Positions 1 through 64,000 of a stretch of 64,000 nt of DNA are shown here, piece by piece. Numbering within the stretch: position 1 is the first letter of the stretch; every line of letters begins with the position of its first letter. Below the pieces are notes generated by a model, which was not told the DNA's origin, did not search any database, and saw nothing but the letters and a program-made list of their open reading frames with translations. Source of the DNA: Fibrobacter sp. UWB11 (GTDB lineage Bacteria > Fibrobacterota > Fibrobacteria > Fibrobacterales > Fibrobacteraceae); contig NZ_FSRT01000002.1 in NCBI RefSeq assembly GCF_900143015.1, positions 372,001 to 436,000 on the forward strand, in the 5' to 3' direction. The position numbers and the translations under genes are program-made.

Positions 1-143
1 GTTGTTTTACCTTTTACAGCCGATGTATTCGACGGAACACTGACTAATGAATTGTCAGCGTTAGAGTCTTCGGAGCAAGCGGTTAACAGCCCGAAACTAA
101 CGGCTATAGCGGATAAAACGAGCAGAAGGGTTTTCATGTTCAT
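1..143 (-). CDS. Lipoprotein, N-terminal fragment (cut by window start)
   Basis: Reading from an ATG at 143 (a second in-frame ATG is at 137) the frame stays open to the window edge. The first 22 residues form a typical lipoprotein signal: basic start (MNMK), hydrophobic core, then a lipobox ending L-T-A-C with Cys at residue 23. The mature part begins S-E-D-S-N and is Ser/Asn/Thr-rich, as in Fibrobacter surface lipoproteins with a linker. Function is unknown because only 47 codons are visible. No strong Shine-Dalgarno is seen before either ATG. The GH95 gene lies upstream on the same strand, but a terminator separates them, so this is probably its own unit. Confidence 0.7.
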   Translation of the reverse strand, partial: MNMKTLLLVLSAIAVSFGLLTACSEDSNADNSLVSVPSNTSAVKGKT

Positions 144-200
144 GAATTCTCAAAAAGTTACTTGGCGATATCAATATAACTTTTTTAAAGTAATATGAGC

Positions 201-230
201 AAAAAGCCCCGAACCGTTGTGGTTCAGGGC
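201..230 (-). terminator. Rho-independent terminator after the GH95 gene
   Basis: Stem GCCCCGAACC (206-215) with GGTTCAGGGC (221-230), one mismatch, loop GTTGT. On the minus strand it is followed by a T run (A run at 201-205). It ends the GH95 transcript about 170 nt after the stop codon. Confidence 0.7.
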
Positions 231-254
231 CTTGTGAGTGAGGAGGAATGGTTT

Positions 255-377
255 TATGGATCCTATCGGGCTTCGCCCTCCAGGATGACAATTGCGTGGA
301 TCCTCGACTTCGCTACGCTGCGCTCAGGATGACAATTGTGTATGGTGATCCCGTCCCGGCACAAGGCCGGGATGACA
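255..377. repeat. Three tandem copies of a GGATGACA-ending intergenic repeat
   Basis: Three units of about 40 bp follow each other. Each starts with a GATCC-like box (TGGATCC or TGATCCC), carries a short inverted repeat that differs between units, and ends with GGATGACA. Related single units lie at 3,523, 7,342, 38,768 and 39,020. No coding potential is apparent. Confidence 0.6.
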
Positions 378-397
378 TAAAGTGCGGGGTGACAAGC

Positions 398-3397
398 TTA
401 ACGGACAGTGAGTTTCATGGTCTTTTGCATGGAGCCGCTCTTGACGATGGCAAAGTACATGCCCGGCGCAAGAGGAGCGCCAACGCCAAATTCGGCGAGA
501 CCTTCACCGTGGCCGCGTTGCGAGCCAATGAACTTGCCGTTCACACCGACGAGATGGACAACGTAATCGTTTGCGGGAGCGTTTACCATCAAGGCAATGG
601 ATGCGTGAGAGTACGGCACGCGGCTTACGGAAAGCGAAGCATTATGCATTTTGGCCTGCGGGAGTGCCGTCGGATCAGCCTTCAAATTATACCAGTCCAC
701 ATTGCAGAGGTACGTATCTTCGCCAGTGTACGTGAACGTGAGCTTTTGCTTGCCCGCCGGAAGCGTAATCTTCGTAGAAGATTCATACCAGTCGTTCCAT
801 CCCTTAGACTTTGCGGGGTCCACAGAGAGCGTTCCGAGAATCTTGCCCGTAGAATCCGTGACCGTGATGACACTTTCTTTTTCGGAGCCTGTTGCAACGC
901 GACCCGTCAAGACGTAGCTACCTGCAGCCGGGACATTTATGTAGTACTGAGTCCAATCGCCATCGTTAATCCAACCAATGTTCGGAGTGCCAAGAGAATC
1001 TTCTTCGATTTGCACGCCGTCCATAGCCACATAGTTTTCAGCCTGAATCTTGTCCGTAATTTCAAGCGGTTCGAACGGAGCGTTCGTCACCTTGAGATTG
1101 CCATCGAATTCATAGACCTTACCAGCAACAGTTGCGGTAGAGTACTTGTTTGTACCCGAAACAACGTTCAGCGTGCTACCGACGAGAGATTTTATTGCAA
1201 CATAGGTCAGCTTGCCGCCCTTCCATGCCATGGAATCGATTTCGAAACCACCGCGAGCGCGAATGCCCTTAACCGTTCCGTTTGCCCACTGCGACGGGAG
1301 TGCCGGAAGAAGATTGATTCTGTTGTTGTGGCTCTGCATAAGCATTTCGTTCACGCCAGAGACTGCACCGAAGTTACCATCAATCTGGAACGGCGGATGC
1401 GCATCGAACAAGTTATTGTAAGTCTTGCTCGGCGTGAGAAGCATGCGAATCATTCTGTAAGCATGGTCGCCATCGTGCATACGTGCCCAGAAGTTAATCT
1501 TCCAAGCGAGAGACCAACCGGTAGCATCGTCGCCACGCTGCTGAAGCGTAACGCCTGCGCCCTTGATCAAGTCTGGAGTTTCTTCAGGGGTAATCTGAGC
1601 GCTCGGGAAAAGGCCGTACAAGTGAGAAATGTGACGATTCTTGTTGTTCGGATCATCCCAATCTTGGAGCCATTCCGTAATTTGTCCGTACTTACCCGTC
1701 TTTGTCGGTGGGAGGCGCTTGACGGTTGCTTCCATCTTGGCACGGACATCTTCGTCAACGCCGAGAATCTTGGAAGCTTCAATCGTGTAGTTCAGCACAT
1801 CGCGGATAATCTGGTTGTCCATCGTCGGACCAAAGCAAACGTTATAGCCACCATGGTCATTTTCCGGGGAATCGCTCGGAGCGGTGACTAAATACTTGTT
1901 GCCCGTAGTCGGTTCTTCGACGAGGCTGTTCACGAAGAAGAGTGCGGCACCCTTCATCGTCGGGTAAACATCCTTGAGGTATTCCTTGTCGGTCGGATTG
2001 TAGAGGAAGTGTTCCCAAAGGTGCGTGCTGAGCCAACCAGCGCCACTCGGCCAAAGTCCCCACGCACCGTCAATCGGAGCAGAGCGGTTCCAAAGGTCGG
2101 TATTGTGGTGTTCTACCCAGCCTTCATTTACGCCCCAGTGCACCTTGGCGGTCTTTTCGCCCTGCGGGACCATGGACTTGATTTTGTCAATGAGCGGCCA
2201 AACGCATTCATCAAGGTTACCAGATTCTGCAGGCCAGTAGTTCATTTCGAGGTTGATGTTGGTGGTGTACTTACTGCCCCAAATCGGGTTCGTGTCCTTG
2301 TTCCAGATACCCTGCAAGTTAGCCGGCTGGCCACCCTTGCGAGAACTAGCGATGAGCAAGTAACGGCCATACTGGTAATGAAGTTCTACGAGAGACGGGT
2401 CGTTCGTGGAATTGAAATTCTTGACGCGAGTGGAGGTGATATCGCCTGCGCTCTTGTCAGCCGTGCCAAGGTCGAGCTTAACGCGGTTGAAAATCGTCTG
2501 GTAATCCTTGAGATGTGCTGCAAGCAAATCTTCATAGGACTTCTTGGCAACTTTCGACATGATGTCGGAAGCGATGGCACCCGGATCACCGCTCACATCG
2601 TTATAGGACTTGAAGTTCGTCGCAGTCGTGAGCACTAGCGTTGCGCTATTTGCGCCCTGCACGTTGATGTTGCCGTTGGATACAGAAACCGTGCCACCAT
2701 CGGTGAAAACGTTCAAGCGGTTCTGAAACTTGATGGAGTTGACGGTCACATCGTAAATGAGCGTGTTGCCGCTGTTCGACATTTTATTATTGCGATGCGG
2801 CGTGGTCATGGTTGCACCAAAACTCACCGAGCCATCCTTGTCCGCAGACAAGTGAACGACAATCACATGGTCCGGGTAGCTAGCGAAATATTCACGGGTA
2901 TGCTTGACGCCGCCCACCGTGTAGGTTGTCTTTGCGATTGCAGTCTTGAGGTCAAGTTCACGGCGGTAATTGGAAGATCCCTTGTGCGAAGTAGAAATCA
3001 CAAGATCGCCCACCGGCTGGAAACTTGCAGGCCCCGGTCCAATCATGTACTGGCTCACGATGGATTCTGCCGTGCGATAGTCGCCACGCCACAAGGCATC
3101 ACGGGCATCTTTCAAATGGCTTGCCGCCCCCTGCTTGTTGTTATCGCCAGGGCCGCCCGACCAGACCGTACTTTCGTTAAGGCCGATGTAATCCTTTTCA
3201 ACACCACCGTAAATAAGGCCACCCATGTAGCCGTTACCAATCGGAAGCGCGTTCGTGAATTCGGTACCGGCATCGCTATTGTACCAAAGCGTAAGCGGAT
3301 TGTCCGTCGTCGCGACAGCACTTGAAAAACCTACTGCACAAGCAATTGCTGCAGTACCAAGGATACGACTTGCAAAAGATTTCTTTGTTTTAAGCAT
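398..3397 (-). CDS. GH95 alpha-L-fucosidase-type hydrolase with CBM6-like and C-terminal sorting-like domains
   Basis: A secreted 999-residue enzyme that would remove terminal alpha-L-fucose (or alpha-L-galactose) from hemicellulose side chains. The ATG at 3397 is chosen because GGAGG sits just before it and a signal peptide follows (cleavage near residue 30); a longer upstream frame has neither. The GH95 catalytic region spans about 35-770, with the family N-terminal pattern LW-Y-(x)n-ALPIGNG. Likely catalytic positions are the Asn pair in TTNINLEMNYW (N380, N382), Glu512 in SDSPEN and Asp673 in FQIDGNFG; this assignment is by family resemblance. A CBM6/35-like module (about 775-905) and a basic C-terminal domain of about 90 residues follow. 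It is a single-gene unit with the shared regulon promoter. Confidence 0.88.
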   Translation of the reverse strand: MLKTKKSFASRILGTAAIACAVGFSSAVATTDNPLTLWYNSDAGTEFTNALPIGNGYMGGLIYGGVEKDYIGLNESTVWSGGPGDNNKQGAASHLKDARDALWRGDYRTAESIVSQYMIGPGPASFQPVGDLVISTSHKGSSNYRRELDLKTAIAKTTYTVGGVKHTREYFASYPDHVIVVHLSADKDGSVSFGATMTTPHRNNKMSNSGNTLIYDVTVNSIKFQNRLNVFTDGGTVSVSNGNINVQGANSATLVLTTATNFKSYNDVSGDPGAIASDIMSKVAKKSYEDLLAAHLKDYQTIFNRVKLDLGTADKSAGDITSTRVKNFNSTNDPSLVELHYQYGRYLLIASSRKGGQPANLQGIWNKDTNPIWGSKYTTNINLEMNYWPAESGNLDECVWPLIDKIKSMVPQGEKTAKVHWGVNEGWVEHHNTDLWNRSAPIDGAWGLWPSGAGWLSTHLWEHFLYNPTDKEYLKDVYPTMKGAALFFVNSLVEEPTTGNKYLVTAPSDSPENDHGGYNVCFGPTMDNQIIRDVLNYTIEASKILGVDEDVRAKMEATVKRLPPTKTGKYGQITEWLQDWDDPNNKNRHISHLYGLFPSAQITPEETPDLIKGAGVTLQQRGDDATGWSLAWKINFWARMHDGDHAYRMIRMLLTPSKTYNNLFDAHPPFQIDGNFGAVSGVNEMLMQSHNNRINLLPALPSQWANGTVKGIRARGGFEIDSMAWKGGKLTYVAIKSLVGSTLNVVSGTNKYSTATVAGKVYEFDGNLKVTNAPFEPLEITDKIQAENYVAMDGVQIEEDSLGTPNIGWINDGDWTQYYINVPAAGSYVLTGRVATGSEKESVITVTDSTGKILGTLSVDPAKSKGWNDWYESSTKITLPAGKQKLTFTYTGEDTYLCNVDWYNLKADPTALPQAKMHNASLSVSRVPYSHASIALMVNAPANDYVVHLVGVNGKFIGSQRGHGEGLAEFGVGAPLAPGMYFAIVKSGSMQKTMKLTVR

Positions 3398-3435
3398 AGT
3401 GTCCTCCACTACCCTATTTAAATTCACCCTTATAT

Positions 3436-3500
3436 AAAATACCCCTCGGAGAGGGGTTTTCATATAGGTTTAAAATTCTTCTCATTGATTTTTTATCAAT
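3436..3500 (-). promoter_or_regulatory. Regulon promoter of the GH95 gene
   Basis: Operator: perfect 17-bp inverted repeat ATTGATTTTTTATCAAT (3484-3500). After 43 nt comes the -10-like hexamer TATTTT (AAAATA at 3436-3441 on the plus strand), preceded by GGGG. The start codon is 38 nt further. No -35 box is apparent in the gap, which suits an activator-dependent promoter. A CCCCTC/GAGGGG hairpin (3442-3456) lies just upstream of the hexamer. Confidence 0.65.
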
Positions 3501-3522
3501 AGGAAAAGGTTTATAAATGGCG

Positions 3523-3549
3523 GCCCCGCAACAAGTGCGGGGTGACATA
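3523..3549. repeat. Single GTGACA-ending dispersed repeat
   Basis: Inverted repeat CCCCGC/GCGGGG followed by TGACATAA. It is another member of the intergenic family seen at 255-377. Confidence 0.45.
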
Positions 3550-3552
3550 ATG

Positions 3553-3594
3553 AAAAAAGTCATCGCGGGACGTGTTGCGAGCCTCGCGATGACT
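3553..3594 (-). terminator. Rho-independent terminator after the GH2 gene
   Basis: Perfect 10-bp stem AGTCATCGCG (3558-3567) with CGCGATGACT (3585-3594), followed on the minus strand by a T run (A run 3553-3557). It lies 23 nt after the GH2 stop codon. Confidence 0.85.
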
Positions 3595-3616
3595 GTGCTT
3601 CAATCGTTTTTATTTA

Positions 3617-7204
<3,588 letters not shown>

Positions 7205-7295
7205 AGGTCACGTTCGTTTAAACGCCCGTCATTACTGCAATTTGGAATGTTTTAATCTGTAGCGTCACATTTTTTGATAATTAATTCAGCAATAG

Positions 7296-7317
7296 AAAAA
7301 GCCCGCCAGAGGCGGGC
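7296..7317 (-). terminator. Rho-independent terminator after the GH43 gene at 7,380
   Basis: Perfect stem GCCCGCC (7301-7307) with GGCGGGC (7311-7317), loop AGA, T run on the minus strand (A run 7296-7300). It ends the two-gene beta-helix/GH43 operon. Confidence 0.85.
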
Positions 7318-7341
7318 CCAGTGAGGTTAGATAAAAAATTA

Positions 7342-7372
7342 TAGATCCTTCGACTTCGCTCAGGATGACATT
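7342..7372. repeat. Dispersed CTTCGACTTCGCTCAGGATGACA repeat
   Basis: One copy of the GATCCTTCGACTTCGCTCAG-GGATGACA type element, just past the 3' end of the GH43 gene. An inverted copy lies at 38,768-38,813. Confidence 0.5.
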
Positions 7373-7379
7373 ATTCGTG

Positions 7380-9443
7380 TCATTTCACGAGAACGCGGAA
7401 GGTCTTGGAGTGACCGAGACCACGAACCATGTACACGCCCGGAACATAACCTGCAGAGCGGATGGACTTTGCAAGGCTTTGGCCCTTAGCGTCAATGTGT
7501 CCGAGGTACTTGCCAGTCATGGTGAACACTGCGTAAGACTTTTCGGCAATCGGGAGTTCCACGCGAGCCTTCTTGATTCCAACTTTGTCATCGCAATCGA
7601 ATCCCATGCAGAACTTGAACCAGTCTACATTCACGAAGTTGCCATTGATTTCCATTTTGAGCACATGTTCGCCCTTCGGGATTTCCTTGGTCGTTGCCTT
7701 GACTTCGGTATAATTAGACCAGTCTTCGCCCTTTTCAGCCTTGATGACATCGGTAATAGCCTTGTCGTCGATGTAGAACTTGACACCCACATCGTCAGAA
7801 GCTGTTGCCATGTTCACGACGATTGTATATTCAGATGCAATCTGGTTATCGACCGTGTATTCGACCCATTCGCCGTCTTCGGTGTAGCCGATGGCATAAC
7901 CCTTAGACTTGTCGGTAGAATCGAGCTGGACAATATCCACTTCGTCTTCGCGATAGGCGCCGCCCTGATTAGCGCGATCGTTATCGTAGAAGGCCTTATT
8001 GTGGCCGCCCTTGTCATAATCTTCGGCCTGGATTTTGCCCGGAATTGCGGAAGCTGTGCCCTTGAACGGTTCCTGCGGAATCTTGGTTGCAGCACTTTCC
8101 ATGTACCAATAGTCGAAATCAAAACCGCCCTGTTTTACAACAAAGTAGAGATCTTCGACACCGGCTGCATCCGTCAAAGCAAATGTATTTTCTTGCCAGC
8201 TGGAGCTCTTCGGCACATCAATCGTTGCAATCGTCGGACCCGTCGTAGAACCAGTATGAACTTCAAGCTTACCGCCATTACCCTTGGTGCAGATGATGAT
8301 ATTTTCGGCACCATCGCCCATATCCACAGAGCGAACCTTCGTGTAGAAGTTGCTGCCCATGTTGGTGAGGTAAACGTTATCGCCCTGCTTTGCCACATGC
8401 TTGATGATGGTGTATCCACCGCTCTTGTCCACATTGATGCCACCCACCCAAGACTTGGTTTCGGCTTCAACGCGTTCGAACGGGTCAAGATTCTTGATGG
8501 GCTTCTTGACGCCATCATTCGTAGACTTGATGGTCGGAATCGTACCGTCAGCATTCCAGGTAAATTCTTCAACTGCGGTAGAACGGCTATAGCCACCGCC
8601 GCTCACGTTCTTCTGGTTGTGATAGAAGAAGAAGCTGCGGCCCTTGAAGTCAATGAGGCCGGAGTGGTTCGTGAACGCAGTTCCATTGCCCTGGTCCATG
8701 ATGATGCCGCCCCACTTCCACGGACCCGTCGGAGAATCACTGGTAGAATACGAGATTTTTTCAGGCACGCCATGGGAAGCATAAATCATGTAATACTTCT
8801 TGTCGCGCTTGTGAATCCACGGACCTTCGGTATAGACAGAGTTTCCATTCGGGGAAAATCCACGACTCATGTCCGTCACCTGAATTTGTCCGTCAAATTC
8901 AATCATATTCTCTTTAAGCTTAGCGTAATAAAGCTTCGGGTTGCCCCAGTAGAGCCAAGCCTGGCCATCATCGTCAATCCAAACAGTCGGGTCAATGTAA
9001 TCCCAGTTCGGACCTGCAAGATGCTGACCATTACGAGCATCCTTGAACGGACCTTCCGGCTTGTCGGCCACAGCGACGTTAATAGCGCGGCCACCGCGAG
9101 TCGATTCTACAGTCACGTAGTAGTAATACTTGCCATTGCGACGAACAACTTGAGCAGCCCAGTCGCCGTTATCTTTCGCATTGCCGCCAAAGTCCTTGTT
9201 CGAAAGGATGAGCTCACCCATGTCGGTCCAGTTCACCATATCGGTGGTGCAAGAGACGCGCCAACCGTGCATGGTAAAGAAGGAACCGCCTTCGTCGTTA
9301 CCCGTGTACACGCAGACGGTATCGCCAAACACAACCGGAGCCGGGTCCGGCGAATAGTACGTCTGGATAATCGGGTTCTCAGCAAGCGCATTGGACGCAA
9401 AACCAAGTCCAAACGCGAGAAGTATTTTACTTGTCATTTTCAT
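7380..9443 (-). CDS. GH43 arabinofuranosidase/beta-xylosidase-type enzyme with two CBM6-like modules
   Basis: A 687-residue secreted GH43 enzyme, probably removing arabinose or xylose from arabinoxylan. The start at 9443 (M-K-M-T) is preferred; an ATG at 9455 sits too close to its GGGAA, and 9437 is also possible. The signal peptide ends near A21. The five-bladed propeller (about 25-310) carries the family triad: base D33 in YSPDP, pKa-modulating D151 in YIDPTVW, acid E206 in YTEGPW. Two CBM6-like modules (about 325-455 and 470-610) and the C-terminal basic domain follow. It starts 20 nt after the stop of the beta-helix gene, so both share one mRNA and probably attack one substrate. GH43 substrate cannot be fixed from sequence alone. 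Confidence 0.87.
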   Translation of the reverse strand: MKMTSKILLAFGLGFASNALAENPIIQTYYSPDPAPVVFGDTVCVYTGNDEGGSFFTMHGWRVSCTTDMVNWTDMGELILSNKDFGGNAKDNGDWAAQVVRRNGKYYYYVTVESTRGGRAINVAVADKPEGPFKDARNGQHLAGPNWDYIDPTVWIDDDGQAWLYWGNPKLYYAKLKENMIEFDGQIQVTDMSRGFSPNGNSVYTEGPWIHKRDKKYYMIYASHGVPEKISYSTSDSPTGPWKWGGIIMDQGNGTAFTNHSGLIDFKGRSFFFYHNQKNVSGGGYSRSTAVEEFTWNADGTIPTIKSTNDGVKKPIKNLDPFERVEAETKSWVGGINVDKSGGYTIIKHVAKQGDNVYLTNMGSNFYTKVRSVDMGDGAENIIICTKGNGGKLEVHTGSTTGPTIATIDVPKSSSWQENTFALTDAAGVEDLYFVVKQGGFDFDYWYMESAATKIPQEPFKGTASAIPGKIQAEDYDKGGHNKAFYDNDRANQGGAYREDEVDIVQLDSTDKSKGYAIGYTEDGEWVEYTVDNQIASEYTIVVNMATASDDVGVKFYIDDKAITDVIKAEKGEDWSNYTEVKATTKEIPKGEHVLKMEINGNFVNVDWFKFCMGFDCDDKVGIKKARVELPIAEKSYAVFTMTGKYLGHIDAKGQSLAKSIRSAGYVPGVYMVRGLGHSKTFRVLVK

Positions 9444-9463
9444 ATTGCACCCCATTTCCCAAA

Positions 9464-12064
9464 CTATTTCACTTGGATCATTTTGCCAAAGACCTTGTTC
9501 ACACTCTGGACAAAGTAGACACCAGACTTGAAGTTCTTTGCATGCATAGCCTGCATTACAGAACTTGTCGTCGGCATGCCCATCACGCGAATGACGCCCA
9601 TGTGATGGCCGCGGATATCAAACACATTCAGCGTAGAGCTGCGAGAGATATCCATATTCAATCCGTAACGGACGTTCGGCTTAATCGCAAGGATTTCTTC
9701 CTTAGTCTTACCGAACTTGATCCAGTCAATGTTCAAGTAAGCACCCGTGATTGCCACGCGAAGCACATGTTCGCCAGCTTCAAGAGCGGTTGTCTTGCCT
9801 TCGACCGTACCATAAGTATTCCAGTCTTCGCCCTGCGGGGCTACAATCGTATCGCTGATTGCCTTGCCATCCATGAAGAGCTGGAAGCTAGAGCCTTCGA
9901 GACCGGTAGCCACGTTAGCGAGGAACACGTATTCACCAGCGGTCGTGACCTTCAAGGTGTATTCCATCCATTCGCCAGCCTGTGTGTAACCCACAGCGTA
10001 GCCCTTAGACTTGTCAGTAGAATCAATTTGAGTGATGTCCACGCCATCTTCGCGGTAGACGCCGCCTTCGTTCACAAAGTCCTTGTCGTTGAAGGAAACG
10101 CTCTGGCCACCTTCATCGTAGTTTTCCATTTCGATGGTGCCCGGAATGGTCATGTTTTCAACAAACGGAGCCTGCGGAACCACGTTGGAGAAGTCCGGAA
10201 GCGGAATGGTGTTGATGCGGTCACCGATGTTCTTGAATTCGCCCTGAAGGCCAGCAGCTTCGGCAACAGAAGCGATGTAGCCACCGTTGTTCTTTTCGGT
10301 AAACTGACCCGGAGCGTTACGGCCAACGCCGCTCGGAGCGTTCTTGTAAGAGTTGTTTTCGACAGCAAAGCCACTAGAGCCTTCGTCAAGATAAATCGGC
10401 AAAATCCAGTAATCCGACCACTTGGACTGGGACATATCATGGATGTAGTTTTCCTTGATTTCGCTACCCGTGCCCTGGTTGCTCAATGTATAAATCGGAC
10501 CGGAGTCGCAAAGCAAACGGGCAATGTGGTGGATGTTGTTCTTATTAATTTTGTTGTTCGTCATGGCTGTTTCGCTCTTGGTCCAGCCATAACCCACAGA
10601 GATACCGGAATAGTTTGTATAGGACACTTCGTTATTTTCGATGACGACATAACGCGGATACCCGGCGGCAATGCCCACAGCGCCCTGATGTTCATTCGTC
10701 ACGTTTGTCACGAGGTTGTAACGGATTGTATCGCGGGTACTGATTTCGTCCTTGTCCTTCGGATTGTACGGGATGTGAATTTCGGTCGTGGAGTCTTGAG
10801 AGAACTTGCCGAGCATAATGCCGCAGCCGCCGATTTCATAGAATACGTTGCCTTCAATCACGTCATCATTTGTACCAGAGACAAAGTCAAGACCAGTTGC
10901 AGCCATCTGCGTGAACGTGCAATTCTTGATTTTGAAATGGTGCGCATTTTCGACGCGGAAACCAGCATCCGGACGCCAGAGGAGGAACTTGTTAGAGCCA
11001 AGACGGCCGTTTTCAGCCATGACTTCGATGTTGAACATACTTGCCTGCAAATCCAGGAAGCCTTCTTCGCTCGGACGCAAGAAATTGGAGTTTGCAAAGG
11101 TTATGCCTTCAAAAGACATGTAACCAACTTTGTTCTTAGTATCCTTACCGAGAATGCTGAAGAGCGTATTGACGCGCGGAACGACAACATTTGCGGTCGC
11201 CATGTTTTCGCCTGCGCGGGCCTTGTAATAAAGCGTACCGGTCGATTCGTCCAAGTACCATTCGCCCGGCTGGTCGATAAATTCGTAAGCATTTTCAAGG
11301 TAGTAAACCTGCTGCTTCGGCGGATTGCTCATGAAAGCAGTGCCAAGCATCGGGTATTTGCGGCGGAAAAGCTTGCTTCTTTCAGGATCCTGCGGTTCAA
11401 ACTTGAAGGTATTGCCCTGCTGGGAAATCTTGTCAAGACGCAAGATGCTTTCGGCCCACGCAATCATCAAATGGATTTCGACCTTCTTCGGATTCTTCCA
11501 GTCCGTAGACTTGATATCGCTGCTGTTGAGGAGGAAGGCACTGCCGGCAGAGTCCACTTTGTTCAAGCGGAAGAAGTTATGGTCGCCGTTATCGAGCAAG
11601 TTCGGCATACGCGCGCGAATTGCCTTTTTGCCGTTCACGTACATCTGGCGGAAACGGGCATCGACACCTTCGACCTTCCAGATATTGTTCTTTTCATCGT
11701 GAATCGTCCAGCCAGACATCGGGATACCGCCCGTAATAAGCGGAGTTTCGTTCGGATAGGCTTTATAGCGGACGTAGAAACCATCCTTACCGCCATCAGC
11801 CTCAGTAAAATTGACCGTAGACGAAAGCTGATAGGTTCCGCCACGAAGAATGACGGAGATATCGCCCGTCATGGTGCCGTTGATGGCACGCACAGCCTTC
11901 TGGGCCTGCGTAATCGTCTTGAACGGGGCCTCTTCGGTACCCTTGTTGGAATCGCTACCATTGGGAGCGACATAGAATGTAGCCTGATCAGCGGCGGTAG
12001 CAACAGTAACACCCAGGAAGAGTGCAGAAACTGCGGCAAGATGACCAATTGTTTTGAAGCTCAT
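9464..12064 (-). CDS. Right-handed beta-helix glycosidase-like protein with CBM6-like module
   Basis: An 866-residue secreted protein. The start at 12064 follows a GAGG-containing leader and opens a signal peptide (about 1-26). The sequence begins FYVAPNGSDSNKGT and has the GGTY...YPNETPLITGG and RQMYVNGKKAIRAR patterns of large bacterial beta-helix proteins, including the GH120 and GH141 groups; these recollections are approximate and neither family is certain. Helix coils run to about 640, a CBM6-like module spans 655-790, and the basic C-terminal domain ends the chain. It is the first gene of an operon with the GH43 at 7,380, which supports a role as a side-chain glycosidase (xylosidase or fucosidase) on the same polymer. 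Confidence 0.75.
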   Translation of the reverse strand: MSFKTIGHLAAVSALFLGVTVATAADQATFYVAPNGSDSNKGTEEAPFKTITQAQKAVRAINGTMTGDISVILRGGTYQLSSTVNFTEADGGKDGFYVRYKAYPNETPLITGGIPMSGWTIHDEKNNIWKVEGVDARFRQMYVNGKKAIRARMPNLLDNGDHNFFRLNKVDSAGSAFLLNSSDIKSTDWKNPKKVEIHLMIAWAESILRLDKISQQGNTFKFEPQDPERSKLFRRKYPMLGTAFMSNPPKQQVYYLENAYEFIDQPGEWYLDESTGTLYYKARAGENMATANVVVPRVNTLFSILGKDTKNKVGYMSFEGITFANSNFLRPSEEGFLDLQASMFNIEVMAENGRLGSNKFLLWRPDAGFRVENAHHFKIKNCTFTQMAATGLDFVSGTNDDVIEGNVFYEIGGCGIMLGKFSQDSTTEIHIPYNPKDKDEISTRDTIRYNLVTNVTNEHQGAVGIAAGYPRYVVIENNEVSYTNYSGISVGYGWTKSETAMTNNKINKNNIHHIARLLCDSGPIYTLSNQGTGSEIKENYIHDMSQSKWSDYWILPIYLDEGSSGFAVENNSYKNAPSGVGRNAPGQFTEKNNGGYIASVAEAAGLQGEFKNIGDRINTIPLPDFSNVVPQAPFVENMTIPGTIEMENYDEGGQSVSFNDKDFVNEGGVYREDGVDITQIDSTDKSKGYAVGYTQAGEWMEYTLKVTTAGEYVFLANVATGLEGSSFQLFMDGKAISDTIVAPQGEDWNTYGTVEGKTTALEAGEHVLRVAITGAYLNIDWIKFGKTKEEILAIKPNVRYGLNMDISRSSTLNVFDIRGHHMGVIRVMGMPTTSSVMQAMHAKNFKSGVYFVQSVNKVFGKMIQVK

Positions 12065-12117
12065 AATACCTAACCTCACGTTAAAAACCAAACATAGTTT
12101 GCCCTAACAACACTCTA

Positions 12118-12181
12118 AAATTATCCTTGAAATGCTTATTTTTTTATGGCTTTACACAAGAATTTGTGGACTGTTTATCCA
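12118..12181 (-). promoter_or_regulatory. Regulon promoter of the beta-helix/GH43 operon
   Basis: Operator TGGATAAACAGTCCA (coding strand, 12167-12181), 43 nt, then TAATTT (12118-12123). The start codon is 53 nt further on. Confidence 0.6.
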
Positions 12182-12223
12182 TGAAGGGAAGTGGTTGGTG
12201 GTAAGTGGGTTTTGTCGGGATGC

Positions 12224-12253
12224 AAAAAAATGCCTCGCGGGAGCGCGAGGCAT
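12224..12253 (-). terminator. Rho-independent terminator after the GH27 gene
   Basis: Perfect 10-bp stem ATGCCTCGCG (12230-12239) with CGCGAGGCAT (12244-12253), 4-nt loop, T7 on the minus strand. Confidence 0.9.
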
Positions 12254-12312
12254 TTTGAATGTGTTTGTGAGGAGAAATCTTTTGAAAAGGCTACGCCTCC
12301 CCCAAGTTTTAA

Positions 12313-14205
12313 TTAGCGAACATTCACACGCTGGATTTGGTTACCCTTGACAGAGCGCATCATGTACGTACCACGTGCGTAGCCAGCGTTTTCGAGGGCT
12401 TGAGCCTTGCTCGCGCCGTTCAATTCGACACGACCAAGATGTTTACCCGTAGCGCTGAACACGTTATAGGAGTTCTCTGATTCAAAGGAAGTCAAACGAG
12501 CTTTAGCAAGCCCCACCTTTTCATCAACGAACTCGATGTAGTCAATATCCATCCAGTCGCCGGTTACAGTAAAGCGGAGAATGTGTTCACCCTCGGTCAA
12601 GTTCACGTCGGCCTTGACCTCGTTGTATTCGTCATAATTGTCTTCGCCAGCAGTTGCTTCAGGAACCGGAATTTCATCAGTAATGTCCTTGCCATCCATG
12701 GAGAGCTTGAAGCTCGAAGTGCTGTTGGCCGAAGCCACAGAAGCCTTCATGGTGTATTTTCCAGACGCGGCAACATTGACGGTGTATTCGAGCCATTCGC
12801 CAGCCTGGTTGTAACCGACAATCACGCCAGTTGCCTTCTTGTACAAGTCAACACCAGTACCCTTGCGGTAGTCAGAGTCACCATGGTTTTCAGTATCACT
12901 TTCGTTGTAAGTGGTGTTGCCCTCACCCACGCCGTTGATGTCAAAATCTTCCACTTCAATCTTACCCGGAATGGCAAGAGCCTTGCCCTTGAAGGGTTCG
13001 CGAGGAACAGGCTTGAGAATCAAACGGAGCAGTGCAGAGCCGTGAGCCGGGAGTTCAATTGAAACGTGAGAAACAGGTCCCAAATCCTTCTTTTTCCAAG
13101 CATCGCGAACTTCCACTTCGCCTTCTACGCCAATGTCAGCAAAGTTGCATTCAACAGTCTGGGTAGAGCCGTTGTTGTTGAGGAGCGCCACGGCAATGTC
13201 GCCATTTTTCAAAGGCTTGGTCCAAACTTGCTTGCCTTGCTTGTCAGAAATGCGGTGGCCCTGAACGCCCAAGGAATCCTGGTTAATGGCAATCATGTCC
13301 TTGTTCAGGTAGAGTTCCTTGGTCTCGTTACTCATGTTACGCACATCGGAACTGATCATGATGGGTGCCGCCATAATAGACCACATCGTCATCTGGGAGC
13401 GCTGTTCTTCGTAAGAAAGGCCCCTGTTGCCCACTTCGAGCATGTCCGGGTCGTTCCAGTGGCCGGGCTTTGCAATCTGCCAGTACTTGTTGTTGGCATC
13501 AATAATTTCGTAGACGCCGCGATACCAAGAAGTGGAAATCCATTCGGGACCGATATCGAAAGTGGTACGCCAGAGGTTCGCGATTTTAGGCATCCAGTCC
13601 TTGTATTCCCACATACAAATGCTGAACACGATGTCGCGTCCGGAATTGCGAAGCGCATTGGACATAGCGGTGTAATCTTTTTCCTGAGTTCTCGGATCGG
13701 AATCGCAGTTGTCGTATTTCCAGTAATCCACGCCCCATTCAGCGAGCTTCTTGGCGTCCTGTTCTTCGCGGCCATTGGAGCCACTTTCGCTTTGCCAGTT
13801 GCTATTGTAATGGTGGCAGGTGCGTTTGCCGCGGTCGCCGTAAAGACCGAATTTCAGGCCTTTCTTATGCACATAATCGGCAATGGCCTTCATGCCACTG
13901 GGGAAAGTTTTCGGGTTGTTCTGGAGGTTGCCCTGAGCATCGCGCTTGGTATCCATCCAGTTGTCGTCCAGATTCAAGTAAATGTAGCCAGCGTCCTTCA
14001 AACCGGAACTGACCATGGCGTCGGCAATTTCCTGAATCTGCTTTTCGTTGATGTTTTCGTGGAAAACGTTCCAGCTGTTCCACCCGAGCGGGGGCGTAAG
14101 CACCAAACTATCGGGATGGGCAAAAGCCGAACCCACCAAACCCGTTAAAGCCAAAGTTGCCAACACTCCAAGCTTGCAACCGTTCTTTTTCTTCAAACCA
14201 AACAT
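12313..14205 (-). CDS. GH27 alpha-galactosidase with CBM6/35-like module
   Basis: A 630-residue secreted alpha-galactosidase for alpha-1,6-galactosyl side groups (galactomannan, galactosylated xylan). The ATG at 14205 has AGGAG five bases before it; a GTG at 14211 is too close to that site. The signal peptide runs to about A30. The GH27 barrel starts LTPPLGWNSWN, has the nucleophile D165 in WKYDNCD, the acid/base Asp in WNDPDML and a C-terminal beta domain to about 400. A CBM6/35-like module (410-545) and the basic C-terminal domain follow. The binding module is closely similar to those in the GH43 at 16,554 and the GH30 at 24,703, which suggests module shuffling. Single-gene unit. Confidence 0.92.
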   Translation of the reverse strand: MFGLKKKNGCKLGVLATLALTGLVGSAFAHPDSLVLTPPLGWNSWNVFHENINEKQIQEIADAMVSSGLKDAGYIYLNLDDNWMDTKRDAQGNLQNNPKTFPSGMKAIADYVHKKGLKFGLYGDRGKRTCHHYNSNWQSESGSNGREEQDAKKLAEWGVDYWKYDNCDSDPRTQEKDYTAMSNALRNSGRDIVFSICMWEYKDWMPKIANLWRTTFDIGPEWISTSWYRGVYEIIDANNKYWQIAKPGHWNDPDMLEVGNRGLSYEEQRSQMTMWSIMAAPIMISSDVRNMSNETKELYLNKDMIAINQDSLGVQGHRISDKQGKQVWTKPLKNGDIAVALLNNNGSTQTVECNFADIGVEGEVEVRDAWKKKDLGPVSHVSIELPAHGSALLRLILKPVPREPFKGKALAIPGKIEVEDFDINGVGEGNTTYNESDTENHGDSDYRKGTGVDLYKKATGVIVGYNQAGEWLEYTVNVAASGKYTMKASVASANSTSSFKLSMDGKDITDEIPVPEATAGEDNYDEYNEVKADVNLTEGEHILRFTVTGDWMDIDYIEFVDEKVGLAKARLTSFESENSYNVFSATGKHLGRVELNGASKAQALENAGYARGTYMMRSVKGNQIQRVNVR

Positions 14206-14245
14206 AAGCACTCCTGTATCCTAAGTATTAATCATCCCCAAACTA

Positions 14246-14309
14246 AAAATACCCCCTAAAAAACAAAAAAATTAAAGGAATTACACATGTTCCTTTGACA
14301 TTTTATCCA
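14246..14309 (-). promoter_or_regulatory. Regulon promoter of the GH27 gene
   Basis: Operator TGGATAAAATGTCAA (coding strand, 14295-14309), 43 nt, then TATTTT (14246-14251) preceded by GGGG. Confidence 0.65.
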
Positions 14310-14344
14310 CGATGGATAAGAAGATGGATAGCAAAGCCAGCATA

Positions 14345-14373
14345 TTGACTTTCCCGCAGATTTTTTGTATATT
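14345..14373 (+). promoter_or_regulatory. Promoter of the type III antitoxin-like RNA
   Basis: TTGACT (14345-14350), 17-nt spacer, TATATT (14368-14373): a near-consensus sigma-70 promoter. The predicted start at about 14380 is exactly where the tandem repeats begin. It is constitutive-looking and unlike the regulon promoters around it. Confidence 0.7.
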
Positions 14374-14379
14374 ATTTGT

Positions 14380-14522
14380 AGATGACAGGGTGGCAGACCA
14401 ATCCACCTAAGATAAAAAAGAAAGGTCAACCAATGACAGGGTGGCAGACCAGCCCACCTAAGATAAAAAAGAAAGGTCTAAGATGAGCCGTATTTCGTTT
14501 TATATGAAATACGGCCTTTTTT
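14380..14522 (+). ncRNA. Tandem pseudoknot RNA, candidate type III antitoxin
   Basis: A short transcript bounded by a promoter (14345-14373) and a strong terminator: GCCGTATTTC (14487-14496) with GAAATACGGC (14506-14515), then a T run. Inside are two direct repeats of 51 bp (14382-14432 and 14433-about 14478) that differ only at the loop bases AT/GC and at the joint. Each can fold as an H-type pseudoknot: stem 1 GGTGG/CCACC (14389-14393 with 14403-14407; 14440-14444 with 14454-14458) and stem 2 loop GACC with tail GGTC (14396-14399 with 14424-14427; 14447-14450 with 14475-14478), joined by an A-rich strand. Promoter, repeats, terminator, small gene is the layout of ToxIN/CptIN/TenpIN loci. 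A riboswitch or another small RNA remains possible. Confidence 0.65.
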
Positions 14523-14536
14523 ATTTTGAGGAAAAA

Positions 14537-14743
14537 ATGAAACTGGCACAAACCGTCTTTCTTAAGCAATCATTCTTTGACCGACATAAAGACCACAAGG
14601 AAATTCTCGCCAACAAAGCAGGCAGACACACAGACGAGAAAAAAGGATTACCCGGCATTGATTTTACCAAGTTGCCCATATTCAAATTTTCTTCGCTACA
14701 ATATTTTATCGACGATGTGAAATCCGTTGTCAATTCTTTATGA
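14537..14743 (+). pseudogene. Remnant of a TenpN/CptN-like type III toxin (68 residues)
   Basis: An ORF of 68 codons with GAGG six bases before its ATG, directly after the terminator of the repeat RNA. Its start (FLKQSFFDRHKDHKEIL) resembles the start of TenpN/CptN-type endoribonuclease toxins, the middle (GLPGIDFTK) resembles their G-(L/I)-D-(F/Y)-(S/T)-K segment, and the end (KFSSLQYFIDD) resembles their C-terminus. These toxins are usually about 150-180 residues. The conserved central strands between the start and the GIDFTK segment and the stretch after it appear missing, yet the frame is kept. I infer an in-frame deleted, probably inactive toxin. The family match is from memory of the family pattern, so a short unrelated protein is possible. 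Confidence 0.5.
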
Positions 14744-14781
14744 ATAAAAAAAGAGCGGCCCCTTTTTTGGGGACTGCTCTT
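14744..14781 (-). terminator. Rho-independent terminator after the CE1 esterase gene
   Basis: Imperfect stem AAGAGC..CCCC with GGGG..GCTCTT (14751-14781), T7 on the minus strand (A run 14744-14752). It sits between the convergent toxin remnant and the esterase gene and may serve both. Confidence 0.75.
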
Positions 14782-14807
14782 GATTCGAGAGAGAGAGAGA
14801 CAAATTT

Positions 14808-16304
14808 TTATCGGTCAACGTGCATCATGAACGAACGGGCTTTATCACGCAAGATGTAAACGCCCTTGCCATAGCCTGCATTTTTCATCGCTTTTTGCAT
14901 GTTCGGCACATCGTTTTCGATGATTTCGACAAATCCGAGGCGTTTGCCCGCGAAGTTATAGACACCGAACTTGCCGCTTGCCGTTTTGAGGCGGATAGAT
15001 GGAGCAAGCGAAATTGTCCCCGGATCGGGTTCCGCAATCTTCTTGAGCGTGACATTATCAAGCGTAAGCGTGCCTGTCGAGGCGCCCGCATTGAAGCTCA
15101 AGCGAGAATCCTTGTCGGTCGCCGCGGTCATCTGAAACTGGAAAGAATACTTTTTAGATTCCGTGCCGAGCTCAAAATTCGCTTTTTCGGTGAGGTAACT
15201 TGCCCACGGATCCGTGTGCTGTTCCACGTTCACTTCGAGCGTGCGGGAGGCGCCAGCGCTAGCTTCGAAGCTCACTTCGTACCATTGATTTTTCTCCAGA
15301 TGCAAGTCATGCTGAATTACCTGCACTTGGTAATTTTCCGTGCCGACGGCAGAAATGTCGAGCTGATACTTGCCATTTTTCACGTCACCTGTAGCAGCGG
15401 CACTGCCGTGAGTCTGCAAAGTCCAGGCAACATCTGTCGAATCGAAACCGCCATTGAAAATACTATCGCGGTCGGTCGGCACCTGAATTGGCGGCGTAAT
15501 GCTTGAACCGTCTAGCGAATAATTCTTGACAAAGTTCCAGATTTCAACGCTCGTGTTGACACTGACTGCCTCGTCCATGGAATACCAGTGGCCCTTGCCT
15601 GCAATGGTGAGCAAACGAACTTCGACATTGTCCTTGCAGCCGCTCCAGACTTCAAGAGAGGCGGCAGAGCCCGGCTTGCTTGATGGATACGGTTTTGTGA
15701 CTTTGGAACTTGAAGAGCATTTTTGTGCAGAAACCCAACCCTTGAGGGTATTCACGGTGCTGTTGTAATTCACCACGTCATCGCTCGTGCCGTGGGTATG
15801 CATAATCGGCATGGCGCGCTTGGGCGAGTTTACCCCACCGCCACCGGAAACAGGGGCTATGGCCGCAATCATATCGCCCATCTTATTTGCTGCATGGTAG
15901 CTCATCATGCCGCCCATCGAAAATCCCGAAACATACACGCGACTTTTGTCAATGCCATACTTGTTGTACATTTCGTTGATAATCGCCTTGAGGAAATTGA
16001 TGTCCTTGTCACCTCCAATGTCCCAAGCCTTATTTTGACCGTTCGGGAACACGACCACAAATCGAGCGGTATCAGCAATCGGTTCCCACTTGGCAGCGTT
16101 CTGCTGATACGGGGCATCCTGATTCATGCCGTGCATCTGGATAATGAGCGGGCGACCCTTTTCGATATTCTTCGGGGCGTACACGTTCATGGTACGGTTC
16201 GTGCCGTTCACATTAATGTTGTCTGCAAAAGAAAAGGTCGCGAAGCCAGCTAAGGCGGCAACCGTCAAGGCGCAGTGCGCCTTCTTGAAGATTTTACCAA
16301 ACAT
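14808..16304 (-). CDS. CE1-type esterase (acetyl xylan/feruloyl esterase) with CBM4/9-like module
   Basis: A 498-residue secreted alpha/beta hydrolase of the LpqC/PHB-depolymerase-like CE1 group, expected to remove acetyl or feruloyl groups from xylan. AGGAG precedes the ATG and the signal peptide ends near A27. The nucleophile is S129 in SGFSMGG; HGTSDD supplies the Asp and GKGHWYS the His. A jelly-roll module (about 285-415, N-G-G-F start, LDNVTL end) looks like the CBM4/9 (CenC) type rather than the CBM6 type of its neighbours. The basic C-terminal domain (430-498) follows. It is alone between two terminators. Acetyl versus feruloyl specificity cannot be read from sequence. Confidence 0.85.
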   Translation of the reverse strand: MFGKIFKKAHCALTVAALAGFATFSFADNINVNGTNRTMNVYAPKNIEKGRPLIIQMHGMNQDAPYQQNAAKWEPIADTARFVVVFPNGQNKAWDIGGDKDINFLKAIINEMYNKYGIDKSRVYVSGFSMGGMMSYHAANKMGDMIAAIAPVSGGGGVNSPKRAMPIMHTHGTSDDVVNYNSTVNTLKGWVSAQKCSSSSKVTKPYPSSKPGSAASLEVWSGCKDNVEVRLLTIAGKGHWYSMDEAVSVNTSVEIWNFVKNYSLDGSSITPPIQVPTDRDSIFNGGFDSTDVAWTLQTHGSAAATGDVKNGKYQLDISAVGTENYQVQVIQHDLHLEKNQWYEVSFEASAGASRTLEVNVEQHTDPWASYLTEKANFELGTESKKYSFQFQMTAATDKDSRLSFNAGASTGTLTLDNVTLKKIAEPDPGTISLAPSIRLKTASGKFGVYNFAGKRLGFVEIIENDVPNMQKAMKNAGYGKGVYILRDKARSFMMHVDR

Positions 16305-16346
16305 TCCTCTACTCCTTGAGGTTTATTTCCCATTTTACCTATGAAG

Positions 16347-16410
16347 AAAATACCTTTTGGATTGGCGATTATCACTTAGCGGTAAACATTTTCCATTGCG
16401 GTTTTGACAA
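16347..16410 (-). promoter_or_regulatory. Degenerate regulon promoter of the CE1 esterase gene
   Basis: TATTTT (16347-16352) is present as in the other promoters, and 43 nt upstream lies TTGTCAAAACCGCAA (16396-16410), which matches the operator consensus at 10 of 15 positions. I would not call this one without the conserved spacing. An overlapping CCATTG/CAATGG inverted repeat is also present. Confidence 0.4.
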
Positions 16411-16459
16411 TGGGTTGAGAGGCGGAAATGTGTAGTGGGGGGTGTTTCAAGAACAACCA

Positions 16460-16515
16460 AAAACGGCTTGGATATACCCGCAGGAAAGCAAGCTTTCCGC
16501 GGGTGCATCCAAGCC
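16460..16515 (-). terminator. Terminator after the GH43 gene at 16,554
   Basis: Long imperfect hairpin: GGCTTGGAT (16465-16473) with ATCCAAGCC (16507-16515), and inner CCCGC/GCGGG and GGAAAG/CTTTCC stems, followed by a short T run on the minus strand. Confidence 0.75.
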
Positions 16516-16553
16516 TCGGGGGTGTTTGGAGGAATTAGAATAAACTATAGAGA

Positions 16554-18881
16554 TTACTTTGTTACGGAGAGGCGGTGGGTGAGGCCGGAGGTGAGGGACT
16601 TGACGATATACACGCCACTTTCCTTCACGAGTGAGCTTACCTTAGAGCGAACGTCGAAAGAGTTCGATGCATCAACGCGGCCGACAAAAGAACCATTGAG
16701 GCTGTAGACGCGATATGCCTGCGCGCCCTGCTTACCGTAGCGAATAGTATTTGCAATCCCTGTCGGTCCCGGAGCATCTTTACCCTTCACGAACGTAAAG
16801 TTGTCAATGTCGAGCCAGGCGCCAACAACCGTAAAGCGGAGCACGTGTTCGCCTGCGGGGAGCTTCACATTGGACTTTACCAAGTTGTATTCATCGTAGT
16901 TATCTTCGCCAGAACTTGCCGCCGGCACTGCAATTTCTTCGGTAATCTCCTTACCATCCAGAGAAAGCTTGAAGCTAGAAGTAGAGCCCGCCGCTGCGAC
17001 AGATGCAAACACAGTGTAGTCGCCTTCTTCCTTCACGTTCACGGTGTATTCGAGCCAGTCGCCTTCGCTGTTATAACCCACAACCACAGCATCACCCTTC
17101 TTGTAAAGGTCAACGCCGGTACCCTTGCGGTAGTCAGAGTCGCCGTGGTTTTCGGAATCGCCGTCATAGTAAGAGGAGCCATCCTTGCCCTTGCCCGGAA
17201 CGTCGAAGTTTTCGGCTTCAATCTTGCCTGGGATTGCATTTGCAGGGCAGTTTTCGCCAGCAGCGCAGAAAGGGGTCTGCGGTACAGGTTCCGAAGCAGT
17301 GCCGTCGAGGTAAATTTCATCATTTGCATCTACACCGACCTTGAACCAGTCGAAGTCAGCATAGCCGCCTGCAGTCTTTGTTGCAAAGTTGAAAAGGCCC
17401 CAGCGTACACCCACGAACATGTGCAGGTCGTAATTGAGTTTTACATCGCTACCAATCTTTGTCCAAGTGTTGCCATCGGTGCTGTAGTAGAAATATGCAG
17501 TACCGCGGTCAATGGGCAAATCGAAATCAATTCGCAAATAAACCTTGGAGTCCGAAAGAGCTTGGCTTGCAGCTTGTCTTTCGCCGTCCTTGTTTCCAGT
17601 GTACATCACAACCTTGTAGTTGCCGTTTTCCTTAGCAAGTGCAACAAAGCCCTTGTCATCTTGCAATGCCACAAGACCCGCCATGTCGCCATCCTTCATG
17701 CCCTTGCCATCCACAAGCGTACGGCCAGAACTCTTGGGGCCAAAGGAACGCTGCGTGAGCGTGTTCTTAGCGTTGACAATGCGGTTATCAGTACGACCTG
17801 TGGTAATGCGCAAGAATCCCGGATTTGCCGTCAAAGACCAATTCTTGTTATCCGGATTATGGTTCCACTGCCATTCCAGCGGAAGCACGTCGGAATCAAA
17901 GTCATCGGAAGTCACCATGCCATAGCCCGGAAGCGGAGATTCAGGCAAGTCAATTGTAGAAGGGGCCTTGGAACCGCTCGTCGGAACCGGCCAGCCATCC
18001 TTCCATTCCATCGGAACCAAGTGCGACATACGGCCGACAGGGCCAGAATCGCGGAACAAGAGAGCATACCACTTGCCATCCGGCGTATCGAAGATGCCAC
18101 CCTGAGCAACACCGTTATCAGAGAGGAAGTACCTTCCGCTAAATCCAGAAAGCAAGTTCTTGGAACGGTAAACTATTTCGCTACGGCTCTTGCCGGCCGG
18201 CCAAGAAATCGTGAACAGGTAGTATTCGCCGTTCACCTTTTCCATGTGAGAGCCTTCCTGCTGCACATAATAGCTGTTGGTGCCCGTCACCTGATTCACG
18301 CTTACGCCGCCAACCTTACCGCTCTTGCCACCGGCCTTCACGCCGCTGGCATCGTCATTGAGCTGCACGTAGCTGATCTGGTCGCCAGAACCATAGAACA
18401 CCCAAACCGTGCCATCGTCATCGAAGAAGAGCGACGGGTCGTGATAGAACGGAAGCTGCACTTCGGACCACGGGCCATTTTCGACATCGGCGGTTTTGTA
18501 CAAATGCGTTTTTCCCGTCGTGTAGGACGGAGTCAATACGTAGAAGAATCCCTTGTGGTAGCGGATGCTCGATGCCCACGAACCCTTGCCGTAAGCATCC
18601 TGGCCACCATTCAAATTGATATTATTGCCGTTCGAAAGAGTCTGGTAGGCATACCCCACCGTGCGCCACTGGGCCAAATCCGTGCTCTTGAAAACAGGCA
18701 CGCCCGGCGCAAAGTGCATCGTAGTCGTCACCATGTAATAGGCATCGTCGACACGGACAATCGAGGGGTCCGGGCTATCGACATACATAATCGGGTTATT
18801 GACCTTAACGGCTGCACTATTTACCACAGCAAAAGCGGCCAAAACCACAGCCGACTTTGTCATTTTACTAAACAATCCCAT
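16554..18881 (-). CDS. GH43 beta-xylosidase/arabinofuranosidase with C2 and CBM6/35-like domains
   Basis: A 775-residue secreted GH43 enzyme of the type that carries the C-terminal 'C2' beta-sandwich (XynB-like). The start at 18881 follows AAGGAG; the longer frame lacks a site. The signal peptide ends near A24. Propeller about 28-320: base D38 in DSPDPS, modulating Asp in YHDPSLFFDDDG, acid E209 in QQEGSHM. The C2 domain spans 345-540, then a CBM6/35-like module (560-690) and the basic C-terminal domain. Expected role: release of xylose or arabinose from xylo-oligosaccharides at the cell surface. The long N-terminal acidic loops and DDDG are normal for the family. Single-gene unit. Confidence 0.87.
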   Translation of the reverse strand: MGLFSKMTKSAVVLAAFAVVNSAAVKVNNPIMYVDSPDPSIVRVDDAYYMVTTTMHFAPGVPVFKSTDLAQWRTVGYAYQTLSNGNNINLNGGQDAYGKGSWASSIRYHKGFFYVLTPSYTTGKTHLYKTADVENGPWSEVQLPFYHDPSLFFDDDGTVWVFYGSGDQISYVQLNDDASGVKAGGKSGKVGGVSVNQVTGTNSYYVQQEGSHMEKVNGEYYLFTISWPAGKSRSEIVYRSKNLLSGFSGRYFLSDNGVAQGGIFDTPDGKWYALLFRDSGPVGRMSHLVPMEWKDGWPVPTSGSKAPSTIDLPESPLPGYGMVTSDDFDSDVLPLEWQWNHNPDNKNWSLTANPGFLRITTGRTDNRIVNAKNTLTQRSFGPKSSGRTLVDGKGMKDGDMAGLVALQDDKGFVALAKENGNYKVVMYTGNKDGERQAASQALSDSKVYLRIDFDLPIDRGTAYFYYSTDGNTWTKIGSDVKLNYDLHMFVGVRWGLFNFATKTAGGYADFDWFKVGVDANDEIYLDGTASEPVPQTPFCAAGENCPANAIPGKIEAENFDVPGKGKDGSSYYDGDSENHGDSDYRKGTGVDLYKKGDAVVVGYNSEGDWLEYTVNVKEEGDYTVFASVAAAGSTSSFKLSLDGKEITEEIAVPAASSGEDNYDEYNLVKSNVKLPAGEHVLRFTVVGAWLDIDNFTFVKGKDAPGPTGIANTIRYGKQGAQAYRVYSLNGSFVGRVDASNSFDVRSKVSSLVKESGVYIVKSLTSGLTHRLSVTK

Positions 18882-18925
18882 AAACAACTCCTTTCCAACC
18901 AAGGCTAGATAAGATTAACAACCAT

Positions 18926-18989
18926 AATCTACCCCATTTACATGTTGTTTACCTGCAATCGTCTACCCTTTTTATGGATTTTTTATCAA
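18926..18989 (-). promoter_or_regulatory. Regulon promoter of the GH43 gene at 16,554
   Basis: Operator TTGATAAAAAATCCA (coding strand, 18975-18989), 43 nt, then TAGATT (18926-18931) preceded by GGGG. Confidence 0.65.
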
Positions 18990-19050
18990 TAACACCCCAT
19001 TACAGCCCCACATTACAGCCCCCAAAACGCGTTTTTTGTAAAAATTCCTT

Positions 19051-19164
19051 TTCACAATTTTCACAACGCTTTATAATTTTTCACAACACTATTTCGCAAC
19101 ACCAAAGAAACATCCATCTATATTTGTGGTAGGCCTGGCAAGAGTCTCTGGATAAGGCCAGGCC
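19051..19164 (+). promoter_or_regulatory. Promoter and hairpin leader of the plus-strand esterase
   Basis: TATAAT (19072-19077) with a weak TTCACA 15 nt upstream. The predicted leader of about 130 nt contains an 8-bp perfect stem, GGCCTGGC (19132-19139) with GCCAGGCC (19157-19164), 47 nt before the start codon. It lacks the 15-bp operator of the other enzyme genes, so this gene is probably regulated differently. Confidence 0.4.
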
Positions 19165-19210
19165 GGGTGTATTAAAAGGGTTGGAAACTTTTAACTTAAA
19201 AGGAGTCGTT

Positions 19211-20710
19211 ATGACCATGTCTAAATTCATGGCATTCACGGGAACAGTAGCTTTGCTTAGCTCACTTTCCTTCGCTTGGAGCATCAGTGGCGTTGTTCAG
19301 AAAGAAAGCGGACAGCCACTCTCTGGCGTAAAAATTAGCTCGTTCAACTTCGCAGGGTTCGAAACCGTTTCCGCAGCGGATGGTTCCTTCGCATTGAGCA
19401 ATGATGGAATCGGCATTCACGGAGTAGCCGCACCGAAGGCCTCCATTACCTTCAATCACAATGTAATCAGCATTTCTAACGTTAAAGCACAAACCATCAC
19501 AGTATCTGTTATGGATGCTCTTGGCAAGGTTTGCGCTTCCAAGACAGAACACAACATCGACGGCTTTATGCAGGTCGACTTGAACAAGACTATGGCAAAG
19601 GGCGCCAAGTTCCTCCGCATCAACGCCGATGGAAATCGCGCTACCTACCAGATGGGCAAAACGGTCACCCTCATGAAGGAAGGCGATCCGCTGCCGTTCT
19701 TGCAGTTCGCAAAAGATGGATACCAGAACGCCACCTACCAGGCCAAGGCCGAAATCGAAACAGGCGTCATCGTAAGGATGACCAAGGCTAGCGCCCAGTC
19801 CAGCTCTAGCAAGAAAGTTGAATCTAGCTCTTCCGCTAAGCCGGAAAGTTCTTCCGAAAAGGCAGAATCTTCTAGCAGCGCGAAGATTGAGCAAATCATC
19901 GTTGACTGTGCTGGCAAGACTGCAAAAGCCGGTGACCAGACTGTAAAATTGACCGTCAAAGGCAGTTCAGGCCAACGCGAGTTCATCATGCATGTGCCGA
20001 GTGCCTACAAGGGCGACAAGGCCGTACCGCTCGTTATTGACTACCACCCGATTGGCGGTTCAGGTTCAGGCCAGATGGGTAGCACGACCTACAAGAAACT
20101 CACCGACCCCGAAGGCGTTATTTCCTTGTACCCGCAAGGCACCACAAAGACGATGGGCCCGGGTTGGAACGTCGGTCCTTGCTGCTCCAACGACGATGAC
20201 CTTGAGTTTACTCGTGAAATGATCAAGTATGTCAAAGAAAAAGCCTGTATCGACCCGCAGCGCATCTACGCAACCGGTTTCTCGATGGGTGGCGGTATGA
20301 GTAACCACGTGGCCTGCATGATGTCCGATGTCTTCGCCGCAGTTGCTCCGGCAGCTATGGACTTGAACAAGACCAACAGCGCCAAATGCACGAAGGCACG
20401 TCCGATTTCTGTCATCAACTTCCGCGGTACAGCTGACAACGTCTGCCGTTACCAGGGTGGCGATAGCGGCTTCAACGACGGTTTGAACTTCCTCGGCGCC
20501 GAAGGCACCTTCAAGTACTGGGCAGAAGCAGACGGTTGCACCGGCTCTCCGACAACGAACAAAGATGGTTGCCAGGAATACTCAAACTGCAAGGACGGCG
20601 TGAAGGTCGTGCTCTGCACCAAGCAGGGTGGTGGCCACGAACAGGGCAATGGCAATATCGGCTGGCCGTTCCTCAAGCAGTTCACGCTTCCGGCAGAATT
20701 CGTGAAGTAA
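19211..20710 (+). CDS. CE1-type feruloyl/acetyl esterase with N-terminal beta domains and Ser-rich linker
   Basis: A 499-residue secreted esterase, the only enzyme of this locus on the plus strand. AGGAG lies before the ATG at 19211; the signal peptide ends near A22. Residues 23-95 look like a carboxypeptidase-regulatory (CnaB-like) fold and 95-150 resemble the V-x-D-x-x-G-K part of the C-terminal domains of neighbouring enzymes, here placed at the N-terminus. A linker of S-S-S-S and K/E repeats (about 198-232) leads to the esterase domain (235-499), with nucleophile S358 in GFSMGG, Asp in RGTADN and His in GGGHEQG; many Cys suggest disulfides. It has no C-terminal basic domain. It is likely a feruloyl or acetyl esterase. 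Confidence 0.82.
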   Translation: MTMSKFMAFTGTVALLSSLSFAWSISGVVQKESGQPLSGVKISSFNFAGFETVSAADGSFALSNDGIGIHGVAAPKASITFNHNVISISNVKAQTITVSVMDALGKVCASKTEHNIDGFMQVDLNKTMAKGAKFLRINADGNRATYQMGKTVTLMKEGDPLPFLQFAKDGYQNATYQAKAEIETGVIVRMTKASAQSSSSKKVESSSSAKPESSSEKAESSSSAKIEQIIVDCAGKTAKAGDQTVKLTVKGSSGQREFIMHVPSAYKGDKAVPLVIDYHPIGGSGSGQMGSTTYKKLTDPEGVISLYPQGTTKTMGPGWNVGPCCSNDDDLEFTREMIKYVKEKACIDPQRIYATGFSMGGGMSNHVACMMSDVFAAVAPAAMDLNKTNSAKCTKARPISVINFRGTADNVCRYQGGDSGFNDGLNFLGAEGTFKYWAEADGCTGSPTTNKDGCQEYSNCKDGVKVVLCTKQGGGHEQGNGNIGWPFLKQFTLPAEFVK

Positions 20711-20752
20711 TGAATCAAGTTTGATTTCATAATTCATCCTATAGACACTACA

Positions 20753-20787
20753 AATCGCTCCGGCAAAAGCCGGAGCGATTCTTTTTT
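20753..20787 (+). terminator. Rho-independent terminator of the plus-strand esterase
   Basis: Perfect 12-bp stem AATCGCTCCGGC (20753-20764) with GCCGGAGCGATT (20769-20780), loop AAAA, then CTTTTTT. Confidence 0.92.
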
Positions 20788-20908
20788 GCACCTAACGCTA
20801 GCGCAATTACCGGCAACAACCGCGCGGCAGTCCCTTCCCCAAACCACGCAACCATTTACATATCGCGCAATCGTCGTTACGAGAAAAAGGCCTCCACATC
20901 ACATACTC

Positions 20909-20936
20909 AAAAGGGCCCCGGCTTTCGCCAGGACCC
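20909..20936 (-). terminator. Terminator after the first CE6/peptide pair
   Basis: Hairpin with loop GAAA (minus strand) and arms 20913-20922 / 20927-20936, followed by TTTTGAG. Its GGACCCT/GCC sequence is nearly the same as in the terminator at 22,887, so the whole CE6 cassette seems duplicated down to its terminator. Confidence 0.6.
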
Positions 20937-21007
20937 TAAGAAGTCTCTCATTTAAATTTTATCGTGTTACGTTGCGCTTTAAGCCTTGCGACTGACTATG
21001 CCGCGTT

Positions 21008-21091
21008 TTACCCGTATATGAAGCCCAAAGCGACAGCGACGACAAAGAAGAAAGCGATTTGCTTTACTACTACCAACTCGTTTTTATTCAT
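21008..21091 (-). CDS. 27-residue single-span membrane peptide overlapping the CE6 gene (copy 1)
   Basis: A tiny gene whose ATG (21091) lies inside the last codons of the CE6 gene: the two overlap by 8 bp. AGGTGGT lies before the ATG. The peptide starts M-N-K-N-E-L, has V-V-K-Q-I-A, then a hydrophobic span of about 16 residues ending G-F-I-Y-G. A second copy at 22,931 after the other CE6 gene agrees at about three quarters of positions and differs mainly by conservative changes, and the overlap geometry is identical. That conservation is the main evidence that it is translated. The likely location is the inner membrane with a short cytoplasmic N-terminus. Function unknown; coupling to the esterase mRNA hints at a role in its export or in membrane quality control. 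Confidence 0.65.
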   Translation of the reverse strand: MNKNELVVVKQIAFFFVVAVALGFIYG

Positions 21092-22742
21092 GTATCACCA
21101 CCTTTTTCGTTAGAGATTTATCCCCGTTCTTGCGGACAAAGAACACTCCCTTTGCCTGCTTACGGAGTTTTGCGTTTTCCCTCACTAGATTCATCGCTTC
21201 GTCCATGCCCTTTGCGGTAAATGAACTGAGCTTAATGCCCTGCATGTCGAACACACTAAAGTTGCTTTCGGCTTCGGTCATGCTAAAGCGTACATTCTTG
21301 ATTCCGATAGGCGGCTGGGAACTGATGGCCTTGAACTCAACGTAGTCGATATCAATCCAGTCATTGGTGATTTCGAGCTTGAGTTCGTGTTCGCCCTTGG
21401 TGAGCGTTACCTTGCCACCTTCCACTTCGGTAAATGTATCAAAGCCCTTGCCTTCGTTTGCGATTTCCGTACCGACCTTCTTGTCATCGATGTAGAGGAC
21501 AAAGCTACCGGTTCCGTTTTCGCCAGCGACATTGGCTGTAATTCCGTAGTCGCCATCGGCTTCAACATTCACAGTGTACTTGAGCCATTCGCCCTTCTGG
21601 CAGTGGCCCACGGTAATACCCATGTTCGGCTGGTAAATGTCGACGTCATCCTTGCGGAGTTTGCCGCCTTCGTTACCCTTGCTTTCGTCATGGTAGGCTT
21701 TTTCGGCACCGCCCTTGTTGTAGTTTTCAGCCTGCACCTTGCCCGGGATAGCGATAGCTTCGGTGTACGGGCCATATTCCTCGGGCGGTTCATCCGGAAC
21801 CGTAGACTGGCTCGGGTCCACAAGGTTTACCGGCGGAGCATCCGGATCAATCGTCTTGTCGATAAGCTTGAGCATTTCAGAGCAGTAGCGCTTGCCAAGT
21901 TCAATCACGCCGGCACGACCAAAGTGATACGGGTCCTTGCCGTTACCCTGCAAACCCTTGGAAGAAGCAAGCCCGAACTTTTTGAAATTGTTCTTGAGTT
22001 CGCGAATGCCGCCGTTCTTGCTAGAGCAGCAGTTCTGGCCTTCTTGGAGGAGTTCGCCTGCAACAAAGGGCACTTCGTTTTCGTCCAAGTCGAGAGCGTC
22101 AATCACGTCCTTATATGTCTTGTAAACCGTCTTGCGCCAGTTGGCATCGGTACCGTCACTTTCGCCCTGATGGAAAATGAAACCCTTGATGACACCCACT
22201 TCCTTTGCCTTCTTGGCAAGTTCCAAAATGCGTCCCGGAGGGTTGTTGTCGTAATCTCTGGGCCAGCCCCAAGACATGATATCCTTGCCATCACCTCTGA
22301 AATAAGCTTCGTACTGGTCCTTGTCAAAAGCGCGGATGCTTACAGCACCGATGGCGACCGGGATAATGCCCACGGTCACGCCCGGCAAGGAATCCACCAT
22401 CGCGCGGCCAAAGTAGTCTGCCGGGGAGAGGTTTTCGAACGGGTGGAACATCGGCGGAATAGCCGCCACCCACTCACCCGTCTTGAAAGACTGGTTCGTT
22501 TTGCCGCTACGCTGGCTAGCATTTGCATTATGCGAAGCGAGCATGATAAAGTTCTTGGGCGGATTTGCCTGGTCCTCGGACGGGACGATATCACCGTTGC
22601 CCGCCATGTTGGACTGCCCGTAAGCAATGTAAATATGGAAGTTCGGGTTCGGAGCGGCATTTGCCCCCACCGCAAACACAGAAAGCCCAGCGGCAACGCC
22701 AGCAAGGGCCATGAATTTTTTGAAGTTTCTTTCCACTCTCAT
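21084..22742 (-). CDS. CE6-type acetyl xylan esterase with CBM6-like module (copy 1)
   Basis: A 552-residue secreted SGNH-type esterase that would remove acetyl groups from xylan. AAGGGA precedes the ATG; the signal peptide ends near A30. The catalytic domain (about 33-285) has the nucleophile S44 in YGQSNMAG, the IFHQGESDG block and the C-terminal Asp/His region DPYHFGRAG. A P/E/D-rich linker leads to a CBM6-like module (about 310-450) and the basic C-terminal domain. It is close in order and sequence to the esterase at 23,007, so the pair arose by duplication. The stop codon overlaps the start of the 27-residue peptide gene. Confidence 0.87.
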   Translation of the reverse strand: MRVERNFKKFMALAGVAAGLSVFAVGANAAPNPNFHIYIAYGQSNMAGNGDIVPSEDQANPPKNFIMLASHNANASQRSGKTNQSFKTGEWVAAIPPMFHPFENLSPADYFGRAMVDSLPGVTVGIIPVAIGAVSIRAFDKDQYEAYFRGDGKDIMSWGWPRDYDNNPPGRILELAKKAKEVGVIKGFIFHQGESDGTDANWRKTVYKTYKDVIDALDLDENEVPFVAGELLQEGQNCCSSKNGGIRELKNNFKKFGLASSKGLQGNGKDPYHFGRAGVIELGKRYCSEMLKLIDKTIDPDAPPVNLVDPSQSTVPDEPPEEYGPYTEAIAIPGKVQAENYNKGGAEKAYHDESKGNEGGKLRKDDVDIYQPNMGITVGHCQKGEWLKYTVNVEADGDYGITANVAGENGTGSFVLYIDDKKVGTEIANEGKGFDTFTEVEGGKVTLTKGEHELKLEITNDWIDIDYVEFKAISSQPPIGIKNVRFSMTEAESNFSVFDMQGIKLSSFTAKGMDEAMNLVRENAKLRKQAKGVFFVRKNGDKSLTKKVVIHE

Positions 22743-22777
22743 TTTTATATCCCTTAATCCAAAAATTATCCTTTTTA

Positions 22778-22842
22778 AAACTATCCTCTAAAAGCGGATT
22801 TAGCACGCCTGTAAGCTCCATATAATATGGACGTTTTGTCAA
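22778..22842 (-). promoter_or_regulatory. Regulon promoter of the first CE6 gene
   Basis: Operator TTGACAAAACGTCCA (coding strand, 22828-22842), then TAGTTT (22778-22783). The gap is 44 nt, the only exception to 43. Confidence 0.6.
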
Positions 22843-22878
22843 TGAATTGCGAAATTCGTTCAAAAAGCGCATTTTGTA

Positions 22879-22911
22879 AAAAAAAAGAGTCCTAGCTTTC
22901 GCCAGGACCCT
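22879..22911 (-). terminator. Terminator after the second CE6/peptide pair
   Basis: GTCCT..GC with GC..AGGAC around loop GAAA (22887-22911), then T9 on the minus strand. Confidence 0.85.
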
Positions 22912-22930
22912 TTCATGGAGTCTCAATTTT

Positions 22931-23014
22931 TTACCCGTACACGAGGCCTAGAGCCACTGCGACGACTACGAAAAACGCAATCTGTTTTACAACAGCCAAA
23001 TCTTTGCTATTCAT
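22931..23014 (-). CDS. 27-residue single-span membrane peptide overlapping the CE6 gene (copy 2)
   Basis: The ATG at 23014 overlaps the last codons of the CE6 gene at 23,007 by 8 bp, the same geometry as copy 1. The peptide begins M-N-S-K-D-L-A-V-V-K-Q-I-A and continues with a hydrophobic helix ending A-L-G-L-V-Y-G. Length and charge layout are the same as copy 1. A strong terminator lies 20 nt after the stop codon, so the mRNA ends with this peptide. Substitutions between the copies (I/V, F/V, L/F) are conservative, as expected for a protein under selection. Function unknown. Confidence 0.65.
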   Translation of the reverse strand: MNSKDLAVVKQIAFFVVVAVALGLVYG

Positions 23015-24626
23015 AGACAACCACCTTCTTGGTCATGAGGCTTGCACCATCCTTGCGGATGAAGAACACGCCCTGAGATTGCTTACGGAGATTTGCATCA
23101 GTCTTGACGAGATTCATTGCATCAGCCATGCCCTTGGCCGTGAACGTTCCGAGCTTTTTGCCCTGCATGCTGTACACGCTAAAGCTACTTTCGGTTTCGG
23201 CCATGTCAAGGCGGACTTTTGCAATAGCGTTCGGCGGATCTTCCGACGGCACGCTAAATTGAATCCAGTCGATGTTTACGTAATTGGCGGTAATTTCGAG
23301 CTTGAGCACATGCTTTCCGGCCTTCAAGGCGACCTTTTCCTTCACGGATATCGTCTTGTACGTGTCCCAGGAATTATCGGCGGTCTGCGGTACGGAAACT
23401 TCATCCGTAATAGCCTTTTCGTCGATGTAGAGCTTGAACGCAGAGGTGGAATTACCGGCAGCGACACTAGCATCGATATTGTATTCGCCATCGGCCTTCA
23501 CGTCAACCGTATATTCGAGCCATTCGCCTGCCTGCGTGTAACCAAGAGCAATGCCATCAGCGGTCTTGTACAGGTCAACGCCCGTATCCTTGCGGTAATC
23601 GGTATCGCCATGGTTTTCGGAATCTTCATCGCTGTAAGAGGCATTGCTCGTGCCGTCTTCATTCTTGCCGATACCAGGCTTGTCAAAATCTTCGACTTCG
23701 ACCTTGCCCGGAATAGCAATCGCAGAACCCTTGAACGGTTCCTGCGGAACCGGGTCTACAGGCGCCACATTGATGAGCTTGAGCATTTCCTGCGCATAAC
23801 GCTGGCCCATGCCGCGGTAGCCTTCCACTGTAAAGTGGAGACCGTCGCCCTTGCTGCCGTAGCCCTTGGAGCTTGCATAGCTAAAGTTCACGATGTACTT
23901 GGAAAGATTATGCACGCGGCTGTTAAAGCCTGCGCACGAACCGCCGTCGACCATTTCGCCAGCAACGAACGGAGTTTCTTCGGCATTCAGGCCAAGCTGC
24001 TTGAGCATGTATTCGTAGGTTTTCTTGACAATCTGTTCCCAGTTGCTCATGCCGCCATCGGTTTCGCCCTGGTGGAAGATGATGCCCTTGATGACGCCCT
24101 TTTCCTGAGCCTTCTTGGCGACTTCAATAATGCGGCCCATGGCATTGCCATCGTCACCGTAAGCCTTGGCTCCGTTCTTCAGCCAGCTTTCCGCAGAATT
24201 GAGGTAATTCTTGTAATCGTCCGGGTCAAACAAGCGGATACTCGTACCGCCCTGAGCCACCGGAATAATGCCAATTGTCACGTTCGGCAAGGAATCTGCC
24301 ATGTGGCGGCCAAACCAGTCAGCCGGAGAAAGGCCGGCATTACACTTGAACATCGGAGGCACGGCCGGGTACATCTCGCCCACCGTCGGGCGGCCAAGAT
24401 TCGAGCAAGACGTGGTCGCAAACATTTTTACGCGAGGATGTTCCTTGCCATCGACATTCTTGTCGAAGTTCGTCGCGTTGCCTTCCATGTTCGACTGTCC
24501 GTAGGCAATGTAAATATGGAAGTTTGGATCCGGAGCCGCATTTGCACCCGTGACCGCAAACATCGAGAGCCCCGCCGTTACGCCCGCGAGAGCCATCAAC
24601 TTTTTGAATCTCATTTCCACACTCAT
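23007..24626 (-). CDS. CE6-type acetyl xylan esterase with CBM6/35-like module (copy 2)
   Basis: A 539-residue secreted esterase, paralogue of the one at 21,084. AAGGAGAT lies five bases before the ATG at 24626; a second ATG at 24614 also opens the signal peptide. Nucleophile S45 in YGQSNMEG, IFHQGETDG block, and GDGLHFTVEG with the catalytic Asp/His. The binding module (about 270-450) is of the E-N-H-G-D-x-D-Y-R-K type seen in GH27, GH43 and GH30 here, not the type in copy 1, so the copies have exchanged modules. I see no operator of its own: it lies 76 nt after the GH30 gene, with a terminator between them, and is probably transcribed by read-through or an unseen promoter. Confidence 0.87.
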   Translation of the reverse strand: MSVEMRFKKLMALAGVTAGLSMFAVTGANAAPDPNFHIYIAYGQSNMEGNATNFDKNVDGKEHPRVKMFATTSCSNLGRPTVGEMYPAVPPMFKCNAGLSPADWFGRHMADSLPNVTIGIIPVAQGGTSIRLFDPDDYKNYLNSAESWLKNGAKAYGDDGNAMGRIIEVAKKAQEKGVIKGIIFHQGETDGGMSNWEQIVKKTYEYMLKQLGLNAEETPFVAGEMVDGGSCAGFNSRVHNLSKYIVNFSYASSKGYGSKGDGLHFTVEGYRGMGQRYAQEMLKLINVAPVDPVPQEPFKGSAIAIPGKVEVEDFDKPGIGKNEDGTSNASYSDEDSENHGDTDYRKDTGVDLYKTADGIALGYTQAGEWLEYTVDVKADGEYNIDASVAAGNSTSAFKLYIDEKAITDEVSVPQTADNSWDTYKTISVKEKVALKAGKHVLKLEITANYVNIDWIQFSVPSEDPPNAIAKVRLDMAETESSFSVYSMQGKKLGTFTAKGMADAMNLVKTDANLRKQSQGVFFIRKDGASLMTKKVVVYE

Positions 24627-24653
24627 TTTTTATCTCCTTTTTTCAAACTCTCA

Positions 24654-24685
24654 AAAAAAAACGGGAGCCAATTGCTCGACTCCCG
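24654..24685 (-). terminator. Terminator between GH30 and the second CE6 gene
   Basis: On the minus strand the stem CGGGAG/CTCCCG (24662-24667 with 24680-24685) is followed by a long T run. It lies 18 nt after the GH30 stop codon. With no clear promoter for the CE6 gene, partial read-through is likely. Confidence 0.75.
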
Positions 24686-24702
24686 CTTTAGGAATATGAA
24701 AT

Positions 24703-26778
24703 TTATTTCGCCACAGAAATGCGGTAGGCCTTGCTGCCCTTGAGCGACTTCACAAAGTAAACGCCATTCTGGTGCACAACGCTCTTGGTCATGCGCTGGA
24801 CATCTGCCTTAGTCGTGGCTTCGAACTTACCCACCAGCACGCCGTTCATATCAAACACGCTGTAGTTTTCAGCCTCGGTCGGCATGCGGAAATTAGCACC
24901 GCGCAAACCAATCGTCTTATCGTCCGGATCGGCAGCATCCTTGCCCTTTGCAAAGTTGAAGTAGTCGATATCGAACCAGGAACCCGTCACCGTCATGCGG
25001 AGGATATGTTCGCCAGCCGGGAGTTTTACGTTGGCCTTGACCTTGGTAAATTCATCGAAACTTGAGCCCGAAAGAGCGACATTTTCAACAAGCGTTTCGC
25101 CATCCAGGGAGAGTGAGAATCCAGACGTTGAATTACTCGTAGCGACAGAAGCGAACATGGTATAATCGCCTGCTTCCTTCACGTTCACGGAGTATTCAAG
25201 CCATTCGCCTTCTTCGTTGTAGCCCACAACGTAGCCCGTTGCCTTCTTGTAAATGTCAACGCCCGTACCTTCGCGGAAATTCGTTTCGCCACGGTCCTCG
25301 GAATCATTTTCGTAGTAGGATTTGTTAGCCTTGCCTGTACCCGGAACGTCAAAGTTTTCGACTTCGATCTTGCCCGGGATTTCAGCGACCTTGCCGCCAA
25401 AGGGTTCACGTGGCACAGGATCTGCCGGAGTGCCAACGCCAACGAGCGTCACGATGCAATCCTTGTTGCTCGAATTCCCTGCATCCATTGAAATCGTCAC
25501 GGAGCCGTTCTTGACTTCGACTTCGCCTTCGTACTTGGCGTTCTTTGCTTCGCTGGTGGTGTACACGTGGAAGGACTGGACATCGGCGCCCTGCACCTTC
25601 ACGGTGACACTCTTGGAATTTTTGTAGTCGCGGTTCACGAGCACCACAATCACAGAGTCGCCATCGGCACTCTTGTAAGCACTTGCAAAAACTTCCTTCT
25701 CGGGATTTGCCGTAGCGCCCACGCGGACAGCCCCCGGGCGGACAAATCGAGCAAACTGGCTCATCACGTAACCGCGCTTAGAAATCTTGCCGATTTCGTT
25801 CTGCGGAATCTGGAGTTTGTTGCCAAAATCCTTTTCCATGATGAGGCCGTAGCAGCGGCGGATGTACCACCAGGTGTACTGATTGAAATTGCCCACGACC
25901 ATGGCGCGGTGGATTTCGTAAGCCACGTCCATGGCGTTCACGGTATCGCGCTTGTTGGCATTCGCCTGGTCACCCGTATTCGTAATCGTGCGCCAGTAGT
26001 TACCGCTGCCCTGGCTTTCGGTGTAGTGTTCCGTCATCCAGCGTTCGACTTTTTTCTGATCGGCAAGGCTGTACTGGAAGAAGTTGTCCCCAGTCCTTCG
26101 GTCACTCGCGTAAAAATGCGCGCCGAGAATGTCCCAGTTCTTGAGGGCATTGGCATCATTCAAGACCTTGTTGTAGAGGTTCTTGTCATAACGGAAGGAT
26201 TCTGTAGAAATCACCTTCACGCCGTTTTTGCGCATCTTGTCGGCATAGCCCTTGGTGAAGTTGTAGATTTCGTCGGCACTCCAGCAGGCCCATTCACCGC
26301 ACCAGTCCGGTTCGTTACTGATGGAGATAGCGTACAGGGGAACGCCCTGATTCTTCATGTAATCGTTAAAGCTATTCAGGTGGTCCACATACTTCTGGTA
26401 ATTCGAAGAAGACATGTGCTGGTTCGCCCCTGCGTACGGCGATGTCCACGGAGTCGCATAAAGGATAAAGTCATCGCCGGCGTACTTTTTGGCATACTTT
26501 GCGGCCTGAACTTCCTTGTTGAAGTCATTGGAATTGGCGTAAACCGGAATACGGAGCGTGTTGAGGCCGATTGTGCCATCGCCCGTACCAAAAGCAATCT
26601 TCGCATCGGCTTCGGAAAGGCCGCCACCGCCCTGCCACTGGTTGTGCACCATGCCACCAAAACCGCGAATCACCTGGTGTTCTTCGGTCACGTCTACGTT
26701 CACAGTAGAAGCAAGCGCCGGAATAGCCAAAGCTAAACCAAAAGCGGCAACATTCAAAACATTACCCAAACTCTTCAT
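24703..26778 (-). CDS. GH30 glucuronoxylanase (subfamily 8-like) with CBM6/35-like module
   Basis: A 691-residue secreted endo-xylanase expected to cut beta-1,4-xylan next to methylglucuronosyl branches. GGGAG precedes the ATG; the signal peptide ends near A23. The barrel opens with QVIRGFGGM, and the acid/base is E156 in SISNEPDW and the nucleophile E250 in WMTEHY. The W-Y-I-R-R-x-Y-G segment matches the region of GH30_8 enzymes whose Arg binds the glucuronic acid, which supports the subfamily. The side beta domain ends near 420; a CBM6/35-like module (430-600) and the basic C-terminal domain follow. It is the only clear backbone-cleaving xylanase in the window. Confidence 0.9.
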   Translation of the reverse strand: MKSLGNVLNVAAFGLALAIPALASTVNVDVTEEHQVIRGFGGMVHNQWQGGGGLSEADAKIAFGTGDGTIGLNTLRIPVYANSNDFNKEVQAAKYAKKYAGDDFILYATPWTSPYAGANQHMSSSNYQKYVDHLNSFNDYMKNQGVPLYAISISNEPDWCGEWACWSADEIYNFTKGYADKMRKNGVKVISTESFRYDKNLYNKVLNDANALKNWDILGAHFYASDRRTGDNFFQYSLADQKKVERWMTEHYTESQGSGNYWRTITNTGDQANANKRDTVNAMDVAYEIHRAMVVGNFNQYTWWYIRRCYGLIMEKDFGNKLQIPQNEIGKISKRGYVMSQFARFVRPGAVRVGATANPEKEVFASAYKSADGDSVIVVLVNRDYKNSKSVTVKVQGADVQSFHVYTTSEAKNAKYEGEVEVKNGSVTISMDAGNSSNKDCIVTLVGVGTPADPVPREPFGGKVAEIPGKIEVENFDVPGTGKANKSYYENDSEDRGETNFREGTGVDIYKKATGYVVGYNEEGEWLEYSVNVKEAGDYTMFASVATSNSTSGFSLSLDGETLVENVALSGSSFDEFTKVKANVKLPAGEHILRMTVTGSWFDIDYFNFAKGKDAADPDDKTIGLRGANFRMPTEAENYSVFDMNGVLVGKFEATTKADVQRMTKSVVHQNGVYFVKSLKGSKAYRISVAK

Positions 26779-26829
26779 TGTTTATCTCCCAATTAAAGAT
26801 TTAACCCCTACACAAAAGGTTGCAATTTA

Positions 26830-26893
26830 AATCTATACCTCCCCCGTGGACATCTCGCAAAAGCGGGAAAATTTTCCGTTGACACTTTGGTAA
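26830..26893 (-). promoter_or_regulatory. Regulon promoter of the GH30 gene
   Basis: Operator TTACCAAAGTGTCAA (coding strand, 26879-26893), 43 nt, then TAGATT (26830-26835). Confidence 0.6.
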
Positions 26894-26922
26894 TGAATGA
26901 AAAACTCTATAAAAGAGTAAAC

Positions 26923-26954
26923 AAAAAAGCCCCCAAACCGTTAGGTTTGGAGGC
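26923..26954 (-). terminator. Terminator after the 43-residue peptide gene
   Basis: Stem GCCCCCAAACC (26929-26939) with GGTTTGGAGGC (26944-26954), one mismatch, then T6 on the minus strand. Confidence 0.85.
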
Positions 26955-26974
26955 CATTTTTATTAGACTAGAGT

Positions 26975-27106
26975 CTATCCCAAGACATCGCCAAATGATG
27001 GAGGATCCGACGGCGAAGCTTCCAACAGATGGCCCTGATGCTTGAGTTCAACCACTTTCACTGTAGGGGTTGAGTATTCTTTTTTCTGTTCGGTTTCGTT
27101 TTTCAT
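26975..27106 (-). CDS. 43-residue peptide with Tyr-x-x-Pro-x-Val-Lys-Val-Val-Glu-Leu motif
   Basis: A short gene 27 nt after the stop codon of the beta-helix surface protein and before a strong terminator, so it is the second gene of that operon. The peptide is charged at its start (M-K-N-E-T-E-Q-K-K-E), then reads Y-S-T-P-T-V-K-V-V-E-L-K, then a Gly/Leu segment and a Pro/Ser/Asp-rich tail. Short peptides with a Y-x-x-P-x-(V/I)-x-V-x-E-L core followed by a variable tail are common in Bacteroidetes and Fibrobacter and have no settled function; some resemble leader peptides of modified peptides. No signal sequence or membrane span. The only ribosome site is a weak GGGT. Confidence 0.55.
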   Translation of the reverse strand: MKNETEQKKEYSTPTVKVVELKHQGHLLEASPSDPPSFGDVLG

Positions 27107-27133
27107 ATTTACCCATTCGTATTATTGAATGTT

Positions 27134-28942
27134 TTACTTTTTCAAATAAACGCCCTTGGCCATGTGGCTTGCATCGCGGACAGAACGGCCCTTCAGGTCG
27201 TAAGTCTGCTTCGTATGGTTCAGGCGGATTTCTCCGGTGCGGCTGTTGAACTGGCCAATAACCGTCGTCTGTTCCTCGCCATCCTTTTTGCGGTCAACCA
27301 CAACAACGTTCATCGTTTCCGGAATGTCGTTGTCGATAGATGCAGTCTGGCGCAAGACATAGGCACCGTTCGAGTTAACCGATTGCGGTACCGGACTCTT
27401 GTAGATATAGGCGCGGAGTGGCTTGATGAAGGCGCCTTCGCCCACCTTGACAAACTGGCCAACCGAGATGTCAGACGTGGCGGTACCCGCAAAGCCATAG
27501 GCCGCAGCCTTGTTCGTACCCAACACTTCCGGACTGTTGGCATCCCAGGTTTTGCCTTGGACAACGCCACGGAATACATAATTACCATACTTATTGTAAT
27601 CATCAGACTGCATTACATCAAAATCACCATCCTCTGTCGGAGTCGCCTTAAGAACAAGGTCAGTCGTTTTATTGATTACAATGTTCGTTGCTTGGGATTT
27701 GAGCTTGATTAAATACGGCTTGTACGCTTCCATCGTATATGATACACTTAACCAAATACTGCGCCAAACAAGTTCCACAGCCACATACTTATTATTACTT
27801 TTATCAACGCCTATGCCGAGGAACTTGAAGACCAGATCTAAATTCTCGATTTCTTCAGCCTTGATTTCGAACGGGAACATAATAGTGGAATAATTATTTC
27901 CCCCTACGACAACAGGGAACGTACGTTTAAAAATAATCGTGTCAACAACCGTATCCTTCGCAAAGTTCACAGCTTCATTGCCGCTATAATCGCCGTCAAT
28001 AATACCAATAGTCTTGCTACCAGGAGTTACAATTTCGACAGCTTTTGCTGGGCGCATGAAAGGATTTTCTTCAATACTTCCTTCTACATCATCGACGGTA
28101 ACAGTACCGACAAGTCCATCAGATCCTCCAATGCTATAAGGAGCTTTCTTTCCCTTTATTGCTATAACTTTAGCAACATCTTTTGTAATTGTAACTTTTC
28201 CACAGGACCCACTGTTTCCACAGCCAATGCCGGCAGCACCTTTACCTCCCATTCCCGGCATCTCATCACCTCCCATTGCTATAATTTTACCGCCACTGAT
28301 AGTTATATCGCCACACCCCGATTCTTCATAACCGCCACCGCCAATGCCAGCTGCATATAGACCACCAGCGGCGGTAATTTCACCACCTTCGATAGAGATA
28401 TTGCCTCCATGAGCATCCATGCTAGAGCCAATGCCGGCCGCAGTGAAACCACCCGTTGCTTTAATTACACCACTTTTGATAACTATATGGCCACAATTTG
28501 TATAACGGTTACAGCCGATACCAGCTCCATAACCATTGCTACTTGCTTCAAGGGAACCATCACCCTCAATTGTCATCGTATATTTTTGGCCATTTCTATC
28601 ATCTGGCACCTGGACGCCCGGGAAATTACGATCATACCCCTTCATGATATTCTTCCCCGTAAGAACGAGGGTACAGTTCCCCAGACACCTAATACCAGCC
28701 GATTCAAAACCATTATTCGCGCCAAGAACTTCAGCGTTTGAAAGCGTGATTCTAGCATTGTTGGCGACAAAAATTCTGACCTTCCTTTTAGTCCCATCAA
28801 TGGTACCATATATGACATCACCATCCTCTAGCAAAAGTGCTTCACCATCTTTAGGATAGACTGAGATATTGTATTCCGTTGCTGCAAACGTTGCTGAAGC
28901 AACAAATAATAGTGCAGAAACCACACGATATATATTTTTCAT
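27134..28942 (-). CDS. Secreted beta-helix surface protein with Gly-rich repeats and T9SS-like C-terminus
   Basis: A 602-residue exported protein with no recognised catalytic domain. AAAGGAA precedes the ATG at 28942; the signal peptide ends near A20. Residues 60-290 contain repeats of the form G-x-I-x-I-x-G-G-x-I-x-A-x-G-G-x-x-A-A-G-I-G, as in right-handed beta-helix carbohydrate-binding proteins (Cthe_2159-like) and bacterial adhesins. Cys pairs near the helix may stabilise it. Residues 320-560 look like beta-sandwich. The end reads Y-D-L-K-G-R-S-V..K-G-V-Y-L-K, close to the type IX secretion C-terminal signal. It lacks the regulon operator although it lies inside the locus. Likely a cell-surface adhesin or carbohydrate binder. 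Confidence 0.7.
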   Translation of the reverse strand: MKNIYRVVSALLFVASATFAATEYNISVYPKDGEALLLEDGDVIYGTIDGTKRKVRIFVANNARITLSNAEVLGANNGFESAGIRCLGNCTLVLTGKNIMKGYDRNFPGVQVPDDRNGQKYTMTIEGDGSLEASSNGYGAGIGCNRYTNCGHIVIKSGVIKATGGFTAAGIGSSMDAHGGNISIEGGEITAAGGLYAAGIGGGGYEESGCGDITISGGKIIAMGGDEMPGMGGKGAAGIGCGNSGSCGKVTITKDVAKVIAIKGKKAPYSIGGSDGLVGTVTVDDVEGSIEENPFMRPAKAVEIVTPGSKTIGIIDGDYSGNEAVNFAKDTVVDTIIFKRTFPVVVGGNNYSTIMFPFEIKAEEIENLDLVFKFLGIGVDKSNNKYVAVELVWRSIWLSVSYTMEAYKPYLIKLKSQATNIVINKTTDLVLKATPTEDGDFDVMQSDDYNKYGNYVFRGVVQGKTWDANSPEVLGTNKAAAYGFAGTATSDISVGQFVKVGEGAFIKPLRAYIYKSPVPQSVNSNGAYVLRQTASIDNDIPETMNVVVVDRKKDGEEQTTVIGQFNSRTGEIRLNHTKQTYDLKGRSVRDASHMAKGVYLKK

Positions 28943-29031
28943 ATAAAATTCCTTTGTTATGAGTCGAGCATCCCTCAAAAATTACATAAATCATACATTT
29001 TTAACACGACTTCGTCAAGTTTGTTTATAAT

Positions 29032-29062
29032 AAAAAAACACCTCGGAGCACTCGCTCCGAGG
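29032..29062 (-). terminator. Terminator after the 26-residue peptide gene
   Basis: Perfect stem CCTCGGAGC (29041-29049) with GCTCCGAGG (29054-29062), then GTTTTTTT on the minus strand. Confidence 0.9.
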
Positions 29063-29112
29063 CGTAACAATGCCTTGCGGCATCATTAGGGTGTGTGGTT
29101 TAGGAGGATCTT

Positions 29113-29193
29113 TTAGATGAATACGGCTAGGGCAGCGGCTCCATAGCCAAAAACAGTTGCTAAAGCATTCTGCTTTAAACTCATAATCATCAT
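29113..29193 (-). CDS. 26-residue hydrophobic peptide with its own regulon promoter
   Basis: A tiny stand-alone gene between two terminators. The ATG at 29193 has AGGGAAG about eight bases before it; an internal ATG at 29184 would give 23 residues. The peptide starts M-M-I-M-S-L-K-Q-N-A-L-A and continues as a Gly/Ala-rich hydrophobic stretch ending A-V-F-I. The K-Q-x-A start recalls the two 27-residue peptides next to the CE6 genes. The strongest support is upstream: operator and hexamer of the hemicellulose regulon at the exact 43-nt spacing, with nothing else downstream before the terminator. So the cell spends a full regulated transcription unit on this peptide, or on the RNA that carries it. 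Confidence 0.6.
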   Translation of the reverse strand: MMIMSLKQNALATVFGYGAAALAVFI

Positions 29194-29235
29194 CCCATAA
29201 CTTCCCTTGCATGATTGCAAGATTTTCCACTTTGA

Positions 29236-29299
29236 AATTTAGATTTTCTTTTGCCAAATTCCCTATTTCTGCCATTTTTTATCATTGACATTTTGGTAA
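29236..29299 (-). promoter_or_regulatory. Regulon promoter of the 26-residue peptide gene
   Basis: Operator TTACCAAAATGTCAA (coding strand, 29285-29299), 43 nt, then TAAATT (29236-29241). The predicted leader is about 35 nt. Confidence 0.6.
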
Positions 29300-29311
29300 T
29301 GGGGCAGCGAT

Positions 29312-29344
29312 AAAAAACACCCCAGAGCTTTTGCCTTCGGGGTG
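29312..29344 (-). terminator. Terminator after the GH43 gene at 29,379
   Basis: Stem CACCCC (29318-29323) with GGGGTG (29339-29344), T6 on the minus strand. It ends just 12 nt before the next operator. Confidence 0.75.
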
Positions 29345-29378
29345 CTTTTCGTTATTTGGTTTCGGAATTGTATGAATT

Positions 29379-31571
29379 TTATCTAGCAACAGACGTCATG
29401 AAGGTCTTGCGGCCGTCAATGCTCTTGAGCATGTAAACGCCCTTGGTAAAGCCCGCCTCGGAGAGCGCGACTTCAGCTTTTTTACCCCTGAGATCCACCG
29501 TGCCCATGAGCTTTCCGCTCACGCTATACACGCGGAATTCGCGGGAGCCGTTCGTCTGGAACCGCACAGCGTTCCCGATACCCACCTTTTCCACATCGCC
29601 AAGAGAGAACCAGTCCACGTTCACATTGTCGCCCGTAATCACGAGACGGATTACATGAGTGCCCTTGGTAAGCTTGGCCTTACCACCTTCGAATTCCTTA
29701 TAAACGCTCCAGTCCTCGCCAGTCTGCGGAACCGTAATGGTATCGCCAATTGCCTTGCCGTCGGCCAAGAAACAGAAGCTTGCGCTTTCCATGCCTGTAG
29801 AAGCCGAGGCCTTGATGGCATAATCGCCATCTTCCGGAACTTCGACCGTGTATTCGAGCCATTCGCCAGAAGCCGTGTAGCCAATAGCCTTGCCCGAGCC
29901 GCCTTCGACAATATCAACGCCCAAATCTTCGCGGAACTTGGCATCGCCCTGGTTTTCGGAATCGTTATCGCTGTAGGAATCGACATCGCCACCGCGGCCA
30001 ACGCCCGGGATGTCATAATGTTCAGCTTCAATCTTTGCCGGGAGCGTCACAGCCTTTTCGCCATACGGTTTCTGCGGTTCCGGAGGAGTCGTGCCACTGC
30101 CTTCGAAGCCCCAAGCCTTGATAGCCATCGTGGAGTCCTTGGAACCCTTGAACACGAAGAACAACTGTTCGACAATACCCTTGAGGCCTTCGACTTCGCA
30201 GGAGTTATCGGCAAAAGAGTTCTTGCTGCCGGTATTCTTGAGCGTGCAAGTGCCAGCGAGCGTACCCGTTGCAGAGCCCGTGCGGATTTCAATCTTGTTG
30301 CCATCATCCGTGCTTGCGGCCTGAACGGTCAAGCTCGTTGCAGCCGTGCCAAAGTCAACACCCGAAACGCGAATCCAGGATTCCTTGGTAGAAAGCGGGA
30401 GCAAGAGGTGTTCTGCGACCTTGCCCGGAGCCCAGTTCGAACGGCTACGGATGCCCTTCTGCTTGGAGCTCGTCAAAGCCGGGTACCAGTCATACGGATC
30501 AAAGTTTTCAATCTGCTTCGGGCCTTCCTTCGTGAAGGTCAGTTCCTTCATCGTCCCGTCGGCATTGTAAGTAAATTCATCGACGCTCACGCTGCGGTGG
30601 AATGCCGGCACCGGATTCGGGCGGCCGTCGTCAGCAGGAATCTTTTCCAAACCGTCATAGCCGTTTGCAATGCGACGGTCATGATAAGCCACATACCAGT
30701 GCCCCTTGAATTCGGCAATGCCATGATGGTTGTTGTTGTTCGCATTGATGTTCTGGCCGCCAATGTTCGGGTTCCCCATGAAGATACCCTTATATTCGTA
30801 AGGACCCATCGGGTTCTTGGACATACCGTAAGCAATACGCAAATCGGCCGTACTGTAAGAGAGGTAATAGTTGTCTTTGTACTTGTGGATATAGGATGCT
30901 TCCATCGCTTTTGGACCGCCGATTTTCAGCTGGGTCTTGGAGCTCACATCGAAGCCCTTCATATCCTTGTTGAACTTGTAAATATTGAAGATATTATTGT
31001 TGTTATTGGCTGCCGGGCGGCTATTGCTTTCGCCACCGCCAAACGTGAAGTAGCCTTGGCCATCGTCATCGAAGAAAATTGCCGGGTCGAAGCACCAACC
31101 AATACCGTCGCAGTCCGCAAGACCGCCACCCCAGTTGTTGATGAGCTTCTTGTTGCCAGAGACAGGGTTTGTCCACGGGCCAGCAATGCTGTCGGCACCG
31201 ATGAGGCCAACGCCGCCACCACCGCCATCCGGGAATACAATGTAGAGTCTACCATCGTTCGGGTTCACCGCAATACCGGAAGCCCAAATATCGCCAATAC
31301 CGTCGACCTTGCGGGCATCGTAAATGATACCGAAGTCGGTCCAGTTCTTCATATCCTTCGTGCGGAAACCGTAAAGGGCCTTGATATTATAGCCATTGGC
31401 ATTCGATGCAGCAGGGTCATCCGAGTCGGTTATGACATAGAAATAAGTATCATCGGCAGCGGCACCCGGGTCGGCCAAGTAATGGTAAGCCGAAATCGGG
31501 TTATCGGCAAGCGCGCTCACACCAAAGCCCGCAAGCATCCCAAATACTGTTACGCTCTTAAGTAGTCTCAT
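29379..31571 (-). CDS. GH43 arabinofuranosidase-type enzyme with two CBM6-like modules (paralogue 1)
   Basis: A 730-residue secreted enzyme, first of three adjacent paralogues. AAGGAGTG precedes the ATG; the signal peptide ends near A22. The propeller (about 24-330) has base D34 in HYLADPGA, modulating Asp in CFDPAIFFDDDG and acid E224 in AMEASYIHK. A module at 345-490 has the R-S-R-S-N...W-I-R-V-S-G-V-D pattern of a CBM6 relative. A second CBM6/35-like module (500-640) and the basic C-terminal domain follow. Likely substrate: arabinosyl groups on xylan, by analogy with modular GH43 enzymes of Fibrobacter. Asn-rich loops occur near residue 195 and 270. Single-gene unit. Confidence 0.87.
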   Translation of the reverse strand: MRLLKSVTVFGMLAGFGVSALADNPISAYHYLADPGAAADDTYFYVITDSDDPAASNANGYNIKALYGFRTKDMKNWTDFGIIYDARKVDGIGDIWASGIAVNPNDGRLYIVFPDGGGGGVGLIGADSIAGPWTNPVSGNKKLINNWGGGLADCDGIGWCFDPAIFFDDDGQGYFTFGGGESNSRPAANNNNNIFNIYKFNKDMKGFDVSSKTQLKIGGPKAMEASYIHKYKDNYYLSYSTADLRIAYGMSKNPMGPYEYKGIFMGNPNIGGQNINANNNNHHGIAEFKGHWYVAYHDRRIANGYDGLEKIPADDGRPNPVPAFHRSVSVDEFTYNADGTMKELTFTKEGPKQIENFDPYDWYPALTSSKQKGIRSRSNWAPGKVAEHLLLPLSTKESWIRVSGVDFGTAATSLTVQAASTDDGNKIEIRTGSATGTLAGTCTLKNTGSKNSFADNSCEVEGLKGIVEQLFFVFKGSKDSTMAIKAWGFEGSGTTPPEPQKPYGEKAVTLPAKIEAEHYDIPGVGRGGDVDSYSDNDSENQGDAKFREDLGVDIVEGGSGKAIGYTASGEWLEYTVEVPEDGDYAIKASASTGMESASFCFLADGKAIGDTITVPQTGEDWSVYKEFEGGKAKLTKGTHVIRLVITGDNVNVDWFSLGDVEKVGIGNAVRFQTNGSREFRVYSVSGKLMGTVDLRGKKAEVALSEAGFTKGVYMLKSIDGRKTFMTSVAR

Positions 31572-31621
31572 TGTTCACTCCTTAGGATCGATTACACACC
31601 GTCAATCCATCTTTTTTTATA

Positions 31622-31685
31622 AAACTATCTCAAAAAACGCCCCAAAGAGCCACTTTCGCCATATCTATTATGGACAAAAAGTCAA
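31622..31685 (-). promoter_or_regulatory. Regulon promoter of GH43 paralogue 1
   Basis: Operator TTGACTTTTTGTCCA (coding strand, 31671-31685), 43 nt, then TAGTTT (31622-31627). Confidence 0.65.
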
Positions 31686-31770
31686 TAAAAGGCTACGCCT
31701 TATAACTTTTTTTTCAATCCTAGAAGTACGTAAATCATTACAATTCGATAAAAAATGCTGTTAAAAAAGC

Positions 31771-31800
31771 AAAAAAAGGACTCCTGAGCGAGGAGTCCTT
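31771..31800 (-). terminator. Terminator after GH43 paralogue 2
   Basis: Perfect 10-bp stem AAGGACTCCT (31776-31785) with AGGAGTCCTT (31791-31800), T7 on the minus strand. Confidence 0.9.
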
Positions 31801-31826
31801 TCTAGAGGTGTGTGATTTATGGAAAA

Positions 31827-34049
31827 TTAGCGGTTTCCGCGGACTTTTGCGACCGCGCCATTTTGACGGTTGCGGATGATGCAAACGCCCTGCACGTTCT
31901 TGGACTGCGGATTTTCGCGCCAGAGCTTCTTTGCTTCGTGGATATTGCGAGCCGTGAAGCTAGAAACCTTCTTGCCGGTCAAATCGAACACGTCGAAGTT
32001 TGCGACTGCATCTGCACCAAGCACCCTGAAGCCCTTGATACCAATCGTTTCGTCGTCCGGGTCCTTGGCATCCTTGCCCTTAGCAAACGTCATATAGTCG
32101 ATATCGAACCAGTCGCCCGTAACGGCAAAGCGGAGGATATGTTCGCCGGCCGGGAGCGTCACGTTGGCCTTGACCTTCACAAAGTCATCCCAGCTGTCGC
32201 CGGAAACCGGGACTTCAGCGATGGACTTGTCGTCAATGGAAAGCGTAAAGCTAGCCGTGGAATTGTCCGTTGCCACAGAAGCAAACATCGTGTAGTCGCC
32301 AGCCTCCTTCACGTTCACGGTGTATTCGAGCCATTCGCCAGACTGGTTGTAGCCCACGACATAGCCTGTTGCCTTCTTGTAGATATCCACGCCGGTGTCT
32401 TCGCGGTAGCTCTTGCCACCGTTTTCAATGCCATGGTCGTCGGAATCGTTTTCACTGTAGGACTTGATTTCGCTACCGCGGCCAGAGCCCGGAATGTCGA
32501 AGTCTTCCATTTCAATCTTGCCCGGGATTTCCCAAGCCTTACCGCTAAACGGCTTCTGCGGTTCCGGCGGAGTCGTGCCACTGCCTTCGAAGCCCCAAGC
32601 CTTGATAGCCATGGTAGAGTCCCTGTCGCCCTTGAACACGAGGAACAACTGCTTTACAATGCCCTTGAGGCCTTCAACTTCGCACTTGTTTTCGGCATAG
32701 GTATTCTTGTTGCCAGTATTCTTGAGCGTGCAAGTACCAGCGAGCGTACCCGTTGCAGAACCAGTGCGGATTTCAATCTTGTTGTTATCGGCAGCGCTTG
32801 CAGCTTCGACTGTGAAGCCCGTTGCAGCCGTACCAAAATCAACACCCGAAACGCGGAGCCAGGATTCCTTAGAGGAAAGCGGGAGCAACACGTGTTCGGC
32901 AGCCTTGCCCTGCACAAAGTTAGAGCGGCTGCGGATGCCCTTCTGCTTGGAGCTCGTGAGTGCCGGATACCAATCGTACGGGTCAAAGTTTTCAATCTGT
33001 GCCGGACCTTCATCCGTCACCTTCACCGTCTGAATGGTGCCGTCAGCATTGTAGAACATTTCGTCTACGGAAACGCTACGGTGATAGCCTTCGTTCGGTT
33101 TCGGCTGACCGTCATCGGCCGGAATAATTTCCAGGCCGTTATGGCCCTTGGCAATACGGCGGTCATGATAGACAACATAAGAGTGGCCCTTGAATTCGGC
33201 AATACCATGGTGGTTATTGTTGCCGTTGATGCTACGACCGTTCATGCTCGGATCACCGAGAATCGTACCCTTCCAGGTGTAAGGACCCATTACGTTGTTA
33301 GATGTGCCATAGTCAATCGTCGGAGCGCCCTGCTGCCAACCGGTACTGTAAGAGAAGTAGTAAGTACCCTTGTGCTTGTGGATGTAAGAAGCTTCGAGCA
33401 TTTTGCGGGTCGGCAAGTTGTTCACCTTCACATGGGAACCGTTGCCCACCGGGGCGTTCTTGGCATCGTTCAACTTGACAATGTCGAAGTTATCAGTGTT
33501 TGGACGGCTAGTGCTTTCGCCGCCGCCCCACGTCACGTAGGTGGTTCCGTCGTCATCGATAAAGATACCCGGGTCAAAGCACCAGGAAACGCCATCGCAA
33601 CCGATAATGCCACGGCCACCAACAAGCTTATCCTTGCCCTGGCCCACAGCATTTGTCCAAGGACCTTCAATAGCAGGCGCCTTGATGTAGCCAATGCCGC
33701 CGCCACCGCCATCGGGGAACACGATATAGAACGTGCCGTTGTGTACCGCGATGCCAGATGCCCAAATGTCGTTAATACCGCTCACCTTGCGGGCATCGTA
33801 AATAATGCCAAAGTCGGTCCAGTTCTGCATATCCCTACTGCGGAATGCATAAAGGGCGTAAATCTTGTAACCGTTAGAATTAGCAGGCGCCGGATCATCG
33901 GAGTCCGTGATGATGTAGAAGTAATCATCGTCAGCAGCTGCACCCGGGTCAGCCAAGTAGTGATAAGTAGAAATCGGGTTGTCAGCGAGAGCGCTTACTC
34001 CAAAGCCCGCCATCAATCCAAACATCGTTGCTTTCTTAAGTAGTTTCAT
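31827..34049 (-). CDS. GH43 arabinofuranosidase-type enzyme with two CBM6-like modules (paralogue 2)
   Basis: A 740-residue secreted paralogue of the enzyme at 29,379, with the same domain order. AAGGAGTG lies before the ATG. Base D34 in HYLADPGA, modulating Asp in CFDPGIFIDDDG, acid E219 in LEASYIHK. The first CBM6-like module is nearly the same as in paralogue 1, even at DNA level (region 32,560-32,960 against 30,080-30,460), while the second module and the C-terminal domain differ and are closer to paralogue 3. This mosaic pattern suggests gene conversion. The C-terminal domain ends in Arg-rich K-V-R-G-N-R. Substrate preference may differ from its sisters. Confidence 0.87.
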   Translation of the reverse strand: MKLLKKATMFGLMAGFGVSALADNPISTYHYLADPGAAADDDYFYIITDSDDPAPANSNGYKIYALYAFRSRDMQNWTDFGIIYDARKVSGINDIWASGIAVHNGTFYIVFPDGGGGGIGYIKAPAIEGPWTNAVGQGKDKLVGGRGIIGCDGVSWCFDPGIFIDDDGTTYVTWGGGESTSRPNTDNFDIVKLNDAKNAPVGNGSHVKVNNLPTRKMLEASYIHKHKGTYYFSYSTGWQQGAPTIDYGTSNNVMGPYTWKGTILGDPSMNGRSINGNNNHHGIAEFKGHSYVVYHDRRIAKGHNGLEIIPADDGQPKPNEGYHRSVSVDEMFYNADGTIQTVKVTDEGPAQIENFDPYDWYPALTSSKQKGIRSRSNFVQGKAAEHVLLPLSSKESWLRVSGVDFGTAATGFTVEAASAADNNKIEIRTGSATGTLAGTCTLKNTGNKNTYAENKCEVEGLKGIVKQLFLVFKGDRDSTMAIKAWGFEGSGTTPPEPQKPFSGKAWEIPGKIEMEDFDIPGSGRGSEIKSYSENDSDDHGIENGGKSYREDTGVDIYKKATGYVVGYNQSGEWLEYTVNVKEAGDYTMFASVATDNSTASFTLSIDDKSIAEVPVSGDSWDDFVKVKANVTLPAGEHILRFAVTGDWFDIDYMTFAKGKDAKDPDDETIGIKGFRVLGADAVANFDVFDLTGKKVSSFTARNIHEAKKLWRENPQSKNVQGVCIIRNRQNGAVAKVRGNR

Positions 34050-34094
34050 AACACTCCTTAGGATCGACCATACACCGTCAATCCATCCAATCTA

Positions 34095-34158
34095 AAAGTA
34101 TGTCCAAAATCACAAAAAAGAACGCGGCGGTCCGCAAGCATCATGGACAAAACGTCAA
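34095..34158 (-). promoter_or_regulatory. Regulon promoter of GH43 paralogue 2
   Basis: Operator TTGACGTTTTGTCCA (coding strand, 34144-34158), 43 nt, then TACTTT (34095-34100). Confidence 0.65.
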
Positions 34159-34181
34159 CGAGACCGTAAAGATTTGGATGC

Positions 34182-34210
34182 AAAAAAGGCCCCTCTTGCG
34201 AGAAGCCTTT
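34182..34210 (-). terminator. Terminator after GH43 paralogue 3
   Basis: Stem AAAGGC (34185-34190) with GCCTTT (34205-34210) and an inner CTC/GAG, followed by T run on the minus strand. Confidence 0.75.
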
Positions 34211-34236
34211 ATTGGATGGATGCGTGTATTAAGAAA

Positions 34237-36465
34237 TTAGCGGGTGGTGCGAACCTTGGCAGTAGCACCAGTGCTACGGTTGCGAATGAGGCTGAAGCCC
34301 TGCACACCATGGGCGCCTTCGCGCCAAATCTTCTTAGCATCGGCCAAGTTGTGAGCCACAAAGGAGGCCACCTTCTTGCCGGTCAAATCGAACACGTCGA
34401 AGGTTGCGGTAGCCATCGCATTCATGCGAATCTTCTGGCGGATAGCCACTTCTTCACCTTCATCCGGATCCTTGGCGTCCTTGCCCTTTGCAAACTGGAT
34501 ATAGTCAATGTCCATCCAGTCGCCAGTCACCGTAAAGCGGAGAATGTGCTTACCAGCCGGGAGCTTCACGTTAGCCTTCACCTTGCTGTAGTCGTCATAG
34601 TTTTCTTCGCCATCGTTCTTCGGAACAGCAATCGATTCCGTAATATCGTCGCCATCGACGGAGAGCTTGAAGCCCGAAGTTGCATTGGCAGAAGCCACCG
34701 CTGCAAACATTGTGTAGTCGCCTTCTGCAGCCACATCCACGGTGTATTCCAGCCATTCATCTGCCTGGTTGTAACCGACGACATAGCCTGTTGCCTTCTT
34801 GTAGATATCGACGCCCGTGCCTTCGCGGTAGCTCTTGCCATCGTTGGAATCTGCACCATGGTCATCGGAATCATTATCGGCGTAAGAATCGTTACCTGCG
34901 CCATAGCCCGGTTCATCGAAGTTTTCCATTTCGATCTTGCCCGGAATTGCCCAAGCCTTGCCGCCAAACGGAGTCTGCGGTTCAGGTTCGCGCTTCGTGC
35001 CCTGGAATTCCCATTCCAAAACACCCATGGTCGAATCCTTGCCATTATTCTTGAACACGAAGAACACCTGGTCGATAACACCAGTAAGGCCCTTCATTGC
35101 GCAATCGTTATCCACGAAGGTCTTGTTATTAGCGGTCTTAGCAAGTTCGCAAGTACCGGCCAACGTGCCGCTCGCGCTACCCGTATGGATTTCAATCTTG
35201 TTGCCTTCGCCCACGTTAGCGGCCTTGATGCGGAGGTTTTCAGCACCCTTACCGAAGTCCACGCCAGAAACACGAATCCAAGATTCGCTACGGCTCGTAA
35301 GCGGCAAGAGCACATGCACAACGGGCTTGCCCTGAGTCCAGTCCGTACGGCTACGGATGTTCATCTGCTTGGAACTCGTCGTTGCCTTGTAGGTCTTGTA
35401 CGGGTCAAAGTTCTTGATTTGCTTCGGTCCTTCACGGGTGAAGGTGAGCTTGTTCATCTTGTCGCCACTCCAGGTGAGTTCGTCGATGGACACGCTTCTG
35501 TGGTTTTCGTAGTTCGGGTTTTCGGAACGCACGCCCTGCTGCGTCGTTGCAGCCGGATGGTTATCGGAAGTCACCAAGCGACGGTCGTGATACACGGCAT
35601 ACCACTTGTCCTTAAAAGGAGCGAAGCCCTGGTGGTTGTTACCGCCTTCGCCATGAGCGTCCGGCACAGAGCCAATTCCCGGAATGACTGTACCCACAAA
35701 GGTATAAGGCCCCCAAATATTGTTAGACATACCATAGTCAATCACCTGGCTACGGTTGTTGAAGCTCAAGTAATAGGTGCTACCCTTCTTATGCAGGTAA
35801 GGAGCTTCAAAAGAGTTCGGCAAAGAGACCTTCTTCAAGGAGTTCTTGTCGAAAGTAATCTTGCCATTGCTTTCGGTAAAACTGATAATGTCAAAGTTGT
35901 TGCCGTAGGGGCGCTGGCCGCTTTCGCCACCACCGAAAATCACGTAACCCTTGCCGTCGTCATCGATCAAGATGCCCGGGTCAAAGCAATGCGCAATGCC
36001 ATCGCAACCTCCGATAAGACTTCCGCCACCAGCAATTCTGTTGACACCATGGGTTTCCTTAACGGGGTCGGTATAAGGCCCGTCGATAGCCGGGGCGGTA
36101 ATCATACCCACGCCGCTTGCACCATCGGGGTAAACGATATAGACCTTACCATTCTTGACGGCAATGCCCGATGCCCAAGTATTGTTCGGATAGTTCCCGA
36201 ATTCACGCCTGGAGCGGAAAATCATGCCGTGATCAGTCCAGTTCTTCATGTCTTCAGACGTGAAGGCGTAAAGGCCGACAATATCGTAGTTCCAGTTCGT
36301 CTGGTTGTTATAGTCATCCACATCGGTCAAGATGTAGAAGGTATCACCGTCAGAGGCGCAAGAAGGGTCCGCCAGATAGTGATAGCTAGAAATAGGGTTG
36401 TCAGCAAGCGCACTTACACCAAAGCCAGCAAATAAGCCCAGTGCAGCCAAACGTTTCATGTTCAT
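34237..36465 (-). CDS. GH43 arabinofuranosidase-type enzyme with two CBM6-like modules (paralogue 3)
   Basis: A 742-residue secreted paralogue. The start at 36465 (M-N-M-K-R) has AAGGAGTG five bases before it; the frame extends 32 codons upstream but runs into the promoter. Signal peptide to about A21. Base D33 in HYLADP, modulating Asp in CFDPGILIDDDG, acid E220 in FEAPYLHKK; the acid segment differs from the A-S-Y-I-H-K of the sisters. First CBM6-like module about 350-500, second 510-660, then a C-terminal domain of the V-F-D-L-T-G-K-K-V type. Being more diverged than paralogues 1 and 2, it is probably the older copy and may prefer another linkage. Confidence 0.87.
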   Translation of the reverse strand: MNMKRLAALGLFAGFGVSALADNPISSYHYLADPSCASDGDTFYILTDVDDYNNQTNWNYDIVGLYAFTSEDMKNWTDHGMIFRSRREFGNYPNNTWASGIAVKNGKVYIVYPDGASGVGMITAPAIDGPYTDPVKETHGVNRIAGGGSLIGGCDGIAHCFDPGILIDDDGKGYVIFGGGESGQRPYGNNFDIISFTESNGKITFDKNSLKKVSLPNSFEAPYLHKKGSTYYLSFNNRSQVIDYGMSNNIWGPYTFVGTVIPGIGSVPDAHGEGGNNHQGFAPFKDKWYAVYHDRRLVTSDNHPAATTQQGVRSENPNYENHRSVSIDELTWSGDKMNKLTFTREGPKQIKNFDPYKTYKATTSSKQMNIRSRTDWTQGKPVVHVLLPLTSRSESWIRVSGVDFGKGAENLRIKAANVGEGNKIEIHTGSASGTLAGTCELAKTANNKTFVDNDCAMKGLTGVIDQVFFVFKNNGKDSTMGVLEWEFQGTKREPEPQTPFGGKAWAIPGKIEMENFDEPGYGAGNDSYADNDSDDHGADSNDGKSYREGTGVDIYKKATGYVVGYNQADEWLEYTVDVAAEGDYTMFAAVASANATSGFKLSVDGDDITESIAVPKNDGEENYDDYSKVKANVKLPAGKHILRFTVTGDWMDIDYIQFAKGKDAKDPDEGEEVAIRQKIRMNAMATATFDVFDLTGKKVASFVAHNLADAKKIWREGAHGVQGFSLIRNRSTGATAKVRTTR

Positions 36466-36511
36466 ACACACTCCTTCGGACCAGCCATACACCGCCAATC
36501 CATCCATTATT

Positions 36512-36575
36512 AATCTACCTCCAAACAACAAAAAAAGACCTGCAAAGCGATGCAGGTCCATTGATAAAATGTCAA
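36512..36575 (-). promoter_or_regulatory. Regulon promoter of GH43 paralogue 3, with a terminator nested in it
   Basis: Operator TTGACATTTTATCAA (coding strand, 36561-36575), 43 nt, then TAGATT (36512-36517). The terminator of the upstream lipoprotein gene (36529-36558) fills the gap between operator and hexamer. Confidence 0.65.
36529..36558 (-). terminator. Terminator after the regulator/lipoprotein operon
   Basis: Perfect stem GACCTGC (36537-36543) with GCAGGTC (36552-36558), then T8 on the minus strand. Confidence 0.85.
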
Positions 36576-36587
36576 TAGTGGATAAAT

Positions 36588-37805
36588 CTACTCTTCTTTC
36601 CGGACAACGCTCTTCTTCACAACCGGGGCGTACGGGTCAAAGATACCGTAGCCAAAGACTTCGATATCGTCCACCCAGACTTCCGTATCCATAGCGCCGA
36701 AGATGCCAATCTTTGTGACACTGTCCTTCACCGCTTCCCAACCGTAGTTACCGCCATTGCTGTCAGCCGTATCCAGTTCCGCCGGAATCACGGTAAACTG
36801 CGTCCAGACCGTATCCGCATCGAAATGGCGCCAAGACTTGATATTGTCAGAACTTGTCACAGAATCATCGTTTACGAACCTGTCGAACGAGAACGAGACT
36901 CTAGACGGGGCCGAGACGCGGACCCAGAAGCGGATGGAATCCAGATTGCTCATGTTGACATAACCGCCAAGTTCACGACCGATAAGTGCCCAGTCCCACT
37001 GGGCCGCAGAATCGCGTTTGCAGATAAAGTGGGCGGCCTTACCTTCGCGACCAAGACCTGCCGATTCAATGTTGAAGCGAACCTCAGCGTTGAGCGATGC
37101 GGTAGCTTCCCAAACGCCAGCGCCATTTTCAAAGTCGTCAAATACAAAATAGTTCTTGACGTACGCAGAGTCGCCTAGATAAAGCCCAGCATCGGACTGC
37201 GCACCGACGTCTGCCTCAATGCGGCCATATTCCGTAACCGAGTCTGCGTCAGTTTCATTTACAAATGCAACAATCTCAACATTGCCGTTCGGGAGCGATT
37301 CAAATTCAAAGTAACCGGTAGAATCCATCGGGACCTGGTAGTCCAAGCCCTGCACAGAAACGGTTGCAGAACGGCGGACCAACTGCGGAAGACCGACACG
37401 ACCGGAAACCTTGGTCGGTTCAGAAACTTCGACTGTCAAAGGAGTCGTGGAATCAGATTCCACATAGGCAATCTTTGCAAAGCCCTTCAAATTCAAGGAA
37501 TCATTACGGGCTTCGATTACATAGGAGCCCGACGGGACATCAGACAGAACCACTCGGCCCTGTTCGTCCGTTTCGAAATGCAACTGGTAAAGGGAGTCCG
37601 AACCCAGTTCGGTTGCACCCGACAAATAAGATTCAGGGCGGACAATAACGTCCATACGTGCAGCAGGCGTGCCATCGGCCAATTGAGTAAGCACCGCGAT
37701 GGAATTTTCCGTTTCCATCGACGATCCAGCGGTACGACCGCTATCGCAGGCGACATTGCACAGTGCCAACGTCGCCAAACCATATGTCCACGCCCGTTTA
37801 ATCAT
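36588..37805 (-). CDS. Lipoprotein with regulatory-like beta domains and a jelly-roll binding domain
   Basis: A 405-residue lipoprotein with signal and lipobox L-C-N-V-A-C (Cys20). Residues 38-115 and 120-195 look like two carboxypeptidase-regulatory (CnaB/prealbumin-like) beta-sandwiches, each with a G-x-Y/F-x-x-x-x-L-P/V-P-x-G turn. Residues 210-390 form a jelly roll (F-D-D-F-E-N-G start, W-V-D-D-I-E-V-F-G end) like CBM11/CBM30-type carbohydrate-binding domains. No catalytic residues are apparent. Its start overlaps the stop of the TIGR02147 regulator as ATGA, so both are translated together. I infer a surface sugar sensor or anchor that works with the regulator, but no signalling route across the envelope is visible. 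Confidence 0.75.
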   Translation of the reverse strand: MIKRAWTYGLATLALCNVACDSGRTAGSSMETENSIAVLTQLADGTPAARMDVIVRPESYLSGATELGSDSLYQLHFETDEQGRVVLSDVPSGSYVIEARNDSLNLKGFAKIAYVESDSTTPLTVEVSEPTKVSGRVGLPQLVRRSATVSVQGLDYQVPMDSTGYFEFESLPNGNVEIVAFVNETDADSVTEYGRIEADVGAQSDAGLYLGDSAYVKNYFVFDDFENGAGVWEATASLNAEVRFNIESAGLGREGKAAHFICKRDSAAQWDWALIGRELGGYVNMSNLDSIRFWVRVSAPSRVSFSFDRFVNDDSVTSSDNIKSWRHFDADTVWTQFTVIPAELDTADSNGGNYGWEAVKDSVTKIGIFGAMDTEVWVDDIEVFGYGIFDPYAPVVKKSVVRKEE

Positions 37806-38668
37806 TTTTTATCTCCTGCACCTTCCCCTTTTATTATAGTATTTTCCGAAGCCCCTCCTTTACGGGCTACCGGGTAAAATGCCATAGAAAGCTGCATAAC
37901 ACGATCAGGATTCTTGGCTCCGTCTACTCTTTTTTGGACTAAACGGCGGAATTCCCTCAACATGTCGCCCAAATCCTCGAAGCAGGACTGGTCTACAGAA
38001 AGAGTCAGTGTAGAAATATTGCGTTCATTGACGGGGACATTTTCGAGCGCATCGCTCGCAAGGCTCAACACCTGGCGCTGGAAATTGCGCACAGCCTTGG
38101 CCTTTTCGGGGCCCCCTACTGTCAAATGGGCTTCGGTGAGAGCAAGCTTACCCGATGCAAGCTTTTTCACGAGACCGACGCTCTTTAAAGTTTCAATGGC
38201 TTCGAGAGCCTGATCCTCGGTAATCGGCGGGCAAATGTCCCTTGCAATCTGCTTGACATTTACCACTCCACCGTTCAATTCCAGGTAGGCGCGTACCGCA
38301 GGAATCCACCAGTTTTCAAGAAGTTTAAGTTCGGCGGCTTGCAAAGAATGGCGTTCCACATCGCGGAGCGAAAGGGCCTTCGCCATAAGTTCTTCGCGCT
38401 TGGTCTTATCCTTGCTGACAGCAGCAGAATAGAGGAGGTCGAAGTATTCGGCCTCGCGACCACTCAGCGCAAGGATTTCCTTTGCCGCAGGTAATGCATG
38501 AGCAGGCAAGTGCTGCTTCTTTTGCAATACGCGATAGAGATAGCTGGAGTCTAGCCCGAGCTTATCACCCATCATGCGGTAGCTGTAGAAGGGCATCTCG
38601 ACCTTGCGCCTGTCGTAGAATTCCTTCAAGAAGTCGCGGTAATCCGCTATGTCAGAAAAAGTAACCAT
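37802..38668 (-). CDS. TIGR02147-family transcriptional regulator, probable regulator of the hemicellulose regulon
   Basis: A 288-residue cytoplasmic protein of the TIGR02147 (DUF4423-type) family, which is greatly expanded in Fibrobacter. The N-terminal part has Y-R-D-F-L-K-E-F-Y and a helix-turn-helix with L-G-x-D-S-S-Y-L-Y-R-V-L (about 30-60), followed by a helical and winged-helix region and V-x-E-R-N-I-S-T-L-T-L, hallmarks of the family. The ATG at 38668 is chosen over a TTG at 38671. No Shine-Dalgarno precedes it and the -10-like hexamer ends only 8 nt upstream, so the mRNA may be leaderless. The promoter carries the same operator as the enzyme genes, which suggests autoregulation. That this protein binds the operator is inference. 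Confidence 0.85.
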   Translation of the reverse strand: MVTFSDIADYRDFLKEFYDRRKVEMPFYSYRMMGDKLGLDSSYLYRVLQKKQHLPAHALPAAKEILALSGREAEYFDLLYSAAVSKDKTKREELMAKALSLRDVERHSLQAAELKLLENWWIPAVRAYLELNGGVVNVKQIARDICPPITEDQALEAIETLKSVGLVKKLASGKLALTEAHLTVGGPEKAKAVRNFQRQVLSLASDALENVPVNERNISTLTLSVDQSCFEDLGDMLREFRRLVQKRVDGAKNPDRVMQLSMAFYPVARKGGASENTIIKGEGAGDKK

Positions 38669-38676
38669 CAATATCT

Positions 38677-38740
38677 AAAATATTTAAAACTTACCGCTGG
38701 GAACCTACAATGTAAACATTTGGTATGGATATTTTGTCAA
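38677..38740 (-). promoter_or_regulatory. Regulon promoter of the TIGR02147 regulator gene
   Basis: Operator TTGACAAAATATCCA (coding strand, 38726-38740), 43 nt, then TATTTT (38677-38682). The expected start point, about 38670, is almost at the ATG (38668). Confidence 0.65.
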
Positions 38741-38767
38741 TGGGTAGGTCATTGGGTTAGAGAATGT

Positions 38768-39060
38768 GTCATCCTGAGCGGAGTCCGTAAGGGCGAAGTC
38801 GAAGGATCTAGTCATTGGTTATTAGTAGGTAATTAAAGATAATAAATAGATAGAATATCATTTTTGAGGGAAATGGCGAAAAAACGACTATTTCACAATT
38901 TTTTTGAACTTTCCGCAGAAAATTAATTTATTCAAAATAAATAAAATTTCAATTGACGCCAAATTTGCATCGCACAAAAAAAAGCCCGCGCACGGCGGAC
39001 TTTTCTATTATAACCAAGACTTCGCTGGATTGGGCTAATGCCGTTCAGGATGACGAGATT
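38768..39060. repeat. Intergenic region with two dispersed-repeat copies
   Basis: This 407-nt gap between the regulator and the FKBP gene holds no gene that I can support. It contains an inverted copy of the TGTCATCCTGAGCG..GAAGGATC element (38768-38813), an AT-rich stretch (38,815-38,970), the FKBP terminator (38976-39000), and a further TTCAGGATGACG element ending near 39,056. Confidence 0.5.
38976..39000 (-). terminator. Rho-independent terminator after the FKBP gene
   Basis: On the minus strand GTCCGC, loop CGTGC, GCGGGC, then T8 (plus-strand arms 38984-38989 and 38995-39000). Confidence 0.8.
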
Positions 39061-39078
39061 GAAGGCGGGCGTTCTAAC

Positions 39079-40269
39079 TTATTCTTCGCCGAGGTATTCC
39101 ACAGCAAAGATAAGCGTTGCGCCACCAGGAATCGGACCTGCGCCGCGGCTACCGTAGCCAAGACCTGGCGGCACCACGAGGATTCTCTTTTCGCCGGGGA
39201 GCATGCCCTGCACGCCGAGTTCCCAGCCGCGAATTACGTTGCCTGCACCGAGTTCAAATGCAAACGGCTGACCGCGATCGCGGGAGCTATCGAACTTGTA
39301 ACCGTTCACCATCCAGCCCGTGTAATGCACAATAGCGCGGTGGCCAGAACGAGCCGGTTCACCTTCGCCCTGCTTCACGACAGCATAGCGCAAACCTTCA
39401 GGGCCGTTTTCGTACTTGAGGAGCGTCGTATCCGGGAAGAAGTCCATGTTCTTTGCCAGTTCCGGATCCAGTTCAGAAGAAACCATTTCAACGCGGAACA
39501 CGAGCGTAGAGTTCGGCGGAATCATCGAGAACGCCATAGCGCCGTAACCCATCGCCGGAGAAACGCGCAACCAGCGCACGCCGCCTTCGCGCATGCCCTC
39601 AAGGCCTGCTTCCCAGCCCTTGATCATCTTGCCTGCGCCCATCACAGCTTCGAGCGGCTTGCCCAAATCCTTGGAGCTACCGAACTTGCGGCCCGACAAG
39701 AGCCAGCCCGTGTAGTGAACCTTAATGGTATTGCCAGCAGCATTCAACTTGCCGTTACCGACCTTTTCGTCATAGACCTTGAGGCCTCGGCCCATGTCGC
39801 GCCACTTGAGTTTTTCGACATCGGCAGGGAATTTGTCTGCTTCGAGCGGCTTTTCAGCATGAACAAGTTCAACAACGAACATCAAATCGCTGTTAGGCGG
39901 AATACCTTCGAGCGAGTTGTCGCCATAAGCCATCACCGAGGGCACCGAGAGTTTGCGGACTTCGCCAATCTTCATGCCCAAAAGACCTTTATCCCAACCT
40001 TCAATCACCTGGCCCACGCCAACCGTGAATTCAAGCGGTTTTTCGCTGTAATAGGAATTTGCAAAATACGGAACTTCTATAGTCGAATCGGTTGTCGCTT
40101 TGTTCACAATGGCACTGTCTACTGCCAAATAGCCTTTATAATGGACCTGGATCAATTGACCTGCACGAATGGGCTCTCCACTACCTTCCTTGAGCGTTTC
40201 AGAGCTGAACGGAACAGCCCAAGCAACACTACAAGCAAGTAACACAAGAAAAAACTTTAATTTTAACAT
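39079..40269 (-). CDS. Exported peptidyl-prolyl isomerase with three FKBP domains
   Basis: A 396-residue secreted protein made of three FKBP-type isomerase domains (about 22-140, 160-270 and 290-396). GGAGA precedes the ATG; the signal peptide ends near A18. Each domain shows the family core: V-H-Y-K-G/V-H-Y-T-G-W, then G-x-V-I-x-G-W-(D/E)-x-G-L/V-x-G-M, then G-Y-G-x-x-x-x-x-I-P-P/G-N/G-x-x-L-x-F. Domains 2 and 3 keep most active-site aromatics; domain 1 carries an insertion (I-V-N-K..S-E-K-P). Most bacterial exported FKBPs have one domain, so a triple is unusual. It would help fold Pro-containing beta-rich proteins in the periplasm, such as the secreted enzymes and barrels nearby. Confidence 0.9.
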   Translation of the reverse strand: MLKLKFFLVLLACSVAWAVPFSSETLKEGSGEPIRAGQLIQVHYKGYLAVDSAIVNKATTDSTIEVPYFANSYYSEKPLEFTVGVGQVIEGWDKGLLGMKIGEVRKLSVPSVMAYGDNSLEGIPPNSDLMFVVELVHAEKPLEADKFPADVEKLKWRDMGRGLKVYDEKVGNGKLNAAGNTIKVHYTGWLLSGRKFGSSKDLGKPLEAVMGAGKMIKGWEAGLEGMREGGVRWLRVSPAMGYGAMAFSMIPPNSTLVFRVEMVSSELDPELAKNMDFFPDTTLLKYENGPEGLRYAVVKQGEGEPARSGHRAIVHYTGWMVNGYKFDSSRDRGQPFAFELGAGNVIRGWELGVQGMLPGEKRILVVPPGLGYGSRGAGPIPGGATLIFAVEYLGEE

Positions 40270-40341
40270 AATATCTCCTATCTTATAAAATAGAAAATGC
40301 TAGTTTTTGAGAGTAAGGATTTATCGTAAACGGATTTAAAT

Positions 40342-40905
40342 ATGCTATCAATCATTATCGTCATCGCGATTGTGCTATTGTCCATCGTCCTCGCCGGCAT
40401 CGGCATTTATGTGGGCACGCGCAATTCCGACGAAAAAGAGCCGTCCAAACCGGTCATCGACGTATCGGGCCAGTATGCGGCTATCGGTCGCCCCGCCCGC
40501 GAGACGCTCACCGCCGTAAAGCCTTCCGAAGCATCGATCAGGGCATGGCTCGAAACGCAAGATTTAACACCAGAACAAAGGTTATCCTACATCGAGCAGT
40601 GGAACGCCACGCTAGAGGAAACCATCAGGACCATTGACGAAGGGGACAAGAACGGCACGGCCACTTACAGAATCGTGCTTGGTCCTAAAGGCAAAAATTA
40701 TTGCAAATTCGTCAGCGAAGAAAATTTCATCACCCGCGAACAGATTCGTAATCACGCGGAAATTTTACCCCCCTATGTCTTGGGCTGCGACTGTAAGCTT
40801 TTACCGAAGCAACCCTGGGAAAACCCGAGTAAATCCGGATGGAAGGCAGTAATCCCGACACACGGAAACACCTATAGCGTCCCGGATTGGAGGCAACTTG
40901 CGTAA
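40342..40905 (+). CDS. Membrane-anchored protein of unknown function
   Basis: A 187-residue protein with one N-terminal membrane span (about 2-24), a short charged stretch (S-D-E-K-E-P-S-K-P), a helical segment with E-x-R-L-S-Y-I-E-Q-W-N (about 75-100) and a C-terminal part with a C-x-C pair (G-C-D-C-K). I recognise no family. Its last 8 bp overlap the TTG start of the PorV-like gene, so the two are translationally coupled and probably work together at the envelope. An N-in, C-out topology is likely. The ATG at 40342 comes first in the frame after a stretch without a strong Shine-Dalgarno. Confidence 0.7.
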   Translation: MLSIIIVIAIVLLSIVLAGIGIYVGTRNSDEKEPSKPVIDVSGQYAAIGRPARETLTAVKPSEASIRAWLETQDLTPEQRLSYIEQWNATLEETIRTIDEGDKNGTATYRIVLGPKGKNYCKFVSEENFITREQIRNHAEILPPYVLGCDCKLLPKQPWENPSKSGWKAVIPTHGNTYSVPDWRQLA

Positions 40906-43066
40906 GTCACTATTATCTGCAATTCTTTTAGCACCAGCCATGGCTCTTGCCACAGGCTCGGCAATCATTACTCTCCAAATGCCCGTTGGTGCCCGCCAAC
41001 TTGGTATGGGCGAAGTCGGTGCCGCACTTGCCGATGACGCTACTGCCATGTATTACAACCCGGCAGGCCTCGCATTTGGACCGCTCGCCGACGAATGGCG
41101 CAGTTCCTACAAAGCCGATGCCAAGCAAGCGCCGTTCTTTACGCACATGGCATCCCGTTCCAAGAACGGATTCTTCGACAAGAGCGAACTCTGGGCCGGT
41201 ACTACAAAGGGTATTCTCAAATTCGACGGGGAACAGTGGGTCAACTACTACTCCGTCACCTTGCAGGGTAACGCAAAGATTAAGGACGCTGTACGTACCT
41301 TCGTCGGTACCGAACGCGGACTCGATGAATACACGCGCGTTGTCAAAGCTTTTAACGATGTGAAAAACGCAGACGACGAATCTCACGTCGTCGAAGTCAA
41401 GATGCCTTGGGACTTGGTCGTCAAGGACACCATCACAGCAATCCTCTACGAAAGCCTTACCGAAAAGCTCTGGGTCGGAACCCCGAAGGGTCTCTACCGC
41501 TTTGACGGCAAGGGCTGGAAGTCCTTCGAAACGGAACTCGGCGAACGCCGCATTACAGCACTCACCAAACAAGGCGCCTCCCTCTGGATTGGTACAGACA
41601 ACGGCCTCTTCGTCTACCGCAATGGCGCTTTCGAACAGAAGGGTAAAGTTCTCCCGAGCCAAAAGATTAACGCACTCGTCTGGTCCGAAAACCGCAAGGA
41701 ACTTTACGTGGCAGTCGATGGCGCTGGTGTTGCTCGCCTTACCCCGAAAAAGAGCTCTAACGACAAAGACCGCTGGAGCCTGTTCAACCAGGAAGACGGC
41801 ATCATGGACTTGAACCCGACCGCACTTGCAGTCGACAGTTCGGGTCACGTTTGGGCAACCCACAAGGGCGGTCTCTCGCACTTCACGCTCCGCAAGTGGG
41901 AACAGGTACAGTTCGCCAACAACACTGTAAATGACGTTTCAGTAGACCGCAAGGGTGCAATTTGGATTGCAACCGACCTCGGTGTTTGGCGCCACCTGCC
42001 GGATTACGCTACCGCAAGCGGACGTAAGGCAGAACTCGAACGCAGCTCCAAGGAAGACCCCGAAGCCACCAAGCGCGACGACGAATGGACGCACTACCAC
42101 CAGGGCAATGGCCTTTCGACCAACAGAGTCTGGGCAGTGCTCCCCGAAGGTAACGACGTTTGGTTCAGCACGGCAAACGGCATGGAGCAGTACAAGGACG
42201 CTGACTACCAGCTCACCGCATTCTACGAAAAGCTTTTACCGGTTTTGAACATTCCTGACCTTTACCACCTCTACGGCGGTATGACCATTCCGCTGAACGA
42301 CTGGGGAACGCTCGGTGTTTCCGTGAACTTCGTTTCGTTCGGTTCTACAGTGGTTTCGGGCGACCTGGATGCAGATGACCTCGTGGCCTACAACAGTTCC
42401 GAAATCGTCGGCGGCGTAAGCTACGGCACGCGCTTCCCGAACGACTGGGGCCTCGGCCTTTCTATCAAGTTCTTCTACTCCGACCTGAGTTCCGGTGCAG
42501 CCGCCGGCGAAGAAGAAGCAACGACATTCGGTTATGCATTCGATATCGGCGTCTTGAAAAAGAACCTCATTATCCCGAAACTCAACTTTGCATTGGTCCT
42601 TGCAAACATCGGTCCGAGCGTCTACTATGTAGATAAGACAATCGAAGACCCGATTCCTTTGACTTGGCGCCTCGGACTTTCTTACGAAATCTTGAGCATG
42701 GCCGATTACAAGTGGACAGTCGCATTTGACTACAACCGCGAGGTTGTGATGGACGACGACAAGGGCAATCCGGAACCGTTCTACATCGCTTGCTGGAAAT
42801 CGCTCTTTGATCCGGAAGACGACAAGACGAACACGTTCCTCCAGGGCGTTTTCAACTTCGGTACTGAATTCATTTATTCTAACACGATTGCTCTTCGCCT
42901 CGGTTACTTGTACGACTACAAGGGCAAACGTAACGAAGTGGACTTCGGTGTGGGCGTGATGCTCTCCGATGTGCTGCAGTTCGACTGGGCAACCATCAAG
43001 AACGTAGGCCGTGCAGACGGCGTTCGCGATGGCCAGATGCGCTTCGGCATGCTGTTCAAGTTCTAG
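40898..43066 (+). CDS. PorV-like outer-membrane barrel interrupted by a beta-propeller
   Basis: A 722-residue protein with a signal peptide (cleavage near A18). The TTG start is set by GGAGG five bases upstream; no ATG fits. Residues 19-65 match the opening of PorV/PorQ-type proteins: G-A-R-Q-L-G-M-G-E-V-G-A-A-L-A-D-D and Y-Y-N-P-A-G-L-A-F. Then about 85-450 hold repeats of the two-component-regulator propeller type (L-W-V-G-T-x-x-G-L-Y-R-F, S-L-W-I-G-T-D-N-G-L-F, A-I-W-I-A-T-D-L-G-V-W). Barrel strands resume at about 455 and end in Phe (L-F-K-F), typical of outer-membrane proteins. PorV shuttles type IX secretion cargo, so this could serve secretion of the C-terminal-domain enzymes. The inserted propeller is unusual. 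Confidence 0.75.
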   Translation: MRKSLLSAILLAPAMALATGSAIITLQMPVGARQLGMGEVGAALADDATAMYYNPAGLAFGPLADEWRSSYKADAKQAPFFTHMASRSKNGFFDKSELWAGTTKGILKFDGEQWVNYYSVTLQGNAKIKDAVRTFVGTERGLDEYTRVVKAFNDVKNADDESHVVEVKMPWDLVVKDTITAILYESLTEKLWVGTPKGLYRFDGKGWKSFETELGERRITALTKQGASLWIGTDNGLFVYRNGAFEQKGKVLPSQKINALVWSENRKELYVAVDGAGVARLTPKKSSNDKDRWSLFNQEDGIMDLNPTALAVDSSGHVWATHKGGLSHFTLRKWEQVQFANNTVNDVSVDRKGAIWIATDLGVWRHLPDYATASGRKAELERSSKEDPEATKRDDEWTHYHQGNGLSTNRVWAVLPEGNDVWFSTANGMEQYKDADYQLTAFYEKLLPVLNIPDLYHLYGGMTIPLNDWGTLGVSVNFVSFGSTVVSGDLDADDLVAYNSSEIVGGVSYGTRFPNDWGLGLSIKFFYSDLSSGAAAGEEEATTFGYAFDIGVLKKNLIIPKLNFALVLANIGPSVYYVDKTIEDPIPLTWRLGLSYEILSMADYKWTVAFDYNREVVMDDDKGNPEPFYIACWKSLFDPEDDKTNTFLQGVFNFGTEFIYSNTIALRLGYLYDYKGKRNEVDFGVGVMLSDVLQFDWATIKNVGRADGVRDGQMRFGMLFKF

Positions 43067-43137
43067 GCTGCTAGTTATCAGTCATTAGTCACTGGTCATT
43101 AGTTAAAACTTGGCGGCTTCGCCGCATTACAACGAAC

Positions 43138-43169
43138 GAAAAAAGTCAGGTGATGAGCCTGACTTTTTT
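43138..43169. terminator. Bidirectional Rho-independent terminator
   Basis: Stem AGTCAGG (43144-43150) with CCTGACT (43158-43164), flanked by A6 and T6. It ends the PorV-like gene on the plus strand and can stop rsmG transcription on the minus strand. Confidence 0.85.
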
Positions 43170-43377
43170 AATGTCATGCCCGCCACCGAGCTCTTTGATC
43201 ACTTAGTGCTTTGACGCTTTGCGTCAGCATCTTCGGCTCAATCATGACAGTCTGCAAGCAGCCTGTCGCGACACTCGCCTTGAATGCAACTAGCACTTAC
43301 GTGAGCATGATCCGCGAATGGGGAGGGCATCTCCTTTTATATGATAATGGGAAAAATCGCGCCCTATTCCACGAGCT
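43170..43377. other. Non-coding gap between the convergent PorV-like and rsmG genes
   Basis: The gap from 43,067 has a low-complexity run of GTCATTAGT-like words (43,075-43,105), the terminator, a GACGC/GCGTC hairpin near 43,214, and a stretch with a plus-strand frame (43,211-43,417) that overlaps rsmG and has no ribosome site. I see no gene here. Confidence 0.4.
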
Positions 43378-44142
43378 CTATTCTTCGCGTTCAAGAATAA
43401 TCAGCGCGCGGTCCTGAGTGCTGTTCGGAATCGTGTAGAAATGCTTCCCGACAAACTTGTAACCGAAATCTTCAGGGTAGAAAGTCTTGAGTTCGTCAGC
43501 AACGGCAGGGCCCTTCATAAAGTACACGCGGCCGCCAACCTTGAGCGAATTTGCAATGCGCGGGAGCGTTTTTTCCATGAGTTCAAATGCACGGCTAATC
43601 ACGCCATCGACAGGGATTGTCATGCTGCGGCTCGTGACCTTGTGACCAAACACGTCGATTCCCTTGAGGCCCATTTTTTCAATGACCATATTGAGGAAAT
43701 TGATGCGGTTCGGGCGCGGTTCGCACAAAGTAAGTTGGATAGACGGATTCACAATTTTTAATGGAATTCCGGGAAATCCGGCACCACTGCCAACGTCTAT
43801 CATGCGGGCAGGCCACTTGGGCACATAAGCGTTGATGAGCGTGCAGTCGGCATAATGGCGTTCGACCATCGTTTCAAAAGCATTGAGGCGAGTTAAATCC
43901 TGATCATCGTTATTCGCGCGGAGCAACTGGTGAAATTCCCAAATTTGCTTGAGCGTTTCGGGTTGGAGTTCCACACCGTAGTAATGCAAAAGCTTATCAA
44001 GCCCCGCAAGCGAGGGCGTTACGCGCTTTCCGTTAAAAAGCGGAAACTCCGTGCGAGGAGCCTTCATGTGAGGGATAAAGTCCTTGCCAAGCGCACTCGC
44101 ACCACGGGGTTTGGAATTTTTTGACCAAGAAGAATTTGCCAT
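43378..44142 (-). CDS. rsmG: 16S rRNA (guanine-527-N7)-methyltransferase RsmG
   Basis: A 254-residue SAM-dependent methyltransferase that adds the N7-methyl group to G527 in 16S rRNA. The Rossmann core starts at D116 in D-V-G-S-G-A-G-F-P-G-I-P-L, the family signature, followed by L-C-E-P-R-P-N-R-I-N-F-L and the late strand V-Y-F-M-K-G. The domain itself starts near residue 45; the first 40 residues are a Ser/Lys-rich extension that the usual 200-220-residue enzyme lacks. An internal ATG at 44067 (M-K-A-P-R-T-E) is a possible alternative start; neither has a strong Shine-Dalgarno. No gidA/parA neighbours are present, so its setting is unlike the common one. Confidence 0.92.
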   Translation of the reverse strand: MANSSWSKNSKPRGASALGKDFIPHMKAPRTEFPLFNGKRVTPSLAGLDKLLHYYGVELQPETLKQIWEFHQLLRANNDDQDLTRLNAFETMVERHYADCTLINAYVPKWPARMIDVGSGAGFPGIPLKIVNPSIQLTLCEPRPNRINFLNMVIEKMGLKGIDVFGHKVTSRSMTIPVDGVISRAFELMEKTLPRIANSLKVGGRVYFMKGPAVADELKTFYPEDFGYKFVGKHFYTIPNSTQDRALIILEREE

Positions 44143-44222
44143 GTTTCAAAATTTAGAAAGTTTTTTCATTCTTTTTTAGTCCAAAAGGCTCTCTCGCGTG
44201 TGTTTATATAAGGGAGGTTCTT

Positions 44223-45614
44223 TTGAATCGAATACTTTTAATTTTTGCACTCGCTATTTTCGCAATAGCCCAAGCCTACGCCGAAGAAACCGCAACGACC
44301 GCGCCACCGCTAGATGCTGCGCAAGTTTTCGAATGGTGGGACGACGGCATCATCACGCCTGCAGAGGCCGATGAAATTTTCTCCCGACTCGAAGAAGAAA
44401 ACTACGACGAAGCCTGTTTACTCGCTGAAGTTTACGCGCAAGAACCCTGCGCAAATTTCAACAAAACCATCGAAAACAAAACACGTAAAAAGCGGAAATC
44501 TAAAACCGCAGAAAGCGCGCAGTCCGCAAAAACGACGCCGCCACCATCCATCATCCCGCACGGGTACGCTTCTTGGAAAGGCCAATACGACAGCAACGGT
44601 CACTTGAAAAAACACCGTGAAGAACTTCAAGTCCAGTTCTATTACTTCAGGCTCCGCCTTGGATCACAAGAATTGCTATCCTACCGGCGTGACGGTTACG
44701 AAGCTCATTTCGGACAAATTTCAACCCTAGAATTTCACAGCCATTTGCCGCTCGACACCCTCTGGGGAGCAACAGTTCTCTACCCTATCGGTAAATTCCG
44801 GCTAGGCGCGCACATCGACACAAGCAAGACATTGCATGCCGGGCTCGACTTTCGCCCCAACCGCACGAACCAAATCTCCACCTTATTTTGGAAATTCCCA
44901 AGCGCAACCGCCATCGCATTGCAAGCGCACACCACGCTAGGGCAAATTTCCAGCTGGTACCAATTCGGGCAAGACCTCCCGATTATCAAAATTCAACTGC
45001 AAAACCAAGGCGACCGCATCTCCTGGAAAACAACAGCCTACATCCACGGCGATTCCATCCCGCAAGGTCTCAACTTGAGCAAAATCATAGCCGAGAACCG
45101 CCTTTGGGCATCGCAAACAATCAACGTCCAATGGCCCGAAGTATACAACACCGTTTTCTCCATCAAGGCACGCGTGCTAAGCCCAATTGCCTCGGATTCT
45201 GTAAACGCCCGCTTCAAGGCAACCCTGACCTCAGGTCCCGACCGATTCCGCCCAAGCCTGAGCGCAACCTGCATCGAAGCAAGCGAAAACTGCAACCGCA
45301 CCGAATGGAACGGCAGCTTAGAATCTACATGGGAATCGTTTACGTTCAAGGCAAGCGCCAAAGTCCGCCGCGAGGACAGCCGCACAAAAACACCCAAAAT
45401 CGAACTCGGCGCAGGCTACCACAGCAACAACGCCCTCACCAAACTGACCATAGCATTCCCGCAAACAAACCCCGCAAAAAGCGTATCCGTTCAAAACGAA
45501 ATCAAGCTAAACAACGACTGGCTTGGGTGTGATTTAGTCTTTGCGTTCAAGAAAACCAGAACCAAAACATTCAGTCCTAGCTACGCCCATTTGCAAGCTA
45601 GCCTCAAATTTTGA
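44223..45614 (+). CDS. Predicted outer-membrane beta-barrel protein with helical N-terminal domain
   Basis: A 463-residue exported protein. The TTG start is fixed by GGGAGG five bases upstream. Signal peptide to about A20. Residues 32-80 form two short helices with D-D-G-I-I-T-P-A-E-A-D-E-I, similar to helix-hairpin segments seen in envelope proteins of this phylum. A basic linker (K-T-R-K-K-R-K-S-K, about 86-94) leads to about 350 residues of alternating beta strands that end in L-K-F, so an outer-membrane barrel is likely. I cannot name the family. It may be a porin-like or DNA-uptake related protein, but neither is supported by a specific motif. Confidence 0.7.
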   Translation: MNRILLIFALAIFAIAQAYAEETATTAPPLDAAQVFEWWDDGIITPAEADEIFSRLEEENYDEACLLAEVYAQEPCANFNKTIENKTRKKRKSKTAESAQSAKTTPPPSIIPHGYASWKGQYDSNGHLKKHREELQVQFYYFRLRLGSQELLSYRRDGYEAHFGQISTLEFHSHLPLDTLWGATVLYPIGKFRLGAHIDTSKTLHAGLDFRPNRTNQISTLFWKFPSATAIALQAHTTLGQISSWYQFGQDLPIIKIQLQNQGDRISWKTTAYIHGDSIPQGLNLSKIIAENRLWASQTINVQWPEVYNTVFSIKARVLSPIASDSVNARFKATLTSGPDRFRPSLSATCIEASENCNRTEWNGSLESTWESFTFKASAKVRREDSRTKTPKIELGAGYHSNNALTKLTIAFPQTNPAKSVSVQNEIKLNNDWLGCDLVFAFKKTRTKTFSPSYAHLQASLKF

Positions 45615-45689
45615 GACATTTTATCCCAAAAGGCACCCTTTTCAATAAACTGGACACATTTGTAACCATAATTTTCTTGAGGAAACAGG

Positions 45690-45782
45690 TTTACAGCCGT
45701 AAAGAAATCTATTATTAATAATACCCAAACACTCTCAGACTCCTTTAGGTTCCCTCCTTTGCCTGAAGGAGTCCTTTTTTTT
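45690..45782 (+). promoter_or_regulatory. Promoter-like box and terminator enclosing about 55 nt
   Basis: TTTACA (45690-45695), 17 nt, TATTAA (45713-45718), then a terminator with stem CTCCTT (45754-45759) / AAGGAG (45766-45771) and T8. It may simply end the transcript of the 44,223 gene 160 nt after its stop, or it may make a short RNA. Confidence 0.35.
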
Positions 45783-45793
45783 ATCTTAGGGAT

Positions 45794-46180
45794 ATGTCTT
45801 ATATCGCAGCAATCATCGGTTCTATCGTCTTTTTGCCCTCCATCGCACTGAACATAGCGCTTGCACTGGGTGCACCGCTCGGCATGTACGCCATGAACGG
45901 CCGCCACAAGGTCGTACCGCAAGAAGTCCGTCGGGCATTCGTGTTGCCGATTATCATGCAATTTGTGGCTTTGTTTACCCTTTTAAGCGCAGGGCACGTG
46001 CTGCCTGAGACGATTCCATTTGGAATTATCAGAATCCTTGCATTTTTCTATGCAGTTTACCTGACGTTTTACACGGCAACGGTATTCTTTAGCCTGAGCG
46101 CCAAAGAACGCCATGTGATGGGACCGCTCGCCATAGCATCGACCATTTGCTTTTGGATTGTCGCGGTAGGGACTGTTTAG
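45794..46180 (+). CDS. Small four-span membrane protein
   Basis: A 128-residue integral membrane protein with four hydrophobic segments (about 5-27, 48-68, 76-98, 106-127) joined by short loops such as N-G-R-H-K-V-V-P-Q-E-V-R-R and S-A-K-E-R-H-V. No signal peptide and no recognised family. The start codon follows a TTAGGGAT leader. It lies 32 nt before the queH start and on the same strand, so the two may share an mRNA, but no functional link is known. Confidence 0.65.
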   Translation: MSYIAAIIGSIVFLPSIALNIALALGAPLGMYAMNGRHKVVPQEVRRAFVLPIIMQFVALFTLLSAGHVLPETIPFGIIRILAFFYAVYLTFYTATVFFSLSAKERHVMGPLAIASTICFWIVAVGTV

Positions 46181-46212
46181 ACGAAAGACGAGAGACGAAA
46201 GGCGATAGAGAC

Positions 46213-46866
46213 ATGGAAACGGCTGCACCAAAACACAATTACCAGGTCGATTTGGACCGCATCATTCGCAGGCTCGAAAAGACCGGCGAAGTGCCGACGC
46301 TCTTGTTGCACGCCTGTTGTGCGCCATGCAGCAGCTACACAATCGAATACCTTTCCCAATATTTCAAAATTACGCTTTTCTATTACAACCCAAACATAGC
46401 CCCCGCCGAAGAGTACCAGCACCGCGTAAACGAGATTAAACGATTTGTTGCCGAATTTAAGACAAAATACCCCGTTACACTCGTCGAAGGCGATTACGAC
46501 CCGAAAAAATTTTACGATATCGCTCGCGGACTAGAGCATGAACCCGAAGGGGGCAAGCGCTGCCGCAAATGTTTTGAACTCCGCCTCGCCGAATCTGCAA
46601 AACTTGCCAAGGAACTGAACTGCGACTATTTCACCACAACGCTTACCATCAGCCCGATGAAGGATGCCCAGGTGCTCAACGAGGTGGTTCAGGAACAATG
46701 CGACATTTACGGCATCAAGCGCCTCCCGAGCGACTTCAAGAAGAAGGGCGGCTACAAGCGCTCCATCCAGCTATCGCACGAATACAACCTTTACCGCCAG
46801 AATTTTTGCGGGTGCGTGTATTCCATGCGCGAGGCACAAGAACGCGAAACGAATAAAACCGCGTGA
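46213..46866 (+). CDS. queH: Epoxyqueuosine reductase QueH
   Basis: A 217-residue enzyme of the DUF208/QueH family, which performs the last step of queuosine synthesis, reduction of epoxyqueuosine in tRNA, and replaces QueG in many bacteria. The metal/cluster cysteines are visible: CC at 35-36 and C39 in H-A-C-C-A-P-C-S-S-Y, the pair in R-C-R-K-C-F, and F-C-G-C-V-Y near the end. The start at 46213 gives the usual family length; an upstream extension to 46147 lies within the preceding gene. The Shine-Dalgarno is weak (AGAG). The leader is a run of GACGAAAG-like words, a simple repeat. Confidence 0.93.
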   Translation: METAAPKHNYQVDLDRIIRRLEKTGEVPTLLLHACCAPCSSYTIEYLSQYFKITLFYYNPNIAPAEEYQHRVNEIKRFVAEFKTKYPVTLVEGDYDPKKFYDIARGLEHEPEGGKRCRKCFELRLAESAKLAKELNCDYFTTTLTISPMKDAQVLNEVVQEQCDIYGIKRLPSDFKKKGGYKRSIQLSHEYNLYRQNFCGCVYSMREAQERETNKTA

Positions 46867-46891
46867 CATTTAAGGCGTTATTATATATAAT
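46863..46891 (+). promoter_or_regulatory. Promoter for a leaderless FISUMP lipoprotein mRNA
   Basis: GTGACA (46863-46868), 17 nt, TATAAT (46886-46891). The ATG at 46900 is 8 nt after the -10 box, at the expected start point, and no Shine-Dalgarno exists. Confidence 0.6.
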
Positions 46892-46899
46892 TCTATTAA

Positions 46900-47925
46900 A
46901 TGACCAAAATCAGGGGATACATATTCGCCGCATTATTCACCGTCGTAGCAGGCTGTAGCAACGACGTCGCTGACGCGCATAGCGAAGAACCCCATTCCGG
47001 CAATATCGAAATTATCAGAGTCCCCGACAGCACAGACAGCGAAAGTTCTTCAAGTTCGTTTTCACGCTCGAAAATAACAAACATCTTTTTTTCAAACCAC
47101 GTAGAAATTCTTTCATCGTCAAGTATTGAGCCCTCGTCGTCGAGCAAAGCACCGGAATCAAGCAGTTCAAAGCCGGTCCCAAAATCGTCCAGTTCCGAGG
47201 CGAAATCATCAAGTTCCGAACCACCCAAAAGTTCCAGCGCCACCCAGAGCAGCTCCAGTTCCGACGCCCCCAAATCCAGTGCCGCACTCTATTTTTACGA
47301 TTGCACCGAGCACGACTGCGTCACCATGGAATACTTGAATCCAGACGTTTCTTACGGCGAATTTTTGGACAAGCGCGATGACCAGGTTTACCGCACCATA
47401 GTCATTAGCAATCATGTGTGGACCGCGCAAAACATGAACTATAAAATCGAGACCGAAGAGAACGACGAAGTAACCAACTGGTGTTACGCCAACAACCCCG
47501 AACACTGCCAAAAATTTGGAAGGCTCTACACTTGGGAAGCCGCAAAAAAAGTATGTCCTGAAGGTTGGCATTTGCCCACTGTCGATGAATGGGGGGAACT
47601 TTTAAAGGACCACTCTTGCAGCATTGAACCTTATCAAGACACCGTTCTCATTTTCAATTGCTCCGGAGGCGAATTAAAAGCAGCCGAAACATGGGGCAAA
47701 GTCAACAAGGATCCCAACGGTTTTTCCGTCGTTGCAGCAGGAATTCACTACACAGACGGATTCCATTCGTACAACGAATACGCATTATTTTGGACATCAA
47801 CAGAATTTGAAGATCCTTCCTTCTATGCGGCTAGTTTCAATGAATCCGATGGTGCTACCCTTTGGCCCCATAACAAAAACGAATACGGGCTATCCGTCCG
47901 TTGCGTCAAAGGGAACGCGGAATAA
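46900..47925 (+). CDS. FISUMP-domain lipoprotein with Ser-rich linker
   Basis: A 341-residue lipoprotein with lipobox V-A-G-C (Cys19). Residues 45-130 are a low-complexity linker of S-S-S-S blocks separated by K/P/E words. The C-terminal half (about 150-341) is the Fibrobacter succinogenes major paralogous domain (TIGR02145): V-I-S-N-H-V-W-T-A-Q-N-M-N, then Y-T-W-E-A-A-K-K-V-C-P-E-G-W-H-L-P-T, then L-F-W-T-S-T-E and L-S-V-R-C-V-K-G. These domains are very numerous in Fibrobacter, are surface exposed, and have a C-type-lectin-like or formylglycine-enzyme-like fold; ligands are unknown. A sigma-70-like promoter ends 8 nt before the ATG. Confidence 0.9.
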   Translation: MTKIRGYIFAALFTVVAGCSNDVADAHSEEPHSGNIEIIRVPDSTDSESSSSSFSRSKITNIFFSNHVEILSSSSIEPSSSSKAPESSSSKPVPKSSSSEAKSSSSEPPKSSSATQSSSSSDAPKSSAALYFYDCTEHDCVTMEYLNPDVSYGEFLDKRDDQVYRTIVISNHVWTAQNMNYKIETEENDEVTNWCYANNPEHCQKFGRLYTWEAAKKVCPEGWHLPTVDEWGELLKDHSCSIEPYQDTVLIFNCSGGELKAAETWGKVNKDPNGFSVVAAGIHYTDGFHSYNEYALFWTSTEFEDPSFYAASFNESDGATLWPHNKNEYGLSVRCVKGNAE

Positions 47926-48000
47926 GACGAAAATAAATTTCGCCGGCACTTGCGTTTTCTATCTTTAGATTTATAAACTTTTCAACCCCAAAGTTCCATT

Positions 48001-50280
48001 ATGTACGATCCTCGATTTTTACCCATTTGCAAAGAAGACCTGGACGAACTCGGTTGGGATTACGTTGACGTGATTATCATCAGCGCCGACGCCTACGTGG
48101 ACCACCCTTGCTTTGGGCATGCGGTTGTCGGGCGACTTTTGGAACATGAGGGTTTGCGCGTAGCGATTTTGCCGCAGCCGAACTGGCGCGATGACTTGCG
48201 CGATTTTAAGAAGCTTGGCACTCCGAGACTTTTCTTTGCGATTTCGAGCGGCATGGATTCCATGGTGAACCACTACACCGCCGCAAAGCGCCTCCGCAGT
48301 GACGACGCCTTTACGCCGGGGAACAAGGCGGGATTCCGCCCAGATTATGCGACATACACATACGCCAAGATTTTGAAGAAGCTCTACCCCGACGTGCCGC
48401 TGCTCATTGGCGGCCTCGAATCGAGCCTTCGCCGCGTGACGCATTACGACTACTGGAGCAACAGACTCAAGCCGAGCATTCTTTTCGATACGCAGGCCGA
48501 TATTCTCGTTTACGGCATGGGCGAAAAGCCTCTGAAAGAAATTGTTCGGTTGCTCAAAAAAGGCGTTCCGTTCTCGAGCCTGAATTCCGTTCCGCAGACC
48601 GCCTACTTGGCGCCCAAGGGGAACGTCCCGAAGAACAGCAAGTGGGAAGACTTGCGACTGTACAGCTACGAAGAATGTCTGGAAAGCAAGAGGAACCAAA
48701 TCGAGAACTGCCGCAGGGTGGACATTGAATGTAACAAGTGGTTCCAGCACCGCATTCTGCAAGATGTCGCAGAACAGACCGTGGTGATTAACCCAGCCTA
48801 CCCGCCGCTGGAATACGGTGAGCTGGACGAAAGCTTTGAATACCCCTACGCCCGCGAACCGCACCCGCGCTACAAGAAGCGCGGCAACATTCCGGCGTTC
48901 GACATGATCAAGTTCAGCATTAACACGCACCGTGGCTGTTTTGGCGGTTGCAGTTTTTGCGCCATCAACGCACATCAGGGCAAGTTCATCGCAAGCCGTA
49001 GCCGCGAAAGCATTCTGCGCGAAGTCGAAATCGTCACCAACATGGAAGGCTTTGCCGGCACGATTACAGACCTTGGCGGCCCCAGCGCAAACATGTACAA
49101 CATGCGTGGCCGAGATCCGAGCCGTTGCCAAAAGTGCGCACGAGCCAGTTGCCTCACGCCCAAGATTTGCGACAACATGGACACGCACCATAAAGAAATT
49201 TTGGAGCTGTACCGCGAAGTGCGCAACCACCCGAAAGTGAAGCACCTGTTCATCGGAAGCGGCGTTCGTTACGACATGCTCTTGCAGGAGACCGACGACG
49301 AAGAGCTCCGCAAGGACCATGAAGAATACGCACGCGAACTTATCGACTACCACGTGAGTGGCCGCTTGAAAGTCGCTCCAGAACACACAAGCGATGCCGT
49401 GCTGAAATTGATGCGCAAACCGAGCTTTACGCTGTTCCACAAGTTCAAGGAATTCTTTGACGACGAATGTAAACGCATCGGCAAAAAGCAGCAGCTGATT
49501 CCATACTTTATCAGTAGCCATCCGGGATGCACCGAAGCCGATATGGCCGAACTTGCACTCGAAACAAAGCAATTGGGTTTCCAGTTGGAACAAGTGCAAG
49601 ACTTTACACCAACGCCGATGACCATTGCGACCGAAATGTTCTACGCCGAGATGACGCCAGACGGAAAGCCGCTCTTTGTCGCCAAAACGCCCGAAGAAAA
49701 AGCAAACCAGAAGCAATTCTTCTTCTGGTACATTCCTGCAAACCGCCCGCACTTGCGCGAAGTTTTGGAACGCCTCAAGATGGGTAAGGTCAGTCGCTTG
49801 CTACTGAGCCGCACTGCAATGGCGGAGGGCAAGGAATACTTCCCGAGCAAGGAACGCGAAGAAAACGAAGACTTCCGCAATCGCGAAATGCAAAAGCGCG
49901 ACGAACGCACAAATGCATTACGCCCGAAAAAAGAAAAGGTCAAGAATCGCTGGCGCGATGACGGGTACGAAAGTCGTGGATTCAGCGAAGGTCGTGAATC
50001 GCAAAGGGAACCGCGCGAATTCCAGTTCCGCGAAGAACGCTTTAGTGAAAGCCGCGGGAACCGCTTTAGCGAAAATCGCCGCGACTTCCATCGAGATGAA
50101 CGTCGCGACTTTGACCGCCGAGGCAATGTATTTGATGACCGCCGCGGGAATCAGCAGAATGCGCCGTTCCGCGAGCACCGTAACGTTGAAGACAAGAACC
50201 GCTTCAACAGCGGCGAGATAAACCTCGCCAGCCGCCGTTCACACGGTAAAGGCTTCAAGAAGCCATCGTTTAAGAAGTAG
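48001..50280 (+). CDS. YgiQ-family radical SAM protein with Arg-rich C-terminal tail
   Basis: A 759-residue cytoplasmic UPF0313/YgiQ-type protein. The N-terminal domain (about 18-290, S-A-D-A-Y-V-D-H-P-C-F-G-H-A) is of the cobalamin-binding-like type. The radical SAM barrel has the 4Fe-4S cysteines C313, C317 and C320 (R-G-C-F-G-G-C-S-F-C) and continues to about 600 with E-H-T-S and S-S-H-P-G-C motifs. From about 640 the chain becomes a low-complexity tail rich in Arg, Glu, Phe and Ser (R-F-S-E-S-R-G-N type units) ending K-G-F-K-K-P-S-F-K-K. The family usually ends near 620-740 with a shorter basic tail. The reaction of YgiQ is unknown. Confidence 0.92.
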   Translation: MYDPRFLPICKEDLDELGWDYVDVIIISADAYVDHPCFGHAVVGRLLEHEGLRVAILPQPNWRDDLRDFKKLGTPRLFFAISSGMDSMVNHYTAAKRLRSDDAFTPGNKAGFRPDYATYTYAKILKKLYPDVPLLIGGLESSLRRVTHYDYWSNRLKPSILFDTQADILVYGMGEKPLKEIVRLLKKGVPFSSLNSVPQTAYLAPKGNVPKNSKWEDLRLYSYEECLESKRNQIENCRRVDIECNKWFQHRILQDVAEQTVVINPAYPPLEYGELDESFEYPYAREPHPRYKKRGNIPAFDMIKFSINTHRGCFGGCSFCAINAHQGKFIASRSRESILREVEIVTNMEGFAGTITDLGGPSANMYNMRGRDPSRCQKCARASCLTPKICDNMDTHHKEILELYREVRNHPKVKHLFIGSGVRYDMLLQETDDEELRKDHEEYARELIDYHVSGRLKVAPEHTSDAVLKLMRKPSFTLFHKFKEFFDDECKRIGKKQQLIPYFISSHPGCTEADMAELALETKQLGFQLEQVQDFTPTPMTIATEMFYAEMTPDGKPLFVAKTPEEKANQKQFFFWYIPANRPHLREVLERLKMGKVSRLLLSRTAMAEGKEYFPSKEREENEDFRNREMQKRDERTNALRPKKEKVKNRWRDDGYESRGFSEGRESQREPREFQFREERFSESRGNRFSENRRDFHRDERRDFDRRGNVFDDRRGNQQNAPFREHRNVEDKNRFNSGEINLASRRSHGKGFKKPSFKK

Positions 50281-50284
50281 TTTT

Positions 50285-50442
50285 AGGAGTGCGCAAGCAC
50301 ACTCCACCATTGCAAAATCACTTCGTGATTTTGCCAAACGCGCGGCTCGGTTATAGCCAAGCGAGCTTGGCTGCAACACTCGCCTTATGCGTTTGTCGCC
50401 CTAAAAGGCTCATTTAGGAGCGTGCAAGCACGCTCCACCATT
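50285..50442. repeat. Palindromic repeat pair, one copy forming the 3' end of prmA
   Basis: AGGAGCGTGC-AA-GCACGCTCC (50416-50437) is a perfect inverted repeat that also contains the last codons and stop of prmA. A second copy (50285-50309) with one arm mismatch lies about 130 bp away, and both are followed by ACCATT. The segment between holds a CAAAATCAC/GTGATTTTG hairpin. The palindromes may act as terminators for the convergent genes. Confidence 0.6.
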
Positions 50443-51256
50443 CGCCTTTGGTGCGTTCGACGGAGACTTTGAAACCAGCCTCATCGAACCACTTGAGGAT
50501 GTAATCCTTTTCGACTTCGAGCTGACCGCTGATGATGAGTTCGCCGCCTTCGGCGAGCAAGTCTTCGATGTCGTCGCGAAGCGGCCAAAGTTCGCTGCGG
50601 ATCATGTTGCAGAGAATCACATCGAACTTCGTTCCATCCTTGAACGCATCCAGGAATCCGAGCACGCAGTCACTTTCACCAAAACCATTGCGTTCAAAGT
50701 TTTCCGCAATGCAGGGAATCGTGAGCGGGTCAATTTCCGTACCCACAGCAAGGCTTGCGCCCTTACGACGAGCAAACATCGCAAGAATGCCCGTTCCCGT
50801 TCCAATGTCGAGAACAGTCTTGCCCTTAAAATCGATATTTTCCATAAGCGCAGCACAGCTACTCGTCGTTTCGTGCTCGCCCGTTCCAAATGCAGTCTTT
50901 GCCTCAAGCTCCAAGACAACCGCTTCAGGATCTTCCGGCGTGAATTCCACCCAAGGTGGACGCACCCAAAGGTGCTCGCTCACAGCCACCGGCTGTGCGC
51001 GGTCACGCCACCACTTGTCCCAATCCTTTGCAGGCTCTTCGGTGACCTTGAAATTGTACTGCGGAAATTCCGCCACGATGCGGTCGCGTTCCGCCTTGTC
51101 GCCCGTGTAAAAACAGAACTCCGTGCGGCCAGCGGTCACCGGGTCGAGTTCTTCGAGCGTCGCAACACCCGCCTCGAAAAGCAGGTAGCTTGCAATTTCA
51201 TATTCTTCATCGGGGCAATTGCCCTCAGCCTTGTACCAAGTTTCAATTTTCTGCAT
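50414..51256 (-). CDS. prmA: Ribosomal protein L11 methyltransferase PrmA
   Basis: A 280-residue SAM-dependent methyltransferase that trimethylates ribosomal protein L11. The N-terminal L11-recognition domain (about 1-70) is followed by a linker with D-W-D-K-W-W-R-D and W-V-R-P-P-W, then the catalytic core: F-G-T-G-E-H-E-T-T-S, D-I-G-T-G-T-G-I-L-A (motif I) and L-C-N-M-I (family N-I/P-x motif, here N-M-I). Length is typical (about 290). The family has G-T-G-x-H-x-T-T, fully kept here. No Shine-Dalgarno is seen in the AT-rich stretch before the ATG. The last residues W-S-V-L-A-R-S lie in a palindromic repeat. Confidence 0.9.
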   Translation of the reverse strand: MQKIETWYKAEGNCPDEEYEIASYLLFEAGVATLEELDPVTAGRTEFCFYTGDKAERDRIVAEFPQYNFKVTEEPAKDWDKWWRDRAQPVAVSEHLWVRPPWVEFTPEDPEAVVLELEAKTAFGTGEHETTSSCAALMENIDFKGKTVLDIGTGTGILAMFARRKGASLAVGTEIDPLTIPCIAENFERNGFGESDCVLGFLDAFKDGTKFDVILCNMIRSELWPLRDDIEDLLAEGGELIISGQLEVEKDYILKWFDEAGFKVSVERTKGEWWSVLARS

Positions 51257-51340
51257 AGTTTAAATTTATCAAATTCAACGGAGCATTGAAACGCGCGCGC
51301 CAAATAACGCCGGAAAAAGAAATATATTTGAGAAAAGACC

Positions 51341-52378
51341 ATGCTTTACATCCATCAATTCCCAGACTGGACGCGGTTCCGCTTCGATTCTCCCAAGGTG
51401 CTCCAAGCGCTTGGGCAGACACGCCTTGAAGAAGGCAAGCTCATCGGAATCATGCAAATCTGCGGACTCAAGGACATCGAAGCAAAACTCCTCGCCGAAG
51501 ACATCGTCGCCAATTACGCCATCGACGGCTACACGCTGGACCCCGCGCACACACTTGCCGAAGTGGAACTCAAAAGCAAGGGCTCACAAAACTTTATCAA
51601 AAACTACCTCGGCGCCATCCAGAACGCCTCGCAGCCACTCACCGAAGAACGCCTATTCAACTGGCATTCCGCGATGGGTCAGAACAAAGTCTTAAAGTTT
51701 CGCGAAGTCCCGAATGAAGTGCAAACGACCATCGACGAAAAGCAACTCCATTTTGTAGGCCCGAATCCGGAACGCCTCCAAAGCGAAATGGAAAACTTTT
51801 TATCGTGGTTTGAAAGCGCAAATATAGACGGGGTGATTAAAGCCGCAATTGCACATTTCTGGTTCATCACAATCCGACCATTCGCCGACGCAAACGGAAG
51901 ACTAGCCCGCGCCATCACGGCAATGCAACTTGCACGCACCGAGAACACGACTCATTGCCAATACGCGCTGAACAAACAAATTAACATTCACAAAGGCGAA
52001 TACTTAAAGATCCTCGCACGCACACAAGCCGCAAGCGGTGACCTCACCGAATGGATTTTATGGTTCCTGCAAATGATGCGGGACGCCATCAAAGATAGCG
52101 AACAACTTTTCGCTTCTGAAATCAGCCGCATCCAGTTCCGCAGCGCCCACGCAAACGACACGTTCAGCGCCCGCGAACAGCAACTCATCGACGAAATCAT
52201 GGCAGGCCGCCTCGCGCAACCCTTCACCGCTAAAGAAGCCGCCGCCTTCTTCAACGCAAGCCACGACACCGCCCTCCGTGAAATCCAGAGTCTCATGGAC
52301 AAAGGAATTTTGCAAACAAACAACAAAGGCGGCCGCAGCATGCGATACAGACTGAAGGATGAAAGGGTGGAAGGGTAA
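51341..52378 (+). CDS. Fic-domain protein with degenerate catalytic motif and winged-helix C-terminus
   Basis: A 345-residue protein with an N-terminal DUF4172-like part (Y-I-H-Q-F-P-D-W-T-R-F), a Fic core (about 100-230) and a C-terminal winged helix (about 285-340, T-A-K-E-A-A-A-F-F-N-A-S). Active Fic enzymes have H-P-F-x-x-G-N-G-R-x-x-R. Here it reads R179-P-F-A-D-A184-N-G-R-L-A-R190: the catalytic His is Arg and the first Gly is Ala. The anion-hole N-G-R and last Arg remain. The N-terminal S-x-x-x-E-G inhibitory motif is also altered (N-Y-A-I-D-G). So AMP transfer is probably lost, while nucleotide binding and DNA binding may persist. Confidence 0.85.
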   Translation: MLYIHQFPDWTRFRFDSPKVLQALGQTRLEEGKLIGIMQICGLKDIEAKLLAEDIVANYAIDGYTLDPAHTLAEVELKSKGSQNFIKNYLGAIQNASQPLTEERLFNWHSAMGQNKVLKFREVPNEVQTTIDEKQLHFVGPNPERLQSEMENFLSWFESANIDGVIKAAIAHFWFITIRPFADANGRLARAITAMQLARTENTTHCQYALNKQINIHKGEYLKILARTQAASGDLTEWILWFLQMMRDAIKDSEQLFASEISRIQFRSAHANDTFSAREQQLIDEIMAGRLAQPFTAKEAAAFFNASHDTALREIQSLMDKGILQTNNKGGRSMRYRLKDERVEG

Positions 52379-52383
52379 ATAAA

Positions 52384-52447
52384 AAACATCGGTAACCTTC
52401 CTGCTTTCCGGCATCACCAACCGGAGCGTGTTTTCCGATGCTTTTTA
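52384..52447. terminator. Complex hairpin after the Fic gene
   Basis: ATCGG...CCGAT enclosing TTCCGG/CCGGAg, then GCTTTTTA: a branched or bulged stem that may end fic transcription. The gap to 52,636 further holds AT-rich DNA and the leader described with the phosphoesterase gene. Confidence 0.45.
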
Positions 52448-52636
52448 GATAATATACAATCAAATTTCACAAAAGTCAAGTTCCTTAATTTTTCACCTAC
52501 ATTTCTCTTTTTTCCATAAAATATATTCGGGAGCATGTCCGGCACTTGTCGGGGACATGATGGGTGGTTGATGGGTACTTGTAGGGTAAAAATTCGAAGC
52601 CTTGTTTCCAAATGCACGGGAATATAGATTACAGGC

Positions 52637-53479
52637 ATGAAGTATTTCTTTATAAGCGACTTACATGTCGATTTCTATGCACCCTTGTCCCGCAATGTTT
52701 CAACATTACGAAAGTATTTTGAATCATTCTTCGAACGGAACTTTTTGCCAGCAGACGCTTGCTGTATCGCTGGAGATATCGCAAACGACTATTTCACCTA
52801 CGTAGAATTCCTGAAGTTCATTGCGGAAAAATACAACTGCGTATACGTATGCCTTGGAAATCACGACATCATCATGGAGCTAGACGGACGATTCGGAGTT
52901 GACCGCGAATTTAAAACCTCTGAAGAAAAAATTGCCTACTTCATTGCAGAAGCAGATAAAATTCAGAACGTCATGTTGCTCGAGAATCGAATTGCAGACG
53001 GCATCGCTGGTTGCATGGGAATGTGCGATTTCAAGTACATGCATTCACCCGCAGCATCAGAAATCATGAATAAGATGTTATGGGCAACGCGATGGTTCGA
53101 TGGCAGACATTGGAATTACATGAAAAATGACAGCGGACGCCTTTGGAAACACTACGACAGCGTTTTTCGCACACTCTCCCTAAAGCGACCCAAAATCATG
53201 ATGTCGCATTTTCTGCCGCTGGAATTCGAAATGCCCGAACGCTACCGAAACGACCCATACTCAAACTTTTTCTATTTCCATGGAGCAACCTACCTAGAAA
53301 ACTTGGACGATGGAAGCATCTGGCAAGCAGGCCACACGCACACCGCAATGAAACGGGAGTTCATGGATGCAAAGGGTAAACGTCACTTGCTCCTATGCAA
53401 TCCCGTTGGATACCCTGATGAAAATCCCTATGCGGAATATGGATTGAGGCGGGAAGATTTTGTGGTGGAAGTGGAGTGA
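52637..53479 (+). CDS. Calcineurin-like metallophosphoesterase
   Basis: A 280-residue cytoplasmic protein with all metal-binding blocks of the calcineurin-like family in order: D8-L-H10, A-G-D-I, L-G-N-H-D, M-S-H-F and G-H-T-H-T. It should bind two metal ions and hydrolyse a phosphoester; the substrate (nucleotide, nucleic acid or small molecule) is unknown. The leader (52,530-52,636) has an ATGTCC/GGACAT stem and two ACTTGT(C/A)GGG words, and the ATG is preceded by ACAGGC, a poor Shine-Dalgarno. It lies between the Fic gene and the defence island and shares strand with the former. Confidence 0.85.
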   Translation: MKYFFISDLHVDFYAPLSRNVSTLRKYFESFFERNFLPADACCIAGDIANDYFTYVEFLKFIAEKYNCVYVCLGNHDIIMELDGRFGVDREFKTSEEKIAYFIAEADKIQNVMLLENRIADGIAGCMGMCDFKYMHSPAASEIMNKMLWATRWFDGRHWNYMKNDSGRLWKHYDSVFRTLSLKRPKIMMSHFLPLEFEMPERYRNDPYSNFFYFHGATYLENLDDGSIWQAGHTHTAMKREFMDAKGKRHLLLCNPVGYPDENPYAEYGLRREDFVVEVE

Positions 53480-53613
53480 AACGGAGGAGATACTCAATCA
53501 CTTTTCGCGATGTTTCGCTTCGTTCTCTATTATATCCTGCTTACGAACAATAGAGCCATGCCACGATGTAAGTCCCATATTAGGCTTTTCCGCAACCTGC
53601 GGAAACATCCGCA

Positions 53614-54621
53614 TTACCCCTTCTTCTTTTTCACCTTTTTCTCAATACTTTTAATCGTCTCAAGATATGCCTTTTCCACAGGGCTTAGCGTTAATACCTG
53701 ATATTTCCGATATTCATCAAGAGCTTTATCAACAGCCTGTTTGTGGCTCACGCTTCCCGCATTATCAAGGAGCTTTTCCCCTGTCGAAGAAAGCACCTTA
53801 TCTAGATGCTCCACATAATCGCTCATGTGCATCTGATTATGGCGAATTGCCTGGACTTCCGCAAAATCAAAATAACCCGAAACTAGATTATTCAGCACCT
53901 TGAGTTCTTTTTCGTCCAAATAATTCTTAGCAACCACTACATCTTTTCTTGTCGGCATGCTCCCGCTAAATGTAGTCAAACCCATAAACGGTTTATCGGC
54001 ATCCGCCCGTTCAAAGATGACTTCGGCTGCGGTATGCCCATGCGCAGCATAATGTAACTTGTTCTGCACCATCTTGAAAAAAGCGATGGACTCTTTGCTT
54101 TTAGGGTCATAATCAACGCTAGTCGCATACAAATCGAGAACTTGCCGATACAAAGCCTTTTCGCTAGAGCGGATATCGCGAATTCTATCCAAAAGTTCAT
54201 ACCAATAATTTCCGCCACCCGCTTCCTTGAGCCTCTGGTCATTCAGCAAGAATCCCTTTTTCAAGTATTCTTTGAGTTGCTCGGTTGCCCAGCGCCGAAA
54301 ACGAGTCGCCAGGATCGACTTTACGCGATAACCGAGAGAAATAATCATGTCAAGATTGTAAAAGACCTGTTCTCTGCCAACTTCGCGAGATCCCTCAATT
54401 TGAACTGTTCGGAATTTCCGAACAGTTGCCCCTTCGTCAAGTTCACCTTCTTCGAAAATATGCTTGATGTGTTCGCTGATATTCGCCTTGCTCGACTGGT
54501 ACAAATCTACAAGCTGCGCCTGCGTAAGCCAGACAGTTTCGTCTTCAAACCGGACATCAATCTTTGTCTGTCCATCATCAGTCTGGTATATAACAATTTC
54601 ACCTGTTTTATTCTCTGACAT
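53614..54621 (-). CDS. RhuM-family protein
   Basis: A 335-residue protein of the RhuM (virulence RhuM) family, often found in genomic islands and next to restriction systems. The N-terminal half has F-E-D-E-T-V-W-L-T-Q-A-Q-L-V-D-L-Y, S-E-H-I-K-H-I-F-E-E-G-E-L and Y-N-L-D-M-I-I-S-L-G-Y-R-V-K-S, the family core that resembles a DNA-binding BRO/KilA-like helix-turn-helix domain. The C-terminal part has the H-x-H-T-A-A-E-V-I-F-x-R-A-D-A segment with Fic-like features, then F-A-E-V-Q-A. The end is Lys-rich. GAGG lies six bases before the ATG. It is the last gene of a minus-strand run, 91 nt after the DUF2971 gene. Function unresolved. Confidence 0.88.
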   Translation of the reverse strand: MSENKTGEIVIYQTDDGQTKIDVRFEDETVWLTQAQLVDLYQSSKANISEHIKHIFEEGELDEGATVRKFRTVQIEGSREVGREQVFYNLDMIISLGYRVKSILATRFRRWATEQLKEYLKKGFLLNDQRLKEAGGGNYWYELLDRIRDIRSSEKALYRQVLDLYATSVDYDPKSKESIAFFKMVQNKLHYAAHGHTAAEVIFERADADKPFMGLTTFSGSMPTRKDVVVAKNYLDEKELKVLNNLVSGYFDFAEVQAIRHNQMHMSDYVEHLDKVLSSTGEKLLDNAGSVSHKQAVDKALDEYRKYQVLTLSPVEKAYLETIKSIEKKVKKKKG

Positions 54622-54712
54622 CTAAAACCTCTAATTCCCGTTTTTCCTCTAGTCCTTAAAATAGGTTCTTGAATAACCTCGTGCAATAGGTAGGATTGTT
54701 GCAGCAAAATAT

Positions 54713-55498
54713 TCATTTCAAAACATCGATAGGCTCTGGCCTCAGTCTAAACGCATCAGGGTCAACAGTCATTTTGTAAATCTTCATTTCAGGATTGAGC
54801 CCTCGTGCAACTTTCACAATTTCTTTTTGTTTATCTTCTGCGATATTAATGCTAAGATATAGCGAATAGAAACATTCTCTCCCAATCTGTGGGTAAAAAC
54901 GAAGATCTTTAATGTCACTATTTCTTTTTCTATTCTTTGTCTTAGGCTGAAATTCACAAGGCGTAAGTCCGGGATGAGGCTCATCTAATATTAGTCGAAC
55001 TTCCTGTTCATGCTCCCAAGCTTTCGCTTTGGTAGATAGTTGGTAATCAAAAAATCGTCCATTATCAAAATCATGGAAATAATCAGGTTTCTTGATAATG
55101 TCTTTATATTGTACCTCTAGTTTTTGTACACCAATACATTTTCCAAAAAATTTATTAGAAAGGTCCGCATCAGCCTTTTCCATGTCTATTCCAATGCACA
55201 CGCCTTTATGATTTCCATAATAGCTCCACATAAGCAAAGCATCATTGACCTTAGATAAGCTGCAAATCCAAGCATTCTCCCAACTTCTTATGTACGAAGA
55301 CGATTCTAATAATCTGACAATATGTGCCGGCCAGACTTTACATTTTGCCTCAGGAACATTTGAAAAATTTATCAAACTAGGATGGCAATCGAAAGGATCG
55401 TTCAATCTTGATGCGTTGGTAAATTGCAGATTATGATATTTCAACATATTCAAACCACCATCAGCATCAAGATATTTGTACAATACAGGTGATGTCAT
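54713..55498 (-). CDS. DUF2971 protein
   Basis: A 261-residue soluble protein with the DUF2971 pattern: L-Y-K-Y at the start, F-T-N-A-S-R-L-N-D-P-F-D, W-S-Y-Y-G-N-H-K-G-V-C-I-G-I-D and K-A-W-E-H-E-Q-E-V-R-L. DUF2971 proteins are common in phage-defence and mobile regions but have no proven biochemical role. Its ATG overlaps the stop of the upstream membrane-protein gene (ATGA, 55495-55498), so the two are translated together. The gene is AT-rich compared with the region before 53,500. An effector role is possible but is inference from context. Confidence 0.82.
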   Translation of the reverse strand: MTSPVLYKYLDADGGLNMLKYHNLQFTNASRLNDPFDCHPSLINFSNVPEAKCKVWPAHIVRLLESSSYIRSWENAWICSLSKVNDALLMWSYYGNHKGVCIGIDMEKADADLSNKFFGKCIGVQKLEVQYKDIIKKPDYFHDFDNGRFFDYQLSTKAKAWEHEQEVRLILDEPHPGLTPCEFQPKTKNRKRNSDIKDLRFYPQIGRECFYSLYLSINIAEDKQKEIVKVARGLNPEMKIYKMTVDPDAFRLRPEPIDVLK

Positions 55499-56265
55499 TT
55501 ATTTTGACTCCCGTACTTCATTGTATTCTGAAGAATCAAATTCACTATATTTTTAATTTCTTTATCTACTTTTCGTTTCTCATTTTCTGTAAGATCCGTA
55601 GATTCTATTCCTTTAACAACTTTTTTTCCAGCACGACGAGTCGACCAATTTGTTTTTGATAGTAAAGCAAATAACACCGTTTTTAATTCACTTTGATATT
55701 CATCGATCAACTCTTTTGTTAATGACGATTGTATTTGATTTATAGTCTCTTTAGCGACACTATCTTTTACGTCCGTATTTTTTACATTTTCAAAATATTC
55801 CGATATAGATTGCATCCAATTCTCTAAATCATTTTTACCCCTTAAGTAATATGCATCTATAGGCAAAATCGTTGCTAAATTTGCAATCATTTTTTCATAT
55901 TGTTCTTTTAGTTTATTCAGGTTTTCAAAATTTTCTTTTTGTCTAAAAAAAAGTGAATTATTTATCATTGGACCATATTGTTTCTTTGCAGAATCAATAG
56001 TTTTTTCATTCAATGCAGGAATAATTTCTTTTATTCTTTTAAAATAGTAATCCAAATAAGCATCCGCCATCTTATCCGCATTCAAACGATTTACTAAAAA
56101 GAATACTTCCAACAAATAATGAATTGATTCATTGATTATCCTTCGTTCTTCGGATTTTTTATTTTTATGATAAAGCCAATGAGCGGACAAGGCTCCAATC
56201 AAAGCACCGATAAACGTTCCCAAAACGCCTATTGTAGCGGGTATTAAAAATTTTCCATCCAGCAT
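55495..56265 (-). CDS. Membrane-anchored coiled-coil-like protein, unknown family
   Basis: A 256-residue protein with an N-terminal membrane span (about 6-30: I-G-V-L-G-T-F-I-G-A-L-I-G-A-L), then a basic stop-transfer segment (H-K-N-K-K-S-E-E-R-R) and a long helical region rich in Asn, Lys and Glu. GGAGAGA precedes the ATG. The layout, one span plus a cytoplasmic helical body, is common among small membrane proteins of phage-defence operons. It ends in an ATGA overlap with the DUF2971 gene and starts 15 nt after the preceding gene, so it is an operon member. I recognise no family. Confidence 0.65.
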   Translation of the reverse strand: MLDGKFLIPATIGVLGTFIGALIGALSAHWLYHKNKKSEERRIINESIHYLLEVFFLVNRLNADKMADAYLDYYFKRIKEIIPALNEKTIDSAKKQYGPMINNSLFFRQKENFENLNKLKEQYEKMIANLATILPIDAYYLRGKNDLENWMQSISEYFENVKNTDVKDSVAKETINQIQSSLTKELIDEYQSELKTVLFALLSKTNWSTRRAGKKVVKGIESTDLTENEKRKVDKEIKNIVNLILQNTMKYGSQNK

Positions 56266-56280
56266 AAAATCTCTCCAAAA

Positions 56281-57024
56281 TTAAGCAAAAGCTTCTTTTA
56301 TATTAAGAGCATCTATTGTGGGCAGCATTCCATTATTCAACTTCTCTATTTCCTTATCAATGTCATTCATTGTTCGAACTTTTGATAATTTGAATTTAAT
56401 ATCATAACCCATTTCATTCAAGTATTTTTCCATCGAAAACAAAACAGAATCCCTCAAAATAGCTTTTGCGCGTTCTGTTTTTAAATGCATATAAGCCAAA
56501 TAGAAGGCCGTCGCCTTTGAAGGATCTATCAAACTGAAGCCCCATGATATAAAAGCTTTTGATGCGGCCACAATATGGTTATCATATATATTTTTTAAAT
56601 TCAAATCACGAGTATTCTCACACTCTTTCGAATCTTGCATATATAGATTTACTTTTTCTTGCAAAAAATCATTCAACAAAAGAACATTTTTTGAAAAAAG
56701 CTTTTCTCCACCCAATTCATCTGGAATGGTAAATTTCCAATCGTGCTGTTTTTTCTCAAAATGATAAATACAGCATCCCGAAATAAGCATTTTAGTCACA
56801 ATTTCTTTCACACAATGTCCTAATTGGATAGCAATCTGACGCTCGCTACAATGCGATATCTGTGAAAACAAATCCATCAAATTAACATTTTCAGCCCCAA
56901 TGATTTTAACATCAAATTTTTGGAAATAAGTATACTGGTTGATAAATCTTGTATGGAAACCAAACACAGGGCCTTTTCCACACAGAACAGAATAGGACCA
57001 CCCGGAATCATTCTTCTTCATCAT
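56281..57024 (-). CDS. Unrecognised 247-residue soluble protein
   Basis: The start at 57024 (M-M-K-K-N-D) has GGAAGGGA five bases before it and lies 17 nt inside the 3' end of the 809-residue gene, a coupled overlap. The protein has G-F-H-T-R-F-I-N-Q near residue 28, then Q-I-A-I-Q-L-G-H-C-V-K-E-I-V and a mostly helical remainder with A-A-S-K-A-F-I-S-W-G-F-S-L. There is no signal peptide or membrane span. The many Asn, Lys and Ile codons and AT-rich composition match its operon neighbours. I do not recognise the family; the conserved-looking N-H-I-V-A-A-S-K-A-F-I segment might be catalytic or structural. Confidence 0.65.
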   Translation of the reverse strand: MMKKNDSGWSYSVLCGKGPVFGFHTRFINQYTYFQKFDVKIIGAENVNLMDLFSQISHCSERQIAIQLGHCVKEIVTKMLISGCCIYHFEKKQHDWKFTIPDELGGEKLFSKNVLLLNDFLQEKVNLYMQDSKECENTRDLNLKNIYDNHIVAASKAFISWGFSLIDPSKATAFYLAYMHLKTERAKAILRDSVLFSMEKYLNEMGYDIKFKLSKVRTMNDIDKEIEKLNNGMLPTIDALNIKEAFA

Positions 57025-59437
57025 TGTTCCCTTCCAAATCACGTTTCAGACATTCGTTTTCCCACCCAAAATCACAATCTTGCAAATAAGGACTTTTCAT
57101 AAAATAGTGTATAATGAAAAGATGTTCTATCTTCAAGTCACAAGCATAGCGCGGACTTTCTCTATATTCTTTTACAAGATGTCTAATAAGTGGACTTTCG
57201 TGTTTTACATCCGCATATTGTTCAAAGAGCATCGTCTTATTGGAATCTTTCATCTCATAAGATACATTTTCAAGCAACGTGATTATTTTTCTTTCTAATT
57301 CCTTGACAATTTGAGAACTCATTCCCATTTTCGTATTGTCAATACTCGCGAATAAGTATTCTTTTCCCTTTGAGGATAAAGAATTCATCGGTTTTTCTTT
57401 AAACCAAAGATCCATTTGTTTATTCCATACAGAATCAACCAAAGACATAAGTTTGTCACTTTGATAATATTCAGAGCAGATCAAAAATACACTGGATATA
57501 AGAATTGCATAATCAATAAATTCTTTTATTTCATCATTATTTTTCGCATAAATAGTTCGCAAAAAAATGGAAACCAGTCCATTTGTAATACATTTTTCTG
57601 CGACACTACAATCTCCCTTTATCGCAAAATCCATACTGTCATCAAACATTTTCAAAATCAACATTCCCGCATAATCAGGGATTTCTTCATCACGTTCTTT
57701 TACAGAAACGAGAGGAATAACATTTGCTGATTCAATTGTCAAACATTTTAAATGAGTAACATACTGATTTTTATAGTCGTTCTTAACCAAATTTTCAAAT
57801 GCAATGATGGGATTTTTTACATCATTTACCAAAGAATCGTAAATAGAATTTATTTGATTTTCTAATTTAAACAACTTTGCCCAATACTCTTGTATACATT
57901 TTAATACAGCCGCTTTATAAATGGGTTGCAATTGAGGATCTTTGAGCCTGTTTTCAAAGCGATTAAAAACCTGTTTAGTCAGCAATTTGTAATTGGCATT
58001 TAAACGAATCGCTTCTTGTTGGCAAAGTACATCTAATATATACCAATGCGGAGTTTTAACATTTCCTTCTAATTTCAATTCCGTTTGAACTTTAGCATTA
58101 AATAACTCCATATCCTTCAATAGCGCCATACTAAATCCATGTTTATAAAAAGATTCTTTTTTATCTATTTCAATTTCTTGAACAATTGAGAATAGAGCCC
58201 TTTTATCATGGGAATTTGATAAATAAACAATCAGGTTTATTTCATGAATGAAAATATTTTCAATAAAAGATATCGCCCATTTCTCTTTGGAAAAAATAGC
58301 AGGCTTTAACGACCACAACCTATCAATAATTGCATGGGCCTTATCATAATTATTATTATTATATGCAAGAGTCTTAATATATTTACCAAATTCAGGTACA
58401 ATAGCTGTAAATTCAACATCATTCGCATAAAGAACTATATCAGAAAAAAGTATTTCTTCCATGCTATCTTCAAACCAATAATCATCCGCTTCTTCAAGCG
58501 GCATTTGATTTTGGAAATTGAACATAATATTCAATCGCATATAATCTTGCAATACAACACTTTTGTAGCGATGTTTTTTTCCATACCAACGGCTATTTGT
58601 CGGAAAAAATCTCTTTATTACTTGATACCTTTGCAAGGCATCAATAATTTCTCGATCAAATTCAAAAAGTTCTCTTTTGGAATATTTCGATTCGCTTATT
58701 AAGATTTGGCTCAAGCACTCAAACCGACGAATTATCCTCCAACCTTGTTTTTTGCACAACTCAGCACAATCTTCAGGAAATCTTTTTTGGCTCAATTGGT
58801 GCAAATTTTCCCATTGCCGTTCCAATTGATTTCGTAAAAGAGGCACCCAATTTATAGGACTAAAAAAATTAAAAAGTCTTTTTCCTAGAAAAAGAAAAGA
58901 CGGTATTATCAAAATGGCACTTACTATAGAAAAACCGAAAGCCAATATCGAATACTCATCAAAAATCAAGCATTTTCCGAGCATTATATACACGAATACG
59001 CTCGAAATAGTAGCAAATCGCATAAACAAACTACTAACACGGTCTTCAATTAACAAGCTACGAATTTCATATGGGACCTTCGAATAGGCTACGCTAGCAA
59101 CAGATGTCAATCCCGCATAATAAAGACCAATAAATAAAGTTTCAATAGCCGCAACAGCAACTAAAATAGTCACATAATTGTCAAAAAAGAACTTCGTTTT
59201 TTCTACACATTTGGTAAAGCAAGGTTCTAAAAACCAAAATACCAACGCTATTATAGCCGCATAAATAATGCTCTTTACAGAATTCTTAATAAAGAGACTC
59301 ACAAAATAGGTATCATCTTTAACATCAAATTTTTTTTCACCCCAAATCCGATATAAAAACCTAAGAAAAGCAACTTTCATAGAGCCTACAAATTTATAGG
59401 CTCTGATAAATTTGGGAGTTTTATCAAAAAGATTCAT
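57008..59437 (-). CDS. Large membrane protein with about 600-residue cytoplasmic helical domain
   Basis: An 809-residue protein. About four membrane spans lie in residues 50-210 (I-I-Y-A-A-I-I-A-L-V-F-W-F-L; a second at V-T-I-L-V-A-V-A-A; a third at F-V-Y-I-M-L-G-K; a fourth at V-S-A-I-L-I-I-P-S-F-L-F-L). The rest is a long, mainly helical soluble region without recognisable enzyme motifs, perhaps a solenoid. GAGAGA precedes the ATG. It is the first gene of the minus-strand run and is divergent from hsdM, with 143 nt between them. Composition is strongly AT-rich. Size, topology and neighbours suggest a membrane sensor or effector of a defence system, but I know no described family. Confidence 0.7.
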   Translation of the reverse strand: MNLFDKTPKFIRAYKFVGSMKVAFLRFLYRIWGEKKFDVKDDTYFVSLFIKNSVKSIIYAAIIALVFWFLEPCFTKCVEKTKFFFDNYVTILVAVAAIETLFIGLYYAGLTSVASVAYSKVPYEIRSLLIEDRVSSLFMRFATISSVFVYIMLGKCLIFDEYSILAFGFSIVSAILIIPSFLFLGKRLFNFFSPINWVPLLRNQLERQWENLHQLSQKRFPEDCAELCKKQGWRIIRRFECLSQILISESKYSKRELFEFDREIIDALQRYQVIKRFFPTNSRWYGKKHRYKSVVLQDYMRLNIMFNFQNQMPLEEADDYWFEDSMEEILFSDIVLYANDVEFTAIVPEFGKYIKTLAYNNNNYDKAHAIIDRLWSLKPAIFSKEKWAISFIENIFIHEINLIVYLSNSHDKRALFSIVQEIEIDKKESFYKHGFSMALLKDMELFNAKVQTELKLEGNVKTPHWYILDVLCQQEAIRLNANYKLLTKQVFNRFENRLKDPQLQPIYKAAVLKCIQEYWAKLFKLENQINSIYDSLVNDVKNPIIAFENLVKNDYKNQYVTHLKCLTIESANVIPLVSVKERDEEIPDYAGMLILKMFDDSMDFAIKGDCSVAEKCITNGLVSIFLRTIYAKNNDEIKEFIDYAILISSVFLICSEYYQSDKLMSLVDSVWNKQMDLWFKEKPMNSLSSKGKEYLFASIDNTKMGMSSQIVKELERKIITLLENVSYEMKDSNKTMLFEQYADVKHESPLIRHLVKEYRESPRYACDLKIEHLFIIHYFMKSPYLQDCDFGWENECLKRDLEGNNDEEE

Positions 59438-59580
59438 ATTTCTCTCAAAACAACCTTTTAACCTTCATCCTTAAAATTCAATATACCTTTTTTCCCTTAA
59501 ATGCACATGACACCTCAAAAAACCACTCCCCAATCTCCCCTCAAATAATCTATATTCCTCCCAAATACTCGAGACCCCCT

Positions 59581-61323
59581 ATGACTGATATTGAACTCAA
59601 GAATTTGAAAGATCGCCTTTGGCATTCCGCAGACATTCTCCGCGCTGGAGCGCACCTCGCCGCCAACAAATACGGTCAGCCCATTCTGGGCCTAATCTTC
59701 CTGCGCTATGCGGACATTCTTTACAAACAGCATAAAGACGAAATCAACGCTGAGTTCGAAAAGCTCAAGGGCACCCGTCGTGCGCGCTCACTCAAAGAAA
59801 TCTCCATCGAAAAGTGCGGTTTCTACTTGCCGGAATGCGCCTACTTCGACTTTATCAACGACGCCCCGGATGACGCCAAGAAAGCGACTCTCGTCAAGCG
59901 TGCGATGAAGGCTATTGAAGACGAAAACGAAAAGATGGAAGGGGTCCTCCCCAAAGATGTTTACGCACAGCTCGTTCCCGAAGAGGAACCCGATTTACTT
60001 TCGAAGATTGTCCGCATATTCAAGGACATTCCCGAAGATATCGGCATTGATCTGTTCGGCGAAATCTACGAATACTTCCTAGGCAATTTCGCTTTGTCCG
60101 AAGGCAAGGACGGCGGAACATTCTACACGCCAGCGACAGTCGTGCGTTACATGGTCGAAGTCCTGCAGCCAAGCGGTCACGACAAGAAATTCCTTGATCC
60201 GGCTTGCGGTTCGGGCGGTATGTTCGTGCAGGCGGCCCGTTACATGCACAAGCACAACAAGAGCGAAGAAGATGACACAATGTCTTTCCGTTGCTACGGC
60301 GTGGAAAAAGAGCCCGACACGGTCAAACTCGCCAAGATGAATTTGCTCCTGAACAATGTCCGCGGCGATATCACCGAAGCAAACTCCTTCTACAGCGACC
60401 CCTACAACGCATTCGGCGCATTCGATTACGTGATGGCGAATCCCCCATTCAACGTGGACGAAGTCGTTGTCGATAAAGTCAAGGAAGACGAACGTTTCAG
60501 CACCTATGGCGTTCCCAGAAACAAATCTAAGGCAGGCGGCAAAAAGACCTCGGACAAGAAAGAAACCGTCCCCAACGCAAACTACCTGTGGATTGGATAC
60601 TTCGCTACAGCCCTGAACGAACACGGCAAGGCGGCACTCGTCATGGCGAATTCTGCAAGCGACGCCGGCGGCAGCGAACTCGAAATCCGCAAGAAGATGA
60701 TTGAAGAAGGTGTCATCAGCCAGATGGTCACCCTGCCCTCGAACATGTTCAACTCGGTCACGCTCCCTGCAACGCTCTGGTTCTTCGACAAGCAAAAAGC
60801 GAGCAGCAAGAAAAAAGACGAAATCCTTTTCATCGATGCACGAAATGTGTTCACCCAAGTTGACAGGGCTCACCGCAAGTTCAACGACGAACAAATCAAG
60901 AACCTCGCCATCATCAGCCGCCTATACGAAGGCGACACGCAGGCGTTCAAGGACTTGCTCAAGGAATACAAGGAAAACCTCAAGAACGCTCCCGTAAACA
61001 GCGACGACAAAGAAGTCAAAAACAAGGATTATTGGCAGGCGCAAATCAACTGGCTCACCGAACGGTTCCCGGACGGAAAATACCAAGACGTAATTGGCCT
61101 TTGCAAAGTTGCAAAAATCGAAGGCGAAGATGGAATCAAGGATCAGGATTATTCGCTCAACGCGGGCCGATATGTGGGCGTTGTCATTGAAGACGACGGC
61201 ATGACCGCCGAAGAATTCAAGGAAACGATGCTCGGACTGAACGACGATTTCGCCAAGCTGAGCGCCGAAGCGAAGAAACTGGAAAAACAGATTGCAGAGA
61301 ACATGAAAGGATTGTTTGGGTAA
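59581..61323 (+). CDS. hsdM: Type I restriction-modification DNA methyltransferase subunit HsdM
   Basis: A 580-residue N6-adenine methyltransferase subunit. The N-terminal helical domain (about 5-150, W-x-x-A-D-x-L-R-A-G) is typical of HsdM. Then come F-Y-T-P, the SAM-binding motif D206-P-A-C-G-S-G-G-M-F and the catalytic N287-P-P-F. An R-K-K-M-I-E-E-G and L-P-S-N-M-F-N-S-V-T segment and a C-terminal coiled coil follow. It pairs with HsdS three nucleotides downstream. Base composition is higher in GC than the left-hand operon, close to the genome core. The restriction subunit HsdR is not in the window and is probably beyond 64,000. Confidence 0.95.
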   Translation: MTDIELKNLKDRLWHSADILRAGAHLAANKYGQPILGLIFLRYADILYKQHKDEINAEFEKLKGTRRARSLKEISIEKCGFYLPECAYFDFINDAPDDAKKATLVKRAMKAIEDENEKMEGVLPKDVYAQLVPEEEPDLLSKIVRIFKDIPEDIGIDLFGEIYEYFLGNFALSEGKDGGTFYTPATVVRYMVEVLQPSGHDKKFLDPACGSGGMFVQAARYMHKHNKSEEDDTMSFRCYGVEKEPDTVKLAKMNLLLNNVRGDITEANSFYSDPYNAFGAFDYVMANPPFNVDEVVVDKVKEDERFSTYGVPRNKSKAGGKKTSDKKETVPNANYLWIGYFATALNEHGKAALVMANSASDAGGSELEIRKKMIEEGVISQMVTLPSNMFNSVTLPATLWFFDKQKASSKKKDEILFIDARNVFTQVDRAHRKFNDEQIKNLAIISRLYEGDTQAFKDLLKEYKENLKNAPVNSDDKEVKNKDYWQAQINWLTERFPDGKYQDVIGLCKVAKIEGEDGIKDQDYSLNAGRYVGVVIEDDGMTAEEFKETMLGLNDDFAKLSAEAKKLEKQIAENMKGLFG

Positions 61324-61326
61324 TAT

Positions 61327-62535
61327 ATGAGTGAATGGCAATCCTATAAAATAAAAGATGTTGGTACAGTTGTTACCGGCAACACTCCACCGACATCTAA
61401 AAGAGAATTCTATGGGACGGAATACAAATTCATTAAGCCCACAGATATGCAAGAAGGGCAAAGATTTGTTCCAGAAACAGAAGAATACTACTCGGAATTA
61501 GCTTTTCAAAAATATCAAAAAAGTTTATTGCCGAAAAATACTCCTTGCGTAGTCACAATAGGCTCGCTTGGAAAAAAAATGTGCTTGACAGACGAGCCAA
61601 GTTTTACGAATCAAGCTGTAAACGCAGTTATCCCAAACAAAGAATTTGACGGAGTTTTCTTATACTATTGTTTGCGAACAAGACTTGCTTATGTAAAACA
61701 GCTTGACAGCGGAACAACATCTGGCAGAGAAAATGTTAGTAAGAGCAGTTTTTCTAATATAACATTGAAAGCCCCTTCTTTACCAACACAAAAGAAAATC
61801 GCATCCGTACTTTCCGTCTACGACAACCTGATAGAAAACAACAACAAACGCATCAAAATTTTGGAACAAATGGCGGAGAACCTATACAAAGAATGGTTCG
61901 TCCGCTTCCGATTCCCCGGCCACGAAACCACCCCCATCGAAAACGGAATTCCTCGAGGTTGGACTGTTCAAAGAATGAACGATTTTTGCTATGTAACAGA
62001 TGGGACACATGACTCTCCCAAACCTGTTGAAGAAGGAGTTCCTTTAATAACGGGAAAATGTATATCAAATGGATTTATCGACTTTGATGAAGCATATTTT
62101 ATTAGCCTTAAAGACCATGAAAACATAAAAAAACGGAGTGGGCTTTCAACAGGAGATATTCTTTTCAGCAATATTGGAACAGTAGGAAATTGCTGTATAG
62201 TAAATTACAACCAAGAGTTCAGTGTAAAAAACGTGATTATTTTCAAGCCAAACAATACATCTAAAACAGCATATCTCTATTATTGGATGTTAAACGATTC
62301 TATGCAAGCCGTTTTTGCAACACAAACAAACGGTGCATCACAACAGTTTGTCGGCTTAAATTTCATGCGTAGACATAAAATTCTTGTTCCAGAATTAAAA
62401 GTGTTAACAGCTTTTGGAAATATAATTAAGCCAATTATCGAACAAAAGAACATGTTGCAAAAAACAAACGACAACCTCATCAAACAACGCGACCTGCTCT
62501 TGCCCCGCCTAATGAGCGGCAAACTCGCCGTATAG
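61327..62535 (+). CDS. hsdS: Type I restriction-modification specificity subunit HsdS
   Basis: A 402-residue DNA-recognition subunit with two target-recognition domains (about 1-155 and 205-370), each followed by a conserved helical spacer. The first spacer reads Y-D-N-L-I-E-N-N-N-K-R-I-K-I-L-E-Q-M-A-E-N and the second ends Q-K-T-N-D-N-L-I-K-Q-R-D-L-L-L-P-R-L-M-S-G-K-L. The spacers are GC-richer and the recognition domains AT-rich, the usual result of domain swapping between HsdS genes. It starts 3 nt after hsdM. The recognised site cannot be predicted by eye. Confidence 0.93.
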   Translation: MSEWQSYKIKDVGTVVTGNTPPTSKREFYGTEYKFIKPTDMQEGQRFVPETEEYYSELAFQKYQKSLLPKNTPCVVTIGSLGKKMCLTDEPSFTNQAVNAVIPNKEFDGVFLYYCLRTRLAYVKQLDSGTTSGRENVSKSSFSNITLKAPSLPTQKKIASVLSVYDNLIENNNKRIKILEQMAENLYKEWFVRFRFPGHETTPIENGIPRGWTVQRMNDFCYVTDGTHDSPKPVEEGVPLITGKCISNGFIDFDEAYFISLKDHENIKKRSGLSTGDILFSNIGTVGNCCIVNYNQEFSVKNVIIFKPNNTSKTAYLYYWMLNDSMQAVFATQTNGASQQFVGLNFMRRHKILVPELKVLTAFGNIIKPIIEQKNMLQKTNDNLIKQRDLLLPRLMSGKLAV

Positions 62536-62544
62536 GTAATTATT

Positions 62545-63201
62545 ATGGCAAAAATGGTTCTTGACTTACAGCAAGCCTGTCTCGACGAAAAAGTGTCCTG
62601 CTATAATTTATTACTCAGGGCGTATGCAATTGCTGAAAAATTAAACATCAAAGACATGGCTGAATTTTGCACCAATGAAATCAACGGCTACTATGACATA
62701 GATGATAAAACCATCCCATTATATCGTAAAATTCATGTAAATGCAGAGGCATACAAAGAGACTGCAAAACGTTGGGAGCCCATATCTTTTCCAGCTGGCA
62801 GTCCATGGTCCATGAGTATCATTGTTGAATCCATTGCCGAAATCGAAAAACTTGATCAATCCAAACGAGAAATGCTCGAAGTCCGATTGAATTACGATGA
62901 ACAACTAGCCATTTATCAAATAATTGACATGCCCAAACCGTTACATGTTCGTCAAATTTTTATGGCTGCAAAGGTTACTTCGATACTCCAAATTGTCCGT
63001 AAACTCATTTTAGATTGGGCGTTGAAATTAGAAAAACAAGGTATTTTCGGAGAAGACCTTATTTTCTCCAGCGAAGAACAAAGTAAAGTCAAAGATGTTC
63101 CCTCAATCCAAATCATCATCAATGGCAATGTGACTAGTTCGAATGTTGCCGGCGTGCTAAACGATTCTATATCAAACATACAGACGCAGAGGAAGGATTA
63201 A
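62545..63201 (+). CDS. AbiTii-domain protein (first copy)
   Basis: A 218-residue protein that begins with the AbiTii pattern (L-L-R-A-Y-A-I-A-E-K-L, then F-C-T-N-E-I-N-G-Y and I-P-L-Y-R), named after a lactococcal abortive-infection protein. The middle is helical, and the C-terminal part has a short I-I-I-N-G-N-V-T-S-S-N-V-A-G stretch that looks like the hinge to an oligomeric tail. It starts 9 nt after hsdS, so it is in the RM operon. The stop codon abuts the start of the next gene (TAA-ATG). The likely role is anti-phage; no nuclease or other effector motif is visible. Confidence 0.8.
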   Translation: MAKMVLDLQQACLDEKVSCYNLLLRAYAIAEKLNIKDMAEFCTNEINGYYDIDDKTIPLYRKIHVNAEAYKETAKRWEPISFPAGSPWSMSIIVESIAEIEKLDQSKREMLEVRLNYDEQLAIYQIIDMPKPLHVRQIFMAAKVTSILQIVRKLILDWALKLEKQGIFGEDLIFSSEEQSKVKDVPSIQIIINGNVTSSNVAGVLNDSISNIQTQRKD

Positions 63202-64000
63202 ATGTCTAAATTGGTTATAGAATTACAAAAAGATTGCATTAACCCAACCATTTCCTATACCACCCTTTTTCAAAAAGCGTATTTCATCGCACGCAAATTA
63301 GAACAAAAAGAAATGGCAGATTTCTTAAGAAATGAAATTGATGGATATGGCAATCAAGAGATTCCGAGTTTTCGATACATCAATGCAATATTCAAAGCAA
63401 AAAGTGCCAATGGTCCTTGGAAACCAATCATTTTAGAAGAAAATGATCCTTTAACTAAATATCAACATATTCCCGTAAAACAGGGCGTTCCTGAAATAGA
63501 ATCTTTTTTTAACTCTAATAACGAAATAATAACGGCTCCAATATACTCAGAATTACATAAAGTTTTCGAAACGCTAGAGCCATCATTATCATCTAAAGAT
63601 ATTCGCGCTCATTTTTCAAAACATCAATATAAAACCATTCTTGAAACCGTTAAACGCATAATATCTGATTGGTCTATTTATTTAGAACAAAAAGGTATTT
63701 TAGGAGAAGAATATCAATTCAGTCAACAAGAAAAGGATATAGCAAAAACAATGACGATAATGAACTTTTATGGATTATCTATAAATGGATCAAACGTCAT
63801 TGGCTCGATGACGAATTCTTCCGCAACAATCAACAATAATAACAGCTTTGATTTCAACGCCTTAAAGGAACTCATTACAAAAATAGAAACCGATTTAGAG
63901 AAAGCAAAAAATATCGAAGCAGAAAAGATTGACTCGTTAAAAGAACAAATCGCCTTACTAAAGAAGTCTGTTGAAGAACAAAACGAAACTTCTGCCATAG
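63202..64000 (+). CDS. AbiTii-domain protein (second copy, cut by window end)
   Basis: The ATG at 63202 directly follows the stop codon of the first copy, and the frame is open to the window end (266 codons). The N-terminal domain matches copy 1 in pattern: L-V-I-E-L-Q-K, F-L-R-N-E-I-D-G-Y, I-P-S-F-R. The shared N-G-S-N-V-I-G-S hinge follows near residue 195, then an Asn run and a heptad-rich coiled coil (about 215-260, L-K-E-L-I-T-K-I-E-T-D-L-E-K-A). So this copy carries a longer oligomerisation tail than copy 1. Tandem duplication followed by divergence is likely. The C-terminus, possibly an effector, is outside the window. Confidence 0.78.
   Translation, partial: MSKLVIELQKDCINPTISYTTLFQKAYFIARKLEQKEMADFLRNEIDGYGNQEIPSFRYINAIFKAKSANGPWKPIILEENDPLTKYQHIPVKQGVPEIESFFNSNNEIITAPIYSELHKVFETLEPSLSSKDIRAHFSKHQYKTILETVKRIISDWSIYLEQKGILGEEYQFSQQEKDIAKTMTIMNFYGLSINGSNVIGSMTNSSATINNNNSFDFNALKELITKIETDLEKAKNIEAEKIDSLKEQIALLKKSVEEQNETSAI

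Follow-up and report, generated by a model that had tools for sequence, protein, structure and literature searches.

Several bacterial regulatory RNAs resemble parts of the locus described here. SgrS-type dual-function RNAs carry a short ORF and a pairing region in one molecule, and SroC is a sponge RNA that derives from a 3′ UTR. Small RNAs that are processed from the 3′ UTRs of mRNAs are already well known, as exemplified by OppZ and CarZ of Vibrio cholerae (PMC7398697). GibS is a sugar-responsive small RNA of Bacteroides thetaiotaomicron, which has no obvious homologue of Hfq or ProQ (PMC7366714). For Fibrobacter, a transcriptome study of F. succinogenes S85 reported substrate-dependent expression of GH43, CBM6 and CE6 genes, in a text that covers neither small RNAs nor promoters or motifs (PMC6204037). 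We found no small RNA described for Fibrobacter in the open literature that we searched.

We analysed a 64,000-nt stretch of DNA from Fibrobacter sp. UWB11 (the window; genome G000, contig C2). Other G-numbers denote comparison genomes, and the genus set comprised 80 genomes. The minus-strand unit at 29300..29031 of the window is probably the scar of a GH43-CBM6 enzyme gene that now works as a small non-coding RNA gene. Units of this kind, from which the coding body is gone, are present in 12 of the 80 Fibrobacter genomes, and we refer to them as gutted. The unit resembles SgrS in having a short ORF together with a pairing region, but the ORF is unconserved and comes from a dead gene. The likeness to SroC is that a site behind a deacetylase gene suggests complementarity of two 3′ UTR-type RNAs, the pairing being predicted. 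As with OppZ and CarZ (PMC7398697), the 3′ end of a metabolic mRNA has an intrinsic terminator preceded by a short conserved region that is unpaired. In contrast to those RNAs, the parent coding sequence is missing in 12 species, the parent promoter is retained and Hfq was not found; the small RNA is moreover predicted from sequence. The features in common with GibS (PMC7366714) are a long unpaired conserved region, a link to carbohydrate metabolism and no known chaperone, whereas GibS is intergenic and has its seed in the 5′ part; this is a likeness of features, and no sequence relationship is claimed. What appears to be new is a variant on the known systems, in which the parent coding sequence was deleted and its regulated promoter retained. 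We found no published case of this kind in the open literature, our coverage of which was partial.

Layout and predicted regulation of the unit

The genes clustered around the unit encode GH43, GH30 and CE6-like enzymes, with CBM6 modules. On the minus strand, an upstream terminator is followed by an operator, a −10 element, a 26-codon ORF and an unpaired stretch rich in C and A; a hairpin and then a strong terminator close the unit. The features are as follows.

29312..29344, minus strand: terminator of the upstream GH43-CBM6 gene (29379-31571), read directly as CACCCC-loop-GGGGTG plus a T-run
29278..29300, minus strand: operator-like imperfect palindrome CATTACCA-AAA-TGTCAATG..., of a type common to other cluster genes; 18 of 22 columns invariant in 12 genomes
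29236..29241, minus strand: candidate −10 element TAAATT, invariant at 6 of 6 positions; its distance from the operator is 56 nt throughout the 12 gutted units
29205..29222, minus strand: small leader hairpin CUUGCA-AUCA-UGCAAG directly past the predicted transcription start, from the RNA fold
29113..29193, minus strand: 26-codon ORF MMIMSLKQNALATVFGYGAAALAVFI and its stop codon; from the ATG at 29184 on, a GH43-CBM6 signal-peptide remnant (80% identity over 20 residues with G006)
29036..29110, minus strand: conserved 75-nt 3′ element, the proposed small RNA body (model R1: 18 genomes, E <= 1.3e-19)
29089..29107, minus strand: proposed 19-nt seed CCUCCUAAACCACACACCC, unpaired in the fold, with one identical copy in each of 18 of the 80 genomes
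29065..29088, minus strand: hairpin 1 of the 3′ element, from the fold and compensatory changes
29039..29064, minus strand: intrinsic terminator hairpin, from the fold and compensatory changes, with a T-run to about 29031

The initial annotation of this region had described two terminators enclosing a regulon-type promoter, a short ORF and a strong terminator, all of which are present on the minus strand. Its leader of about 35 nt agrees with the approximately 36 nt that we computed from the candidate −10 element, which predicts a transcription start at about 29229. The interval that it gave (29113-29299) ended too early on the 3′ side, as the conserved part reaches about 29031. The RNA fold of the unit was far more stable than that of shuffled sequences (z −4.1), and the 3′ part alone gave a z of −6.2. 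The leader hairpin is lost in G076 and G079.

None of 100 shuffles contained a match to the operator TTACCAAAATGTCAATGATAAA (29278-29299), even when 3 mismatches were allowed. A looser palindrome, ATTGACA-N3-TGTCMATR, matched 26 times on the two strands of the window as compared with an expectation of 5.8 ± 2.9, and 0 of 100 shuffles reached 26. Within the window this operator stands ahead of several genes of the cluster, upstream of 7138, 14211, 22742, 26778, 31571, 34049 and 36561, and near 38733. Conservation of the operator, −10 element and terminator supports the assignment of 29300..29031 as a separate transcription unit with a cluster-type operator. We also considered control of the next gene by readthrough. 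A strong terminator intervenes and that gene is preceded by a promoter-like site of its own, which makes such control unlikely.

Origin of the short reading frame

A DNA search of related genomes revealed that the two halves of the unit stand 2.2 kb apart in G006. In that genome the matching promoter and the start MSLKQTALATVFGLGFAAPVLA belong to a GH43-CBM6 enzyme of 726 residues that carries a signal peptide; its start region MSLKQ.ALATVFG is common to the window ORF, and the 26-residue ORF is 80% identical to the start of the enzyme over 20 residues. The 3′ half of the window unit corresponds to the 3′ UTR and terminator of the same G006 gene. The ORF is thus almost certainly the signal-peptide start of a deleted GH43-CBM6 enzyme, which after the deletion runs into a stop codon. 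The gene-bearing arrangement was found in 6 of the 80 genomes (G006, G038, G064 and G067, plus G062 and G071, in which the contigs end before the 5′ end of the gene).

The gutted units differ in what was left behind. The signal peptide was kept in G000, G077 and G084, and everything from there until just past the stop codon was lost. In G076 the signal peptide survives at its end only, together with roughly the final 13 codons; in G079 it is gone and just the last few codons persist. The remaining gutted units contain decayed traces of the gene. All of these scar types retain the promoter and the 3′ element. G076 and G079 are sisters in the gene tree (support 98), the backbone of which is weakly supported; since their scars may reflect one event with later trimming, at least 2 deletions are needed and not necessarily more. 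The alternative history, in which an older short unit acquired the gene by insertion, was rejected as the main story: the gutted units hold fragments of both gene ends, and the outgroups, in which the gene and the element occur together, also oppose it.

Exchange between genomes has probably affected some of these loci. A 2.4-kb block at 26923-29302, comprising the unit and an adjacent beta-helix gene, is 94.7% identical to G084, as compared with 86% in the upstream flank; it begins at one operator box and ends near the next. This block is common to G000, G084 and G077, and it looks as if it was swapped between species. The allele types also depart from the tree in places, with a G004-like unit in G056, and this mismatch points to exchange. 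As the 12 gutted loci are related and some of them carry an exchanged block, they do not constitute 12 independent cases.

Conserved and drifting parts of the unit

We compared conservation along the gutted units; a pooled alignment with the outgroups was poor (the G035 row was wrongly cut) and was left out of these counts. Mean pairwise identity among the 12 units was 0.96 for the operator and 0.98 for the 3′ 27 nt. The remnant region between the operator and the 3′ element averaged 0.60, and the 4-fold sites of a neighbouring gene, which served as the comparison level, 0.65. Invariant columns gave the same picture: besides the operator and the −10 element, all 19 seed columns were invariant, as compared with 4 of 37 between the operator and the −10 element and 3 of 94 between the start of the ORF and the 3′ element. 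As 19% of the neighbouring 4-fold sites were invariant, the chance of 19 invariant seed columns would be about 3e-14 if sites were independent. As a control, the 3′ UTR of a neighbouring GH43 paralog in 16 of the same genomes had 1 invariant column in 141 and an identity of 0.60. The combination of a drifting remnant with a frozen operator, −10 element and 3′ element argues for selection on the promoter and on the RNA end, and we consider it very likely that these, and not the peptide, are what it acts on.

That the unit arose by deletion is plain, which raises the possibility that it is non-functional, the enzyme gene having been lost and the rest being in decay, with the similarity between species reflecting recent common descent and block exchange. 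The high identity of the block in G000, G084 and G077 relative to its upstream flank fits such decay. It would not be expected, however, to leave the operator, the −10 element, their 56-nt spacing and the 19-mer unchanged among species that differ at about 35% of their 4-fold sites, and in which the sequence between the conserved elements has drifted and the neighbouring 3′ UTR has drifted fully. We regard simple decay as unlikely.

The initial annotation had proposed a regulated unit that makes a secreted or membrane peptide. The regulated unit stood up to comparison, but the functional 26-residue peptide did not. The ORF is intact and identical in G000, G077 and G084 and has a ribosome site inherited from the enzyme gene, both of which would suit a small membrane or secreted peptide. 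These three are the only intact frames among the 12 gutted units, and all three sit on the recently exchanged 2.4-kb block, which explains their identity. The frame is broken in the other 9 units and is absent in G079, the ORF is homologous to the enzyme signal peptide, and the near absence of invariant columns between the ORF start and the 3′ element argues in the same direction. A functional peptide is therefore very improbable. The annotation had itself named conservation of RNA structure without conservation of the frame as the pattern that would speak against a peptide, and this pattern was found in the sister species. Its further suggestion of a dual-function RNA induced with hemicellulases survives as a non-coding option, but not as a dual-function one, as the ORF is intact in just 3 of the 12 units.

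A kinship of the ORF with peptides linked to CE6 genes had also been suggested, and we found no match between the two sets. The CE6-linked peptides belong to a separate 27-residue family, VVKQIAFF..VAVALG..YG. In the window, two hydrophobic 27-residue peptides, MNSKDLAVVKQIAFFVVVAVALGLVYG and MNKNELVVVKQIAFFFVVAVALGFIYG, are encoded at 22931-23014 and 21008-21091 on the minus strand, directly 3′ of CE6-like esterase-CBM6 genes. At several other Fibrobacter loci (L029, L054, L066, L181, L182 and L184) there are homologs that also have exactly 27 residues, and by this sequence conservation the CE6-linked peptides are a conserved family of predicted small membrane peptides.

The 75-nt 3′ element begins with 22 unpaired nt at its 5′ end, followed by a hairpin of 10 pairs and a terminator stem of 11 pairs. 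Among 16 distinct sequences, pairing was maintained in 97.9% of cells as compared with 36-50% in slid controls. Both sides had changed in 6 of 21 pairs, and none of 500 shuffles was as good; 2 of these pairs are in the first hairpin, and covariation in the terminator is expected anyway. Each of 18 genomes contains one mismatch-free copy of CCUCCUAAACCACACACCC, the sole near copy being a two-mismatch site in G056, and the named database records with this sequence are from Fibrobacter, several of them labelled F. succinogenes. Weaker model matches outside GH43 3′ UTRs, considered as extra copies of the element, were terminator hairpins only. A search of Rfam identified no family above the gathering threshold, the best being RsaF with 20.3 bits against a cut-off of 60. 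In more distant species a related motif, CCCUAAAC(AC)CACACAUCC, followed by a hairpin and a terminator, is located 8-35 nt past GH43 stop codons, sometimes behind two GH43 paralogs of one cluster. This placement indicates that the element predates the deletion. Judged by its position and sequence, the 3′ element is an inherited GH43 3′ UTR module that has outlived its coding sequence in 12 species.

The position of the element, always 8-35 nt past GH43 stop codons in the gene-bearing species as well as in the outgroups, would also be expected if it acted in cis by stabilising or terminating the enzyme mRNA or by binding an RNA-binding protein, in which case the gutted transcript would be a protein decoy or idle. 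C/A-rich unpaired 3′ UTRs are, moreover, common behind Fibrobacter CAZyme genes. The 12 gutted units nevertheless retain the element and the promoter with nothing left to stabilise, and exact identity over 19 nt goes beyond what C-richness or termination needs. We consider a purely cis-acting role improbable, and a working trans-acting small RNA likely.

A proposed small RNA and its candidate partner

In the model that we favour, in which the scar now serves as a small RNA gene, the cluster regulator would drive transcription of roughly 200 nt from the gutted unit (roughly 110 nt in G079), and the product may be trimmed down to the stable 3′ part. The unpaired CCUCCUAAACCACACACCC region would then base-pair with other RNAs. 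In gene-bearing relatives the same RNA would arise from the 3′ UTR of the enzyme mRNA, and deletion of the coding body would have turned a 3′ UTR-derived small RNA into a stand-alone, regulon-controlled gene. Two characteristics of 3′ UTR-derived small RNAs, an unpaired conserved region and an intrinsic terminator, are present. A third, location in a 3′ UTR, is seen in the six gene-bearing genomes and in outgroup GH43 genes, the host gene being deleted in the window. Hfq (PF17209) was not found in G000, and 5 control genomes were positive in the same search.

We searched six carriers for the complement of the seed (13 bases, one mismatch allowed). One site was common to 5 of the 6. It belongs to the gene of a secreted CE4-type polysaccharide deacetylase and lies between the stop codon, which it follows by 10-11 nt in every case, and the terminator. 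The site, GUGGUUUAGGGA, is present in the deacetylase 3′ UTR of 13 carriers, with one base changed in G079, and is missing from G076 and from the outgroup genomes examined. The candidate partner sequence GUGGUUUAGG in this 3′ UTR would form 10-12 contiguous pairs with the seed, with a predicted energy of −18.5 to −20 kcal/mol in three genomes and −12 in G079; pairing energy alone is unexceptional, as 65 of 21322 36-mers of the window were equally good. The deacetylase 3′ UTR is thus a lead, from carriers that form one related group, and its role as the partner is possible, if rather doubtful. In G004 (L195) the deacetylase 3′ UTR differs, but the site persists nearby: some 250 nt downstream of the CE4 gene it follows a second, truncated copy of the deacetylase, and this is possibly a second instance of a 3′ UTR outliving its gene.

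Targets of other kinds were also considered. A duplex scan of the window yielded no convincing start-site target. An anti-Shine-Dalgarno role through CCUCCU was rejected: the pattern GGTTTAGGAGG-ATG matched just the antisense of the unit itself and one site in G081, and the outgroup versions (UCCCUAAAC) lack CCUCC, indicating that such a role is not ancestral. A more far-reaching proposal, which we put forward tentatively and hold to be doubtful as a whole, is that the small RNA gene was born more than once by deletion of the coding body, which joined the regulated promoter of the enzyme to its 3′ UTR, and that the seed and the deacetylase 3′ UTR form a conserved pair of two 3′ UTRs that links two branches of hemicellulose breakdown in a bacterium without a recognisable Hfq.

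The birth of new small RNA genes is difficult to observe while it is under way. The genus examined here contains all of the stages, namely a gene with a 3′ UTR element, a partly deleted body, and a bare promoter with the 3′ UTR, and the RNA part is frozen as the protein part drifts. Fibrobacter is a main degrader of fibre in the rumen. If the unit is transcribed, its product would be the first small RNA described for Fibrobacter, as far as open papers show, and it would demonstrate that a regulatory RNA can stay in service after its enzyme is lost.
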